Source: Myxococcales bacterium
GTDB taxonomy: Bacteria; Myxococcota; Myxococcia; Myxococcales; Myxococcaceae
Reading direction: 5' to 3'
DNA length: 64,000 bases
Assembly: GCA_020846875.1 (NCBI GenBank)
Contig: JADLDB010000113.1
Span: forward strand, 62,001 to 126,000
The notes beneath the pieces were generated by a model. The model ran no database searches and was not told where the DNA came from. It saw only the letters and a list, made by a program, of their open reading frames with translations. Both the position numbers and the translations under genes were made by a program. Shown piece after piece: positions 1-64,000 of the stretch. How positions within the stretch are numbered: the first letter of the stretch is position 1; each line of letters begins with the position of its first letter.

Positions 1-267
1 TTCTTCGTGGCAGTGGGCCTGGTGGCGGTGGCCAACCGGCTGGGCACCGCGCTGCCCACCGGGAAGCTGCGCAAGACGCAGGCGCTGGTGCTGGCCCTGG
101 GCACGGTGGCGCTGATGCTGGTGTCGCTCGTCCCGGTGGCGGGGAAGATCGCGGTGGGCCTGGCGGCCCTCATCGGCCTGGGCGCGATCCTCCGCACCCG
201 CTTCGGGCAGCCGCCGCGCGGCACGCCGATCTTCGACTCGGCGCCGAGCTCGCCCATCGCCACCTGA
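1..267 (+). CDS. 3' end of a hypothetical membrane protein (5' end outside window)
   Basis: The reading frame is open from the first base and stops at TGA 265-267, so only the last 88 residues are present. Residues about 26-64 form two hydrophobic stretches (TQALVLALGTVALMLVSLVP and GKIAVGLAALIGLGAIL), followed by a basic and then polar tail ending in SPIAT. This suggests an inner-membrane protein with a short cytoplasmic C-terminus. I do not recognise the family, and the missing N-terminus prevents a functional call. It converges on the metal exporter gene downstream, and the 120-bp gap between them shows no gene. Confidence 0.6.
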   Translation, partial: FFVAVGLVAVANRLGTALPTGKLRKTQALVLALGTVALMLVSLVPVAGKIAVGLAALIGLGAILRTRFGQPPRGTPIFDSAPSSPIAT

Positions 268-387
268 CGGCCCGCCCCTGCGGGAAGTCCTGACGCCCTG
301 CCCTCACCGGCGGGGCGCCTTCGTCTTCGCGCGGTCCCGTCCCGGCCAGGACACCTGCTGCACGCGCTGCGCGGTTGTCGTTGAGCC

Positions 388-1326
388 CTAGGCGGCGGCT
401 CGTTGGCAGATCTCCACCGTCAGGTGGTCGATCTCGGCCGCGGCCAGCGCCGCTTCCTTGTACTGGGCCAGAGTGTGCGGCGACGAAGACGACACCGAAA
501 CCACGCACACCACCTGCCTGGGACCCACGCGCCAGAGGTGCAGATCCTCCACCTTCGTGTCGCCGAGCGCCTCCAGCGCCGCCTGGACCTTCTCGCGCAG
601 CTTCGTGGAGGGATCGAGATCGATGAGCTGGCGCGCGCACTGGCCGACGAGCCCCACCCCCCACTTGAGGATCACCGCCGCGCCCACCAGGGCCACCACC
701 GGATCCACCCAGGCCCAGGCGAGGTACCGTCCCGCCAGCAGCGCGGCGATCGCCAGCACCGAGGTCAGCGCGTCGGCCACCACGTGCAGGTACGCCGCCC
801 GCAGGTTGTGATCGTGATCGTGATCGGCCCCGTGCTCATGCGCGTGGGAGTGCGCCTGCCCACCGTCGAGCAGCTTCGCGGAAGCCAGGTTCACCAACAG
901 GCCGATGACGGCCACGGGGAACGCCTCCGCGAAGCGCACCGTCTCGGGCGTGAGGAAGCGGTTGACCGCCTGAAAGCCCATCTCCACCGCGACGACGAGC
1001 ATCAGCCCCGCGCTGGTGTACCCGGCGAGCGCGTAGACCTTCCCCGTCCCAAAGGCGAACTGCGTCTGCCCGGCGCGGGTGCGCGCGTACCAGTAGGCCA
1101 GCGCGCTGATCCCCAGGGCGCCCACGTGGGTGGCCATGTGCCAGCCGTCGGCGGTGAGCGCCAGCGAGCGCGTCCAGTAGCCGAACACCAGCTCGACCAC
1201 CATCATCACGAACGTCAGGTATACCACCCAGCGGGTGCGTCGCTCGGACGCCTCGAGCTTCGGAGGCGCGTGGACGGCGCAGGCCGGGGCCGGCTCGACC
1301 GCCTTGAGCTCAGCAGCAGTCGTCAC
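388..1326 (-). CDS. dmeF: Cation diffusion facilitator, DmeF-type Co/Ni (or Zn) exporter
   Basis: A 312-residue inner-membrane divalent-metal/proton antiporter of the CDF family. The membrane helices carry the paired metal-site motifs: D60, H63 and H67 in LTADGWHMATH, and H181 and D185 in the helix YLHVVADALTSVL. A His-rich cytoplasmic loop (residues 159-173, HSHAHEHGADHDHDH) lies between, as is usual for the family. The TADGWHMATH form of the first motif resembles DmeF (cobalt/nickel efflux) more than zinc ZitB, but substrate choice is inference. The GTG start is preceded by a strong GGGGGAA ribosome site lying inside the upstream fur-family gene. The two genes overlap by 17 bp, so the exporter is probably translated with, and controlled by, that metal-sensing regulator. 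Confidence 0.88.
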   Translation of the reverse strand: MTTAAELKAVEPAPACAVHAPPKLEASERRTRWVVYLTFVMMVVELVFGYWTRSLALTADGWHMATHVGALGISALAYWYARTRAGQTQFAFGTGKVYALAGYTSAGLMLVVAVEMGFQAVNRFLTPETVRFAEAFPVAVIGLLVNLASAKLLDGGQAHSHAHEHGADHDHDHNLRAAYLHVVADALTSVLAIAALLAGRYLAWAWVDPVVALVGAAVILKWGVGLVGQCARQLIDLDPSTKLREKVQAALEALGDTKVEDLHLWRVGPRQVVCVVSVSSSSPHTLAQYKEAALAAAEIDHLTVEICQRAAA

Positions 1327-1753
1327 ACTTCCCCCGAAGCTGGATCTCTACCTTCTGCTTGAGCAGCGAGCGCGGCACGCCCTTGCCCTCCTTCACCTTG
1401 AGCGTCACCTCCGGCAGGCACGCCACCTGGCCACACTCGCTGCAGGTGAAGTGCGGGTGCCGCGCGTCGTCGCCCTTGTCGCGCTTCAGCTCGAAGCGCC
1501 AGACGTGGTCGCCCAGATCCGTCCGCTGCACCAGCCCCACGTCAGTGAGATCCACCAGGTTCCGGTACACGGTGGTGCGATCCATGCCCTCGTCGGCCAG
1601 CTGATCGACCAGCTCTCCGTGGGACACCGGCGTCACCGCCACCAGCAGCTTCTTGAGCACCGCCAGGCGGGGCGCCGTGCTGCGCAGCCCTGCCTTGCGG
1701 ATCGTCGTCTTCAGATCATCGAGGCTCTGCCCCGGGGCGGTCACTGTTGCCAT
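1310..1753 (-). CDS. Fur-family metalloregulator (Zur/PerR/Nur-like)
   Basis: A 147-residue DNA-binding repressor of the Fur superfamily. An N-terminal winged helix (about residues 12-80, with the recognition-helix segment DRTTVYRNLVDLTDVGLV) is followed by a dimerisation domain. This has the HPHFTC segment and two CxxC pairs (C104/C107 and C143/C146), the usual structural zinc site. It is first in a two-gene unit with an overlapping metal exporter, so it probably senses the exported metal or zinc. The start ATG sits inside an imperfect 22-bp palindrome (1745-1766), which would allow autorepression. Iron, zinc, nickel or peroxide specificity cannot be told from sequence. Confidence 0.88.
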   Translation of the reverse strand: MATVTAPGQSLDDLKTTIRKAGLRSTAPRLAVLKKLLVAVTPVSHGELVDQLADEGMDRTTVYRNLVDLTDVGLVQRTDLGDHVWRFELKRDKGDDARHPHFTCSECGQVACLPEVTLKVKEGKGVPRSLLKQKVEIQLRGKCDDCC

Positions 1754-1766
1754 TGCAGTTGCAACA
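1745..1766. promoter_or_regulatory. Candidate Fur-family operator overlapping the regulator start codon
   Basis: An imperfect 22-bp palindrome with perfect 6-bp arms TGTTGC (1745-1750) and GCAACA (1761-1766). The ATG of the Fur-family gene (1753-1751) lies inside it. The position fits negative autoregulation by a dimeric repressor. Assignment to this regulator is inference; no second copy was found to build a consensus. Confidence 0.4.
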
Positions 1767-1790
1767 GTACCAGTCCCGCGCCGAAAAGCG

Positions 1791-3425
1791 CTACTCGGCC
1801 GCGAGGGACGGGTAGCCCAGCGCGGTAGGAGGGACGAAGGTCTCCTTGATCGTCCGGGGGCTGGTCCAGCGCAGCAGGTTGAGCAGCGAGCCGGCCTTGT
1901 CGTTGGTGCCGGAGCCGCGGGCGCCGCCGAAGGGCTGCTGCCCCACCACTGCGCCGGTGGGCTTGTCGTTGATGTAGAAGTTGCCGGCCGCGTGGCGCAG
2001 CTTCTGCGAGGCGAGGGAAATCGCCTGGCGATCGCGCGCGAAGATGCTGCCGGTGAGCGCGTAGGGCGACGCCTGATCGCAGACCTCCAGGGTCGCCTCG
2101 TACTCCTTGTCCGGGTACACGTAGAGGCTCACCACCGGTCCGAAGATCTCCTCCACCATCAGCGTGTGGGTGGGGCTCGACACCTCCACCAAGGTGGGCT
2201 GGACGAACCAGCCTTCGCTGCGGTTGGCCTTGCCGCCCACCAGCACGTTGGCGCCGCTGCCCTTCGCCAACTCGAGGTAGCGACCGATGCTGATGAAGGA
2301 CTTCTCGTCGATGACGGCGGACATGAAGTTCCGGAAGTCGGTGGGCGCGCCCATGGTGATGCCTTCGATCATCGGCACCAGGCGTTCCTTCAGCTTCGGC
2401 CACAGCGACTGGGGCAGGAAGACGCGGCTGCAGGCGCTGCACTTCTGGCCCTGGTACTCGTAGCCGCCGCGGGCGATCGCCACCGCCACCGCGTCCAGAT
2501 CCTCCGCGGCCGAGGGGTGCACGAAGATGAAGTCCTTCCCGCCCGTCTCGCCCACCAGCCGCGGGTACTGGCGGTACTTCGGCAGGTGCTCGCCGACGGT
2601 GCGCCACATGGTGTTGAAGGTGCCGGTAGAGCCGGTGAAGTGCAGGCCGCCGAGATCCGGGTGCGGGAGGATCTCGGGCCCCAGCTGCGATCCCGGCCCG
2701 GGTACGAAGTTGATCACCCCGTCGGGCAGGCCGGCCTCGCGCAGCACCTGCATGATCGTCCAGCCGGACAGCGTGGCCGTCTCCGCGGGCTTGAAGACGA
2801 CGGTGTTCCCCATCAGCGCCGGGGAGGTGCAGAGGTTGAGCGCGATGGCGGTGAAGTTGAACGGCGCGACCGCGAAGACGAAGCCGTCGAGGGGGCGGTA
2901 GTCCGTCTGGTTCCAGGTGCCGGGCGCGGACTGCGGCTGCTGCGCGTACAGCTCCTGGGCGAAGGCGACGTTGAAGCGCAGGAAGTCGATCGCCTCGCAG
3001 GCGGCGTCGATCTCTGCCTGGTGCGCCGTCTTGGCCTGGCCCCACATGGTGGCGGCGTTGATCCGCGCGCGGTGCTTGGTGGTGAGCAGCTCGGCCGCGC
3101 GGAGGAAGATCGCGGCGCGCTCATGAAAAGGCGTCTGGCCCCAGTCGTGGCGAGCCTTCATCGCCGCCGTGATCGCGGCACGCGCCTCCTCGGGACCGGC
3201 GGCGTGGCCCTTCGCCAGCACGTGCCGGTGCCGGAAGGGCGCGCGGACCTCGAACGTCCGCCCGGTACGGACTTCCTTGCCGCCGATCAGCAGGGGGATC
3301 TCGGGCTGCTCCTGCTCCACTTGCGCCAGCATGGCCTTGAGCTCGGCTCGCTCGGCGCTGCCTGGGGCGTAGGTCTTCACGGGCTCGTTGACGGGCGGCG
3401 GGACTCGGACGGTCGCGGTGATCAT
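1791..3425 (-). CDS. pruA: L-glutamate gamma-semialdehyde (1-pyrroline-5-carboxylate) dehydrogenase
   Basis: A 544-residue aldehyde dehydrogenase that oxidises glutamate-gamma-semialdehyde (from P5C) to glutamate with NAD. It has the ALDH core with catalytic Glu293 (VGETGGKD) and nucleophile Cys329 (GYEYQGQKCSAC). The long P5CDH-specific N-terminus and the PFNFTAIALNL and GQQPFGGARGSGTNDK segments match the stand-alone mitochondrial/bacterial P5CDH type. I place the start at ATG 3425, preceded by GGAGGAG. An upstream in-frame ATG at 3536 would add 37 low-complexity residues and overlap the divergent gene. The divergent neighbours encode a DAO-family dehydrogenase pair, suggesting one proline-catabolism locus. 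Confidence 0.92.
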   Translation of the reverse strand: MITATVRVPPPVNEPVKTYAPGSAERAELKAMLAQVEQEQPEIPLLIGGKEVRTGRTFEVRAPFRHRHVLAKGHAAGPEEARAAITAAMKARHDWGQTPFHERAAIFLRAAELLTTKHRARINAATMWGQAKTAHQAEIDAACEAIDFLRFNVAFAQELYAQQPQSAPGTWNQTDYRPLDGFVFAVAPFNFTAIALNLCTSPALMGNTVVFKPAETATLSGWTIMQVLREAGLPDGVINFVPGPGSQLGPEILPHPDLGGLHFTGSTGTFNTMWRTVGEHLPKYRQYPRLVGETGGKDFIFVHPSAAEDLDAVAVAIARGGYEYQGQKCSACSRVFLPQSLWPKLKERLVPMIEGITMGAPTDFRNFMSAVIDEKSFISIGRYLELAKGSGANVLVGGKANRSEGWFVQPTLVEVSSPTHTLMVEEIFGPVVSLYVYPDKEYEATLEVCDQASPYALTGSIFARDRQAISLASQKLRHAAGNFYINDKPTGAVVGQQPFGGARGSGTNDKAGSLLNLLRWTSPRTIKETFVPPTALGYPSLAAE

Positions 3426-3534
3426 GACGGCGGCTCCTCCTGGCTCGTGCTTCTGCCCCACCCCGGCGAGGTTGGGAAGCGCGCGCGCGTGCTCGTAGCG
3501 GCCCCCTCCCCCCTGCGCTACATGACGGCTCGGC

Positions 3535-4803
3535 ATGAGTCAGCGCCTGTCGCCCCTCACCGCGCCGATCACCCTCGACCTCGACGGCGAGACGATCCCC
3601 GCGCGGGAGGGCGAGCCGGTGGCGGCCTCGCTCATCGCTGCCGGCGAGCTGCTCTTCTCACGCTCGCCCAAGTACCACCGCCCCCGCGGCCCCTTCTGCC
3701 TGTCCGGCGCGTGCAGCCACTGCCTGATGCGGGTGGACGGCGTGCCCAACGTGCCCACCTGCCGGGTGCCGGCGCGGGCGGGGATGCACCTCGAGCGGCA
3801 GAACGCGCTGCCCGACGCGCGCGTCGACCTGCTCCGCGCCGCCGACTTCGTCTTCCGCAGCTGGTTCAACCACCACGAGTTCCTCGCCGGGGTGCCGATC
3901 GCCGAGGACGTGCTGCAGCGCGTGGCCCGCAAGCTGTCCGGCCTGGGCGTGCTGCCTGAGAAGCCGGCGCCCGGGCGCGCCCCGGCGGTGAAGGAAGAGC
4001 ACGAGGTGGTGATCGCCGGCGCGGGCGCGGCGGGGCTGGCGGCGGCGAAGCGGCTGGCGGAGCGCGGCGTCACCCACACCCTCTTCGAGCGGGAGCGCGA
4101 GGTGGGCGGCCGGCTCTTGCTGGGCCTCGATCCCGACGCGCCTGCGGTGTGGCAGCCGGCGAGCGATCGCCTGCGCGCCGGCGCCCTGGTGGTGGGCCTG
4201 TTCGCCGACGAGGCGCGGCCCTTCCTGGTGACGGTCGAGAAGGATCGCGTCCACGTGATCTTCTACCGGGCGCTGATCCTCGCCCTCGGGGGCCAGCCCT
4301 TCCTCCCCACCTTCCCCAACAACGATCTTCCCGGGGTGATGGCCGATCGCGCGGTGGCCGCGTTGATCCGCCGGCACGAGGTGCTGCCGGGCAAGACGAT
4401 CGCCTGCGTGGGAGATCCTGCCGCGGCCGAGGCGCTGTCCAGCGTGGTGCGCAAGGCCGGCGGACACCCGGTGGCCGTCGGCGCCGAGCCGCTGCGCGCG
4501 CACGGCCTGCGCCAGGTGGACGCGGTGACCGTCCGCACGGGGGATCGCGAGGAGAAGGTGCGGTGCGACGTGATCGCCGTCTGTGGCTGCACCGCGCCCT
4601 CCTTCGAGCTGGCGCGGGCCGGCGGCGCGAAGGTGGCGTGGGAGCCGCGCGCGAAGACCTTCGTGGTGGAAGCCGACGGGCAGGGCCGCACGGCCAACGC
4701 CTCCCTCTTCGTCGCGGGTGAGCTGACCGGCCCGAAGTCGGCGGGACAGGCCGCGGCCAGCGGCGTCGCGGCGGCCGAAGCGATCGCGGGAGGTGCCAGG
4801 TGA
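3535..4803 (+). CDS. Two-subunit amino acid dehydrogenase, alpha-like subunit (2Fe-2S plus pyridine-nucleotide-disulfide-type FAD fold)
   Basis: A 422-residue flavoprotein. The N-terminal domain carries a 2Fe-2S motif with Cys55, Cys60, Cys63 and Cys76 (CLSGACSHC...TC), as in the alpha subunit of heterotetrameric sarcosine oxidase and in HcnA/HcnB-type proteins. From about residue 157 a Rossmann segment ([19 protein letters not shown]) begins an FAD-binding oxidoreductase fold. The C-terminal Cys and tetrahydrofolate-binding parts of true SoxA are absent. The gene overlaps the next by GTGA and is divergent from P5C dehydrogenase. By analogy with archaeal dye-linked L-proline dehydrogenases (alpha/beta complexes), I infer the electron-transfer subunit of a proline dehydrogenase. 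Sarcosine, hydroxyproline or opine oxidation is possible. Confidence 0.7.
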
Positions 4804-6293
4804 GCAAGGCCCTCGTCTGCCCCTGCGAAGACGTCACCGCCTCCGAGGTGGAGCACGCGATCTCGAAGGGCTACCGCGACGTCGAGTCGGTGAAGCGGTA
4901 CACCGGCTTCGGCACCGGCATGTGCCAGGGCAAGGAGTGCCTGACCGCCGTGGCGCGCCTGTTGGAGGCGAAGTGCCAGCCCACGCCGCGCGCCGATCAG
5001 CTCCTGCCCTTCACGCCCCGCCCTCCCCTGTTCCCCACGGAGCTGTCGCACTGGGCCAGCCTGGGCTTTGACGCGCAGCACGCACCGGCAGGAGGCGTCC
5101 CCACCGCCCTGGGCATCACCACGCCGGCGCTGCGCCCCGAGGCGCCCGTCCCCTCGCGCGCGAAGGTGGTGATCATCGGCGGGGGCATCATGGGCCTCGC
5201 CCTGGCCTACAACCTGGCGGACCGCGGCGAGACGGACGTGGTGGTGCTGGACAAGGGCTACCTGTGCGCCGGCGCCTCGGGCCGCAACGGAGGCGGCATT
5301 CGCGCCCAGTGGGGCACGCCCACGCTGATCACCCTGGCGCGCCGCAGCATCGAGCTGATGAAGCGCTTCGCGCGCGACATGGGGATCAACGTGTGGTTCC
5401 GTCAGGGCGGCTACCTGTTCCTCGCCAAGTCCGACGCGGTGGTGGCGCGGATCGAGCGGAGCGCGAAGCTGCACAACGAGCACGGGGTGCCCACTGAGAT
5501 CCTGACGCCGTCTGCCGCGCGCGAGGTGGTGCCGCAGCTCACCCTGGCCGGGGTGAAGGCCGCCGCGTGGAACCCGAAGGACGCGGTGATCTTCCCCTGG
5601 CCCTTCGTCTGGGGCTACGCGGCCCAGGCGCAGAAGCACGGCGTGAAGGTGGAGACCTTCACCCGGGTGCAGGGCTTCGAGCTGTCGGCCGGGAAGATCG
5701 TCAAGGTGGTGACCGATCGCGGCGACATCGCCTGCGAGCGCGTGGTGCTGGCGGCCGGCGCCTGGAGCCCTGAGGTGGCGAAGCTGGCCGGCGTCCACCT
5801 GCCCAACGAGCCCCACCGCCATGAGATCTGCTCCACCGAGCCCTTGAAGCCCTTCCTCGGCCCGCTGGTGTCGGTGCTGGACTCGGGCCTCTACTTCTCC
5901 CAGTCAATGCGCGGGGAGCTCGTCGGCGGCATGGGAGATCCGCGGGAGCCGGCGGGGATGAACCTGGGATCCACCTCGCGCTTCCTCGCCCGCTACGCGG
6001 CGGCCCTCACCGAGCAGTTGCCCCAGGCCGGCCGGGTGAAGGTGCTGCGCCAGTGGAGCGGCCCCTACGACGTCACGCCCGACAACTCCCCCATCCTCGG
6101 GCCCACGCCGGGCCTCAACAACCTGCTCCAATTGAGCGGCTTCGTGGGCCACGGCTTCATGATGGCGCCGGCGGTGGCCGAGCGGATGGCGGCGTGGATG
6201 ATGACCGGCGAGTCCGATGAATTGTTCGAGCGCTTCACGCTGTCGCGCTTCGCCGAGGGGCGAATGGAGCGCGAGGACATGATCATCGGGTGA
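4800..6293 (+). CDS. Two-subunit amino acid dehydrogenase, catalytic beta-like subunit with N-terminal BFD-type Fe-S domain
   Basis: A 497-residue fusion. Residues 1-60 form a BFD-like 2Fe-2S domain (Cys7, Cys9, Cys42, Cys47). From residue 122 a DAO-family FAD domain begins ([20 protein letters not shown]) with the sarcosine-oxidase-beta/glycine-oxidase signatures [11 protein letters not shown] and a C-terminal [18 protein letters not shown] flavin-binding stretch. This is the substrate-oxidising subunit. The GTG start overlaps the previous stop (GTGA) and follows GGAGGT at about 4789. In archaeal proline dehydrogenases the BFD piece is a separate small subunit; here it is fused. The proline assignment rests on the adjacent P5CDH and is inference. 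Confidence 0.72.
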
Positions 6294-6299
6294 GGCGGG

Positions 6300-6680
6300 C
6301 TACTGCTTGCCGTGCTTCTTCGCCGCCTGGTCGACCAGGGCCTCGGGCCAGGTGTCGGGACCGAAGCGGCCCAGGATCTCCACCTTCCCCGTCGCGCCCT
6401 TGAGCACGAAGGGCCCATGGTTCCCCGCGCGCAGCGCGTAGGCGCCTTCGGGCTTCACCGCCTGCACCGTGGCCCCCGCCTTCGCCAGCGAGCCGAAGAG
6501 CACCTTCGACACCTTGAGCTCCACCACCTGCCGGGCGGCCGGGTGCGGCGTGCTGGTGGCCATCGGGTCGCCGGTGTACGGCTTCTGGGGATCCTGCTGC
6601 ACCACGCGCGTCACCTCCGCCAGCACGGCGGCGTCGGCGGTGGGGAGCACTTCGTCGATCTGCTCGGGAGGCTTGGCCAT
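6300..6680 (-). CDS. Conserved hypothetical protein, 126 aa, last gene of the calpain-like unit
   Basis: A 126-residue soluble protein with no signal peptide or membrane segment. The middle (residues 48-105) alternates hydrophobic and polar residues (VVELKVSKVLFGSL, VEILGRFGP), which suggests a beta-rich fold. The family is not recognised. It starts 16 bp after the calpain-like peptidase stop, with AAGGGC upstream, so it is almost certainly co-transcribed. Position suggests a partner, substrate or inhibitor of that peptidase, but nothing in the sequence proves this. Confidence 0.65.
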   Translation of the reverse strand: MAKPPEQIDEVLPTADAAVLAEVTRVVQQDPQKPYTGDPMATSTPHPAARQVVELKVSKVLFGSLAKAGATVQAVKPEGAYALRAGNHGPFVLKGATGKVEILGRFGPDTWPEALVDQAAKKHGKQ

Positions 6681-6696
6681 GGCGTTGCCCTTTGGC

Positions 6697-8418
6697 TCAC
6701 GGGTTGACGATGTGGATGGCTCGGTAGAGCTCGGTGAACTTGCTGATCTCGATGCGGAAGAAGCCGTCGTTCTTCCCGTCGTAGCCGTGCTCGGACTGGC
6801 CCCAGGGGTTGCGCAGCTTGACGTACTTCACGCCGTTCTCTTCCTCGGCGCCCACCACCGAGTAGGCGTGGTGCGCGTACACGCCGGTGTTGGTGTACTT
6901 CGCCGCGTCCTCGGTGCCGTAGGTGCCGGCGGCCATCGGCTGGTTGTTCTCTGCGGCCTTCTTGATCCGCTCGTACAGCCGATCGGTGTTGGTGCCGGAC
7001 AGGTTCTCATAGGAGTACGTCTTGCCCATCACCTCGCTCATCACCTGCCCCGCCACCCCGCCGTTGCCGATGGAGTCGTAGCTGCCCTTCCACTGGGCGT
7101 AGGCCTTCTCGATCAGCGGGAACCAGAGCTCCATCTTGTCCGGCGCGGTGGAGCCGCCCAGGCTGCCGCCGTAGATCGGCCCGCCGTAGCTGCGCGCGTA
7201 GAGATCGCCGTCCACCTTCACCTCTACCGGCCGGCCCGCGCTGTAGCTGCTCGCGGAGTTGAACGTCACCGTGTACGTGCCGTCGCGGTTGTCCTTGATC
7301 ATCTTCTCGATCACGTCGGGCCGGGCCGCCGCCACCGCCGCCAGCGCCGCGGGGAAGTAGCAGTTGCCGATCGCGCCCTGGCGCACGTCGTCCGGCTTGG
7401 GGCCGTCGATGAAGAGCGGGCCGGTGAAGCGCTCCAGCTTGAACTTGGGCGTCCCGTCCGCGTTCAGCTCGTCCTTGTGCATCTTCGGATCGGGCAGATC
7501 GACGCGGTTCAAGTTGTCGTTGCCGCCGGGGACCTTCAGCGTGCCGGCCACCGTGGCGAAGTCGACGTTGTTGGCGCCGTCGCTGCCCGCCACCTGGAAC
7601 TCGTCGCCCGCCTTGCCGGGCAGCTTGAGGCCCGCGGGGATCGAGCCGTTGTCGGTGGCCGTCACGTCCACCTTCTCGCCGGTGCGCACGTTGGTGAAGC
7701 GCAGCTTCGCGCCGGGCTCGGTCAGCGGGCGCGCGGTGTTGTGCGTCACGGTGATCCCGTCGGTCCCCGCGGCCAGGTCCAGGCGCTCGAGGTTGACGAT
7801 CGCGTTGCGGCTGTCCTTCGCCTCGACGCCCCTGGCCTGAATGGTGAGCCAGTCGCTGGTCGAGCCATCGGCCGCGCGGGTGCGCATGCGGATCATGTCG
7901 CCTTCGCGCACGTCCGGCATGACGCCGCTGAACTTGCCCGACGCGTCCGCGGTGCCGATCACCATGGTGTCGGTGAGGTGCAGGCGGCCGGCCGGCGCGG
8001 CGGACAGGTTGATCGCCTCGATCACCTCGCCCGGCTTGGCGATGCCCGAAATGCCGTTCTTCTGATCGCCGGTGATGGTGAGCGGCCCGAAGGTCTCAAG
8101 GAGCGGCGCGCGGCCGATGAGCGCCTCGAGGAAGTTCTTCGCCCCCACGTCCATCTGGAAGCCGGACTTGTCGAGCAGCTGCCCGAGGTCGCTCTTCTCG
8201 GACGTGGTGAGCCCCTTCGCCGCGAGGTCGAACTGCTCCTTGCGCGTGATGCCGGGCCTGGTCAGCGCCGCCTTCACCTGATCCGCGCTGCCGTGACGGC
8301 CGTCGCCCACCGCCGCCAGCACGTCCAGAACGTTGGCGTCGCCGATCTTCGGGCTCGTCTCCCGCGCCAGCGTCTCGGTGAAGCTGCGGATCCGGCTGTC
8401 CTTGATGCGCATCGGCAT
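6697..8418 (-). CDS. Calpain-like cysteine peptidase (family C2)
   Basis: A 573-residue protein with a C-terminal papain-fold peptidase domain (about 325-573). The catalytic triad is readable: Cys353 in RQGAIGNCYFPAALAAVA, His517 in YAHHAYSVVGA and Asn537 in RNPWGQ, the calpain order and spacing. The N-terminal half has a helical module (about 57-101, with TSEK) shared with the upstream gene product. Residues about 130-300 are beta-rich and Ig-like. No calcium-binding EF hand or C2L domain and no signal peptide is visible. It lies between two co-directional genes, and a hairpin 8450-8472 just upstream may partly insulate it. The substrate is unknown; regulated intracellular or exported proteolysis is plausible. 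Confidence 0.85.
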   Translation of the reverse strand: MPMRIKDSRIRSFTETLARETSPKIGDANVLDVLAAVGDGRHGSADQVKAALTRPGITRKEQFDLAAKGLTTSEKSDLGQLLDKSGFQMDVGAKNFLEALIGRAPLLETFGPLTITGDQKNGISGIAKPGEVIEAINLSAAPAGRLHLTDTMVIGTADASGKFSGVMPDVREGDMIRMRTRAADGSTSDWLTIQARGVEAKDSRNAIVNLERLDLAAGTDGITVTHNTARPLTEPGAKLRFTNVRTGEKVDVTATDNGSIPAGLKLPGKAGDEFQVAGSDGANNVDFATVAGTLKVPGGNDNLNRVDLPDPKMHKDELNADGTPKFKLERFTGPLFIDGPKPDDVRQGAIGNCYFPAALAAVAAARPDVIEKMIKDNRDGTYTVTFNSASSYSAGRPVEVKVDGDLYARSYGGPIYGGSLGGSTAPDKMELWFPLIEKAYAQWKGSYDSIGNGGVAGQVMSEVMGKTYSYENLSGTNTDRLYERIKKAAENNQPMAAGTYGTEDAAKYTNTGVYAHHAYSVVGAEEENGVKYVKLRNPWGQSEHGYDGKNDGFFRIEISKFTELYRAIHIVNP

Positions 8419-8449
8419 GGGGTGACGTCCTCTTGGAAAAGCGGTCAGT

Positions 8450-8472
8450 TCGCCCCATTGTCGCTGGGGCGA
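8450..8472. terminator. Hairpin between the 699-aa gene and the calpain-like gene
   Basis: Perfect 8-bp stem (TCGCCCCA/TGGGGCGA) with a 7-nt loop, in the 115-bp gap. Read on the minus strand it lies about 60 nt past the upstream stop and is followed shortly by a TTTT run, resembling a weak intrinsic terminator or attenuator inside the unit. Confidence 0.4.
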
Positions 8473-8533
8473 GCCAACAGTTGTGCGGGAATGTAGGCCA
8501 GTGTCTTTACATCGGCATTTCAGCCGGTTACGG

Positions 8534-10633
8534 CTACAGGACGGTGACGGGCACGCCCACCTCGGGCTTCTTGAGGGCGTCGAGGGCGGCCTGGCCGATC
8601 GCCTGCTTCAGCTTCGCGATTCCGGCCGAGTCCCCGGCGTAGTTGTGGCCGGTGTGGGCGGCGAGCGCGCTGGAGACGTCGGCCAGAGAGATGGTGTCGG
8701 GGAAGTTGTAGCGCTTCAAGAAGTTGGACCACACCTCGCTGTCCCGGTAGCCCTCGTCGACGGACAGCGACTGCCCGAAGGCGAGCATGCCGGCCAGCTT
8801 GGCGTCCACCGGATCCATGCGCAGCTTGCCGGTGTCCTGCATCCACCGGTTGAACTCGTAGATGGTGGTGGCGCGCATCGCCTCTTCGCTCATGTGCGAG
8901 TACCGCGCGTTGAAGGACATGACGTACTCCGTCTTGCCGTCCTTCCCCTTCTGCTCGGTGAAGCGCACCACGTCCTTCGCTTCGCCCATCTTCGGCTCGT
9001 ACCAGCCGCCGGCCACCACCTTCGAGTCGGGGTTGACGCGATCGAGGATCCCGCTGAACTCGCTCAGCGTGTTGATCATGTTCGCCGACACCAGCACCTT
9101 GGTGCCGTCCAGCACCGAGGCGTCGCGGGTCTGCTTCACCGGCTGGAACTCGCGCGCGGTGTCCTCGGGCACCTTGAAGGTGGAGTAGTTGAAGTGCTTG
9201 TCCAGGTAGTCGGCCTGGCCGTCGTTGTCGCGGTCCAGCACCTTCTCGCGCGTCTGGGTGGAGATCGGCGTCAGGTAGTTGTCCCAGGTGCGGCCCCAGC
9301 CGATGTCGGCGGCCGCGTTCATGTCCTTGTGCAGCTTCGTCCAGTCGGCGCGCTCGCTGATCCCGTTCACCAGCGCCATCAGCGCCTGCACCCCTTCACC
9401 GCGCGTCATCTGCCCGCTGCCGTCGGTGTAGAAGTTCGACGCCGCGTAGGTGGTGACCACCTGGGTGTTGCCGTACTTCTCCTTCACCCGGTCCAGCACG
9501 CCCTTGCCCACGCACAGGTTGTAGAAGAGCAGCTTGCCGTCGCCCGCGTCGGGCGCCTCGGGGCCGTTCCTCACCGACGACGACATGCTCCGGCCCCAGT
9601 TGGAGTGGCCGTCGTAGCCCACCACCTGCACGTTGGGATCGTTCATCGGCGAGAGGATGTTGCTGCCCCCCTCGCGCACCGAGATGCGGAAGGTCGTCTC
9701 GCCCACGCCCGGCTTGGTGATCTTCGCCTCGTAGGTGGTGACGCCGTACTGGTTCTCAGCGCCCACCGCCTTGAAGCCGTGCTGCTTCAGGTAATTGGTG
9801 AAGCCCTTCCAGAACTCGCCCTGGCCCACCGTCCACGACAGGTTGACCGTCTTGTTCCCGTTGGCGAACCACTTGTCGTACGGCGGCTTCGTGGGCGCGA
9901 GCTCCTTGAGCAACCGGTCGGAGATGGCCTTCACGTCGCCCGACTGAGCTGCCGGCGCGTTCGAGAGGTGGAAGATCAGGTTGTCGCGCAGGCGCGGATC
10001 CGTCTCCGCCTTCACCAGCGCCTCGTAGGTCTGCGCCACCTGGCCGCGGAGCGCGGGCTCGCTGGAGGCGTTCATCAGGTCGAGCAGCACGGCCCCGGCC
10101 GAGGCGCGCAGCTGGAGCGCCTGGTTCTTGTCCAGGCCCGCGGGCGGCTGACCGTCGGCCGGCACGCGCGCCAGCGACACCTTGAGCTGCTCGAAGGTCT
10201 TCTCCCGCAGGGCGAGCGGGGCTTTCCCCAGCATCGGCTCCTTCGCGTTGTCCGCGACCTCGGCGGCCTTGAAGAGCGCGTCGCCCAGCTCCACGTCGTT
10301 GGCGGGCGACTTGCCGTCGGCGCTGGTGGTGAAGACGCCGCTGGCGTTGAGCCACACCGGGCGGTTGCCCCCGGCGGGATCCAGGTTGATCGGCTGCGTG
10401 CCCGGGGGCGGAGGCGGGGGCGGCTGCGGGGTGACGAGCTGCTTGATCACGTCCAGCGCGCCGGGGGCGAAGGAGTCGGCGTACTTCGCCACGATCGCCC
10501 GCAGCGCCGTCTTCTCGCTGGAGCTGACGATGCCGTTCTTCTGGGCCTGGGCGACGACCTGCTTCGCCTCGTCGAGGGTGAAGTTGCGATCGGCGGCGAA
10601 GCGCTCGCCCATGCGGCGGATGGTGGTGCTCAT
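8534..10633 (-). CDS. Uncharacterised 699-aa protein with possible clan-CD-like His/Cys pair
   Basis: Start chosen at ATG 10633 behind GGGGAG; an in-frame start 90 bp earlier gives only low-complexity sequence. Residues 17-68 form a helical module with SSSEK that resembles residues 57-101 of the calpain-like neighbour. A Pro-rich linker (70-79) follows. Around residues 330-380 a hydrophobic strand runs into GYDGHSNWG (His343), and a second strand ends in LLFYNLCVGKG (Cys374). That strand-His and strand-Cys arrangement recalls caspase/gingipain-type clan CD peptidases, but the match is by eye only. No signal peptide. Probably co-regulated with the calpain-like gene. Family otherwise unrecognised. 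Confidence 0.6.
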   Translation of the reverse strand: MSTTIRRMGERFAADRNFTLDEAKQVVAQAQKNGIVSSSEKTALRAIVAKYADSFAPGALDVIKQLVTPQPPPPPPPGTQPINLDPAGGNRPVWLNASGVFTTSADGKSPANDVELGDALFKAAEVADNAKEPMLGKAPLALREKTFEQLKVSLARVPADGQPPAGLDKNQALQLRASAGAVLLDLMNASSEPALRGQVAQTYEALVKAETDPRLRDNLIFHLSNAPAAQSGDVKAISDRLLKELAPTKPPYDKWFANGNKTVNLSWTVGQGEFWKGFTNYLKQHGFKAVGAENQYGVTTYEAKITKPGVGETTFRISVREGGSNILSPMNDPNVQVVGYDGHSNWGRSMSSSVRNGPEAPDAGDGKLLFYNLCVGKGVLDRVKEKYGNTQVVTTYAASNFYTDGSGQMTRGEGVQALMALVNGISERADWTKLHKDMNAAADIGWGRTWDNYLTPISTQTREKVLDRDNDGQADYLDKHFNYSTFKVPEDTAREFQPVKQTRDASVLDGTKVLVSANMINTLSEFSGILDRVNPDSKVVAGGWYEPKMGEAKDVVRFTEQKGKDGKTEYVMSFNARYSHMSEEAMRATTIYEFNRWMQDTGKLRMDPVDAKLAGMLAFGQSLSVDEGYRDSEVWSNFLKRYNFPDTISLADVSSALAAHTGHNYAGDSAGIAKLKQAIGQAALDALKKPEVGVPVTVL

Positions 10634-10789
10634 GCGTGCTCCCCTTACGACGGCAATGAGTGGTTCGGACCGCTTATCACGACCCCCGGGCCTGCGCGCG
10701 TGCGCAAGCCCTGGATTCGTCACGGGCGGGAGACGGGCGGCGTTCGCTTTGTTTGCGGCCGGTTGTGCCCCACAATCGGGAGCGTGGAC

Positions 10790-11296
10790 GTGACCATTTC
10801 AGAGGCCCAGCCTTCCGACGCCGATCGCATCGCGGCGCTGCACGTCGCGGCGTGGAAGTGGGCGTACAAGGAGCTCCTGCCGGCGGAGTACCTGGCCAGC
10901 CTGGACGTGGAGCAGCGCGCGGTGATGTGGAAGGGCGCGCTGCAGACGCCGGCGATCAAGGTGTGGCTCGCGTTCTTCGGGGACGAGCTCGCGGGCTTCG
11001 CCGCCACCGGACCGTCACGGGACACGGGGGCTGGCACCTCGACGGGAGAGCTGGGCGCCCTGTACGTGAAGGAGGACCGCGCGCACATGGGGGTGGGATC
11101 CGCGCTGCTCGCCGCCTGCGTGAAGGATCTCCATGGCCGGGGCTTCCACCCGCTCACCGCCTGGAGCTTCGAGAAGAACACCCGCGCGCAGGCCTTCTAC
11201 GAGAAGCACGGCTGGTCGAAGGACGGGCAGAGCCGGGTCGAGACCTTCGCCGGGAAGGCCGTGCGCGAAGTCCGCTTCCACCTGAGCCGGAAGTGA
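10790..11296 (+). CDS. GNAT-family N-acetyltransferase
   Basis: A 168-residue GCN5-related acetyltransferase. The N-terminal segment ITISEAQPSDADRIAALHVAAWKWAYKELLP is typical of motif C. The acetyl-CoA loop follows beta-strand 4 (LYVKEDRAHMGVGSALLAA, a Q/RxxGxG/A variant), and the C-terminus has NTRAQAFYEKHGW. I choose the GTG at 10790 because GGGAG (10778-10782) is then 7 nt away; the GTG at 10784 would be too close. The acetyl acceptor is unknown. It overlaps the next gene by GTGA and is divergent from the 699-aa gene across a 156-bp promoter region. Confidence 0.85.
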   Translation: MTISEAQPSDADRIAALHVAAWKWAYKELLPAEYLASLDVEQRAVMWKGALQTPAIKVWLAFFGDELAGFAATGPSRDTGAGTSTGELGALYVKEDRAHMGVGSALLAACVKDLHGRGFHPLTAWSFEKNTRAQAFYEKHGWSKDGQSRVETFAGKAVREVRFHLSRK

Positions 11297-12021
11297 GCCC
11301 CGAGCGCACCAGCCCTCCGCAGCTCCCCGGCAGCTCGCAGGAGGAGGTGGAGGAGATCCTCCAGCGCGCCACCGAGCTGGAGCGGGTGCGGCAGGTGGAG
11401 AAGGCGGGCCTGTCCCAGGCGGACATCGAGGCGCTGGCCCGGGAGTCGGGGCTCGATCCCACCGTGCTCAAACGGGCCGCCCGGGACGTGGCCCAGCGCA
11501 GGCAGGACAAGGGCAACGTCTTCATCGGCGCGCCGACGCGCCGCACCTTCGAGCGGGTGGTGGACGGGGAGCTGAGCGCCGACCAACACGAGCAGCTGGC
11601 GGCAGAGATCGTCGAGGCGGTGCGCGGGCTGACTCCCTTCTCGGGACAATTGGCCGCGGTGGGCCGCACGCTGACCTGGAACGGGATGACGACCGGGGGC
11701 CTGGTGTCGATCTCGGTCATCCCCCGCGACGGGAAGACGGTCATCCGCGTGGAGGTGAACGCGCGGCAACTGGCGGGAGGCCTCTTCGGCGGGATCGTCG
11801 GCGGCGTGGGTGGTGGGCTGGGCCCGAACGTCGGGTGGATCCTCCCGGGTGTGCTGCACTGGCCGGTGGCCGCGGGCATGGTCGGCGCGACCGCGGTGGT
11901 GGTGGGCGCGTGGGCCATCGCACGGGCGGCGTTCAAGTCGCGGGTGACCCGGGTGTACGACGTGATGTCGGCGCTGGCCGACTCCCTCGAGGATCGCACC
12001 TCGAAGCTGGTCGTGAGGTAG
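11293..12021 (+). CDS. Hypothetical protein with two C-terminal membrane segments
   Basis: A 242-residue protein whose GTG start overlaps the acetyltransferase stop (GTGA). Residues about 12-60 are helical and charged, with the repeat-like phrase LSQADIEALARESGLDPTVLKRAARDV, a pattern common next to small bacterial membrane modules. A beta-rich region (about 80-155) precedes two Gly-rich hydrophobic helices (about 160-185 and 195-215) and a short tail. It probably sits in the inner membrane with the N-terminal domain in the cytoplasm. I do not recognise a named family. Translational coupling suggests a function linked to the acetyltransferase. Confidence 0.65.
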   Translation: MSPERTSPPQLPGSSQEEVEEILQRATELERVRQVEKAGLSQADIEALARESGLDPTVLKRAARDVAQRRQDKGNVFIGAPTRRTFERVVDGELSADQHEQLAAEIVEAVRGLTPFSGQLAAVGRTLTWNGMTTGGLVSISVIPRDGKTVIRVEVNARQLAGGLFGGIVGGVGGGLGPNVGWILPGVLHWPVAAGMVGATAVVVGAWAIARAAFKSRVTRVYDVMSALADSLEDRTSKLVVR

Positions 12022-12173
12022 CCGACAGGCGAACTGGTTGTGCTTTTGCCGGGTCGGAGCTTGTTTCGATGACTTGCTCCCGTACTGGATCTTGACGAGG
12101 TAGCGCTTCCGTCCGCGGCTCGCCTTCGAGGTAGTTTGGCGGTGTCGGGGATCCGACGTGACGGCCGCGGACC

Positions 12174-12193
12174 AAGGCGAGGATACTCGCCTT
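12174..12193. promoter_or_regulatory. Perfect palindrome directly before the start of the beta-helix gene
   Basis: AAGGCGAGGATACTCGCCTT: an 8-bp perfect stem with a GATA loop, ending one base before ATG 12195. It covers the only Shine-Dalgarno-like bases (AAGGCGAGG), so it could hide the ribosome site in RNA or act as a DNA operator. Confidence 0.45.
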
Positions 12194-12194
12194 C

Positions 12195-14054
12195 ATGCGC
12201 TCTGCCTCGACCCTGGTCACCTTCCTCGCCGTGCCGTGCCTGGCTGCGACGATTCCCGTGGGACCCTCACGCGCCATCACCCAGCTCAGCGCGGTGAACC
12301 AGAGCCAGGTGATGCCCGGGGACGTCATCGAGGTGGACGGAAACGCCACCTACCAGCCGGTGCGGTGGACGCGCTCGGGCGCGGCGGGCAATCCGATCGT
12401 CATTCGCGGCCTGCGGGCCGCCGGCGCGCGGCCGAGGATCATGGGCGGCACCAACACCATCGAGGTGGAAGCGGATCACGTGGTGGTCGAGGGCTTCGAG
12501 CTCACCGGCGGCAGCTTCCGGTGCTTCTTCCACCACGGCGATGATCTGGTGCTGCGCGACAGCGTCGTGCACGACTGCCCGGCGCACGGGGTGCTGGGCG
12601 CCGACCAGGGCTCGGGCAGCCTGCTGATGGAATATGTGGAGGTGCACCACTGCGGGAACGGCACGTCCCAGCACCAGATCTACATGGCGACGGACGAGGT
12701 GGCGCACCCGGGCGCGGTGTTCCGCATGCAGCACTGCTACGTGCACGACGCGACCGGGGGGAACAACGTGAAGTCGCGCGCGGAGCGGAACGAGATCTAC
12801 TTCAACTGGATCGAGGGCGCGCAGTACCACGAGCTGGAGCTGATCGGCCCGGATCCCAACGGCGCGGCGGCGGGCTGGACGATCGACTTGAAGCGCGAGG
12901 ACTCGGACGTGGTGGGGAACGTGCTCAAGAAGACGGCCACGACGTACGTGGCGCGGATCGGCGGCGACGCGACGGGGTGGTCGAAGGGGCGCTACCGCTT
13001 CGTGAACAACACGATCATCGTCAGGCCGGGCGGCAGCGCGGTGTTCCGGCTCTTCGACGAGCTCGAGAGCGTGGAGATGCACAACAACGTGATCGTCGTC
13101 GACGGGACCGGCGCACCGAACGTACTGCGCGCGAACGCGGCAGAGATGCAGTGGGTGGGCATGGTGCGCAGGCTGTCGGGCTCCAACAACTGGCTGCCGG
13201 CGAACGCGACCAACGTGCCCATGGAGTGGACGGCGATGATCAGCGGCGCGTCGCCGGGCCTCGCCAATGTGGCGATGAACGATCCGCGCCCGGTGGTGGG
13301 CAGCCCCCTCATCGACGCCGCCACCACGACGATGCCTTCGCCTCCCGGAGCGGTGTTTCCGAACCCGCTGGCGGTGCCCACGCATGAGCCGCCGCTGCGG
13401 GTGTTGATGACGGGCGCTGCGCCGGTGCGGCCGGCGGCGGGTGCGCTCGACGTGGGTGCGTACGAGTTCGATCCGGGATCCGACGGAGGTACGGGCGGCG
13501 GCGCAGGAGGAGGCGGCGCGACGGGAGGAGGAGGCGGCGCGACGGGAGGAGGAGGCGGCGCGACGGGAGGAGGAGGCGGCGCGACGGGTGGAGGCGGCGG
13601 CGCGACGGGTGGAGGCGGCGGCGCGACGGGAGGAGGAGGCGGCGCGACGGGAGGAGGAGGCGGCGCGACGGGAGGAGGCGGGGGTGCGACGGGTGGAGGC
13701 GGCGGCGCGACGGGTGGCGGCGGCGGCGCGACGGGCGGCGGCGGGGGTGCGACGGGAGGAGGCGGCAGCGCAACGGGAGGAGGCGGCGGCGCGACGGGTG
13801 GAGGCGGCGGCGCGACGGGTGGAGGTGGCGGCGCGACGGGTGGAGGCGGGGGCGCGACGGGTGGAGGTGGCGGCGCGACGGGTGGAGGTGGCGGTGAGGT
13901 CGACGGGGGCGCCGGCGGTGGGACAGGAGGAGGGGGCGAGGCGGTGGCGGGTGGCTGCGGCTGCACGTCGGGTGGAGAGGCCGGCGCGTTGCTCCTCGCG
14001 TTCAGCCTGGCCCTGCGTCGACGAGGTACGGCGCGCTCCCGGCGCGCCGCATGA
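12195..14054 (+). CDS. Surface parallel beta-helix protein with Gly-rich repeat stalk and MYXO-CTERM tail
   Basis: A 619-residue secreted protein. Residues 1-27 look like a Sec signal peptide (MRSASTLVTFLAVPCLA...). Residues about 30-430 read as a right-handed parallel beta-helix of the pectate-lyase/polysaccharide-lyase-6-like type: repeated strands with IVIRGLRA, VVVEGFELTGG, LVLRDSVVHDCP, HNNVIVVDG and asparagine ladders. Residues about 435-570 are a near-perfect GGGGGAT repeat (18 DNA units). The C-terminus (CGCTSGGEAGALLLAF..., then RRR) fits the MYXO-CTERM sorting signal processed by rhombosortase, predicting display on the cell surface. The repeat likely acts as a flexible stalk. The polysaccharide substrate, if any, is unknown. 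Confidence 0.8.
   Translation: MRSASTLVTFLAVPCLAATIPVGPSRAITQLSAVNQSQVMPGDVIEVDGNATYQPVRWTRSGAAGNPIVIRGLRAAGARPRIMGGTNTIEVEADHVVVEGFELTGGSFRCFFHHGDDLVLRDSVVHDCPAHGVLGADQGSGSLLMEYVEVHHCGNGTSQHQIYMATDEVAHPGAVFRMQHCYVHDATGGNNVKSRAERNEIYFNWIEGAQYHELELIGPDPNGAAAGWTIDLKREDSDVVGNVLKKTATTYVARIGGDATGWSKGRYRFVNNTIIVRPGGSAVFRLFDELESVEMHNNVIVVDGTGAPNVLRANAAEMQWVGMVRRLSGSNNWLPANATNVPMEWTAMISGASPGLANVAMNDPRPVVGSPLIDAATTTMPSPPGAVFPNPLAVPTHEPPLRVLMTGAAPVRPAAGALDVGAYEFDPGSDGGTGGGAGGGGATGGGGGATGGGGGATGGGGGATGGGGGATGGGGGATGGGGGATGGGGGATGGGGGATGGGGGATGGGGGATGGGGGATGGGGSATGGGGGATGGGGGATGGGGGATGGGGGATGGGGGATGGGGGEVDGGAGGGTGGGGEAVAGGCGCTSGGEAGALLLAFSLALRRRGTARSRRAA
13507..13896 (+). repeat. 21-bp tandem repeat (18 units) encoding GGGGGAT
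   Basis: Eighteen in-frame copies of a 21-bp unit built on GGCGGCGCGACGGGNGGAGG, differing mainly at third positions; one unit encodes Ser in place of Gly (GCAACG version near 13770). The unit length is a multiple of three, so copy-number change would lengthen or shorten the stalk without shifting the frame. Confidence 0.95.
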
Positions 14055-14078
14055 CTCGCGCGGAGGCGCCGTTCGGGA

Positions 14079-15215
14079 TCAGCCCTTGAGGACCACGAGC
14101 GGCTCGAGGCGCAGCACCGCCGAGACGAGGTCCACCTCGTCGTCCAGCACCTCCGCGATGTCGCGGTAGGCGGTGGGCGCCTCCTCGACCAGGGACTCCA
14201 GGCGCGTTGAGTCGAAGACCACCCGCCGCAGTTGCTGCTCCAGCCTTCGAGGAGCAATCCGGGCGCGCGCCTCTCGTCGGGTGAGAACCCGCCCCGCACC
14301 GTGCGACGCCGATCGGAACGCGAGCTCGCAGGCCAGTCCGCGCACGAGGTACGACGCCGTTCCCATCGAGCCGGGAATGAGCGCGAGCTGATCCACCGGC
14401 GCCGCGATCGCCCCCTTCCGGTGGACCAGCAGCGACTCACCGAAGTGCTCCTCGCGGGCGACGAAGTTGTGGTGCACGTCAAGGTGCGTGTCCGGCTCCG
14501 GCGAGACTGCGAGCTCGTGCGCCACCACCTCGGTCGCAACGCGCAGCAGCTCATCGCGGTTCGCGCGCGCGAAGCGCAACGCCCACTCGACGTCGTGCAG
14601 ACACGCTGCGCCCGGCTCCGTCGCCAGCGGAAGCGAGCCCAGCGGCCCGCCCGCCGCCCGCAAGTGGTGCCGGCCGATCGCCGCTCCCAGCCCGCGCGAG
14701 CCGGAGTGCACCAACAGCCAGAGGCCACCGTCGTGGGAGCGGTCGAGCTCCAAGAAGTGGTTACCTCCCCCGAGCGTGCCCAGGTCTCTGGGCTCGAGCC
14801 TCCGCCGCCTGTGCTCGAGGTCGCGCGTCGACAGCTCGCCGGACAGCGCGACTCCAGCCCAGCTCCTCCGATGACGCTCGTCACCGACGGGTATCCGCTC
14901 CGTCCACCCGCGGAGGACGCGCTCGAGCGCCACGCGCGGCACGGCCGACGCCGCCGCGGCGAAGCGGAGCGCAGCGACGCCACAGCCGAGATCGCCACCC
15001 AGCGCTCCAGGGACGACCTCGTCGCGCGTGGCGAACACCGTGCCGACCGCGATGCCTTCTGACACGTGCGCGTCCGGCATCGCCGCGACGTGGTGCGCGA
15101 TCCAGGGCTGCTCGGCCACGCGGGTGAGCTGCCGCTCCGTATCGCGATGGAGCGTCGTCGACCACGCGAACACCGGCGCCCCGCGCGACTCGAGGCGCCT
15201 TGGGAGGCCGCTCAA
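14079..15215 (-). CDS. rtcB: RtcB-family RNA-splicing ligase
   Basis: A 378-residue GTP- and Mn-dependent ligase that joins RNA 2',3'-cyclic-phosphate or 3'-phosphate ends to 5'-OH ends. All family motifs are present: MPDAHVSEGIAVG, GGDLGCGV (metal ligands Asp75 and Cys78), GGGNHFLEL (His153), VHSGSRG (His170), HHNF (His249/250), PGSMGTASY, and SASHGAGRVLTR with the guanylated His305. It is shorter than E. coli RtcB (408 aa), like the RtcB2-type branch. Its start overlaps the rbfA stop by 4 bp, so ligase and ribosome-maturation factor are translationally coupled. No archease, RtcA or Ro60 gene is present nearby. The context suggests rRNA repair or ribosome quality control. Confidence 0.92.
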   Translation of the reverse strand: MSGLPRRLESRGAPVFAWSTTLHRDTERQLTRVAEQPWIAHHVAAMPDAHVSEGIAVGTVFATRDEVVPGALGGDLGCGVAALRFAAAASAVPRVALERVLRGWTERIPVGDERHRRSWAGVALSGELSTRDLEHRRRRLEPRDLGTLGGGNHFLELDRSHDGGLWLLVHSGSRGLGAAIGRHHLRAAGGPLGSLPLATEPGAACLHDVEWALRFARANRDELLRVATEVVAHELAVSPEPDTHLDVHHNFVAREEHFGESLLVHRKGAIAAPVDQLALIPGSMGTASYLVRGLACELAFRSASHGAGRVLTRREARARIAPRRLEQQLRRVVFDSTRLESLVEEAPTAYRDIAEVLDDEVDLVSAVLRLEPLVVLKG

Positions 15216-15547
15216 GACGCACCTCCCGCGACGACCCCGAGCGAGATGAACTTCAGCCGCGGAGTCCGCTTCCAGTGGAGCGACTCCGCGAGGCGCGCTC
15301 GAAGGAAACCGCTCGCCCGCTCGAGCGCTTCTTCGAGACCGGGATCTTCCAGGCGCTGGGCGTACGCCACCCGTGCCGTGCTCCCGTCCGCTGAGAGCTG
15401 CGCCGCGACGATGGTGATCGAGATGAGACGCGGATCGATCAGCTCGATCCGGAAAAGGGTTCGAAGCTCTTCGAGCAACAGCACCTCGTGTTGCTGGTGA
15501 TGGAATGCGACGGCGCGCCCGCGAGGGCGACGGGTGTGGTTGGTCAT
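15212..15547 (-). CDS. rbfA: Ribosome-binding factor A (RbfA), first gene of rbfA-rtcB
   Basis: A 111-residue KH-type 30S maturation factor. Recognisable segments are VLLLEELRTLFRIELIDPRL (E. coli: IALILQREIKDPRL), the strand ADGSTARVAYA, and ALERASGFLRARLAESLHWKRTPRLKFI, matching the RbfA helix-kink-helix core. The usual rbfA context is nusA-infB-rbfA-truB; here it is coupled to rtcB, so this may be a second, specialised copy. The only purine-rich ribosome site, AGGA, lies in the 3' arm of a long inverted repeat (15556-15565), which could control translation. RbfA acts near the 3' end and decoding region of 16S rRNA, a frequent target of ribotoxins. Confidence 0.88.
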   Translation of the reverse strand: MTNHTRRPRGRAVAFHHQQHEVLLLEELRTLFRIELIDPRLISITIVAAQLSADGSTARVAYAQRLEDPGLEEALERASGFLRARLAESLHWKRTPRLKFISLGVVAGGAS

Positions 15548-15555
15548 TGGATCAG

Positions 15556-15688
15556 ACAGGTTCCTGGCTGGCGCGCGCTGATGCGCCAGCGGGTGAATCG
15601 GACTGCGCCCGGAGAGCCTGCTGAGCGACGGCGGAGTGCCGCCGCGTTACTTCGCAGCCTTCCCGGGGCGCGTGGCGAAGGAACCTGT
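15556..15688. ncRNA. Candidate structured RNA or structured 5' leader upstream of rbfA-rtcB
   Basis: A 10-bp perfect inverted repeat, ACAGGTTCCT (15556-15565) and AGGAACCTGT (15679-15688), encloses 113 nt that fold into further stems: 15567-15574/15583-15590, 15591-15595/15606-15610, 15629-15634/15639-15644, and 15650-15655/15675-15680 (the last competing with the closing stem). One stem needs a G-U pair that exists only on the plus strand, mildly favouring a plus-strand RNA. On the minus strand the element would be the rbfA leader and would hide its AGGA ribosome site. The gap (15548-15770) holds no ORF. Structured Y-RNA-like genes are known near rtcB in other bacteria, but no tRNA-like domain is evident here. 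Confidence 0.4.
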
Positions 15689-15770
15689 GCTCACACGATC
15701 CATGACGCACCTCCGGCAAAGGGTGGGATGACGACGAGGGGATAGCACGATCCTGACCGTGCCCGGGAGA

Positions 15771-18700
15771 TCACGCCTCCACCGGCTGAAGTGCCTCCAG
15801 CTCGTCCACCTTCAGGTTGACGACTCTTCCGCTCCGCTCCACCCGGCCCCGGCTGACGATCAACGCCGTCGTGGTGATCGCCACCCGGAAGCGCTCGAAC
15901 TTCTTCGGCTCGATCACCAGGTTGGCGATCCCCGTCTCGTCCTCCACCGAGAGGAAGGTGAAGCCCTTCGCCGTCGGCGGCCGCTGCCGCACGATGATCA
16001 GCCCCCCCACCACCGCCGGCTTCCCGTGCGGTACGTCGAGCAAGCCGGCCGTCGTCACCGCGCCGTGGCGATTGAGCGCGTCGCGCACCAACGACACCGG
16101 GTGCGCCTCCAACGAGAGGCTCGTCGCCTCGTAGTCCGCGTGGATCCGCTCCGCCTTCGACATCGCCGGGAAGTCGCGCCGATCGTCCGCCATCGGCAGG
16201 CCAAAGAAGAGATCGCCCTCGTCGAAGGGGCCCAGCGCGTGAATGTCCCAGAGCGCGGAACGGCGGTTGGCGCTCAAGGAGTTGAGCGCACCGGCCAACG
16301 CGAGACGCGTCAGCTCGTGGCGCGGCATGCGCGTGCGGCGCGCGACGTCGGCCACCGAGGTGAAGGGGCGCTCGGCCCGGGCGGCTTCGAGTTGCTTGCC
16401 CGTGTCCTCACGCAGGCCCTTGACGACTTCGAAGCCCAGGCGAAGCGGTGGCTGGAAGGGCGCGCGGCCTGCGGCCGGGAAGGCGGTCTTCCCCTCACCC
16501 CCGATGGGGGCGAGGGAACAAGTCCAGCCAGACGAATTCACGTCCACCGGCAGCACCGTCACCCCGTGCCGCTTCGCGTCCTCCACCAGGGTGTGCGGCG
16601 AGTAGAAGCCCATCGGCTGCGCGTCCAGCAGCGCCGCGCAGAACGCCGCCGGGTAGTACCGCTTGAGCCACGACGACGCGTAGGCGATCAACGCGAACGA
16701 CGCCGAGTGGCTCTCGGGGAAGCCGTAGTGCGAGAAGCCCTTGAAGCTGTCGAAGCAGCGCTCCGCGAAGTCTCGCGGGTAGCCCCGCCCCACGCTGCCT
16801 TCCACGAAGCGCTCCCGGAACGCCGGCAGCAGCTCGTCCGCCCGCTTGTTGGTCAGCGCGCGCCTCAAGCGATCCGCCTCCCCCGCCGTGAAGCCCGCCG
16901 CCACCATCGCCAGCTTCATCGCCTGCTCCTGGAACAAGGGCACCCCCAGCGTTCGAGCCAGGATCTCCTTCACCGCGTCCGAGGGGTACGTCACCGCCTC
17001 CTCGCCGTTCCGCCGCCGCAGGTACGGGTGCACCATCTGCCCGATGATCGGCCCCGGCCGGATGATCGCGATCTCCACCACCAGATCGTAGAAGCACCGC
17101 GGCTTGAGGCGCGGCAGCATGTTCTGCTGCGCCCGGCTCTCCACCTGGAAGGTGCCGATCGAGTCCGCCTCGCACAGCATGTCGTAGACCGCCGGGTCCT
17201 CCGCCGGCACCGTCGCCATCGTCCACCGCCGCCCCGTCGACTCCGCCACCAGATCGAACGCGCGGTGGATCACCGTCAGCATTCCCAGCCCGAGCAGATC
17301 CACTTTGAGGATGTTCAGCGCCGACAGGTCGTCCTTCTCCCACTGCACCACGGTGCGATCCTCCATCGCCCCGTTCTCCACCGGCGCCAGCGCGGTGAGC
17401 CGCCCGTGGGTGATCACGAAGCCGCCCACGTGGATCGACAGGTGCCGCGGCATGCCAGAGAGCTGCCTCGACACCGCCACCGTCTGCTGCACCGCCAGAT
17501 CCTCCGCCGCCAGCCCCGCCTGCCGCAGCTGGTACGGCCCCACCTCGTCCTCGATGTCCAGCGCCTTCGCCAGCCGGTCCACCTGGTCCAGCGACAGGCC
17601 CAGCGCCTTGCCCACCTCGCGCACCGCCAGCTTCCCCCGGAAGCAGATGTGCTCGCACACCATCGCCGCGCGGTGCCGGCCGTGCTTCGCGTACACGTAC
17701 TGCAGCACCTCCTCGCGGCGGTCGTGCTCGAAGTCCACGTCGATGTCCGGCGGCTCCTTGCGCTCCATCGACAGGAAGCGCTCGAAGAGCAGCCCCATCC
17801 GCACCGGATCGATGGCGGTGATCTGCAGCGCGTAACAGACCGCCGAGTTCGCCGCGCTCCCCCGCCCCTGGCAGAGGATGCCCTGCTCCCGCGCGAAGCG
17901 GACGATGTCCCACAGCGCGAGGAAGTAGCCCGCGTAGTCCAGCGCGCCGATGAGCGTGAGCTCCTTGGCGATCTGCGCCGTCACGTCGGCCGGCACGCCC
18001 GCGGGGTAACGGAAGGCGAGGCCGCCCTTCACCAGGTGCTCCAGGTAGCGCTGCGGGGTGAAGCCGGGCGGCAGCTCTTCCTGCGAGAACTCGTACTCGA
18101 GCTCGTCCATGGTGAAGCTGCACGAGTCGGCCAGCTCCATGGTGCGGCCCACCAGCTCGGGGCAGTCGGCGTACAGCGCGAGCAGCTCGCCGTCGCCCTT
18201 GAGCGTCCGCTCTGCGTTGGGGAAGAGCAGCGTGCCCGCCTTCGCCACCGTGGTGCCGCAGCGGATCGCCGTCATCACGTCCTGCAGGGGCTGGCGAAGG
18301 CGCGCGTGGGTGTGCACGTCGCCGTGGGCGACCAGCGGCACGTCCAGCGCGAAGGCCAGGTGCCTCGCGCGGGTGAGGCGCGCCTCGTCGTCGGCGGACA
18401 GCGTGCGGCACGCGCCCACGTAGAAGCGCCCGGGGAAGGCCTCGGCCAGCGGCGCGAGGTGCGGCGCGTCGTCGTCCGGTGGCTGCGGCACCAACGCCAA
18501 CAGCCCGTCCGCCCGGGGACGCAACGCCCGCCAATCGAGCCCCGCCTCTCCCTTGGGGTGCGCCAGCCGGCTCTCGGAGATCAGCTCGCACAGGTTCGCG
18601 TAGCCCCGCGCGTCCTGCGCGTAGACGATCACCGGCGCCACCTTCCGGCCGGCGTCCAGCAGCGTCAGCGAGGAGGCGACCAGCAGCTTGAGCTTCTTCT

Positions 18701-18863
18701 CCTTCGCCTCCAGGTGCGCCTTCACCACCCCGTACAGCCCGTCGTCGTCGGTGAGCGCCAGCGCGGCCAGGCCCAGGTCCGCCGCGCGCGCCACCAACTC
18801 CTCGGGGTGCGAGGCCCCCTTCAGGAAGCTGTAGTTCGAGCGGCAGACGAGCTCGGCGTACAT
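15771..18863 (-). CDS. dnaE2: Error-prone DNA polymerase III alpha-type subunit (DnaE2/ImuC)
   Basis: A 1030-residue C-family polymerase for translesion synthesis, the size of DnaE2 rather than DnaE1. It has an N-terminal PHP domain (AELVCRSNYSFLKGASHPEELV, ALALTDDDGLYG), the palm with catalytic aspartates in PPDIDVDFEHDRREEVLQYV, QGRGSAANSAVCY, the FQEQAMKLAM finger region and a C-terminal OB domain (VVGGLIIVRQRPPTAKGFTFLSVEDE). The start is ATG 18863 with GAGGG upstream, 7 nt after imuB. It is the catalytic member of the imuA-imuB-dnaE2 mutasome. A palindromic element lies inside the frame near 16490-16517 and encodes an extra APIGGEG loop. Confidence 0.95.
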   Translation of the reverse strand: MYAELVCRSNYSFLKGASHPEELVARAADLGLAALALTDDDGLYGVVKAHLEAKEKKLKLLVASSLTLLDAGRKVAPVIVYAQDARGYANLCELISESRLAHPKGEAGLDWRALRPRADGLLALVPQPPDDDAPHLAPLAEAFPGRFYVGACRTLSADDEARLTRARHLAFALDVPLVAHGDVHTHARLRQPLQDVMTAIRCGTTVAKAGTLLFPNAERTLKGDGELLALYADCPELVGRTMELADSCSFTMDELEYEFSQEELPPGFTPQRYLEHLVKGGLAFRYPAGVPADVTAQIAKELTLIGALDYAGYFLALWDIVRFAREQGILCQGRGSAANSAVCYALQITAIDPVRMGLLFERFLSMERKEPPDIDVDFEHDRREEVLQYVYAKHGRHRAAMVCEHICFRGKLAVREVGKALGLSLDQVDRLAKALDIEDEVGPYQLRQAGLAAEDLAVQQTVAVSRQLSGMPRHLSIHVGGFVITHGRLTALAPVENGAMEDRTVVQWEKDDLSALNILKVDLLGLGMLTVIHRAFDLVAESTGRRWTMATVPAEDPAVYDMLCEADSIGTFQVESRAQQNMLPRLKPRCFYDLVVEIAIIRPGPIIGQMVHPYLRRRNGEEAVTYPSDAVKEILARTLGVPLFQEQAMKLAMVAAGFTAGEADRLRRALTNKRADELLPAFRERFVEGSVGRGYPRDFAERCFDSFKGFSHYGFPESHSASFALIAYASSWLKRYYPAAFCAALLDAQPMGFYSPHTLVEDAKRHGVTVLPVDVNSSGWTCSLAPIGGEGKTAFPAAGRAPFQPPLRLGFEVVKGLREDTGKQLEAARAERPFTSVADVARRTRMPRHELTRLALAGALNSLSANRRSALWDIHALGPFDEGDLFFGLPMADDRRDFPAMSKAERIHADYEATSLSLEAHPVSLVRDALNRHGAVTTAGLLDVPHGKPAVVGGLIIVRQRPPTAKGFTFLSVEDETGIANLVIEPKKFERFRVAITTTALIVSRGRVERSGRVVNLKVDELEALQPVEA
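16490..16517. repeat. REP-like palindromic element inside dnaE2
   Basis: TCCCCTCACCC, a short CCGATGG spacer, then GGGCGAGGG: an imperfect hairpin closely related to the elements inside imuB and imuA. It is kept in frame and is translated as part of SLAPIGGEGK. Confidence 0.7.
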
Positions 18864-18870
18864 GGCGCCC

Positions 18871-20439
18871 TCAGTCGAAGATGCCCTGCGCGTAGAACTC
18901 ACCGTCCCGCCCGTCGCGGAACACCCAGAGCTGCCCCACGCCGTCGAGCTCGACGCGGTAGTAGTCGCGGGAGAAGACGTCCTGCGTCCACCAGCCGCCG
19001 GTGAGGCGCTCCGGCCCCCAGAGGGAGTGGACCTTGCGACGGCGGCCCGCCACGTTCATCGAGGTGAGGCGCCCGTCGGTGGCGAGCTCCACCGTGAGGT
19101 GCGCGGGCGTCTTGAAGAGGCGCGGAGGGCGCGTGAAGACCGTGGGGAGGGAGAGCTCCGGGTGGGCTTCCGTCTTCGCTTTGCGTTTCGGCCAGCGGGG
19201 TTTGCTCCCCTCTCCGGGGTCCTCTCGACTTCCCCTCTCCCTCAATGGGGGAGAGGGGACGAAGAAGCGGCGGGGGGACCAGCCTTCCTCCGGGCGGTGA
19301 CGCGCCACCGGCTCGGCCGAGAACAGCGCGTCTTCCCCCAGCGCCGACTGCAGGCGGGACAGCACCACCTCCAGCTCTGCCTCTCCTGCCGGCGCGTCGC
19401 CCAGCTCGAGCTGCCGGCCGGGATCGCGCCCCCTCTCGTCCACGCGTACCGTGAGCGCGCTGATCGGCTCGGCCACGGTGAGATCCGTCAGCCGGTGGCG
19501 GATCAACTCGACGAGCAGCTTCGACTGCCCCGACGGCCGCGCGAGGACGAGCGGCACCTGCAGCGGCGCGCCTCGATCCAGCCCCACCGTCACCAGCAGC
19601 CGCACCGCCGCCTGCTGCCGCCCCTGCAGCCGCGCGCAGAGCCGATCCACCGCCGTCTTCAGCGCGAACAGCACCGGCTCGAGCGCCTCGGCCGGCCAGT
19701 CGAGCAGCACCGTCTCCTCCAGCACCTCGGGCAGCGTGTCCGCCACGAAGCGGGAGTCGTCTTCCCCCCGGCACAGCCGCGCCGCGGTGAGGCCCAGGTT
19801 CCCGAAGCGCGCCACCAGCGCCCCCGCCGGCAGCCCCGCCAATTCGCCCAGCGTCGACAGCCCCAGCGCGCGGAAGGGCGCCGCGGCGTCCGGCCCCAGC
19901 CAGCCGTCTTCGAGACAGCCGAGGGGCAGCGCCGGCAGCTCGACGCCGCCCCGCGGAGGCACCACCGCCAACGAGTCGTTTCGCCAGCGCGCCAGCGCCT
20001 GGGTGGTGAAGCGCTCGCTGCCCACCACGCACCGCGCCTTGAAGCCCGCCGCCCGGCACGCCGCCAGCACCCGATCCGCCCAGCGCGCCTCGCCCCCCAA
20101 AAGCTTCGCCGCCGACGCGTCCAGCCACAGGCCCTCGGGCGCGTCCACCTGGAAGCCCGGGGCGAGCGGGAGCAGCGCTTCCCCCAGCGAGAGCAGCGCC
20201 GCGGCCTCGCGCTCGGGCTCGAAGGGCAGCCGCACCGCCGACGGCTCCAGCGCCGACGCTGACGCCACCGTCTGCCCTGGGCGAATGCCGCGCTTCTGGG
20301 CCGAGCCCGAGGCGAAGCGCACCCGCTGCACGCCGCGATCGTCCGCGTGGAGCAGCACCGGCCGCCCGGAGAGCGACGGCGTGTCGTTCACCCGCCGCTG
20401 CACCGGGAAGCGCGGGAGGTAGAGGTAGGAAAGCCGCAT
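18871..20439 (-). CDS. imuB: Y-family polymerase-like mutasome adaptor ImuB
   Basis: A 522-residue Y-family-like protein that lacks polymerase activity in characterised relatives and bridges ImuA, the beta clamp and DnaE2. The N-terminus MRLSYLYLPRFPVQRR lacks the acidic metal-binding DxD expected of an active DinB-type polymerase. RGIRPGQTVASASAL and the helix-hairpin region LSTLGELAGLPAGALVARFG are typical of ImuB. It starts 3 nt after imuA and ends 7 nt before dnaE2, one operon. A palindrome at 19231-19259 is translated as VPSPPLRERGSRE between the little-finger-like domain and the C-terminal region, an in-frame insertion. Confidence 0.92.
   Translation of the reverse strand: MRLSYLYLPRFPVQRRVNDTPSLSGRPVLLHADDRGVQRVRFASGSAQKRGIRPGQTVASASALEPSAVRLPFEPEREAAALLSLGEALLPLAPGFQVDAPEGLWLDASAAKLLGGEARWADRVLAACRAAGFKARCVVGSERFTTQALARWRNDSLAVVPPRGGVELPALPLGCLEDGWLGPDAAAPFRALGLSTLGELAGLPAGALVARFGNLGLTAARLCRGEDDSRFVADTLPEVLEETVLLDWPAEALEPVLFALKTAVDRLCARLQGRQQAAVRLLVTVGLDRGAPLQVPLVLARPSGQSKLLVELIRHRLTDLTVAEPISALTVRVDERGRDPGRQLELGDAPAGEAELEVVLSRLQSALGEDALFSAEPVARHRPEEGWSPRRFFVPSPPLRERGSREDPGEGSKPRWPKRKAKTEAHPELSLPTVFTRPPRLFKTPAHLTVELATDGRLTSMNVAGRRRKVHSLWGPERLTGGWWTQDVFSRDYYRVELDGVGQLWVFRDGRDGEFYAQGIFD
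19231..19259. repeat. REP-like palindromic element inside imuB
   Basis: Perfect 11-bp arms TCCCCTCTCCC (19231-19241) and GGGAGAGGGGA (19249-19259) around TCAATGG. Translated in frame as PSPPLRERG. It is the best-conserved of the four copies in the window. Confidence 0.85.
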
Positions 20440-20442
20440 GGC

Positions 20443-21309
20443 TCACCCCCCCCGGCGCCGGTGCGCCCGCGGCCCCTGCGTCACCGGAAGCCGCGTCGTC
20501 GTCAGGGAGAAGCCGCCGGCCCCGTAGCCGTCGCGCTCCAGGTTCTTCTTCGGGCGCTGCAGGGAAAGCGACCAGGCCACGCGGGGGACCCAGGGCGCGG
20601 CGTCGGGCTTGTCGCGCAGGCGGGCGCGGGCGGGGGTGTGCGGAGCGAGGTGCGCGCGGGAGAGCTGCAGGCGGCGGCCGTGCGGGGCGGAGATGAGGAG
20701 GTCTTCTCTTCCCCTCTCCCGCGATGGGGGGGAGGGAACGAGGGTCAGCCCCTTGACGCCACACGCGAGCTCAAGGCGCACCAGCCCCTGGGCCTGCGCG
20801 CCCTGCGAGGTGAGCAACACCAGGAGCGATCCACCCGCCCGCGCCGCGTCGAGCAGCTTCTTCGTCTCGGTGAGCGACAGGCGCACCCCGGTGTGCGTCA
20901 CGTCCAGCACCACGCAGGTGAACGCCCCGCTGCGCAAGAGCTGCACCGCCGACCACACCAACTGCCCCGGCGCCTTCGGCCGGACGATGAGCAGCCGCTC
21001 CAACTCCACGCCGTACGAGAGCGCCGCCGGCGGGTACAGCTCGCTCGGCCCGTCCACCCACGCCGACAGCCGCGCTTCCCGGCACGCCGCCGCCACCACC
21101 GACAAGGCCAGCGAGGTGCGCCCCGACGCCTCTTCTCCGCTCAGCTCCACGCCGCCGCCCAGGCGGAACACGCCCCACTCATCCAGCTCCGTGACGCCGG
21201 TGCGCAGCGCGAGCAGCCACGTCCTCGGCTGCGCCTCGAGCGCTTCGATCTGCCGCTTGAGCCTCGCCACCACCTGCGCCGTCGCCGCGTCGTCTCGTGC
21301 CGCGTCCAT
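20443..21309 (-). CDS. imuA: SOS mutasome RecA/SulA-like protein ImuA
   Basis: A 288-residue RecA-fold relative that partners ImuB and DnaE2 in SOS mutagenesis. It starts at ATG 21309, with GGAGG 5 nt upstream. Segments GVTELDEWGVFRLGGGVELSGEEASGRTSLALSVVAAA and LVWSAVQLLRSGAFTCVVLDV correspond to the ATPase-like core. The Walker A (GEEASGRTS) is degenerate compared with GxxxxGKT, as in other ImuA/SulA-type proteins. A palindromic element (20710-20737) is translated as VPSPPSRERGRE, matching the insert in ImuB. The gene is preceded by a LexA-type operator and leads the imuA-imuB-dnaE2 operon. Confidence 0.88.
   Translation of the reverse strand: MDAARDDAATAQVVARLKRQIEALEAQPRTWLLALRTGVTELDEWGVFRLGGGVELSGEEASGRTSLALSVVAAACREARLSAWVDGPSELYPPAALSYGVELERLLIVRPKAPGQLVWSAVQLLRSGAFTCVVLDVTHTGVRLSLTETKKLLDAARAGGSLLVLLTSQGAQAQGLVRLELACGVKGLTLVPSPPSRERGREDLLISAPHGRRLQLSRAHLAPHTPARARLRDKPDAAPWVPRVAWSLSLQRPKKNLERDGYGAGGFSLTTTRLPVTQGPRAHRRRGG
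20710..20737. repeat. REP-like palindromic element inside imuA
   Basis: TCCCCTCTCCC, GCGATGG, then GGGGGAGGGAA: an imperfect version of the imuB element in the same orientation. Translated in frame as PSPPSRERG. Confidence 0.75.
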
Positions 21310-21339
21310 GCCGAACCTCCGTCCCACGTGGGGATCCAC

Positions 21340-21359
21340 TACTGAACATGGGAGCAGTA
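21340..21359. promoter_or_regulatory. LexA (SOS) box upstream of imuA
   Basis: TACTGAACATGGGAGCAGTA: perfect outer arms TACTG and CAGTA at the 16-bp CTG-N10-CAG spacing of the E. coli-type LexA box. One half also carries CTGAAC, the half-site form reported for Myxococcus LexA (GTTCAG). It ends 30 nt before the imuA ATG, ideal for repressing the mutasome operon. No lexA gene is in the window. Confidence 0.65.
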
Positions 21360-21634
21360 TCAAGAGGGTCTGACAACCACGCGTCCGGCCTGTGGTTTTT
21401 GGACGCACACGGGGCCTTGCGGGCCGGGAAATCGGCTCTGGCGGCGGCGGCGAGGTGTTGCTGGTGAAGGAGCACGACATCGAGCGCCTTCCCTCGAGAA
21501 GGGTGTGTCTCTGACCACGGCGCGTGGCCTTTCTCCCCGCGGACACGTGGCGCGGTCTCCACACTCCAGCGCGAGGTCGACCGTCCGTCCCGGCATTTCG
21601 ACCGGCGGCCGGCCGGTTGCAGCCCGCGGCGGCC
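21360..21634. other. Gap between imuA operator and DUF4153-like gene, no gene seen
   Basis: About 275 bp with open frames but no convincing start, domain or codon pattern. It must contain divergent promoters for the imuA operon and the membrane-protein gene. No strong terminator or repeat was found. Confidence 0.4.
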
Positions 21635-23245
21635 ATGACGCCCGCCCCGAGCCTGACGCCCCGTACCGTCCCGCCCATGACGCCCGCGATCGCCGCCGCT
21701 CCGCCGTCTGCCCCCCCTTCCCCCTTCCTCGAGCGCCTGCGTCCCCGGCGCGCGCACATGGTGGCCGGCCTGCTGCTCGGCGTCTTCTTCGAGTTGCTGG
21801 TGGACGGCGCGCCGGTGGGCCTGGGGGTGTCGGCGCTGGCGTTGCTCACCGCCCTCGCGGTGGTGGGCGCGTCCGGCCGCGAGGGCTGGGAGTCGGCGAA
21901 GGGGCACCGCTGGCTGCTGGTGGCGGCGGTGCTGCTCTTTTTCTGCGCGGCGCTCCAGGACGCGGGCTGGTTGACGGGGCTGCAGATCCTCACCGGCGTC
22001 GCCTACGCGGCCCTCGCCATCCACGGCTGGACGGGAGAGTCCCCCCTGGCGCGCTTGTCTCCGTGGCGGCTGATGGGAGCGCCCTTCGCGGTGACGGGCC
22101 GGGCGGTCCAGGCCGGGGTGGTGCTGTCGGCCCGCGAGGCGAAGCAGGCCCTGGACGGCACCCGGCTCTCGAAGAACGTGCCCGACGCCTTGCGGCTCGT
22201 CGCCATCGTCGCGCCGCCGGTGCTGCTGGTGACGGTGCTGCTCGCCTCGGGAGACGCGCTCTTCGGGGCGCGGGTGGACAGCGTCGCCGATCGGCTGCTC
22301 GACATTCCCCTGGGGGCCGCGGTGCGCGGTGGCGTGGTGGCGGCGATCGCCGGGGTGGTGCTGGTGGGGGTGATCGCCCTGGCCACGCGACGGCGCGAGC
22401 GATCCCTGGCGGTGGGTGAGCCGAGCCGCTTCCTCAAGCCGGTGGAGGCCGGAGCGCTGCTGGGCACCCTGGCCGCGCTCCTCTTCGCCTTCGGGGCCAC
22501 GACGTGGGACTGCGCGTTGGCCCCCGACGCCTGCGCGCTGCCGCCGGGCGTCACCTACTCCGAGGCCGCCCACGAGGGCTTCTTCCAGTTGCTGGCGGCG
22601 GCGCTGGTGATCCTGGTGCTGCTCATGGCGCTGCCGGCCCGCACGGCGCTGACGACGGACGGCCAGCGGAGGGTGTTCCGCGCGCTGGCCACGGTGCTGG
22701 TGGTGGGCACGCTGCCGATGGTGCTGTCTGCGGTGGCGCGCCTGGCCCGCTACGAGGACGTGTACGGGCTGACCCGGCTGCGGGTGATGGCGCACGCGGG
22801 GTTGTTTCTGGTGGGTGCGGTGATGGCGTGGCGCGCGGTGACGCTGTGGGTGGCGCCCGAGCGCTTCGTGCCCGGCGCGCTGGCGCTGCTGGCGACGTCG
22901 CTGCTCGCCCTGACGGCGCTGCGCCCCGACGAGCTGATCGCCCGGCACAACCTGCGAAACCGGATGACGGTGGACACGTATTACCTGCTCACGCTGTCCG
23001 ACGACGCGGCCCCGGCGATCGTCGAGGGCCTGCCGCAGTTGAGCGATCTGCAGCAGGTCGAGCTGCGCCTGCACGTGCGCGAGCGGCGGGAGGCGCGGCG
23101 CGGCACCTTCTCCCTCGGGGGCTCGAACCTGGGGCAGTGGCGGGCCGATCGCGCGGTGGCGGCGCTGGACGAGCAGGAGCGGGACTGGGCTTCGACTCTG
23201 CCCGTGTCGTCGCCACCTCCGGCCGGCACGTCCCAGGCTCGGTGA
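21635..23245 (+). CDS. Polytopic membrane protein, DUF4153/DUF4173-like
   Basis: A 536-residue inner-membrane protein with about ten hydrophobic helices (for example MVAGLLLGVFFELLVDG, WLLVAAVLLFFCAALQDAG and LRLVAIVAPPVLLVTVLLASGDALFG). The motif SGDALFGARVDSVADRLL and the near-C-terminal NLRNRMTVDTYYLLTLSDDAAPAIVEGLPQL resemble DUF4153/DUF4173 proteins of unknown function. The start is uncertain: ATG 21635 and ATG 21677 are both possible and neither has a good ribosome site; 21635 is the longer choice without upstream low-complexity. It converges on the TIGR02996-type gene. No operon partner helps to define its role. Confidence 0.72.
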   Translation: MTPAPSLTPRTVPPMTPAIAAAPPSAPPSPFLERLRPRRAHMVAGLLLGVFFELLVDGAPVGLGVSALALLTALAVVGASGREGWESAKGHRWLLVAAVLLFFCAALQDAGWLTGLQILTGVAYAALAIHGWTGESPLARLSPWRLMGAPFAVTGRAVQAGVVLSAREAKQALDGTRLSKNVPDALRLVAIVAPPVLLVTVLLASGDALFGARVDSVADRLLDIPLGAAVRGGVVAAIAGVVLVGVIALATRRRERSLAVGEPSRFLKPVEAGALLGTLAALLFAFGATTWDCALAPDACALPPGVTYSEAAHEGFFQLLAAALVILVLLMALPARTALTTDGQRRVFRALATVLVVGTLPMVLSAVARLARYEDVYGLTRLRVMAHAGLFLVGAVMAWRAVTLWVAPERFVPGALALLATSLLALTALRPDELIARHNLRNRMTVDTYYLLTLSDDAAPAIVEGLPQLSDLQQVELRLHVRERREARRGTFSLGGSNLGQWRADRAVAALDEQERDWASTLPVSSPPPAGTSQAR

Positions 23246-23320
23246 GGCGCGAGGCCCCCCCGGTGAGGCCGGCAGCGCTCCCGGCGGCGGGGAGGCCACG
23301 ACTCGATCCCGAGGAGCGCC

Positions 23321-24394
23321 TCAGCGCCCGGCCAGGGCGGCGGTGACTTCGTCCAGCTGCGCGTCGGCGGCAAGCACCTCGCGGTACGCGGCGTCGAGTT
23401 CGTCGCGGAGCAGCACCCGCACCAGCCCGCTGCGGAGCATCACCAATTGGCCGTCCTCCTGGAGATCGACGGTGAGCGGCTCTTCTGTCTGGGGCGCGGG
23501 GTAGACGACGCTCCAGCCGGTGGAGGTGGGAGAGAATTCTCGCTGCCGCCACGACGGGTGGTGGAGCTGGGGGGAGCCGTTGTTGGACAGGGGCACCAGT
23601 ACCCCGGAGTCGCGCACCACGGCGGCCCGCACGTCCGGTGCGCACCAGGCGACCAGCGGCCCGTCCAGCTCGCGGGCCACGGCGCGCGTCAGGCGCGTGC
23701 CGGCCAGCCACACCTTCCTCCCCGCGCGCTCGATGAGCCGGCCCACCGACTCCGGCGAGGGGAAGGTGCCGTCCAGGTTCACCTGCGGGTAGCCGGCGTC
23801 GAGCAGGCGCTCCACCGCGTCCACCGTCTCCCGCCCGGCCAGCCCCAGCGCGAGATCGAGGCGCTTCACCCCGCGCGGGCGTACGAGCATCGGAGCGAGA
23901 TCGTCCACCGTCACCGGGCCGGGATCGAAGGTGAAGACGCTCAGCCGCCGCAGGGTGGAGGGGAGCAGCGGCCAGAGCTGCTCGAGGGAGGCGCGGACGT
24001 CGCCCGGGTGGCGCCCGGAGCGCACGATGAGCTGGAGCCACTGCACCATGCGCAGCTGCGGCGCGGCGAAGAAGCCCTGCCAGTCCAGCGCGCGGTAGCG
24101 CAGGCCCAGCGCCACCACCAGCCGGGTGATGTAGCCGCAGCGCCAGGACGCGTCGCCCCAGGACAGGCCGATGCCCGGGGGAGGCTGGGCGCGATCCCTG
24201 CGCGCTTCGCTCACCGTCTGGAGGAGATCGGGATCGTTGGTGCCTTCCTCCAGCTTGAGCTCGTAGGCCGCCAGCACCGCGTGGGGCGCGCCGTGCTCGA
24301 GCAGCCAGTCGGCCAGCACGCGCCACGGCCCGAGCGCCTCGGGATCGTCGGCGATCGCGTCCAGCAGGGCCTGCGGCTCTCGCTCTTCAGTCAC
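23321..24394 (-). CDS. TIGR02996 domain-containing protein
   Basis: A 357-residue cytoplasmic protein. The first 45 residues carry the repeat-companion motif (ALLDAIADDPEALGPWRVLADWLLEHGAP), widespread in myxobacteria and planctomycetes and usually written DDxxRLVYADWLEExGD. The middle (about 120-260) has leucine-rich-like periodicity (STLRRLSVFTFDPGPVTVDDLAPML, GVKRLDLALGL), suggesting a scaffold for protein contacts. GTG 24394 is chosen because it starts just before the conserved domain; the ribosome site is weak. The function is unknown. The 190-bp gap to the next gene holds only divergent promoters. Confidence 0.7.
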   Translation of the reverse strand: MTEEREPQALLDAIADDPEALGPWRVLADWLLEHGAPHAVLAAYELKLEEGTNDPDLLQTVSEARRDRAQPPPGIGLSWGDASWRCGYITRLVVALGLRYRALDWQGFFAAPQLRMVQWLQLIVRSGRHPGDVRASLEQLWPLLPSTLRRLSVFTFDPGPVTVDDLAPMLVRPRGVKRLDLALGLAGRETVDAVERLLDAGYPQVNLDGTFPSPESVGRLIERAGRKVWLAGTRLTRAVARELDGPLVAWCAPDVRAAVVRDSGVLVPLSNNGSPQLHHPSWRQREFSPTSTGWSVVYPAPQTEEPLTVDLQEDGQLVMLRSGLVRVLLRDELDAAYREVLAADAQLDEVTAALAGR

Positions 24395-24584
24395 GCGCCT
24401 GCGCAGCTTAGTCCTGCCTGCGCTGTTGCCCGCCCCACCACAGGTGGACTGCGGTGACGCTGTTGCACACCAGGAGCGCCAGGCGAAGTCCCCGGTCAAT
24501 TCAACGACTTCGGCGCGGCACGAGGCGTGAAGCAGGGCCGGTCACCACGCAGCAACCAACCTCAACCCTACGGAGCACCTGACC

Positions 24585-25310
24585 ATGCGCATCAACAGCT
24601 ACCGCCCGCAGCCGATGTCGATCCCCACCACCCGTCCGGCGACCGTGGCCTCGCGCAAGAGCGCCGCCACCATGGACGCCTTCGAGGGCTCGGCGCCGAA
24701 GACGGCGTCGCTCAAGAAGGAGTTGGTGTCCGCGGCAGGCCAGGTGGCCGAGCAGGCCCTGGGCGGCCTGGTGGAGAAGCTGCTGAACAAGCTGGTGGAG
24801 AAGATCGGCGCCTGGCTGGAGCGCGTGCTGGGCACCAAGCCGGCGCAGCCCGCGCTGCCGCCCGGTGGCACGGTCGAGCCTTCGCCGGTGCAGCCTGGCC
24901 GGGTCGAGCCTGCGCCTGAGGCGCCCGGTGGCCTCACCCCCACCCCGCTGCGCAAGGGCGAGGTGGCCGGCGCGGTCAGCTACAGCAACACGCCGGAGAA
25001 CAAGAAGATCGCCCCGCGGGCCACCTTCCACGACGCGGTGAACGCGGCCATCGACCGCGTGCGCGAGCAGGGCATCGGCATCGACACGCTGGATCCCGAG
25101 CGCAACCGGATCTCGAACTTCGACGCCTACCACGGCGCGGTGGTGCAGGAGCTGCTGAAGGCCGGCTACCACTGCAACTACGACGGCGAGGAGCTGTCGG
25201 TGGGCCGCGTGGGCGACGGCCACACGGAGCAGTTCGACATCTCCACCTGGCAGGGGCAGGTCCGCCGCTTCTACGCCTCGTGGCAGAGCCCCGGCGTGTT
25301 CGACCTGTGA
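24585..25310 (+). CDS. Myxobacterial hypothetical protein, 241 aa
   Basis: Starts at ATG 24585 with GGAG 11 nt upstream. Residues 1-45 are basic and Ser/Thr/Pro-rich without a Sec signal. Residues 46-85 form an amphipathic helix rich in Val/Leu/Lys. A Pro-rich linker spans about 86-120. A folded C-terminal domain (125-241) contains FHDAVNAAIDRVREQGIGIDTLDPERNRISNFDAYHGAVVQELLKAGYHCNYDGEELSVG in pieces typical of a small alpha/beta domain. I do not recognise the family. The layout (disordered start, linker, C-terminal domain) resembles other myxobacterial proteins of unknown export route. A long inverted repeat follows the gene. Confidence 0.65.
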   Translation: MRINSYRPQPMSIPTTRPATVASRKSAATMDAFEGSAPKTASLKKELVSAAGQVAEQALGGLVEKLLNKLVEKIGAWLERVLGTKPAQPALPPGGTVEPSPVQPGRVEPAPEAPGGLTPTPLRKGEVAGAVSYSNTPENKKIAPRATFHDAVNAAIDRVREQGIGIDTLDPERNRISNFDAYHGAVVQELLKAGYHCNYDGEELSVGRVGDGHTEQFDISTWQGQVRRFYASWQSPGVFDL

Positions 25311-25313
25311 CGA

Positions 25314-25369
25314 AGAGCCACCTTGGGCGCCGATGAGGCCCTGAAGATCCCCCAGGCGCCCGTGGCTCT
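25314..25369 (+). terminator. Long inverted repeat after the 241-aa gene
   Basis: AGAGCCAC (25314-25321) and GGGCGCC (25325-25331) pair with GGCGCCC (25355-25361) and GTGGCTCT (25362-25369); a 3-nt bulge sits on the left arm. It begins 4 nt past the stop codon. There is no long T tract, so a Rho-assisted or weak intrinsic terminator is likely. Confidence 0.6.
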
Positions 25370-25424
25370 CTTCCAGAGTCACGGGCGCTTGTCTGTCGTG
25401 ACCTTCCCTGCTTGAAGCCTCGGC

Positions 25425-26138
25425 ATGCACGCCCAACGTGAGCGGACGGTCAAGCTGATGCTGCTGGCGCTGTTCATCGCCTTCGCGGTGATTCAGTTGG
25501 TGGGGGAGCTCGTGGACCCCGTCTTCATCATCGCGATGGTGAAGATCATGCCGGTGCTGGTGCTGGGCGTGTTCCTGGTGATGATGGGCGGGCGCAAGGT
25601 GACGACGCTGGTGCTGGGCTTCATCGCCTCGGCGACGGGCGACGTGCTGCTGGCGCTCGAGCCGGTGCTGAAGGGGAACATGTTCATCTTCGGCCTGCTG
25701 GCCTTCCTCCTGGCGCACATCTTCTTCATCATCACCTTCGCGCGGATCGCGAAGTGGAACCCGAAGCGGATCCCCGCCGCGGTGGGCGTGCTGCTCTTCG
25801 CGGGCCTGTTGCTCTCGCAGGTGCTGCAGCAGGCGGGGGGGCTGAAGCTGCCGGTGGCGATCTACGGCTTGTTCCTGGTGTCGATGGCCATCTCCGCCAT
25901 CTTCGCGGTGCAGAAGAGCGTGCTGCTGGGGATCGGCGGGGCGATCTTCGTCTCGTCCGACGGCAGCCTGGCGTGGAACCGCTTCGTGGGGCAGTTCGCG
26001 GGTTCCGGCTTCGTGATCATGGCCACCTACTACGTGGCCCAGTTGCTGCTGGCGCGCGGGTTCCTCTTCGAGATCGGCGCGGTGAAGGATCAATGGAGCG
26101 CGGCCCCCGAGGCGGTCGCTGACGCACCCCAGGCCTGA
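25425..26138 (+). CDS. YhhN/TMEM86-family membrane protein (lysoplasmalogenase-like)
   Basis: A 237-residue protein with about eight hydrophobic helices. Family landmarks are the early basic helix VKLMLLALFIAF, a GDVLLALEP motif after helix 3, AHIFFIITFARI in helix 4 and SDGSLAWNRF near the C-terminus; the conserved Asp residues are thought to form the active site of TMEM86B-type lysoplasmalogenases. If active it would cleave the vinyl-ether bond of lysoplasmalogens. Myxobacteria make plasmalogens, so the activity is plausible here. It is followed after 8 bp by ctaA, suggesting co-transcription. Confidence 0.75.
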   Translation: MHAQRERTVKLMLLALFIAFAVIQLVGELVDPVFIIAMVKIMPVLVLGVFLVMMGGRKVTTLVLGFIASATGDVLLALEPVLKGNMFIFGLLAFLLAHIFFIITFARIAKWNPKRIPAAVGVLLFAGLLLSQVLQQAGGLKLPVAIYGLFLVSMAISAIFAVQKSVLLGIGGAIFVSSDGSLAWNRFVGQFAGSGFVIMATYYVAQLLLARGFLFEIGAVKDQWSAAPEAVADAPQA

Positions 26139-26146
26139 GCGACACC

Positions 26147-27217
26147 ATGAGCGCAGCGCGCGTCCGGCCCGTGGGCCTGTGGCTGTTGGCCGTAGCCGCC
26201 GCGGTGGTGGTGCAGGTGCTGCTGGGCGGCGTCACGCGCCTCACCGACTCAGGCCTCTCCATCACCGAGTGGAAGCCGATCCTCGGGGTGGTGCCGCCCA
26301 CCGACGACGCGGGCTGGGCGGAGGCCTTCGCGAAGTACCAGCAGATCCCCCAGTTCCAGCGGCTCAAGTCCCACCTCACGCTGGAGGAGTTCAAGTTCAT
26401 CTACTTCTGGGAGTGGTTCCACCGGCTGTGGGGCCGGCTGCTGGGCTTCTTCTTCGCGGTGCCGCTGGTCGTCTTCTGGAGGCAGCGGCGCCTCGACGGC
26501 CTCAAGGGGAAGCTGCTCGGGCTGCTGGCGCTGGGCGCCGCGCAGGGGGTGATGGGCTGGGTGATGGTCGCCAGCGGCCTGCAGGAGCTGGTGTACGTGA
26601 GCCACCTCCGCCTGGCTGCGCACTTCATGCTGGCGGCGGTGTTGCTGGCGGCGCTGGTGTGGCTGGGGCTGGGGCTGGTGGCGCCTCCTCGGGCCCAGGC
26701 GCAGCACGTCCGCCTGTTGCACTTCACCGGGGTGCTGCTGGGCGCGCTGGCGCTCCAGCTCACCTGGGGCGCCTTCATGGCCGGGCTCAAGGCCGCGCTG
26801 GTGGCGCCCACCTGGCCCACCATCAACGGGCAGTGGGTGCCGACGGGGATCTTCGGCGGGGGCGGCTGGTGGTGGGACGATCCGCTGGCGGTCCACTTCG
26901 TCCACCGGACGCTCGCGTACCTCCTCGCGCTGGGCGTAGCGGCGTGGTGGTGGGTGACGCGCCGCGCGCTCGGCGCGTCGAGGCATGCGGCGCTGGGGCT
27001 GGTGCTGCTGCAGGTGACGCTGGGCGCGCTGGCGACGCTCCAGTCCGTCCTGGCCGGGCGGCTGTTGTGGTGGGGCGTGGCGCATCAGTTGGTCGGGTTG
27101 TCCTTGATGGTGGCCCTGGTGGTGGCGCTGCGGGAGCTCGCCCCTTCCGTCGTCCCCGCGCCGTCGACGCCGGTGGGCCCTGCCACCTCCCGTGCACAGG
27201 CGACAGCGGCGCAGTGA
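26147..27217 (+). CDS. ctaA: Heme A synthase (COX15/CtaA)
   Basis: A 356-residue, eight-helix membrane enzyme that oxidises the C8 methyl of heme O to give heme A for aa3-type cytochrome oxidase. The hallmark GGVTRLTDSGLSITEWKP occurs at residues 26-43, followed by GVVPP. Conserved histidine-bearing helices include FWEWFHRLWGRLLG, VSHLRLAAHFMLA, HFVHRTLAYLLALG and VAHQLVGLSLM, the paired heme ligands of the two four-helix halves. It is of the longer COX15 (type with insert) form rather than Bacillus CtaA. No ctaB or cox genes are adjacent. It is preceded by the YhhN-type gene. Confidence 0.93.
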   Translation: MSAARVRPVGLWLLAVAAAVVVQVLLGGVTRLTDSGLSITEWKPILGVVPPTDDAGWAEAFAKYQQIPQFQRLKSHLTLEEFKFIYFWEWFHRLWGRLLGFFFAVPLVVFWRQRRLDGLKGKLLGLLALGAAQGVMGWVMVASGLQELVYVSHLRLAAHFMLAAVLLAALVWLGLGLVAPPRAQAQHVRLLHFTGVLLGALALQLTWGAFMAGLKAALVAPTWPTINGQWVPTGIFGGGGWWWDDPLAVHFVHRTLAYLLALGVAAWWWVTRRALGASRHAALGLVLLQVTLGALATLQSVLAGRLLWWGVAHQLVGLSLMVALVVALRELAPSVVPAPSTPVGPATSRAQATAAQ

Positions 27218-27292
27218 CGCTCCATTCCGCGTACAGCGCGGGGGATTCCACCTACTTGGCGGCGGGCCAGCGCTTGCAATGGGCGCCTCCCC

Positions 27293-29455
27293 ATGCGGGT
27301 GGTGATGCTGATCGCGACGGTGGCGCTGGCGGGCTGCGAGGGCTCGGCGGGAGCGCTGGGGGAGTACTCCGCGCCGGAGGCGGTGGTGGTCGATCCCAAC
27401 GCGCCGCGGGTGCTGGCCTTCTCGTGTGACGCCACGGCGGTCAACGCCTCGGTGCCGGTGGCCTGCACCATTCAGGCGTCGCACCCCGAAGGCGAAGCGG
27501 TGACCTGCACGCTCGATCGCGGGGACGGCCGGCCGCCGCTGGAGCTGGGAGACTGCCTTACTCCCCTCAGCGCCACCGTGCGCTTCGCCACGCCCGGCCG
27601 CACCACCTTGACGCTCACGGTGACCGACTCCGAGGGCCGCGCCTCCACGCGCGCGGTGGTGATCGACGTGACGGGCACCCCCAACCGGGCGCCGGTCCTC
27701 ACCGCCTTTTCCGCCACGCCGCCGTCGGGGGCCACACCGCTGCGCACCACCCTCACCTGGGAGGCGAGCGATCCCGAGGGCGATCCGCTGCGCTGCGATC
27801 TCGACGTCGGCGCCGACGGGGCCATCGACTTCTCGGGGATCGACTGCGCGGCCGGGCGTCAGTTGATCGACGTGCGGGAGCTGGGCGTGCACGCGGTGAA
27901 GCTCATCGCCACCGACGAGCTGGACGCGGCCAGCGAGGCGACCCTGGAGATCGAAGTGCTGGAGCCCCGCGGCGACGTGCGGATCTCCCACGTCGACTTC
28001 GGGCAGTCGGTGGTGAAGGAAGGCCTCACCCTGGTGGAGGGCAAGCCGGCGCTGCTGCGCGTGTCGGTGCTGGCGAACGAGGCGGACCTGCCGGCGCAGG
28101 TGGTGGTGGAGGCGTCGAAGGGGGGCGCGGCGCTGGGCAGCCAGCCGCTCACCGGGCCGGCGCTGGCGCCGGTGGCGGAGGATCTCACCAACCTCAGCAA
28201 GCAGTACCGCGTGGTGCTGCCGCCGGAGTGGGTGACGCCGGGCGTGGAGCTGGCGGTGCGGGTGGATCCGGACAACGCGCTTCCCGAGACGGACGAGACG
28301 AACAACGAGCAGGTGCTGAGACCCTCGGTGTCGCGCGGGCACGTGCTGCACCTGACCGCGGTGCCGGTGGTGCAGGGTGGCTTGACCGGCACGGTGCGCG
28401 ACGTGGAGCAGACGGTGACGGAGGTGTGGCCGGTGAAGGGCGTGGAGGCGAAGACGCGGGCGCCGTACACCTGGTCCGGGGTGCTCAGCGGCGGCAGCGG
28501 GACCGCCTGGGGCGCGCTGCTGGACGATCTGGCGCAGGTGAAGGCCGCCGACGGCTCCGAGCGCCAGTACTACGGCTTCGCGCGGGTGACGTACGGGAGC
28601 GGGATCGCCGGCATCGGGTACATCGGCCGGGCGGTAGCCACGGGGCGCGACGACTCGCTGGGCACGGTGGCGCACGAGCTGGGGCACAACTTCGGGCGGC
28701 CCCACGCGCCGTGTGGAGGGGCGGCCGGGGCGGATCCGAACTACCCCTACGCAGGCGCGCGCATCGGCTCCTGGGGCTGGGACGGCACGCGGTTGCTCGC
28801 GCCGACGCAGCACGTGGATCTGATGAGCTACTGCTCGCCGGAGTGGGTGTCGGACTACAGCTACGAGAAGGTGCAGCAGTTCCTGAGCGGCCGGCAGCAG
28901 TTCGAGCCCGGCGCCGTGCTGCCCGATCTGCGGTGGACCGACGCTGCGCTGGTGAGCGGGAGGGTGTTGCCGTCAGGGGAGGTGGTGTGGGCGCCGGTGC
29001 AGCGGATTCGCGCGGCGGTCCGGGAGCCGTCGGGGGCAGACGCCACCGTGGTGCTCTCGACGCGGGCCGGAGGGACGACGCGCGCACCGGTGCGGCTCGA
29101 CGAGACGTCTGAGGGAGAAGAGCGGCACTTCGTCGCGGTGGTGCCGTGGCCGGGGGCGCTGGCGGCGGTGGGCCTGGAGGTGGCGGGGCAGCTCGTCGGC
29201 GTGGAGCGCTCGCTGGGGCCGGCGGTCTCCGTGGACGCGCGCGCGGAGCGGCTCGACGCGCAGACCCTGCGGATCGCCTGGAAGGGCGCCGCGTACCTGG
29301 CGGTGGCCCACCTGGGCACCGAGCGCACCACGTTGGCGCTGGGGGCGACGGGCGGCGAGTTGCTCCTGCGCGTCGACGGCCTGGACGGCGGCGAGCTGGA
29401 GCTGAGCGCATCCGACGGCGTGCAGAGCGAGCGGGTGGCAGTGCCGATGCCCTGA
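27293..29455 (+). CDS. Secreted metzincin-type zinc metallopeptidase, lipoprotein
   Basis: A 720-residue predicted lipoprotein (signal MRVVMLIATVALAGC, lipobox LAGC, lipid on Cys15). Residues about 40-220 are two Ig/PKD-like beta domains (RAPVLTAFSATPPSGATPLRTT; VACTIQASHPEGEAVTCTLDRGDG). A CARDB-like domain follows (about 228-345, ending in VDPDNALPETDETNNEQVL). The peptidase domain has HELGHNFGRPH with zinc ligands His461, His465 and His471, Glu462 as base, and a Met-turn DLMSYC. This combination resembles M66/M12-like bacterial metzincins. A C-terminal beta domain completes it. It is probably anchored in the outer membrane and used to digest protein outside the cell. Confidence 0.83.
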   Translation: MRVVMLIATVALAGCEGSAGALGEYSAPEAVVVDPNAPRVLAFSCDATAVNASVPVACTIQASHPEGEAVTCTLDRGDGRPPLELGDCLTPLSATVRFATPGRTTLTLTVTDSEGRASTRAVVIDVTGTPNRAPVLTAFSATPPSGATPLRTTLTWEASDPEGDPLRCDLDVGADGAIDFSGIDCAAGRQLIDVRELGVHAVKLIATDELDAASEATLEIEVLEPRGDVRISHVDFGQSVVKEGLTLVEGKPALLRVSVLANEADLPAQVVVEASKGGAALGSQPLTGPALAPVAEDLTNLSKQYRVVLPPEWVTPGVELAVRVDPDNALPETDETNNEQVLRPSVSRGHVLHLTAVPVVQGGLTGTVRDVEQTVTEVWPVKGVEAKTRAPYTWSGVLSGGSGTAWGALLDDLAQVKAADGSERQYYGFARVTYGSGIAGIGYIGRAVATGRDDSLGTVAHELGHNFGRPHAPCGGAAGADPNYPYAGARIGSWGWDGTRLLAPTQHVDLMSYCSPEWVSDYSYEKVQQFLSGRQQFEPGAVLPDLRWTDAALVSGRVLPSGEVVWAPVQRIRAAVREPSGADATVVLSTRAGGTTRAPVRLDETSEGEERHFVAVVPWPGALAAVGLEVAGQLVGVERSLGPAVSVDARAERLDAQTLRIAWKGAAYLAVAHLGTERTTLALGATGGELLLRVDGLDGGELELSASDGVQSERVAVPMP

Positions 29456-29637
29456 AGCAGCGCGGTGCTGGGGCGCCCGCGGAGCTGTCCTCAGTGATGC
29501 GGCCTCTGAGCGCCCTCCCCTCCCCCGGAATGTCGTCAGTGATGCACCCTGGGTTCCCCGGTTTCCAAGTCGCGGGGCACGGTCGCGGCGAGCGCTGCCG
29601 AGGCCCACCCGCTGCTGCTCCCCATCGAGGCGAGGCT
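29456..29637. other. Gap between convergent metalloprotease and UshA-like genes
   Basis: 182 bp with no gene. It contains two 15-bp near-identical direct copies of TGTC(C/G)TCAGTGATGC about 40 bp apart. No clear terminator hairpin was identified. Confidence 0.35.
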
Positions 29638-30726
29638 TCAATGGGCGCCGGCGTAGGTGGGCTCGTACTTGAGGACTTCGGCCTTGAGGGCGTCGTCGTC
29701 GCGCACGTCAGCGCCCAGCACCACCCACGACTGCTTCATCGTCTTCGCGGTGCCGGACACCTCTTGATCGACGGTGCGCTGCAGCGCCTTCCGCCGTTCT
29801 CGCAGCAGGTCGCGGGTGGCCACGAGATCCTTCGTGCCGGCGCTGTCCTTCGCCGCGGCGATGCGGCCGTCCAGCGTCTTGAGCTGCGCGTCGACGAAGG
29901 TGAGCTGCTGCTTGTCGCGCTCGATGGCGGAGAGATCGACGAAGCCGCCCGCGCCGGAGCCGAAGGACAGCTCGAGCTTCGAGAGGGCCTGGCCCTTCTG
30001 GGCCGAGGCCAGCACGTAGGCGTTGCCGCCCTCGACCTTCTGCGGAGGCTGAGAGCCACGGAACTCACCGGACTGGATCACGAAGTCCACCTGGCTCTTG
30101 AGCTCCTGGGCCAACTGCAGCGAGTCGGCGTAGCTGGTGGCGGCGAGGATGATCGTCAGATCGCGCTTGCCCAGCTTCTTCAGCGCGGCCTTCGCGGCGC
30201 TCAGCGTGGGGTCGACGGTGACGCCGTGGAGATCGGGCACGGGCCCGGGCGCGGTCAGCCCCACCACGGCCACGGTGACGCCGCCGGCGGTGAAGGTGGC
30301 CGAGGCGTCGAAGGCGGGCTTGCCGTCCTGCTTCAGGTTGGCGGACAGCAGCTTGACGCCGGCGGCGGTGCCCACCTGCTTGAGGAAGTCGACGCCGCCG
30401 GGGAGATCGCGGATGCCGACCGCCATGGCGCGGGTGCCGAGCCGGCCCATCACGTCCATCACGAAGCGGGCGCGCTGCTTCATCGCGTCGTCGGACACGC
30501 CCGAGGCACGGAACAGGGCGTTGCCGGAGTCGAGCACCAGCAGGGGCCCGCCCTTCAGTCCGTCCAGCACCGTCTTTCGCCTGGCCAGACCGCCAGAGGG
30601 GTTGGCCTTTCAGCCACAGGGGGCGACTTCGCCCCCGTTGTCTCCTTCGAAGACGAGGGTGAGCTGCTTGCCGGCGCCGAAGGCCGGGAGCGCCAGCAGG
30701 GCGAGCAGGAGGAAAGCGCGGCTCAC
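29638..30726 (-). CDS. UshA-like metallophosphatase-family protein, candidate selenoprotein (in-frame UGA at residue 39)
   Basis: Read from GTG 30726 to the stop at 29638, the frame is open except for one TGA (30612-30610). Read through it, the product is 362 residues: signal peptide MSRAFLLLALLALPAFGAG, strand KQLTLVFEGDNGGEVAPCG, then UGA, then KANPSGGLARRK and a UshA/5'-nucleotidase-like fold (LLVLDSGNALF, VAVVGLTAPGP). Related proteins have PCGC...GG.xRR, so UGA replaces the second Cys. A 5-6 bp hairpin with a GGUCUG loop lies 12-13 nt downstream, like the fdhF SECIS. The start overlaps the cpoB-like stop (GTGA). A nonsense mutation is the alternative, but the frame and codon pattern are intact on both sides. 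Confidence 0.7.
30580..30597 (-). promoter_or_regulatory. Candidate bacterial SECIS hairpin
   Basis: In the mRNA, UCUGGC and GCCAGG pair (five Watson-Crick pairs plus one G-U) around the loop GGUCUG. The apical GGUCU matches the functional loop of E. coli fdhF, and its distance from UGA (18 nt before the loop) is nearly the same as in fdhF. It also codes for protein, as bacterial SECIS elements do. Confidence 0.55.
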
Positions 30727-31508
30727 TTCTTGCCCCCCTTCTTGCTCAGCTCGGCCAGCTTCGTCTTCGCGGTCTTCGCGGCGTCGGACTTCGGGTACTG
30801 CTTGAGCAGCTCTTCGAGGGCCACCTTCGCCTCGGCGCCCATCTTCAGGGTGGAGAAGCAGTCGGAGGAGCGCAGGTAGGCGGTCGGCGCGGACCTCACC
30901 TTGGGGAAGTCCTGGATCACCTTCCCGTACTCGTAGAGGGCCTCGCGGCACTTCTTCTCGTTGAAGTACGTCTCTCCCAGGCCGAAGTGGGCGTCGCCCG
31001 CGCTGTCGTCCTTCGGCCACTTCTTCATCAGCTCGGTGTAGAGGCGCCGGGCCAGCTCGACGTCGCCGCCCCTCACGGTGTCGTCGGCCAGCTTGAGGTA
31101 CTCCTTCGGATCGTCCGGGCGCCTGGGCTCGTCCTTCTTCGGCTCTGGCGGCGCGGTGGACGCGGTGGCCACGGGGGCGGCGGCCAGCTTCGCCTCCAGC
31201 TCGGCCAGCTTGTGCTGCTGGGCTTCCACCTGCCCGCGCAGGGCGGCCACGTCCTGCAGGGTGGAGTCCACCTTCACGCCGATGTTGGCGCCGGTGGTGC
31301 GCGAGGCCTTGTCCAGTTGATCGAGCGCCTCCTGGAGGCGGGCGGTGGTGTCCTTGAGCTGCGCCTGGGTCTCGACGAGCTGCGTCCCCAGCTTCTCGTT
31401 CTCGGTCTTCAGCTTGTCGACGCGGCTCTCCAGCACCTGCCCGCGATCGGCGGGGAAGAAGCAGCCAGAGAGCAGCACCAGGGCGGCAGGAGCGATCAGG
31501 GTGCGCAT
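30723..31508 (-). CDS. CpoB/YbgF-like periplasmic lipoprotein with coiled coil and TPR repeats
   Basis: A 261-residue predicted lipoprotein (MRTLIAPAALVLLSGC; lipid on Cys16). Residues about 25-110 form a coiled coil (VLESRVDKLKTENEKLGTQLVETQAQLKDT). After an Ala/Pro/Lys linker, residues about 138-255 form three TPR repeats (YLKLADDTVRGGDVELARRLYTELMKKWPKD; AHFGLGETYFNEKKCREALYEYGKVIQDFP; ALEELLKQYPKSDAAKTAKTKLAEL). This matches the CpoB/YbgF plan that links peptidoglycan synthesis to Tol-Pal, but no tol or pal genes are adjacent. It is translationally coupled by GTGA to the candidate selenoprotein. It may be a general TPR scaffold rather than CpoB itself. Confidence 0.8.
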   Translation of the reverse strand: MRTLIAPAALVLLSGCFFPADRGQVLESRVDKLKTENEKLGTQLVETQAQLKDTTARLQEALDQLDKASRTTGANIGVKVDSTLQDVAALRGQVEAQQHKLAELEAKLAAAPVATASTAPPEPKKDEPRRPDDPKEYLKLADDTVRGGDVELARRLYTELMKKWPKDDSAGDAHFGLGETYFNEKKCREALYEYGKVIQDFPKVRSAPTAYLRSSDCFSTLKMGAEAKVALEELLKQYPKSDAAKTAKTKLAELSKKGGKK

Positions 31509-31556
31509 GACGCGGGCCACCATATACCGCCCAACAGCGGCGGAACGATCGAACTT

Positions 31557-31581
31557 CCCTCTCCCCGGGAAGAGGAGAGGG
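31557..31581. repeat. REP-like palindrome downstream of the M36 gene
   Basis: CCCTCTCC (31557-31564) and GGAGAGGG (31574-31581) around CCGGGAAGA: the same core as the palindromes inside imuA and imuB, here in an intergenic gap. It begins 14 bp past the M36 stop and may also act as a weak terminator. Confidence 0.6.
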
Positions 31582-31594
31582 CCGGGCAGCCGCG

Positions 31595-34500
31595 CTACCT
31601 CCGTCGCCGGGCACGGAGGAGGGCCACCAGCGACAGCAGCCCGAGCGCCCCGGCGTCGAGGCCGGAGGAGCAGCCGCAGCCGGGCTTCGTCGGGTTGACC
31701 GGATCCACCGTCATCGGGACCTGGTTCTTCACCACCACCTCCACGCGGGCGGGGGCGCTGGCGACCTCCAGATCCCGCACCACCAGCTCCAGGGTGATCA
31801 CCGTGTCGGCGTCGACGGCGGGCGCCACGAAGCCCACCCGATCCTTCGCGGAGACGTCCAGCGTCACGGGCGGGCCGTCCACCTGCGTCCACTCGAAGGT
31901 GAGGAGGTCACCGTCGGGATCGCTGCCGGTGCCCAGCACGTTGACGATCTGCCCTTCGGTCACCTCGATCACCGCCGGGAGCGAGGCCGAGGGGGCGCGG
32001 TTGGTGTTCTTCACCAGCACGGTGTGGAGGAAGGGGCCGGCCACGGCGCGCCCGTCGGTGACGGTGAGCTCGAAGGTCATCGGCGTGTCCACCACCACCA
32101 GCGGGGCGGTGTAGGTGCCGCCGCTCACCGTCACCGCGGGGCCGCTCGTCTGCGTCCAGGTCTGGGTCACCTGATCGCCGTCCGGATCCGACACGGTGGC
32201 CAGGAGCGTCACCTGGCTGCCCTCGTTGACCTCCTGATCCGGGCCGACGGTGGCGGTGGGCGCGCGGTTGGTGCAGGTGTTGGGATCGCCCACCACGGTG
32301 GTGAACGGCGTGTTGGTGATGCCGGTGAAGGAGATGTCGTCCACCTCCCAGCCCTTGGCGGCGGCGGCGTCGTCCGAGCCGATGCGGAAGCGCAGCTGCA
32401 CCGTCTGGCCGGCGTAGGTGGTGCCCAGGTTGACCGTCTCGGTGTTGAAGGTGGGGTAGCCGGGGCTGCGGCCGACGTAGGCCCGCTGGCCGCGCAGCGG
32501 GTTGGAGCCCTGGCTGCCCAGGCTGCCCGAGTAGCCCGGCAGGGCCTGCGCGCCGACGTCCGTCCAGGTGGTGCCGTCGGTGGAGAGCTCCAGCACCGAG
32601 CCGTCGTAGTTCTCACCCGTCTGCGCGTCCTTCTCGAAGTCGTAGCGGTGCTTGAAGGTGATCACCAGGGGCTGCGGGCCGACGTTCAGCGCCGGCGAGG
32701 TGAGCCAGGTGTCCGCCGGCGAGGCCGGGTTGGGGCCGAACCAGTAGTGCTCGGTGGCCGAGGCCTGGAAGACGCGCCAGTTGCTGCCGGTGTTGCCGTT
32801 GGGATCCGACGCGCTGGTCCACAGCGACATCGGGGCCTCCACGTCGTCGGTGGCGGTGCCGTTGGTCTTCAGGTCGTAGTTCAGCCGGAACAGCGCCGAC
32901 CGCTTCACCGGGCCCGGCACCACCAGGGAGGGATCCGCCACCGACACCTCGAAGGCGCCGGCGGTGACGCCGATCATGTCCTGGGCGGCTACCTTCACCT
33001 TGACGGTGGCCTTCATGAAGGGCGCCAGCGCGGGCAACTGCACCATGGGCCCGTCGGGGAAGACGATCCCCGGGGTGGTGGAGGACACCGTCACCTGCGC
33101 CTGGGTCAGCATGCCCACGCCGATGTTCTTGATGGTGACGTTGAGGAAGCCGTCTTCCAGCGCGTCCAACTGGCCGTCCAGGTCACAGCCGCGCACCGAG
33201 TCGTCGAGGGTGACGTCGGTGACGGCCAGGGCGTTGCCCACGTCGAAGCTCTCCACCACCGGGCGGTTGCCGGCGGCGTCGCGATCGGGCGCCACGGCCA
33301 GCATGCCGATGCCGCGCTTGGCGAAAGCCGTCCAGAAGGCGGCGTAGTCGGCGGTGTCGCGAGCGGCGGCCACGGCGAGGAGCGCGTCGCGTGCGTCGAC
33401 GAAGGTGGGCATGAGCGGCGTGGCCTTGTACGCGGCCACCAGGTAGCCCCGCATGCGATCGCGCGCTTGCTCGAAGGTGAGCCGCGGATCCCGCAACAGC
33501 GCCGCGTAGCACTCCCACAGCATGGTGGCCCACACCTCGCCGGTGTTGTGCGCCTCGGAGTTGGACCGCCCGCTCTGCCCGAAGGCCGTGGCCACCGCGG
33601 CCGGCAGGGCGATGTTGTCCTGGATGTGCTTGAAGGTGAGCCCGTTCTTCGCCAGGTCCGTGGAGTACGGGACGCGGCGAATGCCGTAGTAGTAGCCGTT
33701 GGGATCCTGCGCGAAGGACGTGTAGCCGGCCATGCCGTACACGCCGTTGAAGTTGGCGTTGCTGGGTACCAGCGCGTCCTCGGCCTTCACCGTCAAGAGG
33801 ATCGCGTGGAAGTCGCCCCACCCCTCGCCCATGCCCACCGCCTGCAGGTTGGAGATGCCGTTGCCGTCGCCGATCAGCCGGTTGGAGATGTAGTGCCCCC
33901 ACTCGTGGGCGACGATCGCGTTGTCCAGCGTCCCGTCGCGATCCACCGTGGCGCTGCGCACCAGCGTCACCGTGGTGCCCGCAGGCGTCGAACGCAGCGA
34001 CATGCCGGTGGTGCGCGTCACCGACACCGCGGGGATGGTGGTGGTGCCGCTGCCCGACAGGCTGGGCGGGTTCGACGAGGACTGGTTGTCCGCGATGATC
34101 ACCCCCACCGCGCCGTTGGCCTGCGCGTTCTGCACCTTGCTCAGGAAGGTGCACACGCCGCGATCGATGAGGGCGATCTTCCCCGCCACGGAGTTGACGA
34201 AGGCCGGCTGGCAGCCGTCGCTGGCGGTGCCGCCGCTCGAGGCGCTGCCGTCGTCCACCAGCACCAGCTCGCCGGTGACGTTGTAGGCCTGCGGGCCGAA
34301 GGTGGCGACGTTGATGTTCAGCGGCTGGGACGGGGTGGTGTTCAGCGTCACGCCGCCCGACGAGGTGCCGTCGAAGATGTACATCTGCATGCGCGGGCTC
34401 GCGCCGTCCGACGGGGTGGACATGTTGGCGTTGTTGCGGCCCGAGTAGTCCTGCGCCTCGGCGCGAAGCTGGTCGCCGCCCGCGCCGCCGCGGCCCAGGT

Positions 34501-35779
34501 TGGACAGCTGCGCGTTGCCCGAGGCCTCGTTGAAGCCCACGTCGTAGTACCAGTCGTGGAAGAAGTTCACGTCGTAGAAGAGCTGCGTGGCGGCGGCCAG
34601 GCGCTGGTCGGCGTTGGCGTTGGGGTTCTGCGCCGGGTCGAAGGTGCGATCGAAGGCGTTGGCGCTGGTGGTGGTGGGCACCAGGTCGCCGGTGCCGTAG
34701 CCGTTGGGCCGCGCAGCGTCGACGTAGGCGAAGGCGTTGTTGCCGTTGGTCTCGGTGGCGCCGTTGGGCAGCCAGGGATCGTTGGTGCTGATCGGCCCGC
34801 TCTGCAGCGTCACGGTGCTCTGCGGGACGAGGCCGGGATCGTACCCGTTGGGAATGCCGGCCAGGTGCGGCGTGCCGGCGTTGCCCTGGGGACCGTCCAT
34901 CGGCATGGCCAGCGCCGTGTTGTCCGCCCACACCTTGTAGGTGTACGCGTCGAAGGCGGTGAGGTTCTTCCGGTAGAGCAGCCTGCCGTCCACCGCGGAC
35001 ACCACGAAGGAGTAGGCGTCGTGATCCGTGGCGCCCACGGCGAGATCGAGCTCGACGTACAGGCCCGGCTCCAGCCCGTCCGGCACGGGGAACCAGGTGG
35101 GCCGCACGCGGGCCAATTCCGGCTCGTCCTTCAGGGCGAAGCGCTGGTAGCCGTCCTTCACGTCGACGGGCTTGAGCTGCTGGGGCTCCAGCCCCCGGCC
35201 GGTGAGATCCTGGAAGGCCACCGCGAGGGCCGACTCGGAGGTCAACGCGAAGCCACCGCGCGCCTTCACCTCGGGCGTCAGGTAGCCGGCCAGGGCCACC
35301 AGCTCCAGCTCGCCGGTCATCACCACGCGCAGCTCGTCGCGGAAGACGCGCACGCCATCGAGCTGCTGCTGGAAGCTGACGATCACCGCGCCGCCGTCGC
35401 GCAGGTCGTGCACGCCCGTCACCTTCGCCTCGGCCCAGCGAGAGGGCTCGGCGCGGTACAGCTCGGCGTGGGAGAAGAGGAAGCGGCGCGCGGCCTGCTC
35501 GGGCGACAGCCCCATGGCGCGGAAGGTGCGGGCGCCGGGGACGGGCCTCGACGACCAGAAGAAGGTGGGCACGCCGTAGCGGGGCTCGGTGGACGAGACG
35601 TGCCCCGCGGCGAAGGCGGCGCGCGCCCCGGCAGAGAAGCCGCGCGCGTCCGGCAACGACTTCACCTCGGTGCGGGACAGAAACGCATCCAGCGGTGGCC
35701 GCTCGGCGTGCGTCGGCATCGCGGCGAAGGCGTGCGCGGACAGCAGCACCAACACGGCACTCAGCATCCGTCGGGTCAT
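31595..35779 (-). CDS. Fungalysin-type (M36) zinc metallopeptidase with MYXO-CTERM tail
   Basis: A 1394-residue secreted protease. Start ATG 35779 is chosen because a clean signal peptide follows (MTRRMLSAVLVLLSAHAFA) and GGGAG precedes it. An FTP-type propeptide spans about 50-250. The catalytic domain includes a protease-associated (PA) insert (about 505-595) and the zinc motif HEWGH (His625, Glu626, His629), with the downstream EGWGDF glutamate as third ligand. Beyond about 850 come beta-sandwich domains, including a MAM/jelly-roll-like segment and two Ig/cadherin-like repeats (NRAPTATVGPDQEVNEGSQV, NRAPSASLPAVIEVTEGQIV). It ends with CGCSSGLDAGALGLLSLVALLRARRRR, a MYXO-CTERM signal for surface anchoring. 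Likely used in predation or nutrient digestion. Confidence 0.9.
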   Translation of the reverse strand: MTRRMLSAVLVLLSAHAFAAMPTHAERPPLDAFLSRTEVKSLPDARGFSAGARAAFAAGHVSSTEPRYGVPTFFWSSRPVPGARTFRAMGLSPEQAARRFLFSHAELYRAEPSRWAEAKVTGVHDLRDGGAVIVSFQQQLDGVRVFRDELRVVMTGELELVALAGYLTPEVKARGGFALTSESALAVAFQDLTGRGLEPQQLKPVDVKDGYQRFALKDEPELARVRPTWFPVPDGLEPGLYVELDLAVGATDHDAYSFVVSAVDGRLLYRKNLTAFDAYTYKVWADNTALAMPMDGPQGNAGTPHLAGIPNGYDPGLVPQSTVTLQSGPISTNDPWLPNGATETNGNNAFAYVDAARPNGYGTGDLVPTTTSANAFDRTFDPAQNPNANADQRLAAATQLFYDVNFFHDWYYDVGFNEASGNAQLSNLGRGGAGGDQLRAEAQDYSGRNNANMSTPSDGASPRMQMYIFDGTSSGGVTLNTTPSQPLNINVATFGPQAYNVTGELVLVDDGSASSGGTASDGCQPAFVNSVAGKIALIDRGVCTFLSKVQNAQANGAVGVIIADNQSSSNPPSLSGSGTTTIPAVSVTRTTGMSLRSTPAGTTVTLVRSATVDRDGTLDNAIVAHEWGHYISNRLIGDGNGISNLQAVGMGEGWGDFHAILLTVKAEDALVPSNANFNGVYGMAGYTSFAQDPNGYYYGIRRVPYSTDLAKNGLTFKHIQDNIALPAAVATAFGQSGRSNSEAHNTGEVWATMLWECYAALLRDPRLTFEQARDRMRGYLVAAYKATPLMPTFVDARDALLAVAAARDTADYAAFWTAFAKRGIGMLAVAPDRDAAGNRPVVESFDVGNALAVTDVTLDDSVRGCDLDGQLDALEDGFLNVTIKNIGVGMLTQAQVTVSSTTPGIVFPDGPMVQLPALAPFMKATVKVKVAAQDMIGVTAGAFEVSVADPSLVVPGPVKRSALFRLNYDLKTNGTATDDVEAPMSLWTSASDPNGNTGSNWRVFQASATEHYWFGPNPASPADTWLTSPALNVGPQPLVITFKHRYDFEKDAQTGENYDGSVLELSTDGTTWTDVGAQALPGYSGSLGSQGSNPLRGQRAYVGRSPGYPTFNTETVNLGTTYAGQTVQLRFRIGSDDAAAAKGWEVDDISFTGITNTPFTTVVGDPNTCTNRAPTATVGPDQEVNEGSQVTLLATVSDPDGDQVTQTWTQTSGPAVTVSGGTYTAPLVVVDTPMTFELTVTDGRAVAGPFLHTVLVKNTNRAPSASLPAVIEVTEGQIVNVLGTGSDPDGDLLTFEWTQVDGPPVTLDVSAKDRVGFVAPAVDADTVITLELVVRDLEVASAPARVEVVVKNQVPMTVDPVNPTKPGCGCSSGLDAGALGLLSLVALLRARRRR

Positions 35780-35984
35780 CGGTGTCTCTCCCAGCGAGGT
35801 GCCAGATTCCCCACCTGGCGGCGCGGTACCTACCGACAGTCGAGCGGCGATGCAACTGGGATTGCCCAATAAAATCAGCCACTTGATGACAGGAAATGCA
35901 CGACCGGGCCGCGAGGAAAGTGGCGGCCCGGCGCAGGTGTCAGTGTAGGAGCGTGAAGGTGTCGCGTGGTTTCGCGAGCTTGTG

Positions 35985-37829
35985 TCACCTCTGGGCGACG
36001 CGGCCGGCGAGGCTCTGGGCGTGCGCGAGGAGGCTCAGGAACTCCCGACGCTCCGCGTTGCCTGGGGGCGTGGCGTCGCGGGCGATGCGCAGGACGTCGG
36101 CGTAGCTCCACTCGGCGGCGTCGGGGGAGCGGCGGAAGATCTCGGCGGCGGCCATCACCGCGGTGGCGAAGCGCAGGTCCACGGGCGCGTCGTCGAAGCG
36201 CGTGGCGAGGGCGGACTGTGGAAAGACGAAGGCCTTCTCGGACGCGGTGGTGCCGCGCGGCTCCTTGGCGCGCAGGCGCACGGTGACGAGGCCCGCGCCG
36301 GCACCTTCCTTCAGGTCCACCTCGTAGAGCGCGGTGACGGTGTGGCCGGAGCCGATCTCTCCCGCGTCCACCTTGTCGTTGCGGAAGTCGCGATCGGCGA
36401 GGTCGCGGTTCTCGTAGCCGACCAGGCGGTAGGCGTTGACCTGCGTGGGATCGAAGTCCACCTGCAGCTTCACGTCCTGGGCGATCACCTGCAGCGTGCC
36501 GCCGAGCTGCTCGACGAAGATCCGCCGCGCGGCCAACAGCGAGTCCACGTAGTAGTGGTTGCCGTTGCCCTGGTCGGCGAACTGCTCCATCAGCACCGAC
36601 TTGTAGTTGCCCATGCCGAAGCCGACGGTGGTGACGGTGACGCCTTCCTTCACGTGGCCGTGGATCAGCTTGAGGATCTCCTGGTGGGAGGTCCTCCCCA
36701 CGTTGGCGTCGCCGTCGGAGAGGATGATCACCCGGGAGATCGACTTCCCGTCGAGCGCCTTGAGCGCCTGCTGGTAGGCGAGCTCGATGCCCGAGCCCAT
36801 CGCGGTGCTGCCGCCCGAGGACAGCTCCTCGATGGCCTGGTGGATCTTCGCCTTCTGCTCCATGCCGGTGTGGGGCAGCGCCACGCGCACGCTGCCGGCG
36901 TAGGTGACCAGCGCCACCGAGTCGCCGTCGTGGAGCTGATCGACCAGCATGCGCAGGGCGCGCTTGGCCAGCGGGAGGCGATCGGGGCCGGCCATCGAGC
37001 CGGACACATCCACGAGGAAGGTGAGGTGCGCGGCCTTGCGCTCGGAGAGATCGAGCGAGCGGCCCTGCACGCCCACCCGCAGCAGGTGCTTGCCCGGGGT
37101 GAAGGGCGACGGCGCGGCGTCCAGCTGCACGGTGAGCGGCTGGCCCTTCTCGGGCTGCGGGTAGCGGTAGCGGAAGTAGTTGAGCCACTCCTCGACGCGC
37201 ACCGACTCGGCGGGCGGCAGCTCCCCGGACAGCAGCTTGCGGCGGCCCAGCGTGTAGGAGGCAGTGTCCACGTCCACCGCGAAGGTGGAGAGGTGATCGC
37301 GCTCCGCCAGCGTCCAGGCGTTGATCTTCGCCTCGCCATACTCCTCGCCGCCGAACACCCGGTCCACGGGCGCCGGACCGCGCGCCGCGCCGGTGCCGTA
37401 GCCCACGCCGCTGCCGTAGCCCACCAAGCCGGCGCCCCGCCCGAGGGCGCCCAGGCTGCCCAGGCCGATGGCGCCGCCCTGCCCTCCGCCTCCCTTGGCC
37501 GTCCCCTTCATGCCCAGGCCCCCCACCCCGTGCCCTGCGCCGACGTCGCTCCCGAGCGCGTTGGCCAGGTCGCCCTTGCCCGAGGCGCCGGCCAGCACGT
37601 CCTTCATCTGCTCTTCCCCGCTCGCCGTCACGGGCCTCGGCAGGCCCGCCGTCGCCTCGGGCGCGTGGGGATCGGCGAGGCCCTTCTTCTCCTCGGACGG
37701 CTGGGATCTCTTCTCCGTCTTCGCCTGCGGCTTCGGGGCCTCACTCGGGGCGGGCGGGACAGGCTGCTCCTGCCGGCAGGCAACCAGCGCACACACGAGG
37801 ACTCCAACCGAAATGCGGCTCGCCTTCAT
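35985..37829 (-). CDS. von Willebrand factor A domain lipoprotein, YfbK-like
   Basis: A 614-residue lipoprotein (MKASRISVGVLVCALVACRQ, lipobox VAC). AGGAG precedes ATG 37829; an in-frame start upstream would destroy the signal peptide. After a Pro/Lys-rich linker and a Gly-rich stretch (about 115-165), the YfbK N-terminal domain appears (YGEAKINAWTLAERDHLSTFAVDVDTASYTLGRRKLLSGELPPAESVRVEEWLNYF, in pieces). The vWA domain has MIDAS DVSGS (Asp274, Ser276, Ser278) and IILSDGDANVGRT. A DUF3520-type C-terminal region follows. The metal-dependent adhesion site suggests a protein-interaction role in the cell envelope; the ligand is unknown. Its promoter region is shared with the divergent lipoprotein gene. 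Confidence 0.87.
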   Translation of the reverse strand: MKASRISVGVLVCALVACRQEQPVPPAPSEAPKPQAKTEKRSQPSEEKKGLADPHAPEATAGLPRPVTASGEEQMKDVLAGASGKGDLANALGSDVGAGHGVGGLGMKGTAKGGGGQGGAIGLGSLGALGRGAGLVGYGSGVGYGTGAARGPAPVDRVFGGEEYGEAKINAWTLAERDHLSTFAVDVDTASYTLGRRKLLSGELPPAESVRVEEWLNYFRYRYPQPEKGQPLTVQLDAAPSPFTPGKHLLRVGVQGRSLDLSERKAAHLTFLVDVSGSMAGPDRLPLAKRALRMLVDQLHDGDSVALVTYAGSVRVALPHTGMEQKAKIHQAIEELSSGGSTAMGSGIELAYQQALKALDGKSISRVIILSDGDANVGRTSHQEILKLIHGHVKEGVTVTTVGFGMGNYKSVLMEQFADQGNGNHYYVDSLLAARRIFVEQLGGTLQVIAQDVKLQVDFDPTQVNAYRLVGYENRDLADRDFRNDKVDAGEIGSGHTVTALYEVDLKEGAGAGLVTVRLRAKEPRGTTASEKAFVFPQSALATRFDDAPVDLRFATAVMAAAEIFRRSPDAAEWSYADVLRIARDATPPGNAERREFLSLLAHAQSLAGRVAQR

Positions 37830-37908
37830 CGTCAGCTCCTGGAGGGTGGGATTCGCAGGCACAGACAGCGCGCCCGCGCGGCCGGTTCCCGGTGTAGAAG
37901 CGCTCGCC

Positions 37909-38613
37909 GTGACGCGACGCCTCTTCCTCTCCGCGCTGGCTCTGGTGGCGACGGGCTGCTCCTCGGTGCAGGCCGCGCTCAGAGATCGCACCAACGCGCT
38001 GCTCGGCGACTATCGATCCCGCGCGCCTGGCCTGGTGCCGGCCCCCGCGACGGCTGGTCCCCGCGCCTGGGAGCCCGGCCAGTACGTCGTCTACGCCGTC
38101 ACCCGCGAGGGCAAGCCGGGGCTCTTGCGCTACGCGGTGGAGGAGCGCACCGCCGAGGGCGTGTGGCTGGGCATTCAGGAGCTGTCCTACGAGACGAAGT
38201 CGCTGTGGCGGGTGCTGCTCAAGCGGGACCTCACCTCGGCGGAGGACGCGGTGTCGCAGGCGCGGCGGGCGATCGTCCAGCCCGACGGCCAGGCCACACG
38301 GATCTACGACTTCGAGGCCGACTCGAGCCCGGTGGTGGCGAAGATGCGCGAGTCGATGGCGCCGCTGTGGGCGGGCTTCCTCCCCGCGCAGTCCTCTGGG
38401 TCACCGTCGGCAGTCAACGTCACCGCCGGCCGCTTCGAAGGCGCCACTGAGGCGAAGGCCACCCTGCACGTGCTGGGCGTGGTGAGCGAGTTCCGCGGGC
38501 ATCGCCACGACGCGGTGCCGCTCACCGGGCTGTTGGACGGGAAGACGTCCGACGGGAAGGCGACCATCGAGCTGCTGGAGTACGGAGACGACGCGGCCTC
38601 GCCCCTCTTCTGA
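37909..38613 (+). CDS. Hypothetical lipoprotein, 234 aa
   Basis: Starts at GTG 37909 (VTRRLFLSALALVATGC), giving a lipobox ATGC at residue 17. The mature part has QYVVYAVTREGKPGLLRYAVEERTAEGVWLGIQELSYETKSLWRVLLKRDL, a beta-rich pattern seen in myxobacterial lipoproteins of unknown function, and a region about 150-200 ending in HRHDAVPLTGLL. No catalytic motif is seen. It is divergent from the vWA lipoprotein across 79 bp, so the two may be co-regulated. It converges on hemW. Confidence 0.65.
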   Translation: MTRRLFLSALALVATGCSSVQAALRDRTNALLGDYRSRAPGLVPAPATAGPRAWEPGQYVVYAVTREGKPGLLRYAVEERTAEGVWLGIQELSYETKSLWRVLLKRDLTSAEDAVSQARRAIVQPDGQATRIYDFEADSSPVVAKMRESMAPLWAGFLPAQSSGSPSAVNVTAGRFEGATEAKATLHVLGVVSEFRGHRHDAVPLTGLLDGKTSDGKATIELLEYGDDAASPLF

Positions 38614-38645
38614 GCCCCGCGGCCCTCGAGAGCCAAAGCGGCGGG

Positions 38646-39842
38646 CTACATCAACCGCGCCGCGATGGCCGAGTGCACGTCGAAGCCTGCGTCGGTGAGC
38701 GCGAGGCGGCCCTCCTCCAACGTCGCCAGCCCACCGGTGAGGAGGTGCTCGATGACCGCGCGGCGCGGCGTGAAGTCCTGCCCAAAGTCCGCGCACACGG
38801 CCTCCAGCGCCACTCCGTTGGCCAGCCGCAGGCCCATCGCCACCCGCTCCTCGAAGCGCTCCACCGGAGAGAGGGACTCACGGGAGGCCTCGGGGATCCG
38901 CCCCGCCTCGACGTCGGCCAGGTAGCGCTCCGCGCTGCGGTGGTTGGCGTAGCGCAAGGGGGCCAGGAAGCCCGTGGCGCCCACGCCCAGCGCCAGGTAC
39001 TCGCCGCCCGTCCAGTACAGCGCGTTGTGCCGCGAGTGCAGCCCCGGGCGCGCGTAGTTGGACACCTCGTAGCGGCGCAGGCCGGCCGCGGCGTACACGT
39101 CGCGGACCACCCGCTGCATCGCCACCACCGTCGCGTCGTCCGGCAGCCGCACCTCGCCGCGCGCCAACTGCTTCGCCAGCGGCACCTCCTCCGCCAGCGA
39201 GGCCTGATCCAACGTCAGGGCGTAGGCCGACAGGTGCTCGGGCCCGAGGCCCACCGCCGCGCGCGCGTCCGCCTCCGCCTCGGCCACCGTCTGCCCCTGC
39301 ACCCCGTAGATGAAGTCCATCGACACGTTGTCGAAGCCCGCCGCCCGCGCCGAGGCGAAGGCCCGCTTCGCCGTGTCCCCGTCGTGCGCGCGGCCCAGCG
39401 CGGCCAGCGTGGAGGAAGCGAAGGACTGCACGCCCAGCGACAGCCGCGTCACCCCCGCCGCCCGGTAGCCCGCGAAGCGCTCGGCGTCGGCCGCCCCGGG
39501 GTTGGCCTCCAGCGTCACCTCGGCGCCCGCCTCCACCGTGAAGGCCTTCGCCAGCGCGTCCAGCACCCGGCCCACGTTCGCCGGCTGCCACAGCGACGGC
39601 GTGCCGCCCCCGATGAAGATGGAGTGCACCGCGCGCCCGGACAGCGCGTGTTCCGCCACCCGCCGGGCCAGCTCCGAGACCAGCGCCCGGGTGTAGCGCT
39701 CCTCGGGCACCACCTTCGCGGCGGTGGAGGCGAAGTCACAGTACGGGCACTTCGACAGGCAGAAGGGGAAGTGCACGTACACGCCCAGGCGCGCGGCCTC
39801 GAGGCCGGTGCGGGGATCCACCGGGGCGCTGGGCAGAGACAT
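38646..39842 (-). CDS. hemW: Radical SAM heme chaperone HemW
   Basis: A 398-residue HemN-family protein. The radical SAM cluster motif CxxxCxxC is at Cys28, Cys32 and Cys35 within FCLSKCPYCDFAS, followed by IFIGGGTPSLW and VTLEANPG. The HemW form lacks the N-terminal extension of true oxygen-independent coproporphyrinogen oxidase (HemN), so its role is heme binding and delivery rather than porphyrin oxidation. The C-terminal winged-helix domain is present. It starts 4 nt after the stop of the coiled-coil gene, so the two share a transcript, although the functions look unrelated. Confidence 0.93.
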   Translation of the reverse strand: MSLPSAPVDPRTGLEAARLGVYVHFPFCLSKCPYCDFASTAAKVVPEERYTRALVSELARRVAEHALSGRAVHSIFIGGGTPSLWQPANVGRVLDALAKAFTVEAGAEVTLEANPGAADAERFAGYRAAGVTRLSLGVQSFASSTLAALGRAHDGDTAKRAFASARAAGFDNVSMDFIYGVQGQTVAEAEADARAAVGLGPEHLSAYALTLDQASLAEEVPLAKQLARGEVRLPDDATVVAMQRVVRDVYAAAGLRRYEVSNYARPGLHSRHNALYWTGGEYLALGVGATGFLAPLRYANHRSAERYLADVEAGRIPEASRESLSPVERFEERVAMGLRLANGVALEAVCADFGQDFTPRRAVIEHLLTGGLATLEEGRLALTDAGFDVHSAIAARLM

Positions 39843-39846
39843 CGCG

Positions 39847-42153
39847 CTACTTCTTGCCCTTGAGCTGCGCCTCCAGGCGGGCCACCTTGGCCTTCAACGA
39901 CGCAGCCGCTTCGATGGCCGACTCGGCGGCCACCAGCTTCTTCTTCATCGCCGCGTTGTCGCTGCGCAGCTTCTCCAGCTCCAGGCCGGCGGCGGCGCCC
40001 ATCGCGGGCACCTCCTGGGTCGTCTCCAGGTTCCGGTTCTGCAGCTCGGCCAGCTTCGCCTTGAGCTGGATCTCCTGGGCCTGCAGCTTGTTCAAGTCGT
40101 CCTGCAGGCCGCGCAGCGTCTTCACCTTCGCTTCCAGCTCGGCCACCTTCGCCTCGGCGGCCCTGGCCCTCGCCTCCGCCCCGCTGCTGGAGCCAGCCCT
40201 CGTCAGCGCGTCCTTCGCCCGGGCCTCCGCCTGGGCCGCGCGCGCCTCCGCCTGGGCGGCCTTCTTGTCCGCCGCCTTGAGCTTCTCGCCGAGATCCTTC
40301 GCCTTGCCCTCGGACTGCACCGCGCGGATCTCGGTGGCGTTGAGCATCTCCTTGAGCTCGGCGGAGGAGGCCTGGGCCGAGGAGCTGGCCTGCCGGGCGT
40401 GCGTCTCGGCCTGGGTGGCGCGGTGGGTGGCGGACTGGAGCTGCTCCTCGGCTTCGCTCGCGCGCGCTTCAGCGGCCTCCAGCGCCTGGCGGGTGGCCTC
40501 GGCGTCGCCCCGCGCCTCGGCCGCGGACGTCTCGGCGGCGGACGTGCGCTCCTCCAGCTCGTTGAACTCCTGCTGCAGCGCCTGGCGCGCCGCGTCGACG
40601 GAGTGCAGCTGCTCGGACAGCGACGCCACCTGCTGCTCCAGCTCCTGCGCGCGCTCGGCGGCGGTGCGGGCCTCGTCCAATTCGGCCTGCAGCCCCTGGA
40701 CGTTGTGCTGCAGCTGGCTGAGCTGGCTGCGCGCCAGGCCCTGCGTCTCGCGCATCTGGGCCTCGAGCGCCTCGGCGCGGCCCTTTGCCTCGCGGCGCTC
40801 CTGCTCCAACTCGGCACAGAGCCCCTCCTGGCGCTTCGCCGCCTCGCCCAGCTGCGTCTCCAGGCTGGCCGCGCGCGCCTCGAAGGCGTCCTTCTCACCC
40901 CGCACCTCGCCCAACTGCTGCTCCAGCTCGCCCACCCGGGCCTGCGCTTGATCGAGGCTGGACTTGGACCACTCCTGCTCGCTCTCCAGCGCCGAGAGCT
41001 GCCCCTTGGCCTCGGCGAGCTGCGCGTCCTGGGTGGACGCGCGCTGCTTCTCGGCCTCCAGCTCCAGCTTCGTGGCGTCCAGCTCGGTGCGCAGGTTGTC
41101 GCGCTCCCCCGCGGCGGCGGACAGCTCGCCGGACAGCCGCTCCACCTCCGCCGTCTTCGCCTCGGCCTCCTCGGACAGCGACGCGGTCTGCTGCTCGAGG
41201 GCCTCCATCTGCCCCCGGCCCTCGGACACGCCGGCGACCAGCTCGGACACGCGATCCTGCGCCAGGTTGAGCGCTTCCTTGGCGCCGATCAGCTCCTCGG
41301 CCAACTGCTCGCGGGTGCGCCGCTCCTCGGCCAGCTGCTCGCCGAAGACGCGAGCCTGGTTCTCCACCTCGGCCAGCGCGTTGGTGAGATCGCGGCGCTC
41401 GGCGTCCCCTTCGGCGAGGCGCGCCACCAGGCCCTCCATCCGCTTCTCGCCCTCCTCGGCGCGAATGGTGTCCTTCTCCAGCATGTCCTTGAGCAGCTGG
41501 ACCTGCTGGGGCAGGTCGGCGTTCCTCTGCGCCTCGACGAGCGCGCCTTCGAGCTGCGCGCGCAGGTGGGTGGCCAGCGCCCGCAGTTGCTGGGCCTCGG
41601 CGTCGACCGCCTGGTACAGCCCGCGGCCGCGGGCCAGCGCCTCGTCCTTGCCTTTGATCAGCGTGCGGAAGGCCTTGAGCTTCTCCTCTGGATCCGCGCC
41701 CGAGGGCAGCCGCGGCTCGGCCGGCTCGCCGAAGGGATCCGCCGTCTGGGGGCGCTGGACGGTAGGCGGCAGCGCCGGCAGCGCGCCCACCGCTGGAGGG
41801 TGCTGCCCGCTGGGTGGCCGCGCGGGTGACGCGTTGGGCGGCACCACGGTGCGGGTGGGGATGGGCTGCATCGGCCTGGCCTGGGCAGCGCCAGGGGGCG
41901 CAGCGGGCGGTGGCGCGGGCGAGGCGGCCGGAGGCAGTTGCCCGGTGAGGCCGGATCTCTTCGGCAATGGAGGCGGGACGCCGGACACGGTGGCGGGGCG
42001 AGTAGGCGAGGACTGGGGCGCGGGCGGAGGCGCTGCGACGGCAGGCTGGCGCCCCGTCGGCGGCCTCGCCTGAGGCGCCACGAACAAGGGCTCGTCGTCG
42101 TCGTTCAGCTCGGCGCGCAGCCCGCTGAGCGGATCCGCTTCATTGGTGGCCAT
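39847..42153 (-). CDS. Large coiled-coil protein with Pro-rich N-terminus
   Basis: A 768-residue cytoplasmic protein starting at ATG 42153 (MATNEADPLSGLRAELNDDDEPLF). Residues about 28-150 are Pro/Ala-rich and disordered. From about 155 to the end (LKGKK) it is an almost continuous Glu/Ala/Leu/Gln/Arg-rich coiled coil with heptads, Ala-rich in its last third (AQAEARAAQAEARAK). No receiver, GYF or zinc domain is visible, unlike FrzS or AglZ, although the overall shape resembles myxobacterial motility or polarity scaffolds. The ribosome site is weak. It is followed by hemW after 4 nt and is divergent from the M16 peptidase. Confidence 0.72.
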   Translation of the reverse strand: MATNEADPLSGLRAELNDDDEPLFVAPQARPPTGRQPAVAAPPPAPQSSPTRPATVSGVPPPLPKRSGLTGQLPPAASPAPPPAAPPGAAQARPMQPIPTRTVVPPNASPARPPSGQHPPAVGALPALPPTVQRPQTADPFGEPAEPRLPSGADPEEKLKAFRTLIKGKDEALARGRGLYQAVDAEAQQLRALATHLRAQLEGALVEAQRNADLPQQVQLLKDMLEKDTIRAEEGEKRMEGLVARLAEGDAERRDLTNALAEVENQARVFGEQLAEERRTREQLAEELIGAKEALNLAQDRVSELVAGVSEGRGQMEALEQQTASLSEEAEAKTAEVERLSGELSAAAGERDNLRTELDATKLELEAEKQRASTQDAQLAEAKGQLSALESEQEWSKSSLDQAQARVGELEQQLGEVRGEKDAFEARAASLETQLGEAAKRQEGLCAELEQERREAKGRAEALEAQMRETQGLARSQLSQLQHNVQGLQAELDEARTAAERAQELEQQVASLSEQLHSVDAARQALQQEFNELEERTSAAETSAAEARGDAEATRQALEAAEARASEAEEQLQSATHRATQAETHARQASSSAQASSAELKEMLNATEIRAVQSEGKAKDLGEKLKAADKKAAQAEARAAQAEARAKDALTRAGSSSGAEARARAAEAKVAELEAKVKTLRGLQDDLNKLQAQEIQLKAKLAELQNRNLETTQEVPAMGAAAGLELEKLRSDNAAMKKKLVAAESAIEAAASLKAKVARLEAQLKGKK

Positions 42154-42292
42154 CGAAAAACCCGGCTGACAGCCTAGCCCCTCCGCAAGAGGGCGCGAAG
42201 ACGACTTCTTTCGGGCGCCGCGCGACAGGGCGCTACAGGCCTTCGACCGCTTTGCACCGCGGGCGTGAAGCTGACACGGTACGGCCCTTCCC

Positions 42293-44887
42293 ATGCCCTC
42301 GCGCGCCCGCCTCGCCAACGGCCTCACCGTCGTCACCCACCCGCAGCGCGCGGCCCCGGTGGTGGCCTTCCAGGTCTGGGTGAAGGCCGGCAGCGGCGAC
42401 GAGACGCCCGACGAGGTGGGGCTGGCGCACCTGCACGAGCACATGCTCTTCAAGGGCACCGCCCGGCGCGGCCTGGGAGAGATCGCCCGCAGCGTGGAGG
42501 CGCACGGCGGAGAGATCAACGCCTGGACCAGCTTCGATCAGACCGTCTACCACGTGGTGATGGCCAGCCGGCACGCGCGCGCGGGCCTCGACGTGCTGGC
42601 GGACGCGGTGCGCCACTCGGCCTTCGACGCGTCGGAGCTGTCGCGAGAGATCGAGGTCGTCTGCGAGGAGATCAAGCGCAGCCTGGACATGCCGTCGCGC
42701 CGCGCGTCCAAGGCGCTCTTCGCGCTGGCCTTCCAGTCGCATCCCTACGGCCGGCCGGTGATCGGCTTCGAGGAGGCCGTGCGCGCCCACACCCGGGAGC
42801 GCGTGCTGGGCTTCTACCGGAAGCACTACCGGCCGGAGAATCTGGTGCTGTCCGCGGTGGGCGACTTCGACGAAGCCGAGGCCCGCCGCTGGGCCGAGGA
42901 GCTGTTCGGCGGGGACTGGGGCCTTCCCCCGGTGGCGAAGGCGGACACGCGCCCAAAGGAGCCGGCCTTCGACGGGGTGCGGGTGGGGCTCACGGAGGAC
43001 GAGGTGAAGGAGGCCTGGCTGCACGTGGCCTTTCAGATCCCCGGCGTCCAGCACCCCGACACCGCCGCGCTGGACGTGCTGGCGATGGTGGCCGGCCAGG
43101 GCGACGCGTCGCGCCTGTCGCTGGAGGTCAAGCGGAAGCGGGCGCTGGCCAAGGACGTCAACACCTGGGCGTGGACGCCCAAGGAGCCGGGGCTGTTCGC
43201 CGCGTCGCTGGTGGCCCCCCCCGAGACGCTGGCCGAGGGCTTCGACGCCACCGCGCGGGTGCTGGCGTCCTTGACGGCGGTGGAGGCCGAGCCCGACGAG
43301 GTGGAGACGGTGAAGGCGCTGATCGAGGCCGAGGCCGTCTACCAGCGCGAGACGGTGCAGGGGCTGGCGCGGAAGCTGGGCTACTACGAGGCGGTGGCCG
43401 GGGGCCTGGAGCGCGAGGCGGCGTACTACGAGGCGGTGGCCCAGGTGACGCCGGCCAGGCTGCGCGAGGTGGCCCAGCGCTACTTCACCTTCGAGCGCGC
43501 GGTGGTGAGCGGCCTGCTGCCGAAGGGCGCGCCCTTCACGGAAGCCCAGGCCCGCGAGGTGCTGTCCCGCGCCGGGAAGGAGCGCCCCGCCCCGCTGCCG
43601 CAAAGAAAGCTGCCCGCCCCCTCGCCGCTCCGGCTGACCGGCTCCTCGCGCGCGGCGAAGCCCGGCCTCACGGTGGAGCAACTGCCCGGCGGCGCCACGG
43701 TGGTGGTGCGGGAAGAGCGCGCGGTGCCGCTGTTCGCCCTGCGCGCCACCTGGCCAGGAGGCCTGCGCTACGAGACGAGCGCGGACAACGGGCTGACGGC
43801 GCTGTTGGCGCGCACCCTCACGCGGGGCACCGCCTCGCTGGACGCGGAGCAGGTCAGCCACCTCGTCGATCGCCTGGCCGGCGCCCTGTCGACCATCGCC
43901 GGCCGCAGCTCGATGTCGCTGCGGGGCGAGTTCCTCTCGAAGCACTTCGAGCGCGCCTTCGAGCTGTTCGCCGAGGTGGCCACCCGCCCGGCCTTCCTCG
44001 AGAGTGAGGTCGCCCGCGAGCAGAAGCTGCAGCTCCACGACATCGCCACCCGGGAGGATCGCCCGTCGTCCGTCGCCTTCGAGGTGTTCCACAAGACGCT
44101 CTTCCGCGCGCACCCCTACCGCCTGGCGTTGCAGGGAGAAGCGGAGCCCGTGAAGGCGCTCACTCCGGCGGCGCTGGCCGCCTACCACCAGAAGTACCTC
44201 GACCCCTCGCAGCTCACCCTGGCGGTGGTGGGCGACGTGGACTCCGACGTGGTGCTGGAGCGCGTCCGCGCGGCCTTCGGGAAGCAGGGCGAAGGAGCGG
44301 CCTTGCCTCCGGTGATGCCGGTGGAGCCCGGCTGGGACGGCGCGCGGCAGGCGAGGCGGCAGCTTCAGAAGGCGCAGACGCACCTGGTGCTGGGGTTTCC
44401 CGGCGCGCGCGTGACGGACGCCTGGCGGCGCCCGCTTTTGGTGCTGCAGACGATGCTGTCCGGTCAGAGCGGCCGGCTCTTCCTCGAGCTGCGGGACAAG
44501 CGCTCCATGGCCTACAGCGTGTCGGCGCTGGTGATGGAAGGCGTCGACCCCGGCTACTTCGCGCTCTACATGGGCACCAGCCCGGAGAAGGTGGACGCGG
44601 CGCTGGAGGGGATGCGCGGGGAGTTGGCGAAGCTGCGCGAGGAGCTGGTGTCGGAGGCGGAGCTGGCGCGCGCGAAGGAGCACCTGCTGGGCACCCACGA
44701 CATCGGGCTGCAGCGCAACGGCGCGCGGGCGGCGGTGCTGGCCCTGGACACCTGCTACGGGCTGGGGCCAGACAACGACGCGCGCTACGGGGAAGAGATC
44801 TCGGCGGTGACGGCGGAGGCGGTGCGCGAGGTGGCGCGGCGGGTGATCGACTTCGAGCGTTCCGCGCTGGCTGTGGTAGGACCGTGA
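42293..44887 (+). CDS. M16-family zinc peptidase (pitrilysin/insulinase type), fused two-half form
   Basis: An 864-residue protein with both M16 halves in one chain. The N-terminal half has the inverted zinc motif His46-x-x-Glu49-His50 (AHLHEHMLFKGT) and the distal glutamate region EIEVVCEEIKRSLDMP near residue 120. The C-terminal half (about 460-864) keeps the fold and the RSMAYSVSA segment that helps form the substrate chamber, but has no zinc motif. No signal peptide is evident, so it may act in the cytoplasm or be exported by another route. Paired separate M16 genes are common; the fused form resembles processing-peptidase dimers in one chain. It is followed after 3 nt by a small lipoprotein gene. 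Confidence 0.88.
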   Translation: MPSRARLANGLTVVTHPQRAAPVVAFQVWVKAGSGDETPDEVGLAHLHEHMLFKGTARRGLGEIARSVEAHGGEINAWTSFDQTVYHVVMASRHARAGLDVLADAVRHSAFDASELSREIEVVCEEIKRSLDMPSRRASKALFALAFQSHPYGRPVIGFEEAVRAHTRERVLGFYRKHYRPENLVLSAVGDFDEAEARRWAEELFGGDWGLPPVAKADTRPKEPAFDGVRVGLTEDEVKEAWLHVAFQIPGVQHPDTAALDVLAMVAGQGDASRLSLEVKRKRALAKDVNTWAWTPKEPGLFAASLVAPPETLAEGFDATARVLASLTAVEAEPDEVETVKALIEAEAVYQRETVQGLARKLGYYEAVAGGLEREAAYYEAVAQVTPARLREVAQRYFTFERAVVSGLLPKGAPFTEAQAREVLSRAGKERPAPLPQRKLPAPSPLRLTGSSRAAKPGLTVEQLPGGATVVVREERAVPLFALRATWPGGLRYETSADNGLTALLARTLTRGTASLDAEQVSHLVDRLAGALSTIAGRSSMSLRGEFLSKHFERAFELFAEVATRPAFLESEVAREQKLQLHDIATREDRPSSVAFEVFHKTLFRAHPYRLALQGEAEPVKALTPAALAAYHQKYLDPSQLTLAVVGDVDSDVVLERVRAAFGKQGEGAALPPVMPVEPGWDGARQARRQLQKAQTHLVLGFPGARVTDAWRRPLLVLQTMLSGQSGRLFLELRDKRSMAYSVSALVMEGVDPGYFALYMGTSPEKVDAALEGMRGELAKLREELVSEAELARAKEHLLGTHDIGLQRNGARAAVLALDTCYGLGPDNDARYGEEISAVTAEAVREVARRVIDFERSALAVVGP

Positions 44888-44890
44888 CCG

Positions 44891-45088
44891 ATGCGCAGCG
44901 TGTTGCCCTTCGTCGCGGCCGTCCTGCTGGCCCTCTCGGCCTGCAATGCGATCGTCAGCTTCAACCCGGAAGATCAGCCCTGCAACCCGCAGGCGTCGAC
45001 CGAGGAAGAGAAGTGCCTGGACGGCTACGTGTGCCAGAACGGCAAGTGCAAGAAGGGCACGCTCCCGCCACCCGACGGCGGCCCGTAA
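44891..45088 (+). CDS. Small Cys-rich lipoprotein, 65 aa
   Basis: Starts 3 nt after the M16 peptidase stop. The signal [18 protein letters not shown] gives a lipobox with lipidated Cys18. The mature 47 residues contain four Cys ([18 protein letters not shown]), an EGF-like or Dickkopf-like mini-domain spacing seen in many short myxobacterial lipoproteins, and end in PPPDGGP. Coupling to the peptidase suggests the same envelope process. Function unknown. Confidence 0.72.
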
Positions 45089-45174
45089 CCTCCGGTGATG
45101 GGAAACATCCGTTGGCGTTGGATTCAGTGCGGCGCGCGTGACTTCCGCTTCGACTCGCCGCTAGAGGGGCGCGC

Positions 45175-46926
45175 ATGATGCGAGACGCGGTTCGACACGG
45201 CGGCGACCTGATCGCCTCGGTGCTGGCGCGGTGGAAGGTGCCGTACGTCTTCACCCTCTGCGGCGGGCACATCTCGCCGATTCTGGTGGGGGCGAAGGAC
45301 AAGGGCCTGGCCATCATCGACTGCCGCGACGAGAAGAACGCGGTGTTCGCGGCGGACGCGGTGGCGCGGATGACGGGCATCCCCGGGGTGGCGGCGGTGA
45401 CGGCGGGGCCGGGGGTGACCAACGCCATCACCGCGCTCAAGAACGCGCAGCTGGCGCAGTCTCCGCTGGTGCTCTTCGGGGGCGCGACGGCCACGGTGCT
45501 CAAGGGCCGGGGCGCGCTGCAGGACATCGACCAACTGTCGCTCATCCGTCCGGCGGTGAAGTGGGCGGCGAAGTGCAACACGGTGGGCCACCTGGAGCCG
45601 ATGCTGGAGCGCGCGTTGCGCGAGGCGACCAGCGGGGTGCCGGGCCCGGTCTTCCTCGAGGTGCCGGTGGACGTGCTGTACCCCGAGTCCGTCGTCCGCG
45701 AGTGGTACCTGAAGGAGAGCGGCGCGGCCGAAGGGAAGACGCTCACGCAGAAGGCCCTGGGCCTGTACCTGAAGGGGCACCTCTTCCGGCAGTTCCACGT
45801 TCCCCATGTGGACGTGGGAGGACTGCTGCCGGAGCTGGAGCGCCCACAGGATCTCGATGGCCTGCTCGGCCGGGCCGCGGCGATGCTGAAGAAGGCGGAG
45901 CGCCCGGTGCTGGTGGTGGGCAGCCAGACGATGGTGAACCTGAAGGACGTGGGGCCGTTGGCGCGCGCGGTGGAGACGCTGGGCGTGCCGGTGTGGCTGG
46001 GGGGCATGGCCCGCGGGCTGCTCGGGCGGCACGGCCCCACGCAATTCCGGCACGCGCGCGGGAAGGCGCTCAAGGAAGCGGACCTGGCGATCGTCTGCGG
46101 CTTCCCCTTCGACTTCCGGATGAAGTACGGCCTGGGCTTCGGGCGGAAGACGAAGGTGATCTCCGCCAACCTCTCGGCGGAGGAGCTGACCAAGAATCGC
46201 CGGCCGGACCTGGCGGTGAAGATGAACGCCGGCGACTTCCTGGTGCGGCTCGCCGGGCGGGCGCAGGCGGACGCGAAGTGGCAGGGCTGGGTGGACACCT
46301 GCCGGCAGCGCGAGGACGCGCGCGACGAAGAGATCCGCAAGAAGGCGAACCCGGCGGGTGAGTTGGTGGATCCGATCCACTTCTTCCAGCGGCTGGAAGA
46401 GAAGCTGGCCGACGACTCGGTGCTGGTGGTGGACGGCGGCGACTTCGTGGCCACCGGGGCGTACGTGCTGCGGCCGCGCAGGCCCCTGTCCTGGCTCGAT
46501 CCCGGAGTGTTCGGCACCCTGGGCGTGGGCGGCGGCTTCGCCGTGGGCGCGGCGGCCGTGCGGCCGAACGCGGAGGTGTGGATCATCTACGGCGACGGCT
46601 CCTCGGCCTACAGCTTGAGCGAGTTCGACACCTTCGTTCGGCACGGCATGGCGCCCATCGCCGTCATCGGCAACGACGCCTCCTGGCAGCAGATCGCCCG
46701 CGATCAGGTCACCATTCTGGGCACCGACGTGGGCACCACCCTGCTGCGCACCGACTACGAGAAGGTGGCCGAGGGGTACGGGGGCGTCGGCCTCAGGCTC
46801 ACCGACCCGAAGAAGATCGACGCGGTGCTGGACGAGGCGAAGGCCTTGTCCCGGAAGGGGAAGCCGGTCTGCATCAACGTGCACATCGCGAAGACCGACT
46901 TCCGCGAGGGCTCGATCTCCGTCTGA
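45175..46926 (+). CDS. Thiamine-diphosphate enzyme, acetolactate-synthase/ILVBL-like
   Basis: A 583-residue ThDP-dependent lyase or synthase. The N-terminal Pyr domain has the catalytic Glu in [22 protein letters not shown] and the [15 protein letters not shown] stretch. A central FAD/DHAP-like domain follows, and the PP domain has the ThDP/Mg motif GDGSSAYS...VIGND. It resembles mammalian ILVBL (2-hydroxyacyl-CoA lyase 2) and myxobacterial homologues more than biosynthetic IlvB; no ilvN-type small subunit is adjacent, which argues against branched-chain synthesis. GAGGGG precedes ATG 45175 (a second ATG follows directly). It converges on a TetR gene. Confidence 0.82.
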
Positions 46927-46930
46927 CGCG

Positions 46931-46951
46931 GCGCCGGCCGGGAGGCGGCGC
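46931..46951. terminator. Hairpin between convergent TPP-enzyme and TetR genes
   Basis: GCGCCG and CGGCGC form a 6-bp stem around a 9-nt loop in the 25-bp gap between the two stop codons. It could serve both directions. No T tract, so support is modest. Confidence 0.3.
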
Positions 46952-47632
46952 TCAGGCCTTGAGGCCGTCGAGGATGAGGGTGGTCAGCGCCGCCGGCACC
47001 TCCAGCACGTCGCCGATGTCCTCACCCTGCAGCACGGCGAGCAGGAGCCGCTCTGTGGCGCCCACCACCGACAGGGCGCTCACCGACACGGGGATGGGCT
47101 TCAGGATCCGGTGCTGCTGGGCCTTGGTGGTCATCTCCAGGGCGTAGCGCGTCACCAGCGCGGCCAGATCGATGATCGGCTTGCGCGCGCCCACCGCGGG
47201 TGCGCGGGACTCCTGGAGGTAGAGGCGCACCTCGCCGGGGTGCTCGAGGAGCAGGGTGGCCAGGACTTCGCCGATCCGCTTGTAGGCCCTCACCTGGGTG
47301 TCTCGCGTGGCGGCGGTTTCGAGATCGCTGCTGGTGGCCTCCAGGGCGTCCACCATCACGCGCTTCGTCTCGGACATCAGGTCGTCCACCAGGGCCGTCT
47401 GGTCGGCGAAGTAGCGGTAGAAGCTGCCCTTGGCCATCTTCGCCGCCTTCATGATGTCGTCCACCGAGACGCCTTCGATGCCGCGCTCGAGGAAGAGCAG
47501 GAGCGCCGCGTCGCGGATGGCCTGGGACTTCTTGAGGCGGTTGGTGTCGCGCACGCCGCCGGGCGGGCCGGGGCGCTTCAAGGCCATGCCTTTGGGGCTG
47601 GTCACTTCCCGCTTCGCGCGCGCGGAGCTCAT
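46952..47632 (-). CDS. TetR-family transcriptional regulator
   Basis: A repressor of about 226 residues. The TetR N-terminal helix-turn-helix is clear: SQAIRDAALLLFLERGIEGVSVDDIMKAAKMAKGSFYRYFADQTALVDDLM. The C-terminal ligand domain is variable and all-helical. Three in-frame starts are possible (47671, 47632, 47587); 47632 is chosen because the longest overlaps the neighbouring stop and the shortest removes basic residues often present. None has a strong ribosome site. The ligand and target genes are unknown; the TPP enzyme or the ankyrin gene are local candidates. Confidence 0.85.
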   Translation of the reverse strand: MSSARAKREVTSPKGMALKRPGPPGGVRDTNRLKKSQAIRDAALLLFLERGIEGVSVDDIMKAAKMAKGSFYRYFADQTALVDDLMSETKRVMVDALEATSSDLETAATRDTQVRAYKRIGEVLATLLLEHPGEVRLYLQESRAPAVGARKPIIDLAALVTRYALEMTTKAQQHRILKPIPVSVSALSVVGATERLLLAVLQGEDIGDVLEVPAALTTLILDGLKA

Positions 47633-47667
47633 TCGAGGCGCGCTTCGTACACCAACTGCTCGCGCTG

Positions 47668-48141
47668 TCACCGCTTCTTCTTGGTGACTTCGGCCTGGGC
47701 GCGCTGGAGGCGCTCGACGCGCTGCTGGGGCGACTCGTGGCCGACGAAGTTCGCCGCGCGTGCCGCCACTTCGACGGCCTTGCGCTTCAGCGAGGACTCC
47801 TCGTACTGGTACTCCGGGCCGTGGGACTTGCCGAAGGCGGCGAGGAAGGCCCGGGCCATGTCCCGTTCGTCCTCCGGGGAGGCGTCGATGAGGAGCGCCA
47901 CGGCCTCGCGGTGCCCGTTTGCGGCGGCCTTGAGCAGCGCGGTTTCCCCTTCGGAGTCCTTCCAGGTGGGTTCCGCGCCTGCGGCCAGCAGCAGCTTCAC
48001 CAGGTCCGTCCGGCCTGCGGCCGCCGCCTCGATGAGGGGCGTTCGGTTCCCCGGGCCCAGTTGATTCACGTCCCTGGCCGTCTCGAGCGCCGCCTGCACC
48101 TGCGCCGCGTCCCCGGCTTCAACCGCCTCGTAGAGCGTCAT
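47668..48141 (-). CDS. Ankyrin-repeat protein
   Basis: A 157-residue cytoplasmic protein beginning at ATG 48141 ([19 protein letters not shown]), with GGGAG upstream. Three ankyrin repeats are visible: [44 protein letters not shown] and [25 protein letters not shown] helical, charged tail (about 105-157) ends in KKKR. It would act as a small binding scaffold. An upstream in-frame start gives 43 basic low-complexity residues and is less likely. It stops 35 bp before the TetR start and may share its transcript. Confidence 0.8.
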
Positions 48142-48268
48142 GCGCTTCGTGACTCCCGGTGAAAGTGTCACCCGCTTCGTCGTTGGAGACTCTACTTCCA
48201 GTCCGGCCCGCGATTTCTGCTGGCCGTGACGTGACTTCTGGCCTCGAGGTGTGCCATGCCGTGCGCCC

Positions 48269-49864
48269 ATGTCGGGCCTTCGCCTCGCCGTGGTGTTCCT
48301 CTGCTCGTGTGTCTTCGCGGCCTGCGGCTGCGGTCAGGACAAGATCAAACCCAGCTACATGCCCACGCTGCCCGACTCCGGGACGGACACGTGCGTGCCG
48401 CAGGTGGAGGCCTGCAACGGCCGCGACGACGACTGCGACGGGCAGGTGGACGAGGATCAGCCCACCCAGCGCTGCGGCGTGGGCGCGTGCGAGCGGGAGC
48501 AGCCGACCTGCGTGGGCGGCGCGTACCACCCCTGCACGCCTGGTCAGCCCGGCGCCGAGGTGTGCAACGGCCAGGACGACGACTGCAATGGCGCGGTAGA
48601 CGAGTCGTTGGCCCCGCAGATGTGCGGCGTGGGTGAGTGCGCGGTGGTGCAGCCCTCGTGCGTCGATGGGGCGGCTCCGGCGTGCCTGCCCGGTGCTCCG
48701 CAGGTGGAGTCGTGCAACCGGAAGGACGACGACTGCGACGGGACGGTGGACGAGGATCTGCTGACCAACACCGCGGGCGATCGCCGCATCACCAATGATC
48801 CCGCCTCCAGCGACTACGTGTACATCGCCGACGGGGACAACAACGGCTTCGGGCTGGTGTGGCAGGACAAGCGCGCCACCTCCAACGGGCAGATCTTCTT
48901 CGCGCCGCTCGATCCGCAGGGCAACCGCCTGGGCAACGACGTGCGGGTGTCCTTCACCTCGGGCAACTCCACCCACCCGGCGATGGCCTGGAGCGGCAGC
49001 CGCTGGGGGCTGGTGTACACGGACGACGCCACCGGCACCGAGCAGCTCTTCTTCCGCCCCCTCGATGGCGCCGGCAACCCGCAGGCCGCGGCGACCCGGT
49101 TGAACACCTCCACCAGCGCGTCCGACTGGCCCGACGTGGTGTGGACGGGCACGGCCTTCGCGGTGGCCTACGACGACGAGCGCGCGGGGGCGAACAAGCA
49201 CGACATCTTCTTCCAGCGGATCGATCCCACGGGGCAGCGGCTGGGCGGGGAGCTGCGCGTGACGACGGATCCAGGCAGGCAGTCCAGTCCGGTGCTCAAG
49301 TGGAACGGCAGCGAGTTCGGCCTGGTGTGGACGGACTACCGCTTCCAGCCCAACCGGGAGGTGTACTTCCGCCGGCTGGCGTCCGACGGGCAGTCGCTGG
49401 GCCCCGAGGTCCGCGTGACCAACGACGCGGCGGACTCGGCGTGGCCGGACCTCGCGTGGAACGACGTGGACAAGGAGTGGGCGGTGGTGTGGCACGACAC
49501 ACGCGACGGCAACGCCGAGGTGTACTTCGCCCGCTACGACGCCCAGGGCAACCGCCGGGGCGCCGACACGCGCCTCACGGTGGCCGCGGGCTTCTCCGGC
49601 TACCCCAGCATCGACTGGAACGGCTTCCAGTACGGCGTCTCGTGGCAGGACGACCGCGTCGCCGCGAACAGGCCCGCCATCTACTTCGCGCAGGTCTCGG
49701 CCGAGGGCCGGAAGAACGGCGGCGATCTGAAGCTGTCCAGCGGGAGCGGCTCGAGCAGCTTCACCACCGCGCTGTGGAACGGGACAACCTTCGCGTTCTG
49801 CTGGCGGGACGATCGCAACGCCAACACCGAGCTCTACTTCGCGTACGTCGGCTGTCCGAACTGA
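48269..49864 (+). CDS. Lipoprotein with MopE-type CNGxDDDCDG motifs and beta-propeller-like body
   Basis: A 531-residue lipoprotein starting at ATG 48269 ([21 protein letters not shown], lipobox FAAC). Three Asp/Cys motifs follow: [30 protein letters not shown] and [15 protein letters not shown], the putative metal-binding (MopE-like) motif common in myxobacteria, separated by CGVGxCxxxxPxC modules. Residues about 170-525 contain at least six repeats of the pattern W-G-L-V-W-x-D-x-R-x-x-x-x-x-I/V-F/Y-F-x-x-L/I-D-x-x-G, best read as a beta-propeller. It is probably displayed on the outer membrane; the ligand is unknown. It is divergent from the ankyrin gene and followed after 50 bp by a kinase. 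Confidence 0.8.
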
Positions 49865-49914
49865 GGCGCCTCCACGCCGGACGACGGCCCGGGAATGAGC
49901 GAGACTCCAGGGCC

Positions 49915-51372
49915 ATGTTCGGGTTCGGGAAGAGACGGCCGGAAGACGGCAACAAGCTGACGCAGCCCGTGCCTCCGGGCTGGAACGTGGTGGACCTGGG
50001 CCTGCTGGGCGCGGGCGGCATGTCGCGCGTATACCGCGTGCGCGACGAGAGCCTCGGGCGCGAGGTGGCCTTCAAGGTGCTCCGGCCCGAGCTTGCCGAA
50101 GAGGGAGAGGCGCTGGCCCGCTTCGTCGAGGAGGCGCGGATCACCGCCCAGCTCGATCACCCCAACATTCCCCCGGTGTACGCGCTGGCGGCCGATCGCA
50201 AGCGCACCACCTGCTTCACCATGAAGGTGCTGGAAGGCCAGAGCCTGCAGCAGATCCTCGAGCAGAACGAAAAGGAAGGCATCGACGGGCTGTTCGCCGC
50301 GCTCGACGTGCTGGTGCGGGTGTGTGAGGCGGTGGCCTTCGCCCACGCGCGCGGGGTGCTGCACCTGGATCTGAAGCCGTCCAACGTGATGGTGGGCGAG
50401 TTCGGGCAGATCTACCTGGTGGACTGGGGGCTGGCGCGCCGCAAGGTGGAGCTGCCCACGCGGGAAGAAGACGAGGGGCTCGTCCAGGGCACGCCGGCGT
50501 ACATGCCGCCAGAGCAGGCGCGAGGGCAGAACTGGGCCCTGGACGAGCGCAGCGACGTGTTCGCCCTGGGCGGCGTCCTGTACCGGATCCTCGCGGGCAA
50601 GCCGCCCTTCGTGGGCCTCGACGCCGACACCACCAAGGAGCTGGCGGTGAAGGGCCGGGCGCCCCCGCCGGCTCGACGGGACGGGCAGCCGATGCCGCGC
50701 CGGCTGGTGGCGATGTGCATGCGCGCGCTCTCGGAAGATCCCGCGCAGCGTTACCCGTCGGTGGGCGACTTCAAGCAGGAGCTGGAGGAGTTCATCCGCG
50801 GGACGGCCCAGCTTCCGCGGCTGCAGTTCGCTCCGGGCGACGCGATCGTCCGCGAAGGCGAGACGGGCAGCGCGGCGTACGTGATCCTCGAAGGCCACTG
50901 CCAGGCCAGCCGGGTGGTGGCGGGCAAGCAGCAGCAACTGCGCCTGTTGGGCCCGGGCGAGATGTTCGGCGAGACGGCGGTGCTGACGGGCTCGCCCCGC
51001 ACCGCGACCGTGACGGCGCTGATGGAGACCACGGTGGCGGTGGTCGATCAACTGTACCTGCAGGAAGAGCTGGAGCGCAGCTCCTTCATGTCGCTGGCGA
51101 TCCGCACGGTGGCGGGCGCCTTCCTCGACCTGAACGCCCAGACGGCGGCGCTGCTGGAGGAGCAGAAGAAGGAGCGCGTGGTGGAGCTGTCCCTGCGGCA
51201 CCTGGCGCTGCAGGGCTTCGACGGCCCGGGGGGCACGCGGCGCACGCCGTGGCTGGCGCTGCTCGCCAAGCTCTTCAACGAGACGGGCCTGCCCCAGGAG
51301 GAGATCACCCGGCGCGTCACCCGCGCGAAGGGGCTCACGCTGGACGGCGAGTACCTGAGCCTTCGGCCGTGA
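49915..51372 (+). CDS. Ser/Thr protein kinase fused to a cyclic-nucleotide-binding domain
   Basis: A 485-residue cytoplasmic protein. The kinase domain (about 24-295) has a glycine loop GLLGAGGMSRVYRV, Lys54 in VAFKVLR, a catalytic loop HLDLKPSN (Asp152, Lys154, Asn157), the metal motif DWG (170-172) and GTPAYMPPEQ. It departs from consensus in HRD (HLD) and DFG (DWG), but catalytic residues are kept. Residues about 300-385 form a cNMP-binding domain with the phosphate-binding-cassette core FGETAVLTGSPRTATV (Glu353, Arg362). A helical tail ends the protein. The order kinase then cNMP domain is the reverse of eukaryotic PKG. Direct control by cAMP or cGMP is inferred. It overlaps the convergent ABC gene by 38 bp. 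Confidence 0.88.
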   Translation: MFGFGKRRPEDGNKLTQPVPPGWNVVDLGLLGAGGMSRVYRVRDESLGREVAFKVLRPELAEEGEALARFVEEARITAQLDHPNIPPVYALAADRKRTTCFTMKVLEGQSLQQILEQNEKEGIDGLFAALDVLVRVCEAVAFAHARGVLHLDLKPSNVMVGEFGQIYLVDWGLARRKVELPTREEDEGLVQGTPAYMPPEQARGQNWALDERSDVFALGGVLYRILAGKPPFVGLDADTTKELAVKGRAPPPARRDGQPMPRRLVAMCMRALSEDPAQRYPSVGDFKQELEEFIRGTAQLPRLQFAPGDAIVREGETGSAAYVILEGHCQASRVVAGKQQQLRLLGPGEMFGETAVLTGSPRTATVTALMETTVAVVDQLYLQEELERSSFMSLAIRTVAGAFLDLNAQTAALLEEQKKERVVELSLRHLALQGFDGPGGTRRTPWLALLAKLFNETGLPQEEITRRVTRAKGLTLDGEYLSLRP

Positions 51373-53167
51373 CCGCCGGGCCGCAACTCTTCCGCCACAG
51401 CCCCGAGTACACGCCTTCACGCCCGAGCAGATCCTCGTGCGTCCCCTGCTCCACCACCCTGCCCTGCTCCAGCACGACGAGCTGATCCGCCTTCCTCACG
51501 CTGGAGAGCCGGTGCGCGATGATCAGCGCCGTCCTCGACTGGAGCACCTCGTCCAGCGCCTTCTGCACCTCCTGCTCGCTCTGGGGATCGAGGTTGCTGG
51601 TGGCCTCATCGAGGATCAGCACGGGCGCTCGGGCAAGGACGGCCCGCGCCAGGCACAGCCGCTGCTTCTGGCCTCCAGACAGCGTCACCCCGCGCTCGCC
51701 GATGGGCGTGTCCAGCCCCTTCGGCAGGGCCCCGATGAAGTCCCAGGCGTGGGCCACCCGGCAGGCCTCCTTCAGCTCGTCCTCGGAGGCCGCGGGCCGG
51801 GCGACGAGCAGGTTGGCGCGAACGGAGGCGGAGAAGAGCATCGCCTCCTGGGTGACGAGGGCGAACTGGGCGCGAACGGACGCGACGGTGGCCTGCGCCG
51901 CGTCCACGTCGTCGAAGCAGATTGAGCCGCGCTGTGGCACCTCGAAGCGCAGCAGCAGCGTGGTGAGGGTGCTCTTGCCGCTGCCGCTCTCTCCGACCAG
52001 GGCGGTCACCTTCCCCACCGGCAAGGTGAAGGACACGCCGTCCAGCGCGGGCCGATCTCCCCAGGCGAAGGCCACGTCCTTCACGACGATCTGCTGGCGG
52101 ACGGGCGGCAGCGCGCGCGCCCCGGGGGCGTCCTGCACGGCCGGCGGCGTGGACAGCAGGTCCTCGATCCGCTCCAGCCCTGCGGCGGCCGCGACGGCGA
52201 ACTGGCTGACGCGCCCCAGATCCTTGGCGGGCTGGTACAGCAGCACCACGGCGCCGAGGAAGGACACCAGATCCTGCGGCTCGACGGCCGAGGTGGCCAC
52301 GGCCCAGGCGAGGGAGCCGCCGATGGCCAGGGAGGCGAGGACCTCCATGAACCCGGGCACGGCGGCGCGGGACCAGGCGGCGCGGGTGAGCGCGTGCTCG
52401 ACCTCGCCGGCGTGGCGGGCGAAGCGGTGCGCCTCGGCGCTCTGGGCGTTGAAGGCCTGGAGCGTGCGCAGCGCGCCCAGCCCCTCCTGCACCTGGGCGG
52501 CCAGCGTTCCCAGCGCGGCCTGGCCCTGGCGGGTGCGGCCCATCAGCGCGCGGGTGAGCCTCGCCGCGGGGAGGATCGCCACCGGCACCGCGGCCAGCGC
52601 CAGCAGCGACAGCTTCCACGACAGCGACACGGCCACCGCCACCAGGATGACGATCTGCAGCGTGTCGCGCAGCCAGGACGCCACGGTGTAGGTGGCGGCC
52701 TGCTCCACGGCGGCCACGTCGGCGGTGAAGCGGCTCAGCAGATCCCCCGACAACCGCCGCGACACCTGGGCCGGGGACAGCCCGAGCAGCTTCTCGAAGA
52801 CGCGCCGCCGCAAGTCGACGACGACGCGCTGGCCGAAGAGGCCGACGAAGTAGAACTGCCCCAGGTACCCGACGCCTTTGATCGCGCCGATCACCAGCAC
52901 CACCGCGGGGAAGACCCAGATCCACCGCTCCTTCGGGAGCGCCTCCAGGCTGGGTGCCCAGGCGCCGAGCCGGCCCAGCCCGTCCTCGCCTCCGGTGAGG
53001 AGGAAGCGCAGCGCCGGCCCCATCAACCAGGCGTACGCGCCGGTGGTGAGCCCCACCACGGCCATGCAGACAAACGCGATGACCAACAGGCCTCGGTGAG
53101 CCCGGCCCAGCTCCAGCAGGCGCCGCATTGCAGTCAGGAGTGGCGAGCGGACGGACGGCTGGGCCAT
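51335..53167 (-). CDS. ABC exporter, MsbA-like (fused membrane and ATPase domains)
   Basis: A 610-residue half-transporter. Six membrane helices span about 25-320. The nucleotide-binding domain (about 365-595) has Walker A GESGSGKST, signature LSGGQKQR, Walker B LILDEATSNLD and the H-loop IIAHRLSS. Family features favour lipid flippase MsbA or a multidrug exporter. The nearby lpxB (beyond an inserted segment) supports a lipid A-core flippase role. The last 38 bp overlap the kinase gene on the other strand. The start ATG 53167 lies 21 bp from a partial duplicate of the lpxB 5' region. Confidence 0.87.
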   Translation of the reverse strand: MAQPSVRSPLLTAMRRLLELGRAHRGLLVIAFVCMAVVGLTTGAYAWLMGPALRFLLTGGEDGLGRLGAWAPSLEALPKERWIWVFPAVVLVIGAIKGVGYLGQFYFVGLFGQRVVVDLRRRVFEKLLGLSPAQVSRRLSGDLLSRFTADVAAVEQAATYTVASWLRDTLQIVILVAVAVSLSWKLSLLALAAVPVAILPAARLTRALMGRTRQGQAALGTLAAQVQEGLGALRTLQAFNAQSAEAHRFARHAGEVEHALTRAAWSRAAVPGFMEVLASLAIGGSLAWAVATSAVEPQDLVSFLGAVVLLYQPAKDLGRVSQFAVAAAAGLERIEDLLSTPPAVQDAPGARALPPVRQQIVVKDVAFAWGDRPALDGVSFTLPVGKVTALVGESGSGKSTLTTLLLRFEVPQRGSICFDDVDAAQATVASVRAQFALVTQEAMLFSASVRANLLVARPAASEDELKEACRVAHAWDFIGALPKGLDTPIGERGVTLSGGQKQRLCLARAVLARAPVLILDEATSNLDPQSEQEVQKALDEVLQSRTALIIAHRLSSVRKADQLVVLEQGRVVEQGTHEDLLGREGVYSGLWRKSCGPAVTAEGSGTRRPA

Positions 53168-53188
53168 TGGCGCGCGGGCACCATAGAC

Positions 53189-53310
53189 CAGGCTCGGCGA
53201 GGGCGCTGCGAGCCGCTTTGACTCGCTCCGCGGCTAGGGGCTACGGCCGCACCCGAGATGACGTGCTCGTGGTTGCAGGCGAAGCGTCGGGAGATGAGCA
53301 CGCCGCCGAC
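53189..53310. repeat. Direct repeat copy 1: degraded duplicate of the lpxB promoter/5' end
   Basis: 122 bp nearly identical to 54558-54680 (about nine differences). It includes the sequence of the first 18 lpxB codons, but one G is missing after the ATG, so the frame is broken. It has no continuing lpxB sequence and is a remnant. Confidence 0.9.
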
Positions 53311-53349
53311 GCCCGCGTCGCCCTGACTGTTTCCGCGCGGCTCGGCTTC

Positions 53350-54192
53350 TCACTGCCCTGCGTTCATCTCCGCGGCGCGACCCTGAGCCTCGGCAAGCGT
53401 GGGCACGTTCCACTCCGCGCGCTCGGCGTCGGTAGTCGTCGGATCGACCGGCCACAGCTCCCACGGCCCGGTGTCGTCCTTGCGCTTGTACTGCGTGCCG
53501 TATTTCTGCGGCTTGCCTTCGAACATGAGCTTGCGATCGGTCGCCGCGGCGACGAGCCACCGGGCGCCGTCGTGCTCTGGATCGCGCTTGATTGCCTCGA
53601 GTGACAGCATCCGCGCGCGCTCGATGTGCGCGGGAGTCGAACCGTGTTGGAACACCATCGCCGCGTGCCAGAAGTCGTCGGCGGTGATCGCTCCGTTCGC
53701 CGCGAGGATCTCGTGGGTGCGCTTTTCGCGCTCGAGGTCACGCGGCGCGACGAGCGCCCAATCGGTCTCTCCCTGACGATCGCCCTGATCCTCGTCGAAG
53801 ATCCGCGTGAGCTCCTTGTTGTTCCCGTCGACACGAGCGGCCAGCCGGTGCGGATAGGCCTCGAGCAACGCCGGCCAGCGCGCGTCGCCGTGCAGGCTGT
53901 CGAGATCGGTGTCGGAGATGAGGTGGTTGAGTGGCACGGGCCGACGCTCGAGGTGTGCCTGATCGAGCGCCCGGAACGCCGCGTCGCGGTCGCCACCCAG
54001 CGCGGCGCAGCACGCCTGACTGTAGTGCGCGGCCAATTTGCCGAACTTCTCGGCGCACTGCTGAAAGTCCTTCGCCTCGTAGGCGGCCTCTCCCTGGCTC
54101 CTCAGCGCACGACGCTCTACGCGCGTCAACTTCGTCGGAGCGACACAGCCAAAAGACATCACCGCCGCCACCGCGAGCCAGAGTCGGGTCAT
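53350..54192 (-). CDS. DUF6624-like lipoprotein in the inserted segment
   Basis: A 280-residue predicted lipoprotein starting at ATG 54192 (MTRLWLAVAAVMSFGC; lipobox SFGC); a start 12 bp earlier is also possible. The N-terminal part (about 20-75) is a TPR-like helical pair (LRSQGEAAYEAKDFQQCAEKFGKL, SQACCAALGGDRDAAFRALDQ). The C-terminal part contains FWHAAMVFQHGSTPAHIERARMLSLEAIK and RKLMFEGKPQKYGTQYK, matching my memory of DUF6624. It lies inside a 1.25-kb segment bounded by direct repeats and with somewhat lower GC than its neighbours, which suggests a later arrival. Function unknown. Confidence 0.72.
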   Translation of the reverse strand: MTRLWLAVAAVMSFGCVAPTKLTRVERRALRSQGEAAYEAKDFQQCAEKFGKLAAHYSQACCAALGGDRDAAFRALDQAHLERRPVPLNHLISDTDLDSLHGDARWPALLEAYPHRLAARVDGNNKELTRIFDEDQGDRQGETDWALVAPRDLEREKRTHEILAANGAITADDFWHAAMVFQHGSTPAHIERARMLSLEAIKRDPEHDGARWLVAAATDRKLMFEGKPQKYGTQYKRKDDTGPWELWPVDPTTTDAERAEWNVPTLAEAQGRAAEMNAGQ

Positions 54193-54204
54193 GGGGGCAA
54201 TCAT

Positions 54205-54557
54205 TCCTTCGCGCGAGGAGTTTCTTCAAGCAATCACGCGTGAGGTCGAGCCCCCCGAGGAAGGCAGCATGCCCTGGCTCGGATCGATGGACACAACGCC
54301 GGTGCCGCTTCAAGACGGCCGGTGAGCCGCCGGGGCTGCTGTTTGACTACGGTCGATCTGGTGCCGTGACGGACCCTTCACGAAGGACTGACCGTCAACT
54401 GCGCGAGCGCGTTGCGCCGCGAGAGGGCAGCCAAGGTGCTTTGTGCGGTTGCGGGTCCGAGCAGCTCAGCCAAGCGACGACGATCTCTGCCGGGCTCCTC
54501 TGCGCGGTCAGCATGGCGCGTCGATGCAGCCGCGCCCACCTCCCTGGACTGCGTTCG
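54205..54557. other. Right part of the inserted segment, no gene seen
   Basis: About 350 bp between the DUF6624-like gene and repeat copy 2. Short frames exist but none has domain-like sequence, a signal peptide or a good ribosome site. No transposase remnant or terminal inverted repeat was found. Confidence 0.4.
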
Positions 54558-54680
54558 CAGGCTCGGCGAGGGCGCTGCGAGCCGCTTTGACTCGCTCCGG
54601 GGCCCTGGGCTACGGCCACACCCGAGATGGACGTGCTCGTGGTCGCAGGCGAAGCGTCGGGAGATCAGCACGCCGCCGAC
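54558..54680. repeat. Direct repeat copy 2: functional lpxB promoter/5' end
   Basis: 123-bp partner of 53189-53310. It holds 69 bp upstream of lpxB and its first 18 codons in an intact frame, so this is the working copy. Confidence 0.9.
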
Positions 54681-55751
54681 GTGGTGGCCGCGCTCAAGCG
54701 CAAGCGCGGGGATCTCCGCTTCTTCGGCATGGGGGGCCCGAAGCTGGCGGCCCACGGCGTGGAGCTGGTGCACGGCGCGCACGAGCTCTCGGTGATGGGG
54801 CTGGTGGAGGTCCTCCCCAAGGTGCCGCGGATCTGGCGGGTGCTGCGCGATCTCGAGGCGGCGGCGAAGCAGCGAGGGCCCGCGTGCGCCCTGCTGGTGG
54901 ACGTGCCGGACTTCAACCTGAGGCTGGCCAAGAGGCTCAAGCGCCTGGGCATCCCCGTGGTGGCGTACGTTGCGCCGATGGTGTGGGCGTGGCGGGAAGG
55001 CCGGACGAAGACGATCGCCCGCCGCTACGATCGACTGCTCTGCATCCTCCCCTTCGAAGAGCAGTTCCTTCGCGAGCGCGGGGTGAACGCCGTCTACGTG
55101 GGGAACCCGGTGGTGGACCAGGTGCCGCCCGTCGCCGAGCCCGCGCACTTCCGCCGCGCGCTGGGCCTCGACGAGAGGACGCCGGTGCTCGCGGTGCTGC
55201 CGGGGAGCCGCCGCAGCGAGATCGCGCGCATCCTCCCCACGCTGGTGAAGGTCTGCCAGCAGGTGAAGGCGCGCCGCCCCGCGCTACAGCCGGTGCTCCC
55301 GGTCGCGCCCGGGCTTCCCAACGAGCTGCTGGCGAAGCACTTCGAGGGCAGCGGGCTGTCGCCGGTGCTCATCGCCGGCCGCGCGGCGGAGGTGGTGGGC
55401 GCCAGCGAGGTGGCCCTGGTGGCGAGCGGGACGGCGACACTTGAAGCGGGACTGATGCGCCGGCCGATGGTGGTGGTTTACCGGATGAACGCGCTCAGCT
55501 ACCAGGTGGGGAAGGCGCTGGTGCGGATCCCCTTCTTCAGCTTGATCAACCTGCTGGCGGGCAAGCGCGTGGTGCCGGAGCTCTTGCAGGCCGACTTCAA
55601 CGTGGAGCGCGTGGTGCAGGAGCTGGAGCCCCTGTGGGACGGGCCGGCGCGGGACTCGTGCCTCACAGGGCTGGACGAGGTGCGCGCGGTGCTGGGCAGC
55701 AACGGCGCCGCGGATCGCGCCGCCGACGAAGTGCTGGCGGTGCTGGCCTGA
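54627..55751 (+). CDS. lpxB: Lipid-A-disaccharide synthase
   Basis: A 374-residue GT19 glycosyltransferase that joins UDP-2,3-diacylglucosamine and 2,3-diacylglucosamine-1-phosphate on the inner membrane. Signatures are VVAGEASGDQHAA at the N-terminus, FFGMGGPKL, LVDVPDFNLRLA, YVAPMVWAWREGR, VGNPVVD, LPGSRRSEI, ALVASGTATLEAGLMRRPMVVVYRMN and a C-terminal INLLAGKRVVPELLQADF. Length matches the family (about 380). No lpxA, lpxD or fabZ is adjacent, so lipid A genes are dispersed here. Its first 18 codons and upstream DNA are duplicated 1.37 kb upstream. Confidence 0.96.
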   Translation: MDVLVVAGEASGDQHAADVVAALKRKRGDLRFFGMGGPKLAAHGVELVHGAHELSVMGLVEVLPKVPRIWRVLRDLEAAAKQRGPACALLVDVPDFNLRLAKRLKRLGIPVVAYVAPMVWAWREGRTKTIARRYDRLLCILPFEEQFLRERGVNAVYVGNPVVDQVPPVAEPAHFRRALGLDERTPVLAVLPGSRRSEIARILPTLVKVCQQVKARRPALQPVLPVAPGLPNELLAKHFEGSGLSPVLIAGRAAEVVGASEVALVASGTATLEAGLMRRPMVVVYRMNALSYQVGKALVRIPFFSLINLLAGKRVVPELLQADFNVERVVQELEPLWDGPARDSCLTGLDEVRAVLGSNGAADRAADEVLAVLA

Positions 55752-55781
55752 TTCACCCGAAGGTCATTGCGAAGGGAAGTG

Positions 55782-56432
55782 ATGCTGCGCACTCGACACC
55801 TCCTCGGCCTGCTCGTCGCGGCCTGCGTCACCCACGGGCGCCCGTTCAACAACAGCTCGGTCGACTTCAACGGCGGGCGCTTCCACCGCCTGCAGACACC
55901 GGGCGAGCTGGAGACCGTCGCCGACGCGGTGGTGGCGATCATGGAGGAGAGCAACGCCAGCCTGGTGAAGCGGCGCACCACCAAGCGCCAGACGGTGGTG
56001 CTGTCCTTCCGCCAGTCCATCGAGCGCGCGGCCGGCACCACCACCGAGGCGACCAGCGCCCCGGCGTCCAGCGAGTGGTTCCCCGCCGGCACCTTCAACT
56101 CCGAGACGGCGACGCGCGCCGACTACCTCGCGTACGGCGCCTTCTTCTACGTGGAACTCACCCGCCTCGACGAAGGCGGCGTGGAGGTGAGCGCCGTGGG
56201 CCTGCCCGTCGTCGACGGCCTCACCTCGTGTCCCCAGGTGGTCTCGCCCTACCGCGAGTGCCGGCCCGAGGAGGCGCCCGGCCCCGACAGCTTCTCGGAT
56301 CACGTGGAGCGGGTGAGCGACATCTCCGTGACGGGCGAGAAGGAAGCCGAGGTGCTCACCGGCCTCCTCGCGCAGCTCCAGCGCAAGAAGTGGCAGGACC
56401 GCTTCAAGGTGCCTGCGGCCAGCGCGCCCTGA
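55782..56432 (+). CDS. Hypothetical lipoprotein, 216 aa
   Basis: Starts at ATG 55782 behind GAAGGGAAG, 30 bp after lpxB and so possibly in its transcript. The signal MLRTRHLLGLLVAAC carries lipobox VAAC (Cys15). The mature part is mixed alpha/beta with LETVADAVVAIMEESNASLVKRRTTKRQTVVLSFRQSIERAA and a strand-rich middle (YLAYGAFFYVELTRLDEGGVEVSAVGLPVVDG). Two cysteines in the mature part (CPQV, YREC) could pair. No known family. Proximity to lpxB hints at envelope assembly, but this is only context. Confidence 0.68.
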   Translation: MLRTRHLLGLLVAACVTHGRPFNNSSVDFNGGRFHRLQTPGELETVADAVVAIMEESNASLVKRRTTKRQTVVLSFRQSIERAAGTTTEATSAPASSEWFPAGTFNSETATRADYLAYGAFFYVELTRLDEGGVEVSAVGLPVVDGLTSCPQVVSPYRECRPEEAPGPDSFSDHVERVSDISVTGEKEAEVLTGLLAQLQRKKWQDRFKVPAASAP

Positions 56433-56446
56433 AGGGCCGTCGGCGC

Positions 56447-57718
56447 TCAGCCCGCCTTCATCGCGCCGGCCACCATCGCCTCCAGGCGCTCCAGCGCCGC
56501 CTGAAGCGACTGCATCGACGGCCCGAAGGAGAAGCGCACGTACTGCCGGAAGCGGCTGCCCCGCGCCGCGCGTCGCTTGCCCGGGTTCACGTCGAAGAAC
56601 TCGCCCGGCACGACGATCACCTTCTTCTTGAGCGCCTCGCGGAAGAAGCCCATCCCGTCGTTGAGCGGCGGCGGCAGGTGCCCCACGTTCCCCCAGACGT
56701 AGAACGTCCCGTCCGGCACGCGATCCGCCCGCACCCCCAGCTTCATCAACCCGGCCAGCAGGCGATCGCGCTTCTCGCGAAACACCCGGTGGATCGCGTT
56801 CGTCTCCGCCACCACGTGGGCCTCTTCCAGCAGCGGAATCGCCGCCCGCTGCGCCGGCTTGTTCCCGCCTCCGTCGAGGAAGCTGCCCGCCGAGGCCACC
56901 GCGTCGATCACCTGCTTGGGCCCCACCGTCCACGTCACCCGCCAGCCCGGGTAGCGCCAGTTCTTGGTCAGCCCGTCGAAGATCACGATCGGATCGCGGT
57001 TGACGTCCTCCACGTACCGCGCCGCGCTCTCCACCGGCAGGCGCCCCGGCGGCGTGCTCCACAGGTAGTGCGAGTAGAACTCGTCCACCAGCAGCGCGCA
57101 GTCCAGCTCCCGGCTGGCCGCCACCCACTTCTCCAGCTCCTCGCCCTGCACCGCCTTCCCCGTCGGGTTGCACGGGTTGGACAAGAGCAGCGCAGACAGC
57201 CCGCGCCCGAGGATCTCCTTGCGCAGATCCTCCGGCGAGAAGGCGTAGCCGCGCTCACCCTCCAGCAGGATGGGGATGGGGGTGAAGGCCTTGAAGATGT
57301 CCAGAAGCTCCTCGTACGCGGTGTAGTCGGGCAGGAAGTGGCCCAGGTTGATGTGCCCCAGGGCCGCCGCCGCGCGCGTCAACGCCGCCCGCCCACCGCC
57401 CGACACCGACACGTTGTCGGGGCCGTACTGGCTCTTCTTCCCCTGCCGGTAGAGCCGGTTGTACAGCGCGGCGATCGCCACCCGCAGCTCCATCAACCCC
57501 GGCACCGGCGCGTACTCCTGGTCGTCCACGTCGATGGCGATCTGGTGGATCCGCTGCGGCGCGCCCGGCAATTCACCCGTCTCCGGCTGCCCCTGCCCCA
57601 GGTTGCACCAGTCCGGATCCTTCGGGCTGAAGCCCAGGCGGGTGGCCTCGGTGGTGACGAAGATGACGCCGGTGCGGGGCACCTGGCGGAAGGCACTCAT
57701 CGGACTGTCGTCACTCAC
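56447..57718 (-). CDS. Class I/II PLP-dependent aminotransferase
   Basis: A 423-residue fold-type I aminotransferase. Visible landmarks are NLGQGQPETGELP, YAPVPGLMELRVAIAALY, SVSGGGRAALTRA, LLLSNPCNPTG, VDEFYSHYLW (Asp212) and the PLP-lysine segment FDGLTKNWRYPGWR (Lys252). The C-terminus has RFRQYVRFSFG with the carboxylate-binding arginine. Substrate is not clear from sequence; aspartate/aromatic-type or alanine-type relatives are possible. It begins with GTG 57718 behind GGAGGAA and overlaps the glutaredoxin-like stop by 8 bp, so the two are co-translated. Confidence 0.87.
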   Translation of the reverse strand: MSDDSPMSAFRQVPRTGVIFVTTEATRLGFSPKDPDWCNLGQGQPETGELPGAPQRIHQIAIDVDDQEYAPVPGLMELRVAIAALYNRLYRQGKKSQYGPDNVSVSGGGRAALTRAAAALGHINLGHFLPDYTAYEELLDIFKAFTPIPILLEGERGYAFSPEDLRKEILGRGLSALLLSNPCNPTGKAVQGEELEKWVAASRELDCALLVDEFYSHYLWSTPPGRLPVESAARYVEDVNRDPIVIFDGLTKNWRYPGWRVTWTVGPKQVIDAVASAGSFLDGGGNKPAQRAAIPLLEEAHVVAETNAIHRVFREKRDRLLAGLMKLGVRADRVPDGTFYVWGNVGHLPPPLNDGMGFFREALKKKVIVVPGEFFDVNPGKRRAARGSRFRQYVRFSFGPSMQSLQAALERLEAMVAGAMKAG

Positions 57719-57992
57719 GGGCGCGAACTTCCTCCAGCGCGGCGGCCAGCGCCACTTCCAGCTCTTGCTGGGAGAACTTCAGGGACAGCCGGTCGATTCC
57801 ACCCACCGCCACCACCGGCACCTGGTGGCGGTAGCGGGAAAACCACTCCTCCCGCTCGAAGATGTCCCGCTCCACCAACTCAAAGCCCCACGCTCGCCGC
57901 GCCGCGTGCAGCAGCTCCAGGGCGTCCGCACACAGGCTGCACGAAGGACGTGTGTAGACCTCCACGAGGGTTGTGCTCAGAATAGCGCGCAT
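57711..57992 (-). CDS. Glutaredoxin-like small thioredoxin-fold protein
   Basis: About 93 residues. VEVYTRPSCSLCADALELLHAARRAWGFELVERDIFEREEWFSRYRHQVPVVAVGG shows the Grx/DUF836 plan: strand, CSLC redox pair, helix, and the cis-Pro after VPVV. It should reduce disulfides or relay electrons in the cytoplasm. The ATG at 57992 shares two bases with the ATG of the divergent DUF4388 gene; a GTG at 57965 (VEVYTRPSC) would avoid this and still give a complete fold of about 84 residues. It is translationally coupled to the downstream aminotransferase. Confidence 0.8.
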   Translation of the reverse strand: MRAILSTTLVEVYTRPSCSLCADALELLHAARRAWGFELVERDIFEREEWFSRYRHQVPVVAVGGIDRLSLKFSQQELEVALAAALEEVRARE

Positions 57993-59121
57993 GCGGGGAC
58001 TCACCGGCGACTTCTCGACGATGCCCTTGAAGGACCTCGTCGTCTACCTCGCCAACCGTATGGCCACCGGGACCCTCACCCTCGAGCACGGCACCATCAT
58101 CAAGCAGGCCGTCCTCGACGAGGGCCAGGTGGTCAACGCGTCGTCCAACGTGCCGCGCGAGTTCCTCGGCCAGTTCCTGATCAACTTGGGCCACATCAAC
58201 GAGGAGCAGTTCCAGCGCGCCTGGGCCACCCAGCAGGAGACGAAGGTCTTCCTCGGCCGGATCCTCCTGATGATCGGCCTCATCACCGAGGAGAACCTCA
58301 CCGCCGTCCTCCAGCTCAAGTTCCGCGAGACGCTGCTGGAGGCCTTCGACTGGAAGGACGGCACCTTCGCCTTCGAGGCCGGCGTCACCCCCAACCTGCC
58401 CGATGGAGCGCAGGTGCGGCTGCCGCTCGTCGACGTCCACAAGGAAGCAGACTTCCGGGTGCGCGCCTGGCAGCACTTCCGGCGGGCCTTCCCCCGCGGT
58501 AGCTGCACGGTGACCTTGAAGCGCGAGAACCTGGCAGAGCCCCCCCGCCCCGGCAGCATGGACGAGAAGGTGCTGCACTTCATCGAGGACGGGATGACGC
58601 TCGAAGAAATCGGCCTGCGCACCCACGCCACCGACTTCTTCCTCTACAACCGGCTCTACGCGCTGTACCGCCTCGGGGCGTTGATCGTCCACGACGGGGC
58701 GGAGGACTTCGAGATCGACGTCGAACTGGGCCTGGGCGACAACCCCACCCCCGAGCAGCTCCTCGAGCACGCCCGGAAGTTCTACGAGCAGGGGAACCTG
58801 CGCGACGCGTGGGCGCTGAGCCGCCGCGCCAACCAGCTCACCCCCAGCCTCGACGCCGCGCTGCTCCAGCGCCAGGTGGAGGTGGCCTGGCTGCCGAAGC
58901 TCAAGGCCAGCCTGATCGCCTCGGGGAAGAAGCCGGCCATCGCCTTGAGCGCCGGCGAGCTGGCCAGGCTGCCCCTGTCCGCGTCCGAGCGGTACCTGAT
59001 CTCCCGCGTCGACGGCCGCCGCACGGTGGAGAACATCATCCGCGTGGCGCCCCTGAGCGAGCTCGAGGCCCTGGCCTTCGTCGACCGCTTCGTCGCGCAG
59101 AAGTGGGTGTCGTTGCCGTGA
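57991..59121 (+). CDS. DUF4388 domain protein
   Basis: A 376-residue cytoplasmic protein. The N-terminal DUF4388 (PATAN-like) module reads LTGDFSTMPLKDLVVYLANRMATGTLTLEHG...IKQAVLDEGQVVNASSN, and is followed by a related helical repeat (EFLGQFLINLGHINEEQFQRAW..ETKVFLGRILLMIGLITEENL). A middle region and a C-terminal winged-helix-like part (ERYLISRVDGRRTVENIIRVAPLSELEALAFVDRFV) complete it. Such proteins are abundant in myxobacteria and often act with response regulators and kinases; a signalling adaptor role is inferred. No Shine-Dalgarno is present before ATG 57991. It overlaps the next gene by GTGA. Confidence 0.82.
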   Translation: MRGLTGDFSTMPLKDLVVYLANRMATGTLTLEHGTIIKQAVLDEGQVVNASSNVPREFLGQFLINLGHINEEQFQRAWATQQETKVFLGRILLMIGLITEENLTAVLQLKFRETLLEAFDWKDGTFAFEAGVTPNLPDGAQVRLPLVDVHKEADFRVRAWQHFRRAFPRGSCTVTLKRENLAEPPRPGSMDEKVLHFIEDGMTLEEIGLRTHATDFFLYNRLYALYRLGALIVHDGAEDFEIDVELGLGDNPTPEQLLEHARKFYEQGNLRDAWALSRRANQLTPSLDAALLQRQVEVAWLPKLKASLIASGKKPAIALSAGELARLPLSASERYLISRVDGRRTVENIIRVAPLSELEALAFVDRFVAQKWVSLP

Positions 59122-59801
59122 CCCGCCGGGTCGATCAGCTCCTCTCCAGCCTGGGCTATTGCTCCCGCAAGGAAGCGCGGGCCCTGTGCGAGGCAGGCCG
59201 CGTCACCGTGGACGGCGTGGCGTTGGACGACGTGTCCGCGCGGGTAGTGCCCACGAAGGTGCTGCTGGACGGCGCGCCGCTCGACTTCCCCGACGGCCTC
59301 TTCGTGATGATGCACAAGCCCACCGGCCTGGTGTGCAGCCACGACAGCCGTGACGGCGCGCGCATCTACGACGTGCTGCCCGAGCCGTGGCTGCGCAGAG
59401 ACCCTCGAGTCAACACCATCGGCCGGCTGGACAAGGACACCAGCGGCCTCATCCTGCTCACCGACGTGGGCGCCCTGGTGCAGCGCTTCACCTCGCCGAA
59501 GCACCGCGTGGACAAGGTGTACGAGGCGACGTTGGACGGCACGCCGGATCCGCAGGTGATCGCCGCCTTCGCGAAGGGCGTCGCGCTCGACGGTGAGGAA
59601 GGCGTGACGCTGCCCGCGAGGCTGGAGGTGCTGGGCGAGCGCCTGGCCCAGGTGACGGTGCGCGAAGGCAAGTACCACCAGGTGCGCCGCATGTTCGCCG
59701 CCTGTGGGCTGCACGTCGCTGCGCTCAAGCGCACGCGCTTCGGCGACTACTCGCTCGAAGAGTTGCCCGAGGGCGAATGGCGCCCGCTGCCGGTGCCCTG
59801 A
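59118..59801 (+). CDS. rsuA: RsuA-type 16S rRNA pseudouridine synthase
   Basis: A 227-residue enzyme of the RsuA/RluB/E/F family. An N-terminal S4 RNA-binding domain (RVDQLLSSLGYCSRKEARALCEAGRVTVDG) precedes the catalytic domain with GRLDKDTSGLILLT (Asp105), MHKPTGLVCS, and the C-terminal EGKYHQVRRMFAACG. The length and single S4 domain fit RsuA (U516 of 16S rRNA) best; RluE-like is an alternative. The GTG start overlaps the DUF4388 stop (GTGA). Confidence 0.88.
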   Translation: MTRRVDQLLSSLGYCSRKEARALCEAGRVTVDGVALDDVSARVVPTKVLLDGAPLDFPDGLFVMMHKPTGLVCSHDSRDGARIYDVLPEPWLRRDPRVNTIGRLDKDTSGLILLTDVGALVQRFTSPKHRVDKVYEATLDGTPDPQVIAAFAKGVALDGEEGVTLPARLEVLGERLAQVTVREGKYHQVRRMFAACGLHVAALKRTRFGDYSLEELPEGEWRPLPVP

Positions 59802-59922
59802 CGCGCCCGTTGGCTCCCTGGCCTGCGCAGCGCCTGCGCCCGGGCCCGGCGGACGCCCGTGACAGGACGGGTGGCGTCGCGGGCATGGCCGGTGCAGTCT
59901 TCCGGAAGACCCAGGGGGAGAC

Positions 59923-61416
59923 ATGGCTGCGATCATTCCGCGGTGGGAGTGGCGGTGGTTCGGCGACCGGTTCGGCCCGGCGGAGGCGCGCCTCGCCGCG
60001 CTGGAGGCCAGCGAGGTGCACGAGAGCGACGAGCTGTACCTGCTGTCGGGCGCGGGCGACGACGTGAAGGTCCGCGACGCGCTGATGGACATCAAGGTGC
60101 TCGAGGAGACCGACGCCGACGGCCTGGAGCGATGGACGCCGGTGATGAAGGCCGGCTTCCCGCTCCCCGCCGCCGAGGTGGCGAAGGTGTTCGCGTCCTT
60201 GAAGCTGACCGCCCCGGCGCTCGCGCGCGACGCCTACACCCTGGAGCAGTTCACCGACGAGCTCGCGCTGCCCACCGGGAAGATCCGCGCGGTGAAGGTG
60301 CACAAGCGGCGCGTCCGCTACACAGTCGACGGCTGCATGGCCGAGCTGTCCGAGGTGGCGGCCAACGGCAAGCCGACGCGCACGCTGGCCGTGGAGGCGA
60401 CCGACGCCGCCGCGGTGATCAGCGCCGTCCGGAAGCTGGGCCTCTGGGGCTACGTCAACACCAGCTACCCGCGCGGACTTGCGGCGTTGATAGACGGCGC
60501 GCCGCTCAAGGTGGCGGTGATCGACGCGGGCACCAACTCCATCAAGTTCCACGTGGGCGAGCGGGACGCGGGCGGGCGCTGGGGCACCGTGGCCGATCGC
60601 GCCGAGCTGACGCGCCTGGGGGAAGGCCTGAACGACACGCAGCAGATCTCCGGCGCCGCGCTGGAGCGGACCGTGGAGGCGCTGTCCGGCATGGTGGCCG
60701 AGGCCCGGCAGCACGGCGTGGGCGCCATCGTCGCGGTGGGCACCGCGGGCTTGAGGATCGCAACGAATCGGGAAGAGGTGTTGCGCACCATTCGGGAGCG
60801 CGCCGGCGTGGCGATCGAGGTCATCTCGGGCGAGGAGGAGGGGCGCCTGGCCTACGTGGCGGCCCGCGCGGGCCTGGGCCTGGACGGCGGCGGGGTGGTC
60901 GTCTTCGACACCGGCGGGGGCAGCTCGCAGTTCACCTTCGGGCGCGGCAATGAGGTCGACGAGCGCTTCAGCGTGGAGGTGGGCGCGGTGCGCTTCACCG
61001 AGCGCTTCCGCCTCGACGGGGTGGTGGATCCCCCGACGCTCAAGGAAGCGCTGGCCGCGATCGCCAGGGATCTTCAGCACCTCGACGGCCGCAAGAGCCC
61101 CGACGCGCTGGTGGCGATGGGCGGCGCGGTGACGAACATCACCGCGGTGAAGCACGGCCTGGCGAAGTACGATCCCGCCGTGGTGCAGGGCACGGTGCTG
61201 GACCGGGCGGAGCTCGACCGGCAGATCGAGCTCTATCGCACGAAGGACGCGGCCGCGCGGCGCTCCATCGTCGGGCTGCAGCCGAAGCGGGCCGAGGTGA
61301 TCCTTGCCGGAGCCTGCATCGTCAAGACGGTGATGGAGAAGCTGGGCAAGCAGTCACTGACGGTCAGCGATCGCGGCCTGCGCCACGGCGTGCGGGCCGA
61401 GCGGTTCGGCGGCTGA
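59923..61416 (+). CDS. Fusion of CYTH-like domain and Ppx/GppA phosphatase domain
   Basis: A 497-residue protein. Residues 195-497 are an exopolyphosphatase/guanosine-pentaphosphatase domain: VAVIDAGTNSIKFHVGE, VGTAGLRIATNREE, ISGEEEGRLAYVAA and VVFDTGGGSSQF, all ASKHA signatures. Residues 1-190 read as a triphosphate-tunnel (CYTH)-like domain with alternating charged strands (EWRWFGDRF, VKVRDALMDIKVLEE, ERWTPVMKAG, VHKRRVRYTVDGCMAELSEV), though the canonical ExExK start is not intact. CYTH domains bind or cut polyphosphate, so the fusion suggests polyphosphate binding coupled to hydrolysis. GGGGAGAC precedes the ATG. A 56-aa gene follows after 22 bp. Confidence 0.8.
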   Translation: MAAIIPRWEWRWFGDRFGPAEARLAALEASEVHESDELYLLSGAGDDVKVRDALMDIKVLEETDADGLERWTPVMKAGFPLPAAEVAKVFASLKLTAPALARDAYTLEQFTDELALPTGKIRAVKVHKRRVRYTVDGCMAELSEVAANGKPTRTLAVEATDAAAVISAVRKLGLWGYVNTSYPRGLAALIDGAPLKVAVIDAGTNSIKFHVGERDAGGRWGTVADRAELTRLGEGLNDTQQISGAALERTVEALSGMVAEARQHGVGAIVAVGTAGLRIATNREEVLRTIRERAGVAIEVISGEEEGRLAYVAARAGLGLDGGGVVVFDTGGGSSQFTFGRGNEVDERFSVEVGAVRFTERFRLDGVVDPPTLKEALAAIARDLQHLDGRKSPDALVAMGGAVTNITAVKHGLAKYDPAVVQGTVLDRAELDRQIELYRTKDAAARRSIVGLQPKRAEVILAGACIVKTVMEKLGKQSLTVSDRGLRHGVRAERFGG

Positions 61417-61438
61417 ACCTCAACGAAGGGAATTCCAC

Positions 61439-61609
61439 ATGGCGGCGACCCCGAAGGACCGCAATCCTTCGGGCGCACCCGCCCTCACCGACGGCCTGGG
61501 GATCGTGATCGCCGGGGGCCAGAAGACGAAGACGAAAGCGGCCATGGAGTACTTCACCAGCGAGATCAAGGCCGGCCGGACGAGCGAGGCGAGCCGCAAA
61601 CTGCACTGA
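61439..61609 (+). CDS. Small basic protein, 56 aa
   Basis: ATG 61439 follows GAAGGG at good spacing, 22 bp after the PPX-type gene. The sequence starts MAATPKDRNPSGAPALTDGLG and contains a Lys/Thr-rich centre (GGQKTKTKAAMEYFTSEIKAG) with a likely helix at about 33-45. No signal or membrane segment. Unrecognised; the coding call rests on the ribosome site, codon pattern and position. Confidence 0.55.
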   Translation: MAATPKDRNPSGAPALTDGLGIVIAGGQKTKTKAAMEYFTSEIKAGRTSEASRKLH

Positions 61610-61687
61610 CTCACGCACGCCATGGACTGAAGGCGACCGGGCCGAGGCGCGGCGGAAAGAAGCCGCCGCCAAACCGGAGGAAGCGCT

Positions 61688-64000
<2,313 letters not shown>

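Follow-up and report, generated by a model that had tools for sequence, protein, structure and literature searches.

A gene for a predicted secreted UshA-like selenoprotein of a short, heme-free form, paired with a CpoB-like lipoprotein gene in Myxococcales

UshA-like selenoproteins with a CxU motif (COG0737) were reported in 2008 from marine metagenomes, in a paper that counts the UshA-like group among a handful of major families lacking a conserved Cys-based redox motif (PMC2398784). They are listed among selenoproteins in later reviews, in entries that give no function (PMC9312934, PMC13188914), and a CxxU form, of the type covered by the model NF049981 (UshA_like_Sel_2, family 2), is given in an entry of the latter (PMC13188914). 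The curated model NF041198 (NCBIfam, UshA-like (seleno)protein, UshA_like_PCGU) describes proteins with the motif PCG[CU] followed by GG, a metallophosphoesterase-type domain and Sec/Cys exchange; its members above the cut-off have ~520 residues and a tetraheme cytochrome c554-like C-terminal part (profile positions ~375–519) with several CxxCH motifs. A literature search of limited coverage retrieved no work on selenoproteins of Myxococcus or of myxobacteria, and none joining UshA-like domains to multiheme cytochromes.

Within the window, i.e., the whole stretch of 64,000 nucleotides analysed here, a UshA-like selenoprotein gene is located on the minus strand at 29638–30726. By direct reading of the sequence, the frame starts at GTG 30726, ends at the true stop TGA 29640–29638 and is interrupted only once, by an in-frame TGA at 30612–30610 (codon 39), so that reading through this codon yields a 362-residue product. 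A previous sequence-only reading had described a single TGA in an otherwise clean frame from the same GTG, which holds on the minus strand, while the 363 codons it counted are to be corrected to 362 residues plus stop. The N-terminus resembles a signal peptide (approximately residues 1–18) and is followed by ...GEVAPCG-U-KANPSGGLARRK, which includes the C37-G38-U39 motif. The best family match was NF041198 (154.2 bits, 4.6e-45), with which the window protein shares PCG[CU] and the following GG, the metallophosphoesterase-type domain and the Sec/Cys exchange. The cut-off of 275 bits is missed by the window protein, with orthologues scoring 124–171 bits, because of the architecture: the alignment covers only profile positions 22–374 of 519, the short form stopping at position 374. 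Unlike the full-length members, the window protein has neither the cytochrome c554-like part nor any CxxCH, and is accompanied instead by a CpoB-like lipoprotein. NF049981, of the same superfamily but with a CxxU instead of a CxU motif, scored 35.2 bits (cut-off 140). Hence the "UshA-like (seleno)protein" models named in the sequence-only reading do exist, but the window protein falls short of both (154/275 and 35/140 bits). The kind itself, UshA-like CxU, is known; what is new is a short, heme-free and operon-bound branch beyond the reach of the curated model. Downstream of the TGA, a 310-residue frame is open from GTG 30570, the one that automatic gene calling would pick. As the curated model meant to recognise the gene is not reached, ordinary annotation probably cuts it short in many genomes.

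No Pfam domain was matched in the window protein, neither Metallophos nor 5_nucleotid_C, the latter being the C-terminal domain of UshA-type enzymes, for which the protein is also too short. An AlphaFold2 model obtained from 32 aligned sequences (mean pLDDT 90.9) was similar to the N-terminal domains of the 5'-nucleotidases of Thermus (2z1a, Z 31.3) and E. coli (UshA, Z 30.8) and of human CD73 (Z 30.9), as well as to SoxB (Z 29.4), thus supporting a predicted UshA/SoxB metallophosphoesterase domain, with the fold shared at Z 29–31. The two-metal site is a different matter. The ligands of UshA (D41, H43, D84, N116, H217, H252 and Q254) were placed in the window protein through a profile alignment to the Thermus enzyme, and only one of the seven is kept, the first metal Asp (D41), which corresponds to Asp29. 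The other ligand or catalytic positions are occupied by Gly31, Asn69, Ile105, Arg106, Ala196, Gly220 and Phe222, and most ligand positions are lost across the alignment too, 17 of the 32 sequences having His at position 220 and 5 having Asp at position 69. Since these positions are lost in the window protein and mostly also in its relatives, two-metal hydrolysis is unlikely and the protein is probably not a nucleotidase; of the earlier description as UshA/5'-nucleotidase-like, the fold stands and the enzyme site does not. Compared with UshA and SoxB, the window protein has therefore lost the metal ligands, lacks the C-terminal nucleotide domain and has gained the CGU motif. Residues C37, G38, U/C39, D29, E33, R50, R106, D107 and N130 are invariant or nearly so across the alignment and, as judged from the secondary structure of the model and the alignment rather than from coordinates, the CGU motif is placed just past the first strand, where the metals would have been bound.

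A redox role of the C37–U39 pair in the periplasm is the function we favour, as a tentative proposal that falls somewhat short of probable; against a redox step is that the window protein has no thioredoxin fold. The main rival has a metal or other cofactor bound by the Sec and Cys of the motif, with no thiol redox, in a new site replacing the two-metal one. Hydrogenases and formate dehydrogenases bind metals through Cys and Sec, and the position of the motif at the former metal site, the near invariance of Asp29, Glu33, Arg106 and Asp107 and the hemes of the long relatives would all suit such a site; no further invariant Cys or His is present in the domain, however, and we hold this explanation to be unlikely, if worth keeping in view. 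Far less probable is a phosphoesterase or nucleotidase of the UshA type in which Sec tunes the active site: the family name and the fold match to UshA and CD73 (Z ~30) speak for it, but the equivalents of UshA H43, D84, N116, H117, H217, H252 and Q254 are all replaced, and the Pfam matches and the C-terminal nucleotide-binding domain are missing as stated above.

The reading of the UGA as selenocysteine was addressed in 60 related genomes, most of which have a homologue; an orthologue with exactly one TGA, at codon 39, is present in about 30. The relatives bearing names are Archangium-type Myxococcales assemblies, and other families of the phylum have short Sec forms as well (loci L060, L074 and L075). 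The orthologues share the motif GDNGGE[VI]APCG-U-xxNPxGGLARRK. Two of them, in genomes G013 and G021, carry TGC in place of TGA, and at the Sec column the phylum's longer homologues show TGC or TGT. No codon other than TGA or Cys was observed at the residue-39 column among the homologues examined, so that the alignment proposed in the sequence-only reading gives the picture expected of a selenoprotein gene, a conserved in-frame UGA with Cys as its alternative. On both sides of the TGA, 47% of codon changes are synonymous, whereas shifting the reading by one frame gives 27% and 14%; judging from these substitutions, both flanks evolve as coding sequence.

A bacterial SECIS-like hairpin was identified on the minus strand at 30579–30598, with arms CTGGC (30596–30592) and GCCAG (30585–30581) and the loop GGTCTG (30591–30586). 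This is exactly the CTGGC-GGTCTG-GCCAG element (30596–30581), 13 nt past the TGA, that had been noticed previously, and in many relatives its arms are extended by one or two additional pairs. In 28 distinct TGA sequences, 83.7% of the cells of the seven-pair stem are paired and ten stem cells are changed on both sides (2.7 in shuffles). The covariation score of the stem was 0.181, versus 0.091 in shuffles (0 of 500 as high) and at most 0.104 with slid partners; of the two controls, only the one with slid partners takes relatedness into account, and they agree. In one orthologue (L026), the stem pairs in a register offset by one position. A mean of 6.1 of the 7 pairs is formed in TGA loci and of 3.3 in Cys loci, and in the closest Cys orthologues the stem is lost and the loop Gly codon is GGG. 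At this Gly position, every one of the 31 distinct TGA sequences has GGT, a triplet that makes up 6.7% of Gly codons (90 of 1338) in the remainder of these genes. The hairpin hence covaries and is absent from Cys orthologues, which answers the SECIS check suggested earlier. Single-sequence folding energies are not telling in such G+C-rich DNA. Rfam gave no match at gathering score in window positions 20000–42000 and chance-level matches only at 30400–30800, as expected because bacterial SECIS elements differ from gene to gene. The element thus lies just 3' of the UGA, with a GGU-type loop at the distance suited to SelB, the 18 nt from UGA to GGUCUG being the same as in the formate dehydrogenase gene of the same genome. 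Conservation across genera of the GGTCTG loop, the TGA and the protein motif around it, together with the coding-type flanks, goes far beyond what chance would give.

The window's genome (7.06 Mb, computed 100% complete) encodes the whole set of genes whose presence the sequence-only reading had left to be searched, namely SelA (574 bits), SelD (373 bits), SelB (wing domain 47.2 bits; 301 bits with the SelB model, summed over pieces) and a tRNA-Sec gene (68.6 bits; anticodon UCA by ARAGORN). The same genome contains a second selenoprotein gene (L092, G000:C94:52925-54799), for the alpha subunit of formate dehydrogenase (FdhA), whose classical Sec position is an in-frame TGA in the context SCNRT-U-HAPSVVGL, with GGTCTG exactly 18 nt past the UGA, which represents an independent use of UGA as Sec. 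Among the Cys orthologues, that of G021 (98% complete) provides a natural experiment: codon 39 is TGC, no SelA was found, the SelB search gave EF-Tu-like matches only and the borderline tRNA-Sec match is a tRNA-Leu, with no tRNA-Sec found. G013 has retained SelA and SelB and uses Cys, which implies that Sec is not essential. Two TGA genomes count against the Sec reading. In G024 (87% complete), whose TGA orthologue (L043) has the covarying hairpin, SelA, SelB and tRNA-Sec were looked for and none was found, probably because the assembly is incomplete, the alternative being a stranded UGA gene; in G031, no assembled SelB exceeded the cut-off. That the UGA is a real stop or a sequencing error, the locus being in the former case a pseudogene or a gene split into a leader of 38 residues and a protein of 310 residues made from the open GTG 30570 frame, is hardly credible and was rejected, given the same-codon TGA in ~30 independently assembled genomes, coding-type substitution on both sides, Cys as the sole alternative, a hairpin that covaries around an invariant loop, and the severing of the signal peptide from the rest of the protein that a stop would entail. 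Machinery, TGA/Cys exchange and covarying hairpin together support the previous assignment of Sec to residue 39, and selenocysteine is almost certainly inserted co-translationally at this UGA. That the gene encodes a secreted selenoprotein is well supported, and Sec decoding of UGA 39 taken together with the predicted fold is very likely correct.

The selenoprotein gene is the second of a two-gene operon, a feature that the sequence-only reading did not contain. The first gene (30723–31508, minus strand) codes for a YbgF/CpoB-like TPR lipoprotein of 261 aa, and its stop is overlapped by GTG 30726 over 4 nt (GTGA). The partner matches the models of the tol-pal TPR lipoprotein, TIGR02795 tol_pal_ybgF (85.2 bits, not reaching the cut-off of 90.1) and CpoB (48.9 bits); by its scores it is CpoB-like rather than CpoB and it differs from CpoB/YbgF in that neither tolB nor pal adjoins it within the window and in having a conserved extra Cys pair. 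Besides the lipobox Cys, one Cys is present in 37 of 39 partner sequences and another in 39 of 39; the second, unlike the first, is found also in the other YbgF-like protein of the genome and may therefore be an ordinary TPR residue, which counts against the redox step. Lipoprotein and selenoprotein genes occur in the same order at nearly every orthologous locus with enough flanking sequence, L044 being the exception, and the 4-nt overlap is kept at most of them. The outer neighbours vary: the window, G021, G025 and G031 have an M36 peptidase upstream, and other genomes have chemotaxis genes, rpmE or a methylase (names from reading the translations). In the window, the upstream gene (31595–35779) encodes a fungalysin-like M36 metallopeptidase with PA and PKD domains, and a secreted M66-type metallopeptidase with a PKD domain is encoded at 27293–29455, convergent with the selenoprotein gene.

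The window's genome also carries a long paralogue of the Cys type (L109:10159-11700, G000:C62), a lipoprotein that has PCGC together with four CxxCH motifs (Cytochrome_C554) and whose gene lies after a response regulator-like gene. In relatives, a gene for a lytic transglycosylase with SLT and LysM domains comes immediately after the long UshA-like/cytochrome gene at five loci belonging to four families (L098:2893-4566, L099:3641-5170, L102:8802-10727, L103:5759-7498 and L108:8332-10245); we know of no description of this association. With the lipoprotein beside the short branch and the lytic transglycosylase beside the long one, both branches adjoin, on the evidence of gene order, genes of the cell envelope or of peptidoglycan.

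From the TGA, the hairpin, the machinery, the Cys exchange, the operon, the predicted fold and the loss of ligands, we infer Sec insertion, export, a redox role and action with the partner, with confidence falling from Sec insertion to the redox role and again to action with the partner. SelB and Sec-tRNA would decode UGA 39 as selenocysteine, aided by the hairpin immediately 3' of it, and the complete product of 362 residues, with its C37-G38-U39 motif, would be exported via the signal peptide. Its UshA/SoxB-type domain, having kept only Asp29 of the seven ligands, would no longer be a phosphoesterase, and the CGU motif, after the first strand and beside the would-be metal positions, may act as a periplasmic thiol/selenol redox centre through a Cys37–Sec39 selenenylsulfide. 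This redox protein might work with the CpoB/YbgF-like outer-membrane lipoprotein, which carries a conserved Cys pair, in the upkeep of the envelope or cell wall; action on or with the lipoprotein is a speculative step that we consider rather doubtful. The fusion of the domain to a four-heme cytochrome c554-like domain in the longer relatives would fit electron transfer, and the short form would swap electrons with a separate partner.

UshA-like CxU selenoproteins have been on lists since 2008, in entries that assign them no function (PMC2398784), and here a selenoprotein gene is kept across a family of organisms, yet scores under the curated model built for such genes. The short branch offers handles on function in its fixed operon partner, in the loss of the metal site and in the heme fusion of its longer relatives. 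Conceivably, though the odds are against it, the two proteins form a family-wide selenium-dependent redox pair of the envelope, in which the Cys-Gly-Sec motif of a metal-stripped phosphoesterase fold would control the thiol state of the CpoB-like lipoprotein, and so tie the coordination of cell wall and outer membrane to selenium supply; the short branch would be its heme-free form, the other branch being tetraheme-fused and placed beside lytic transglycosylases. As myxobacteria can be grown and mutated, the function is directly testable.
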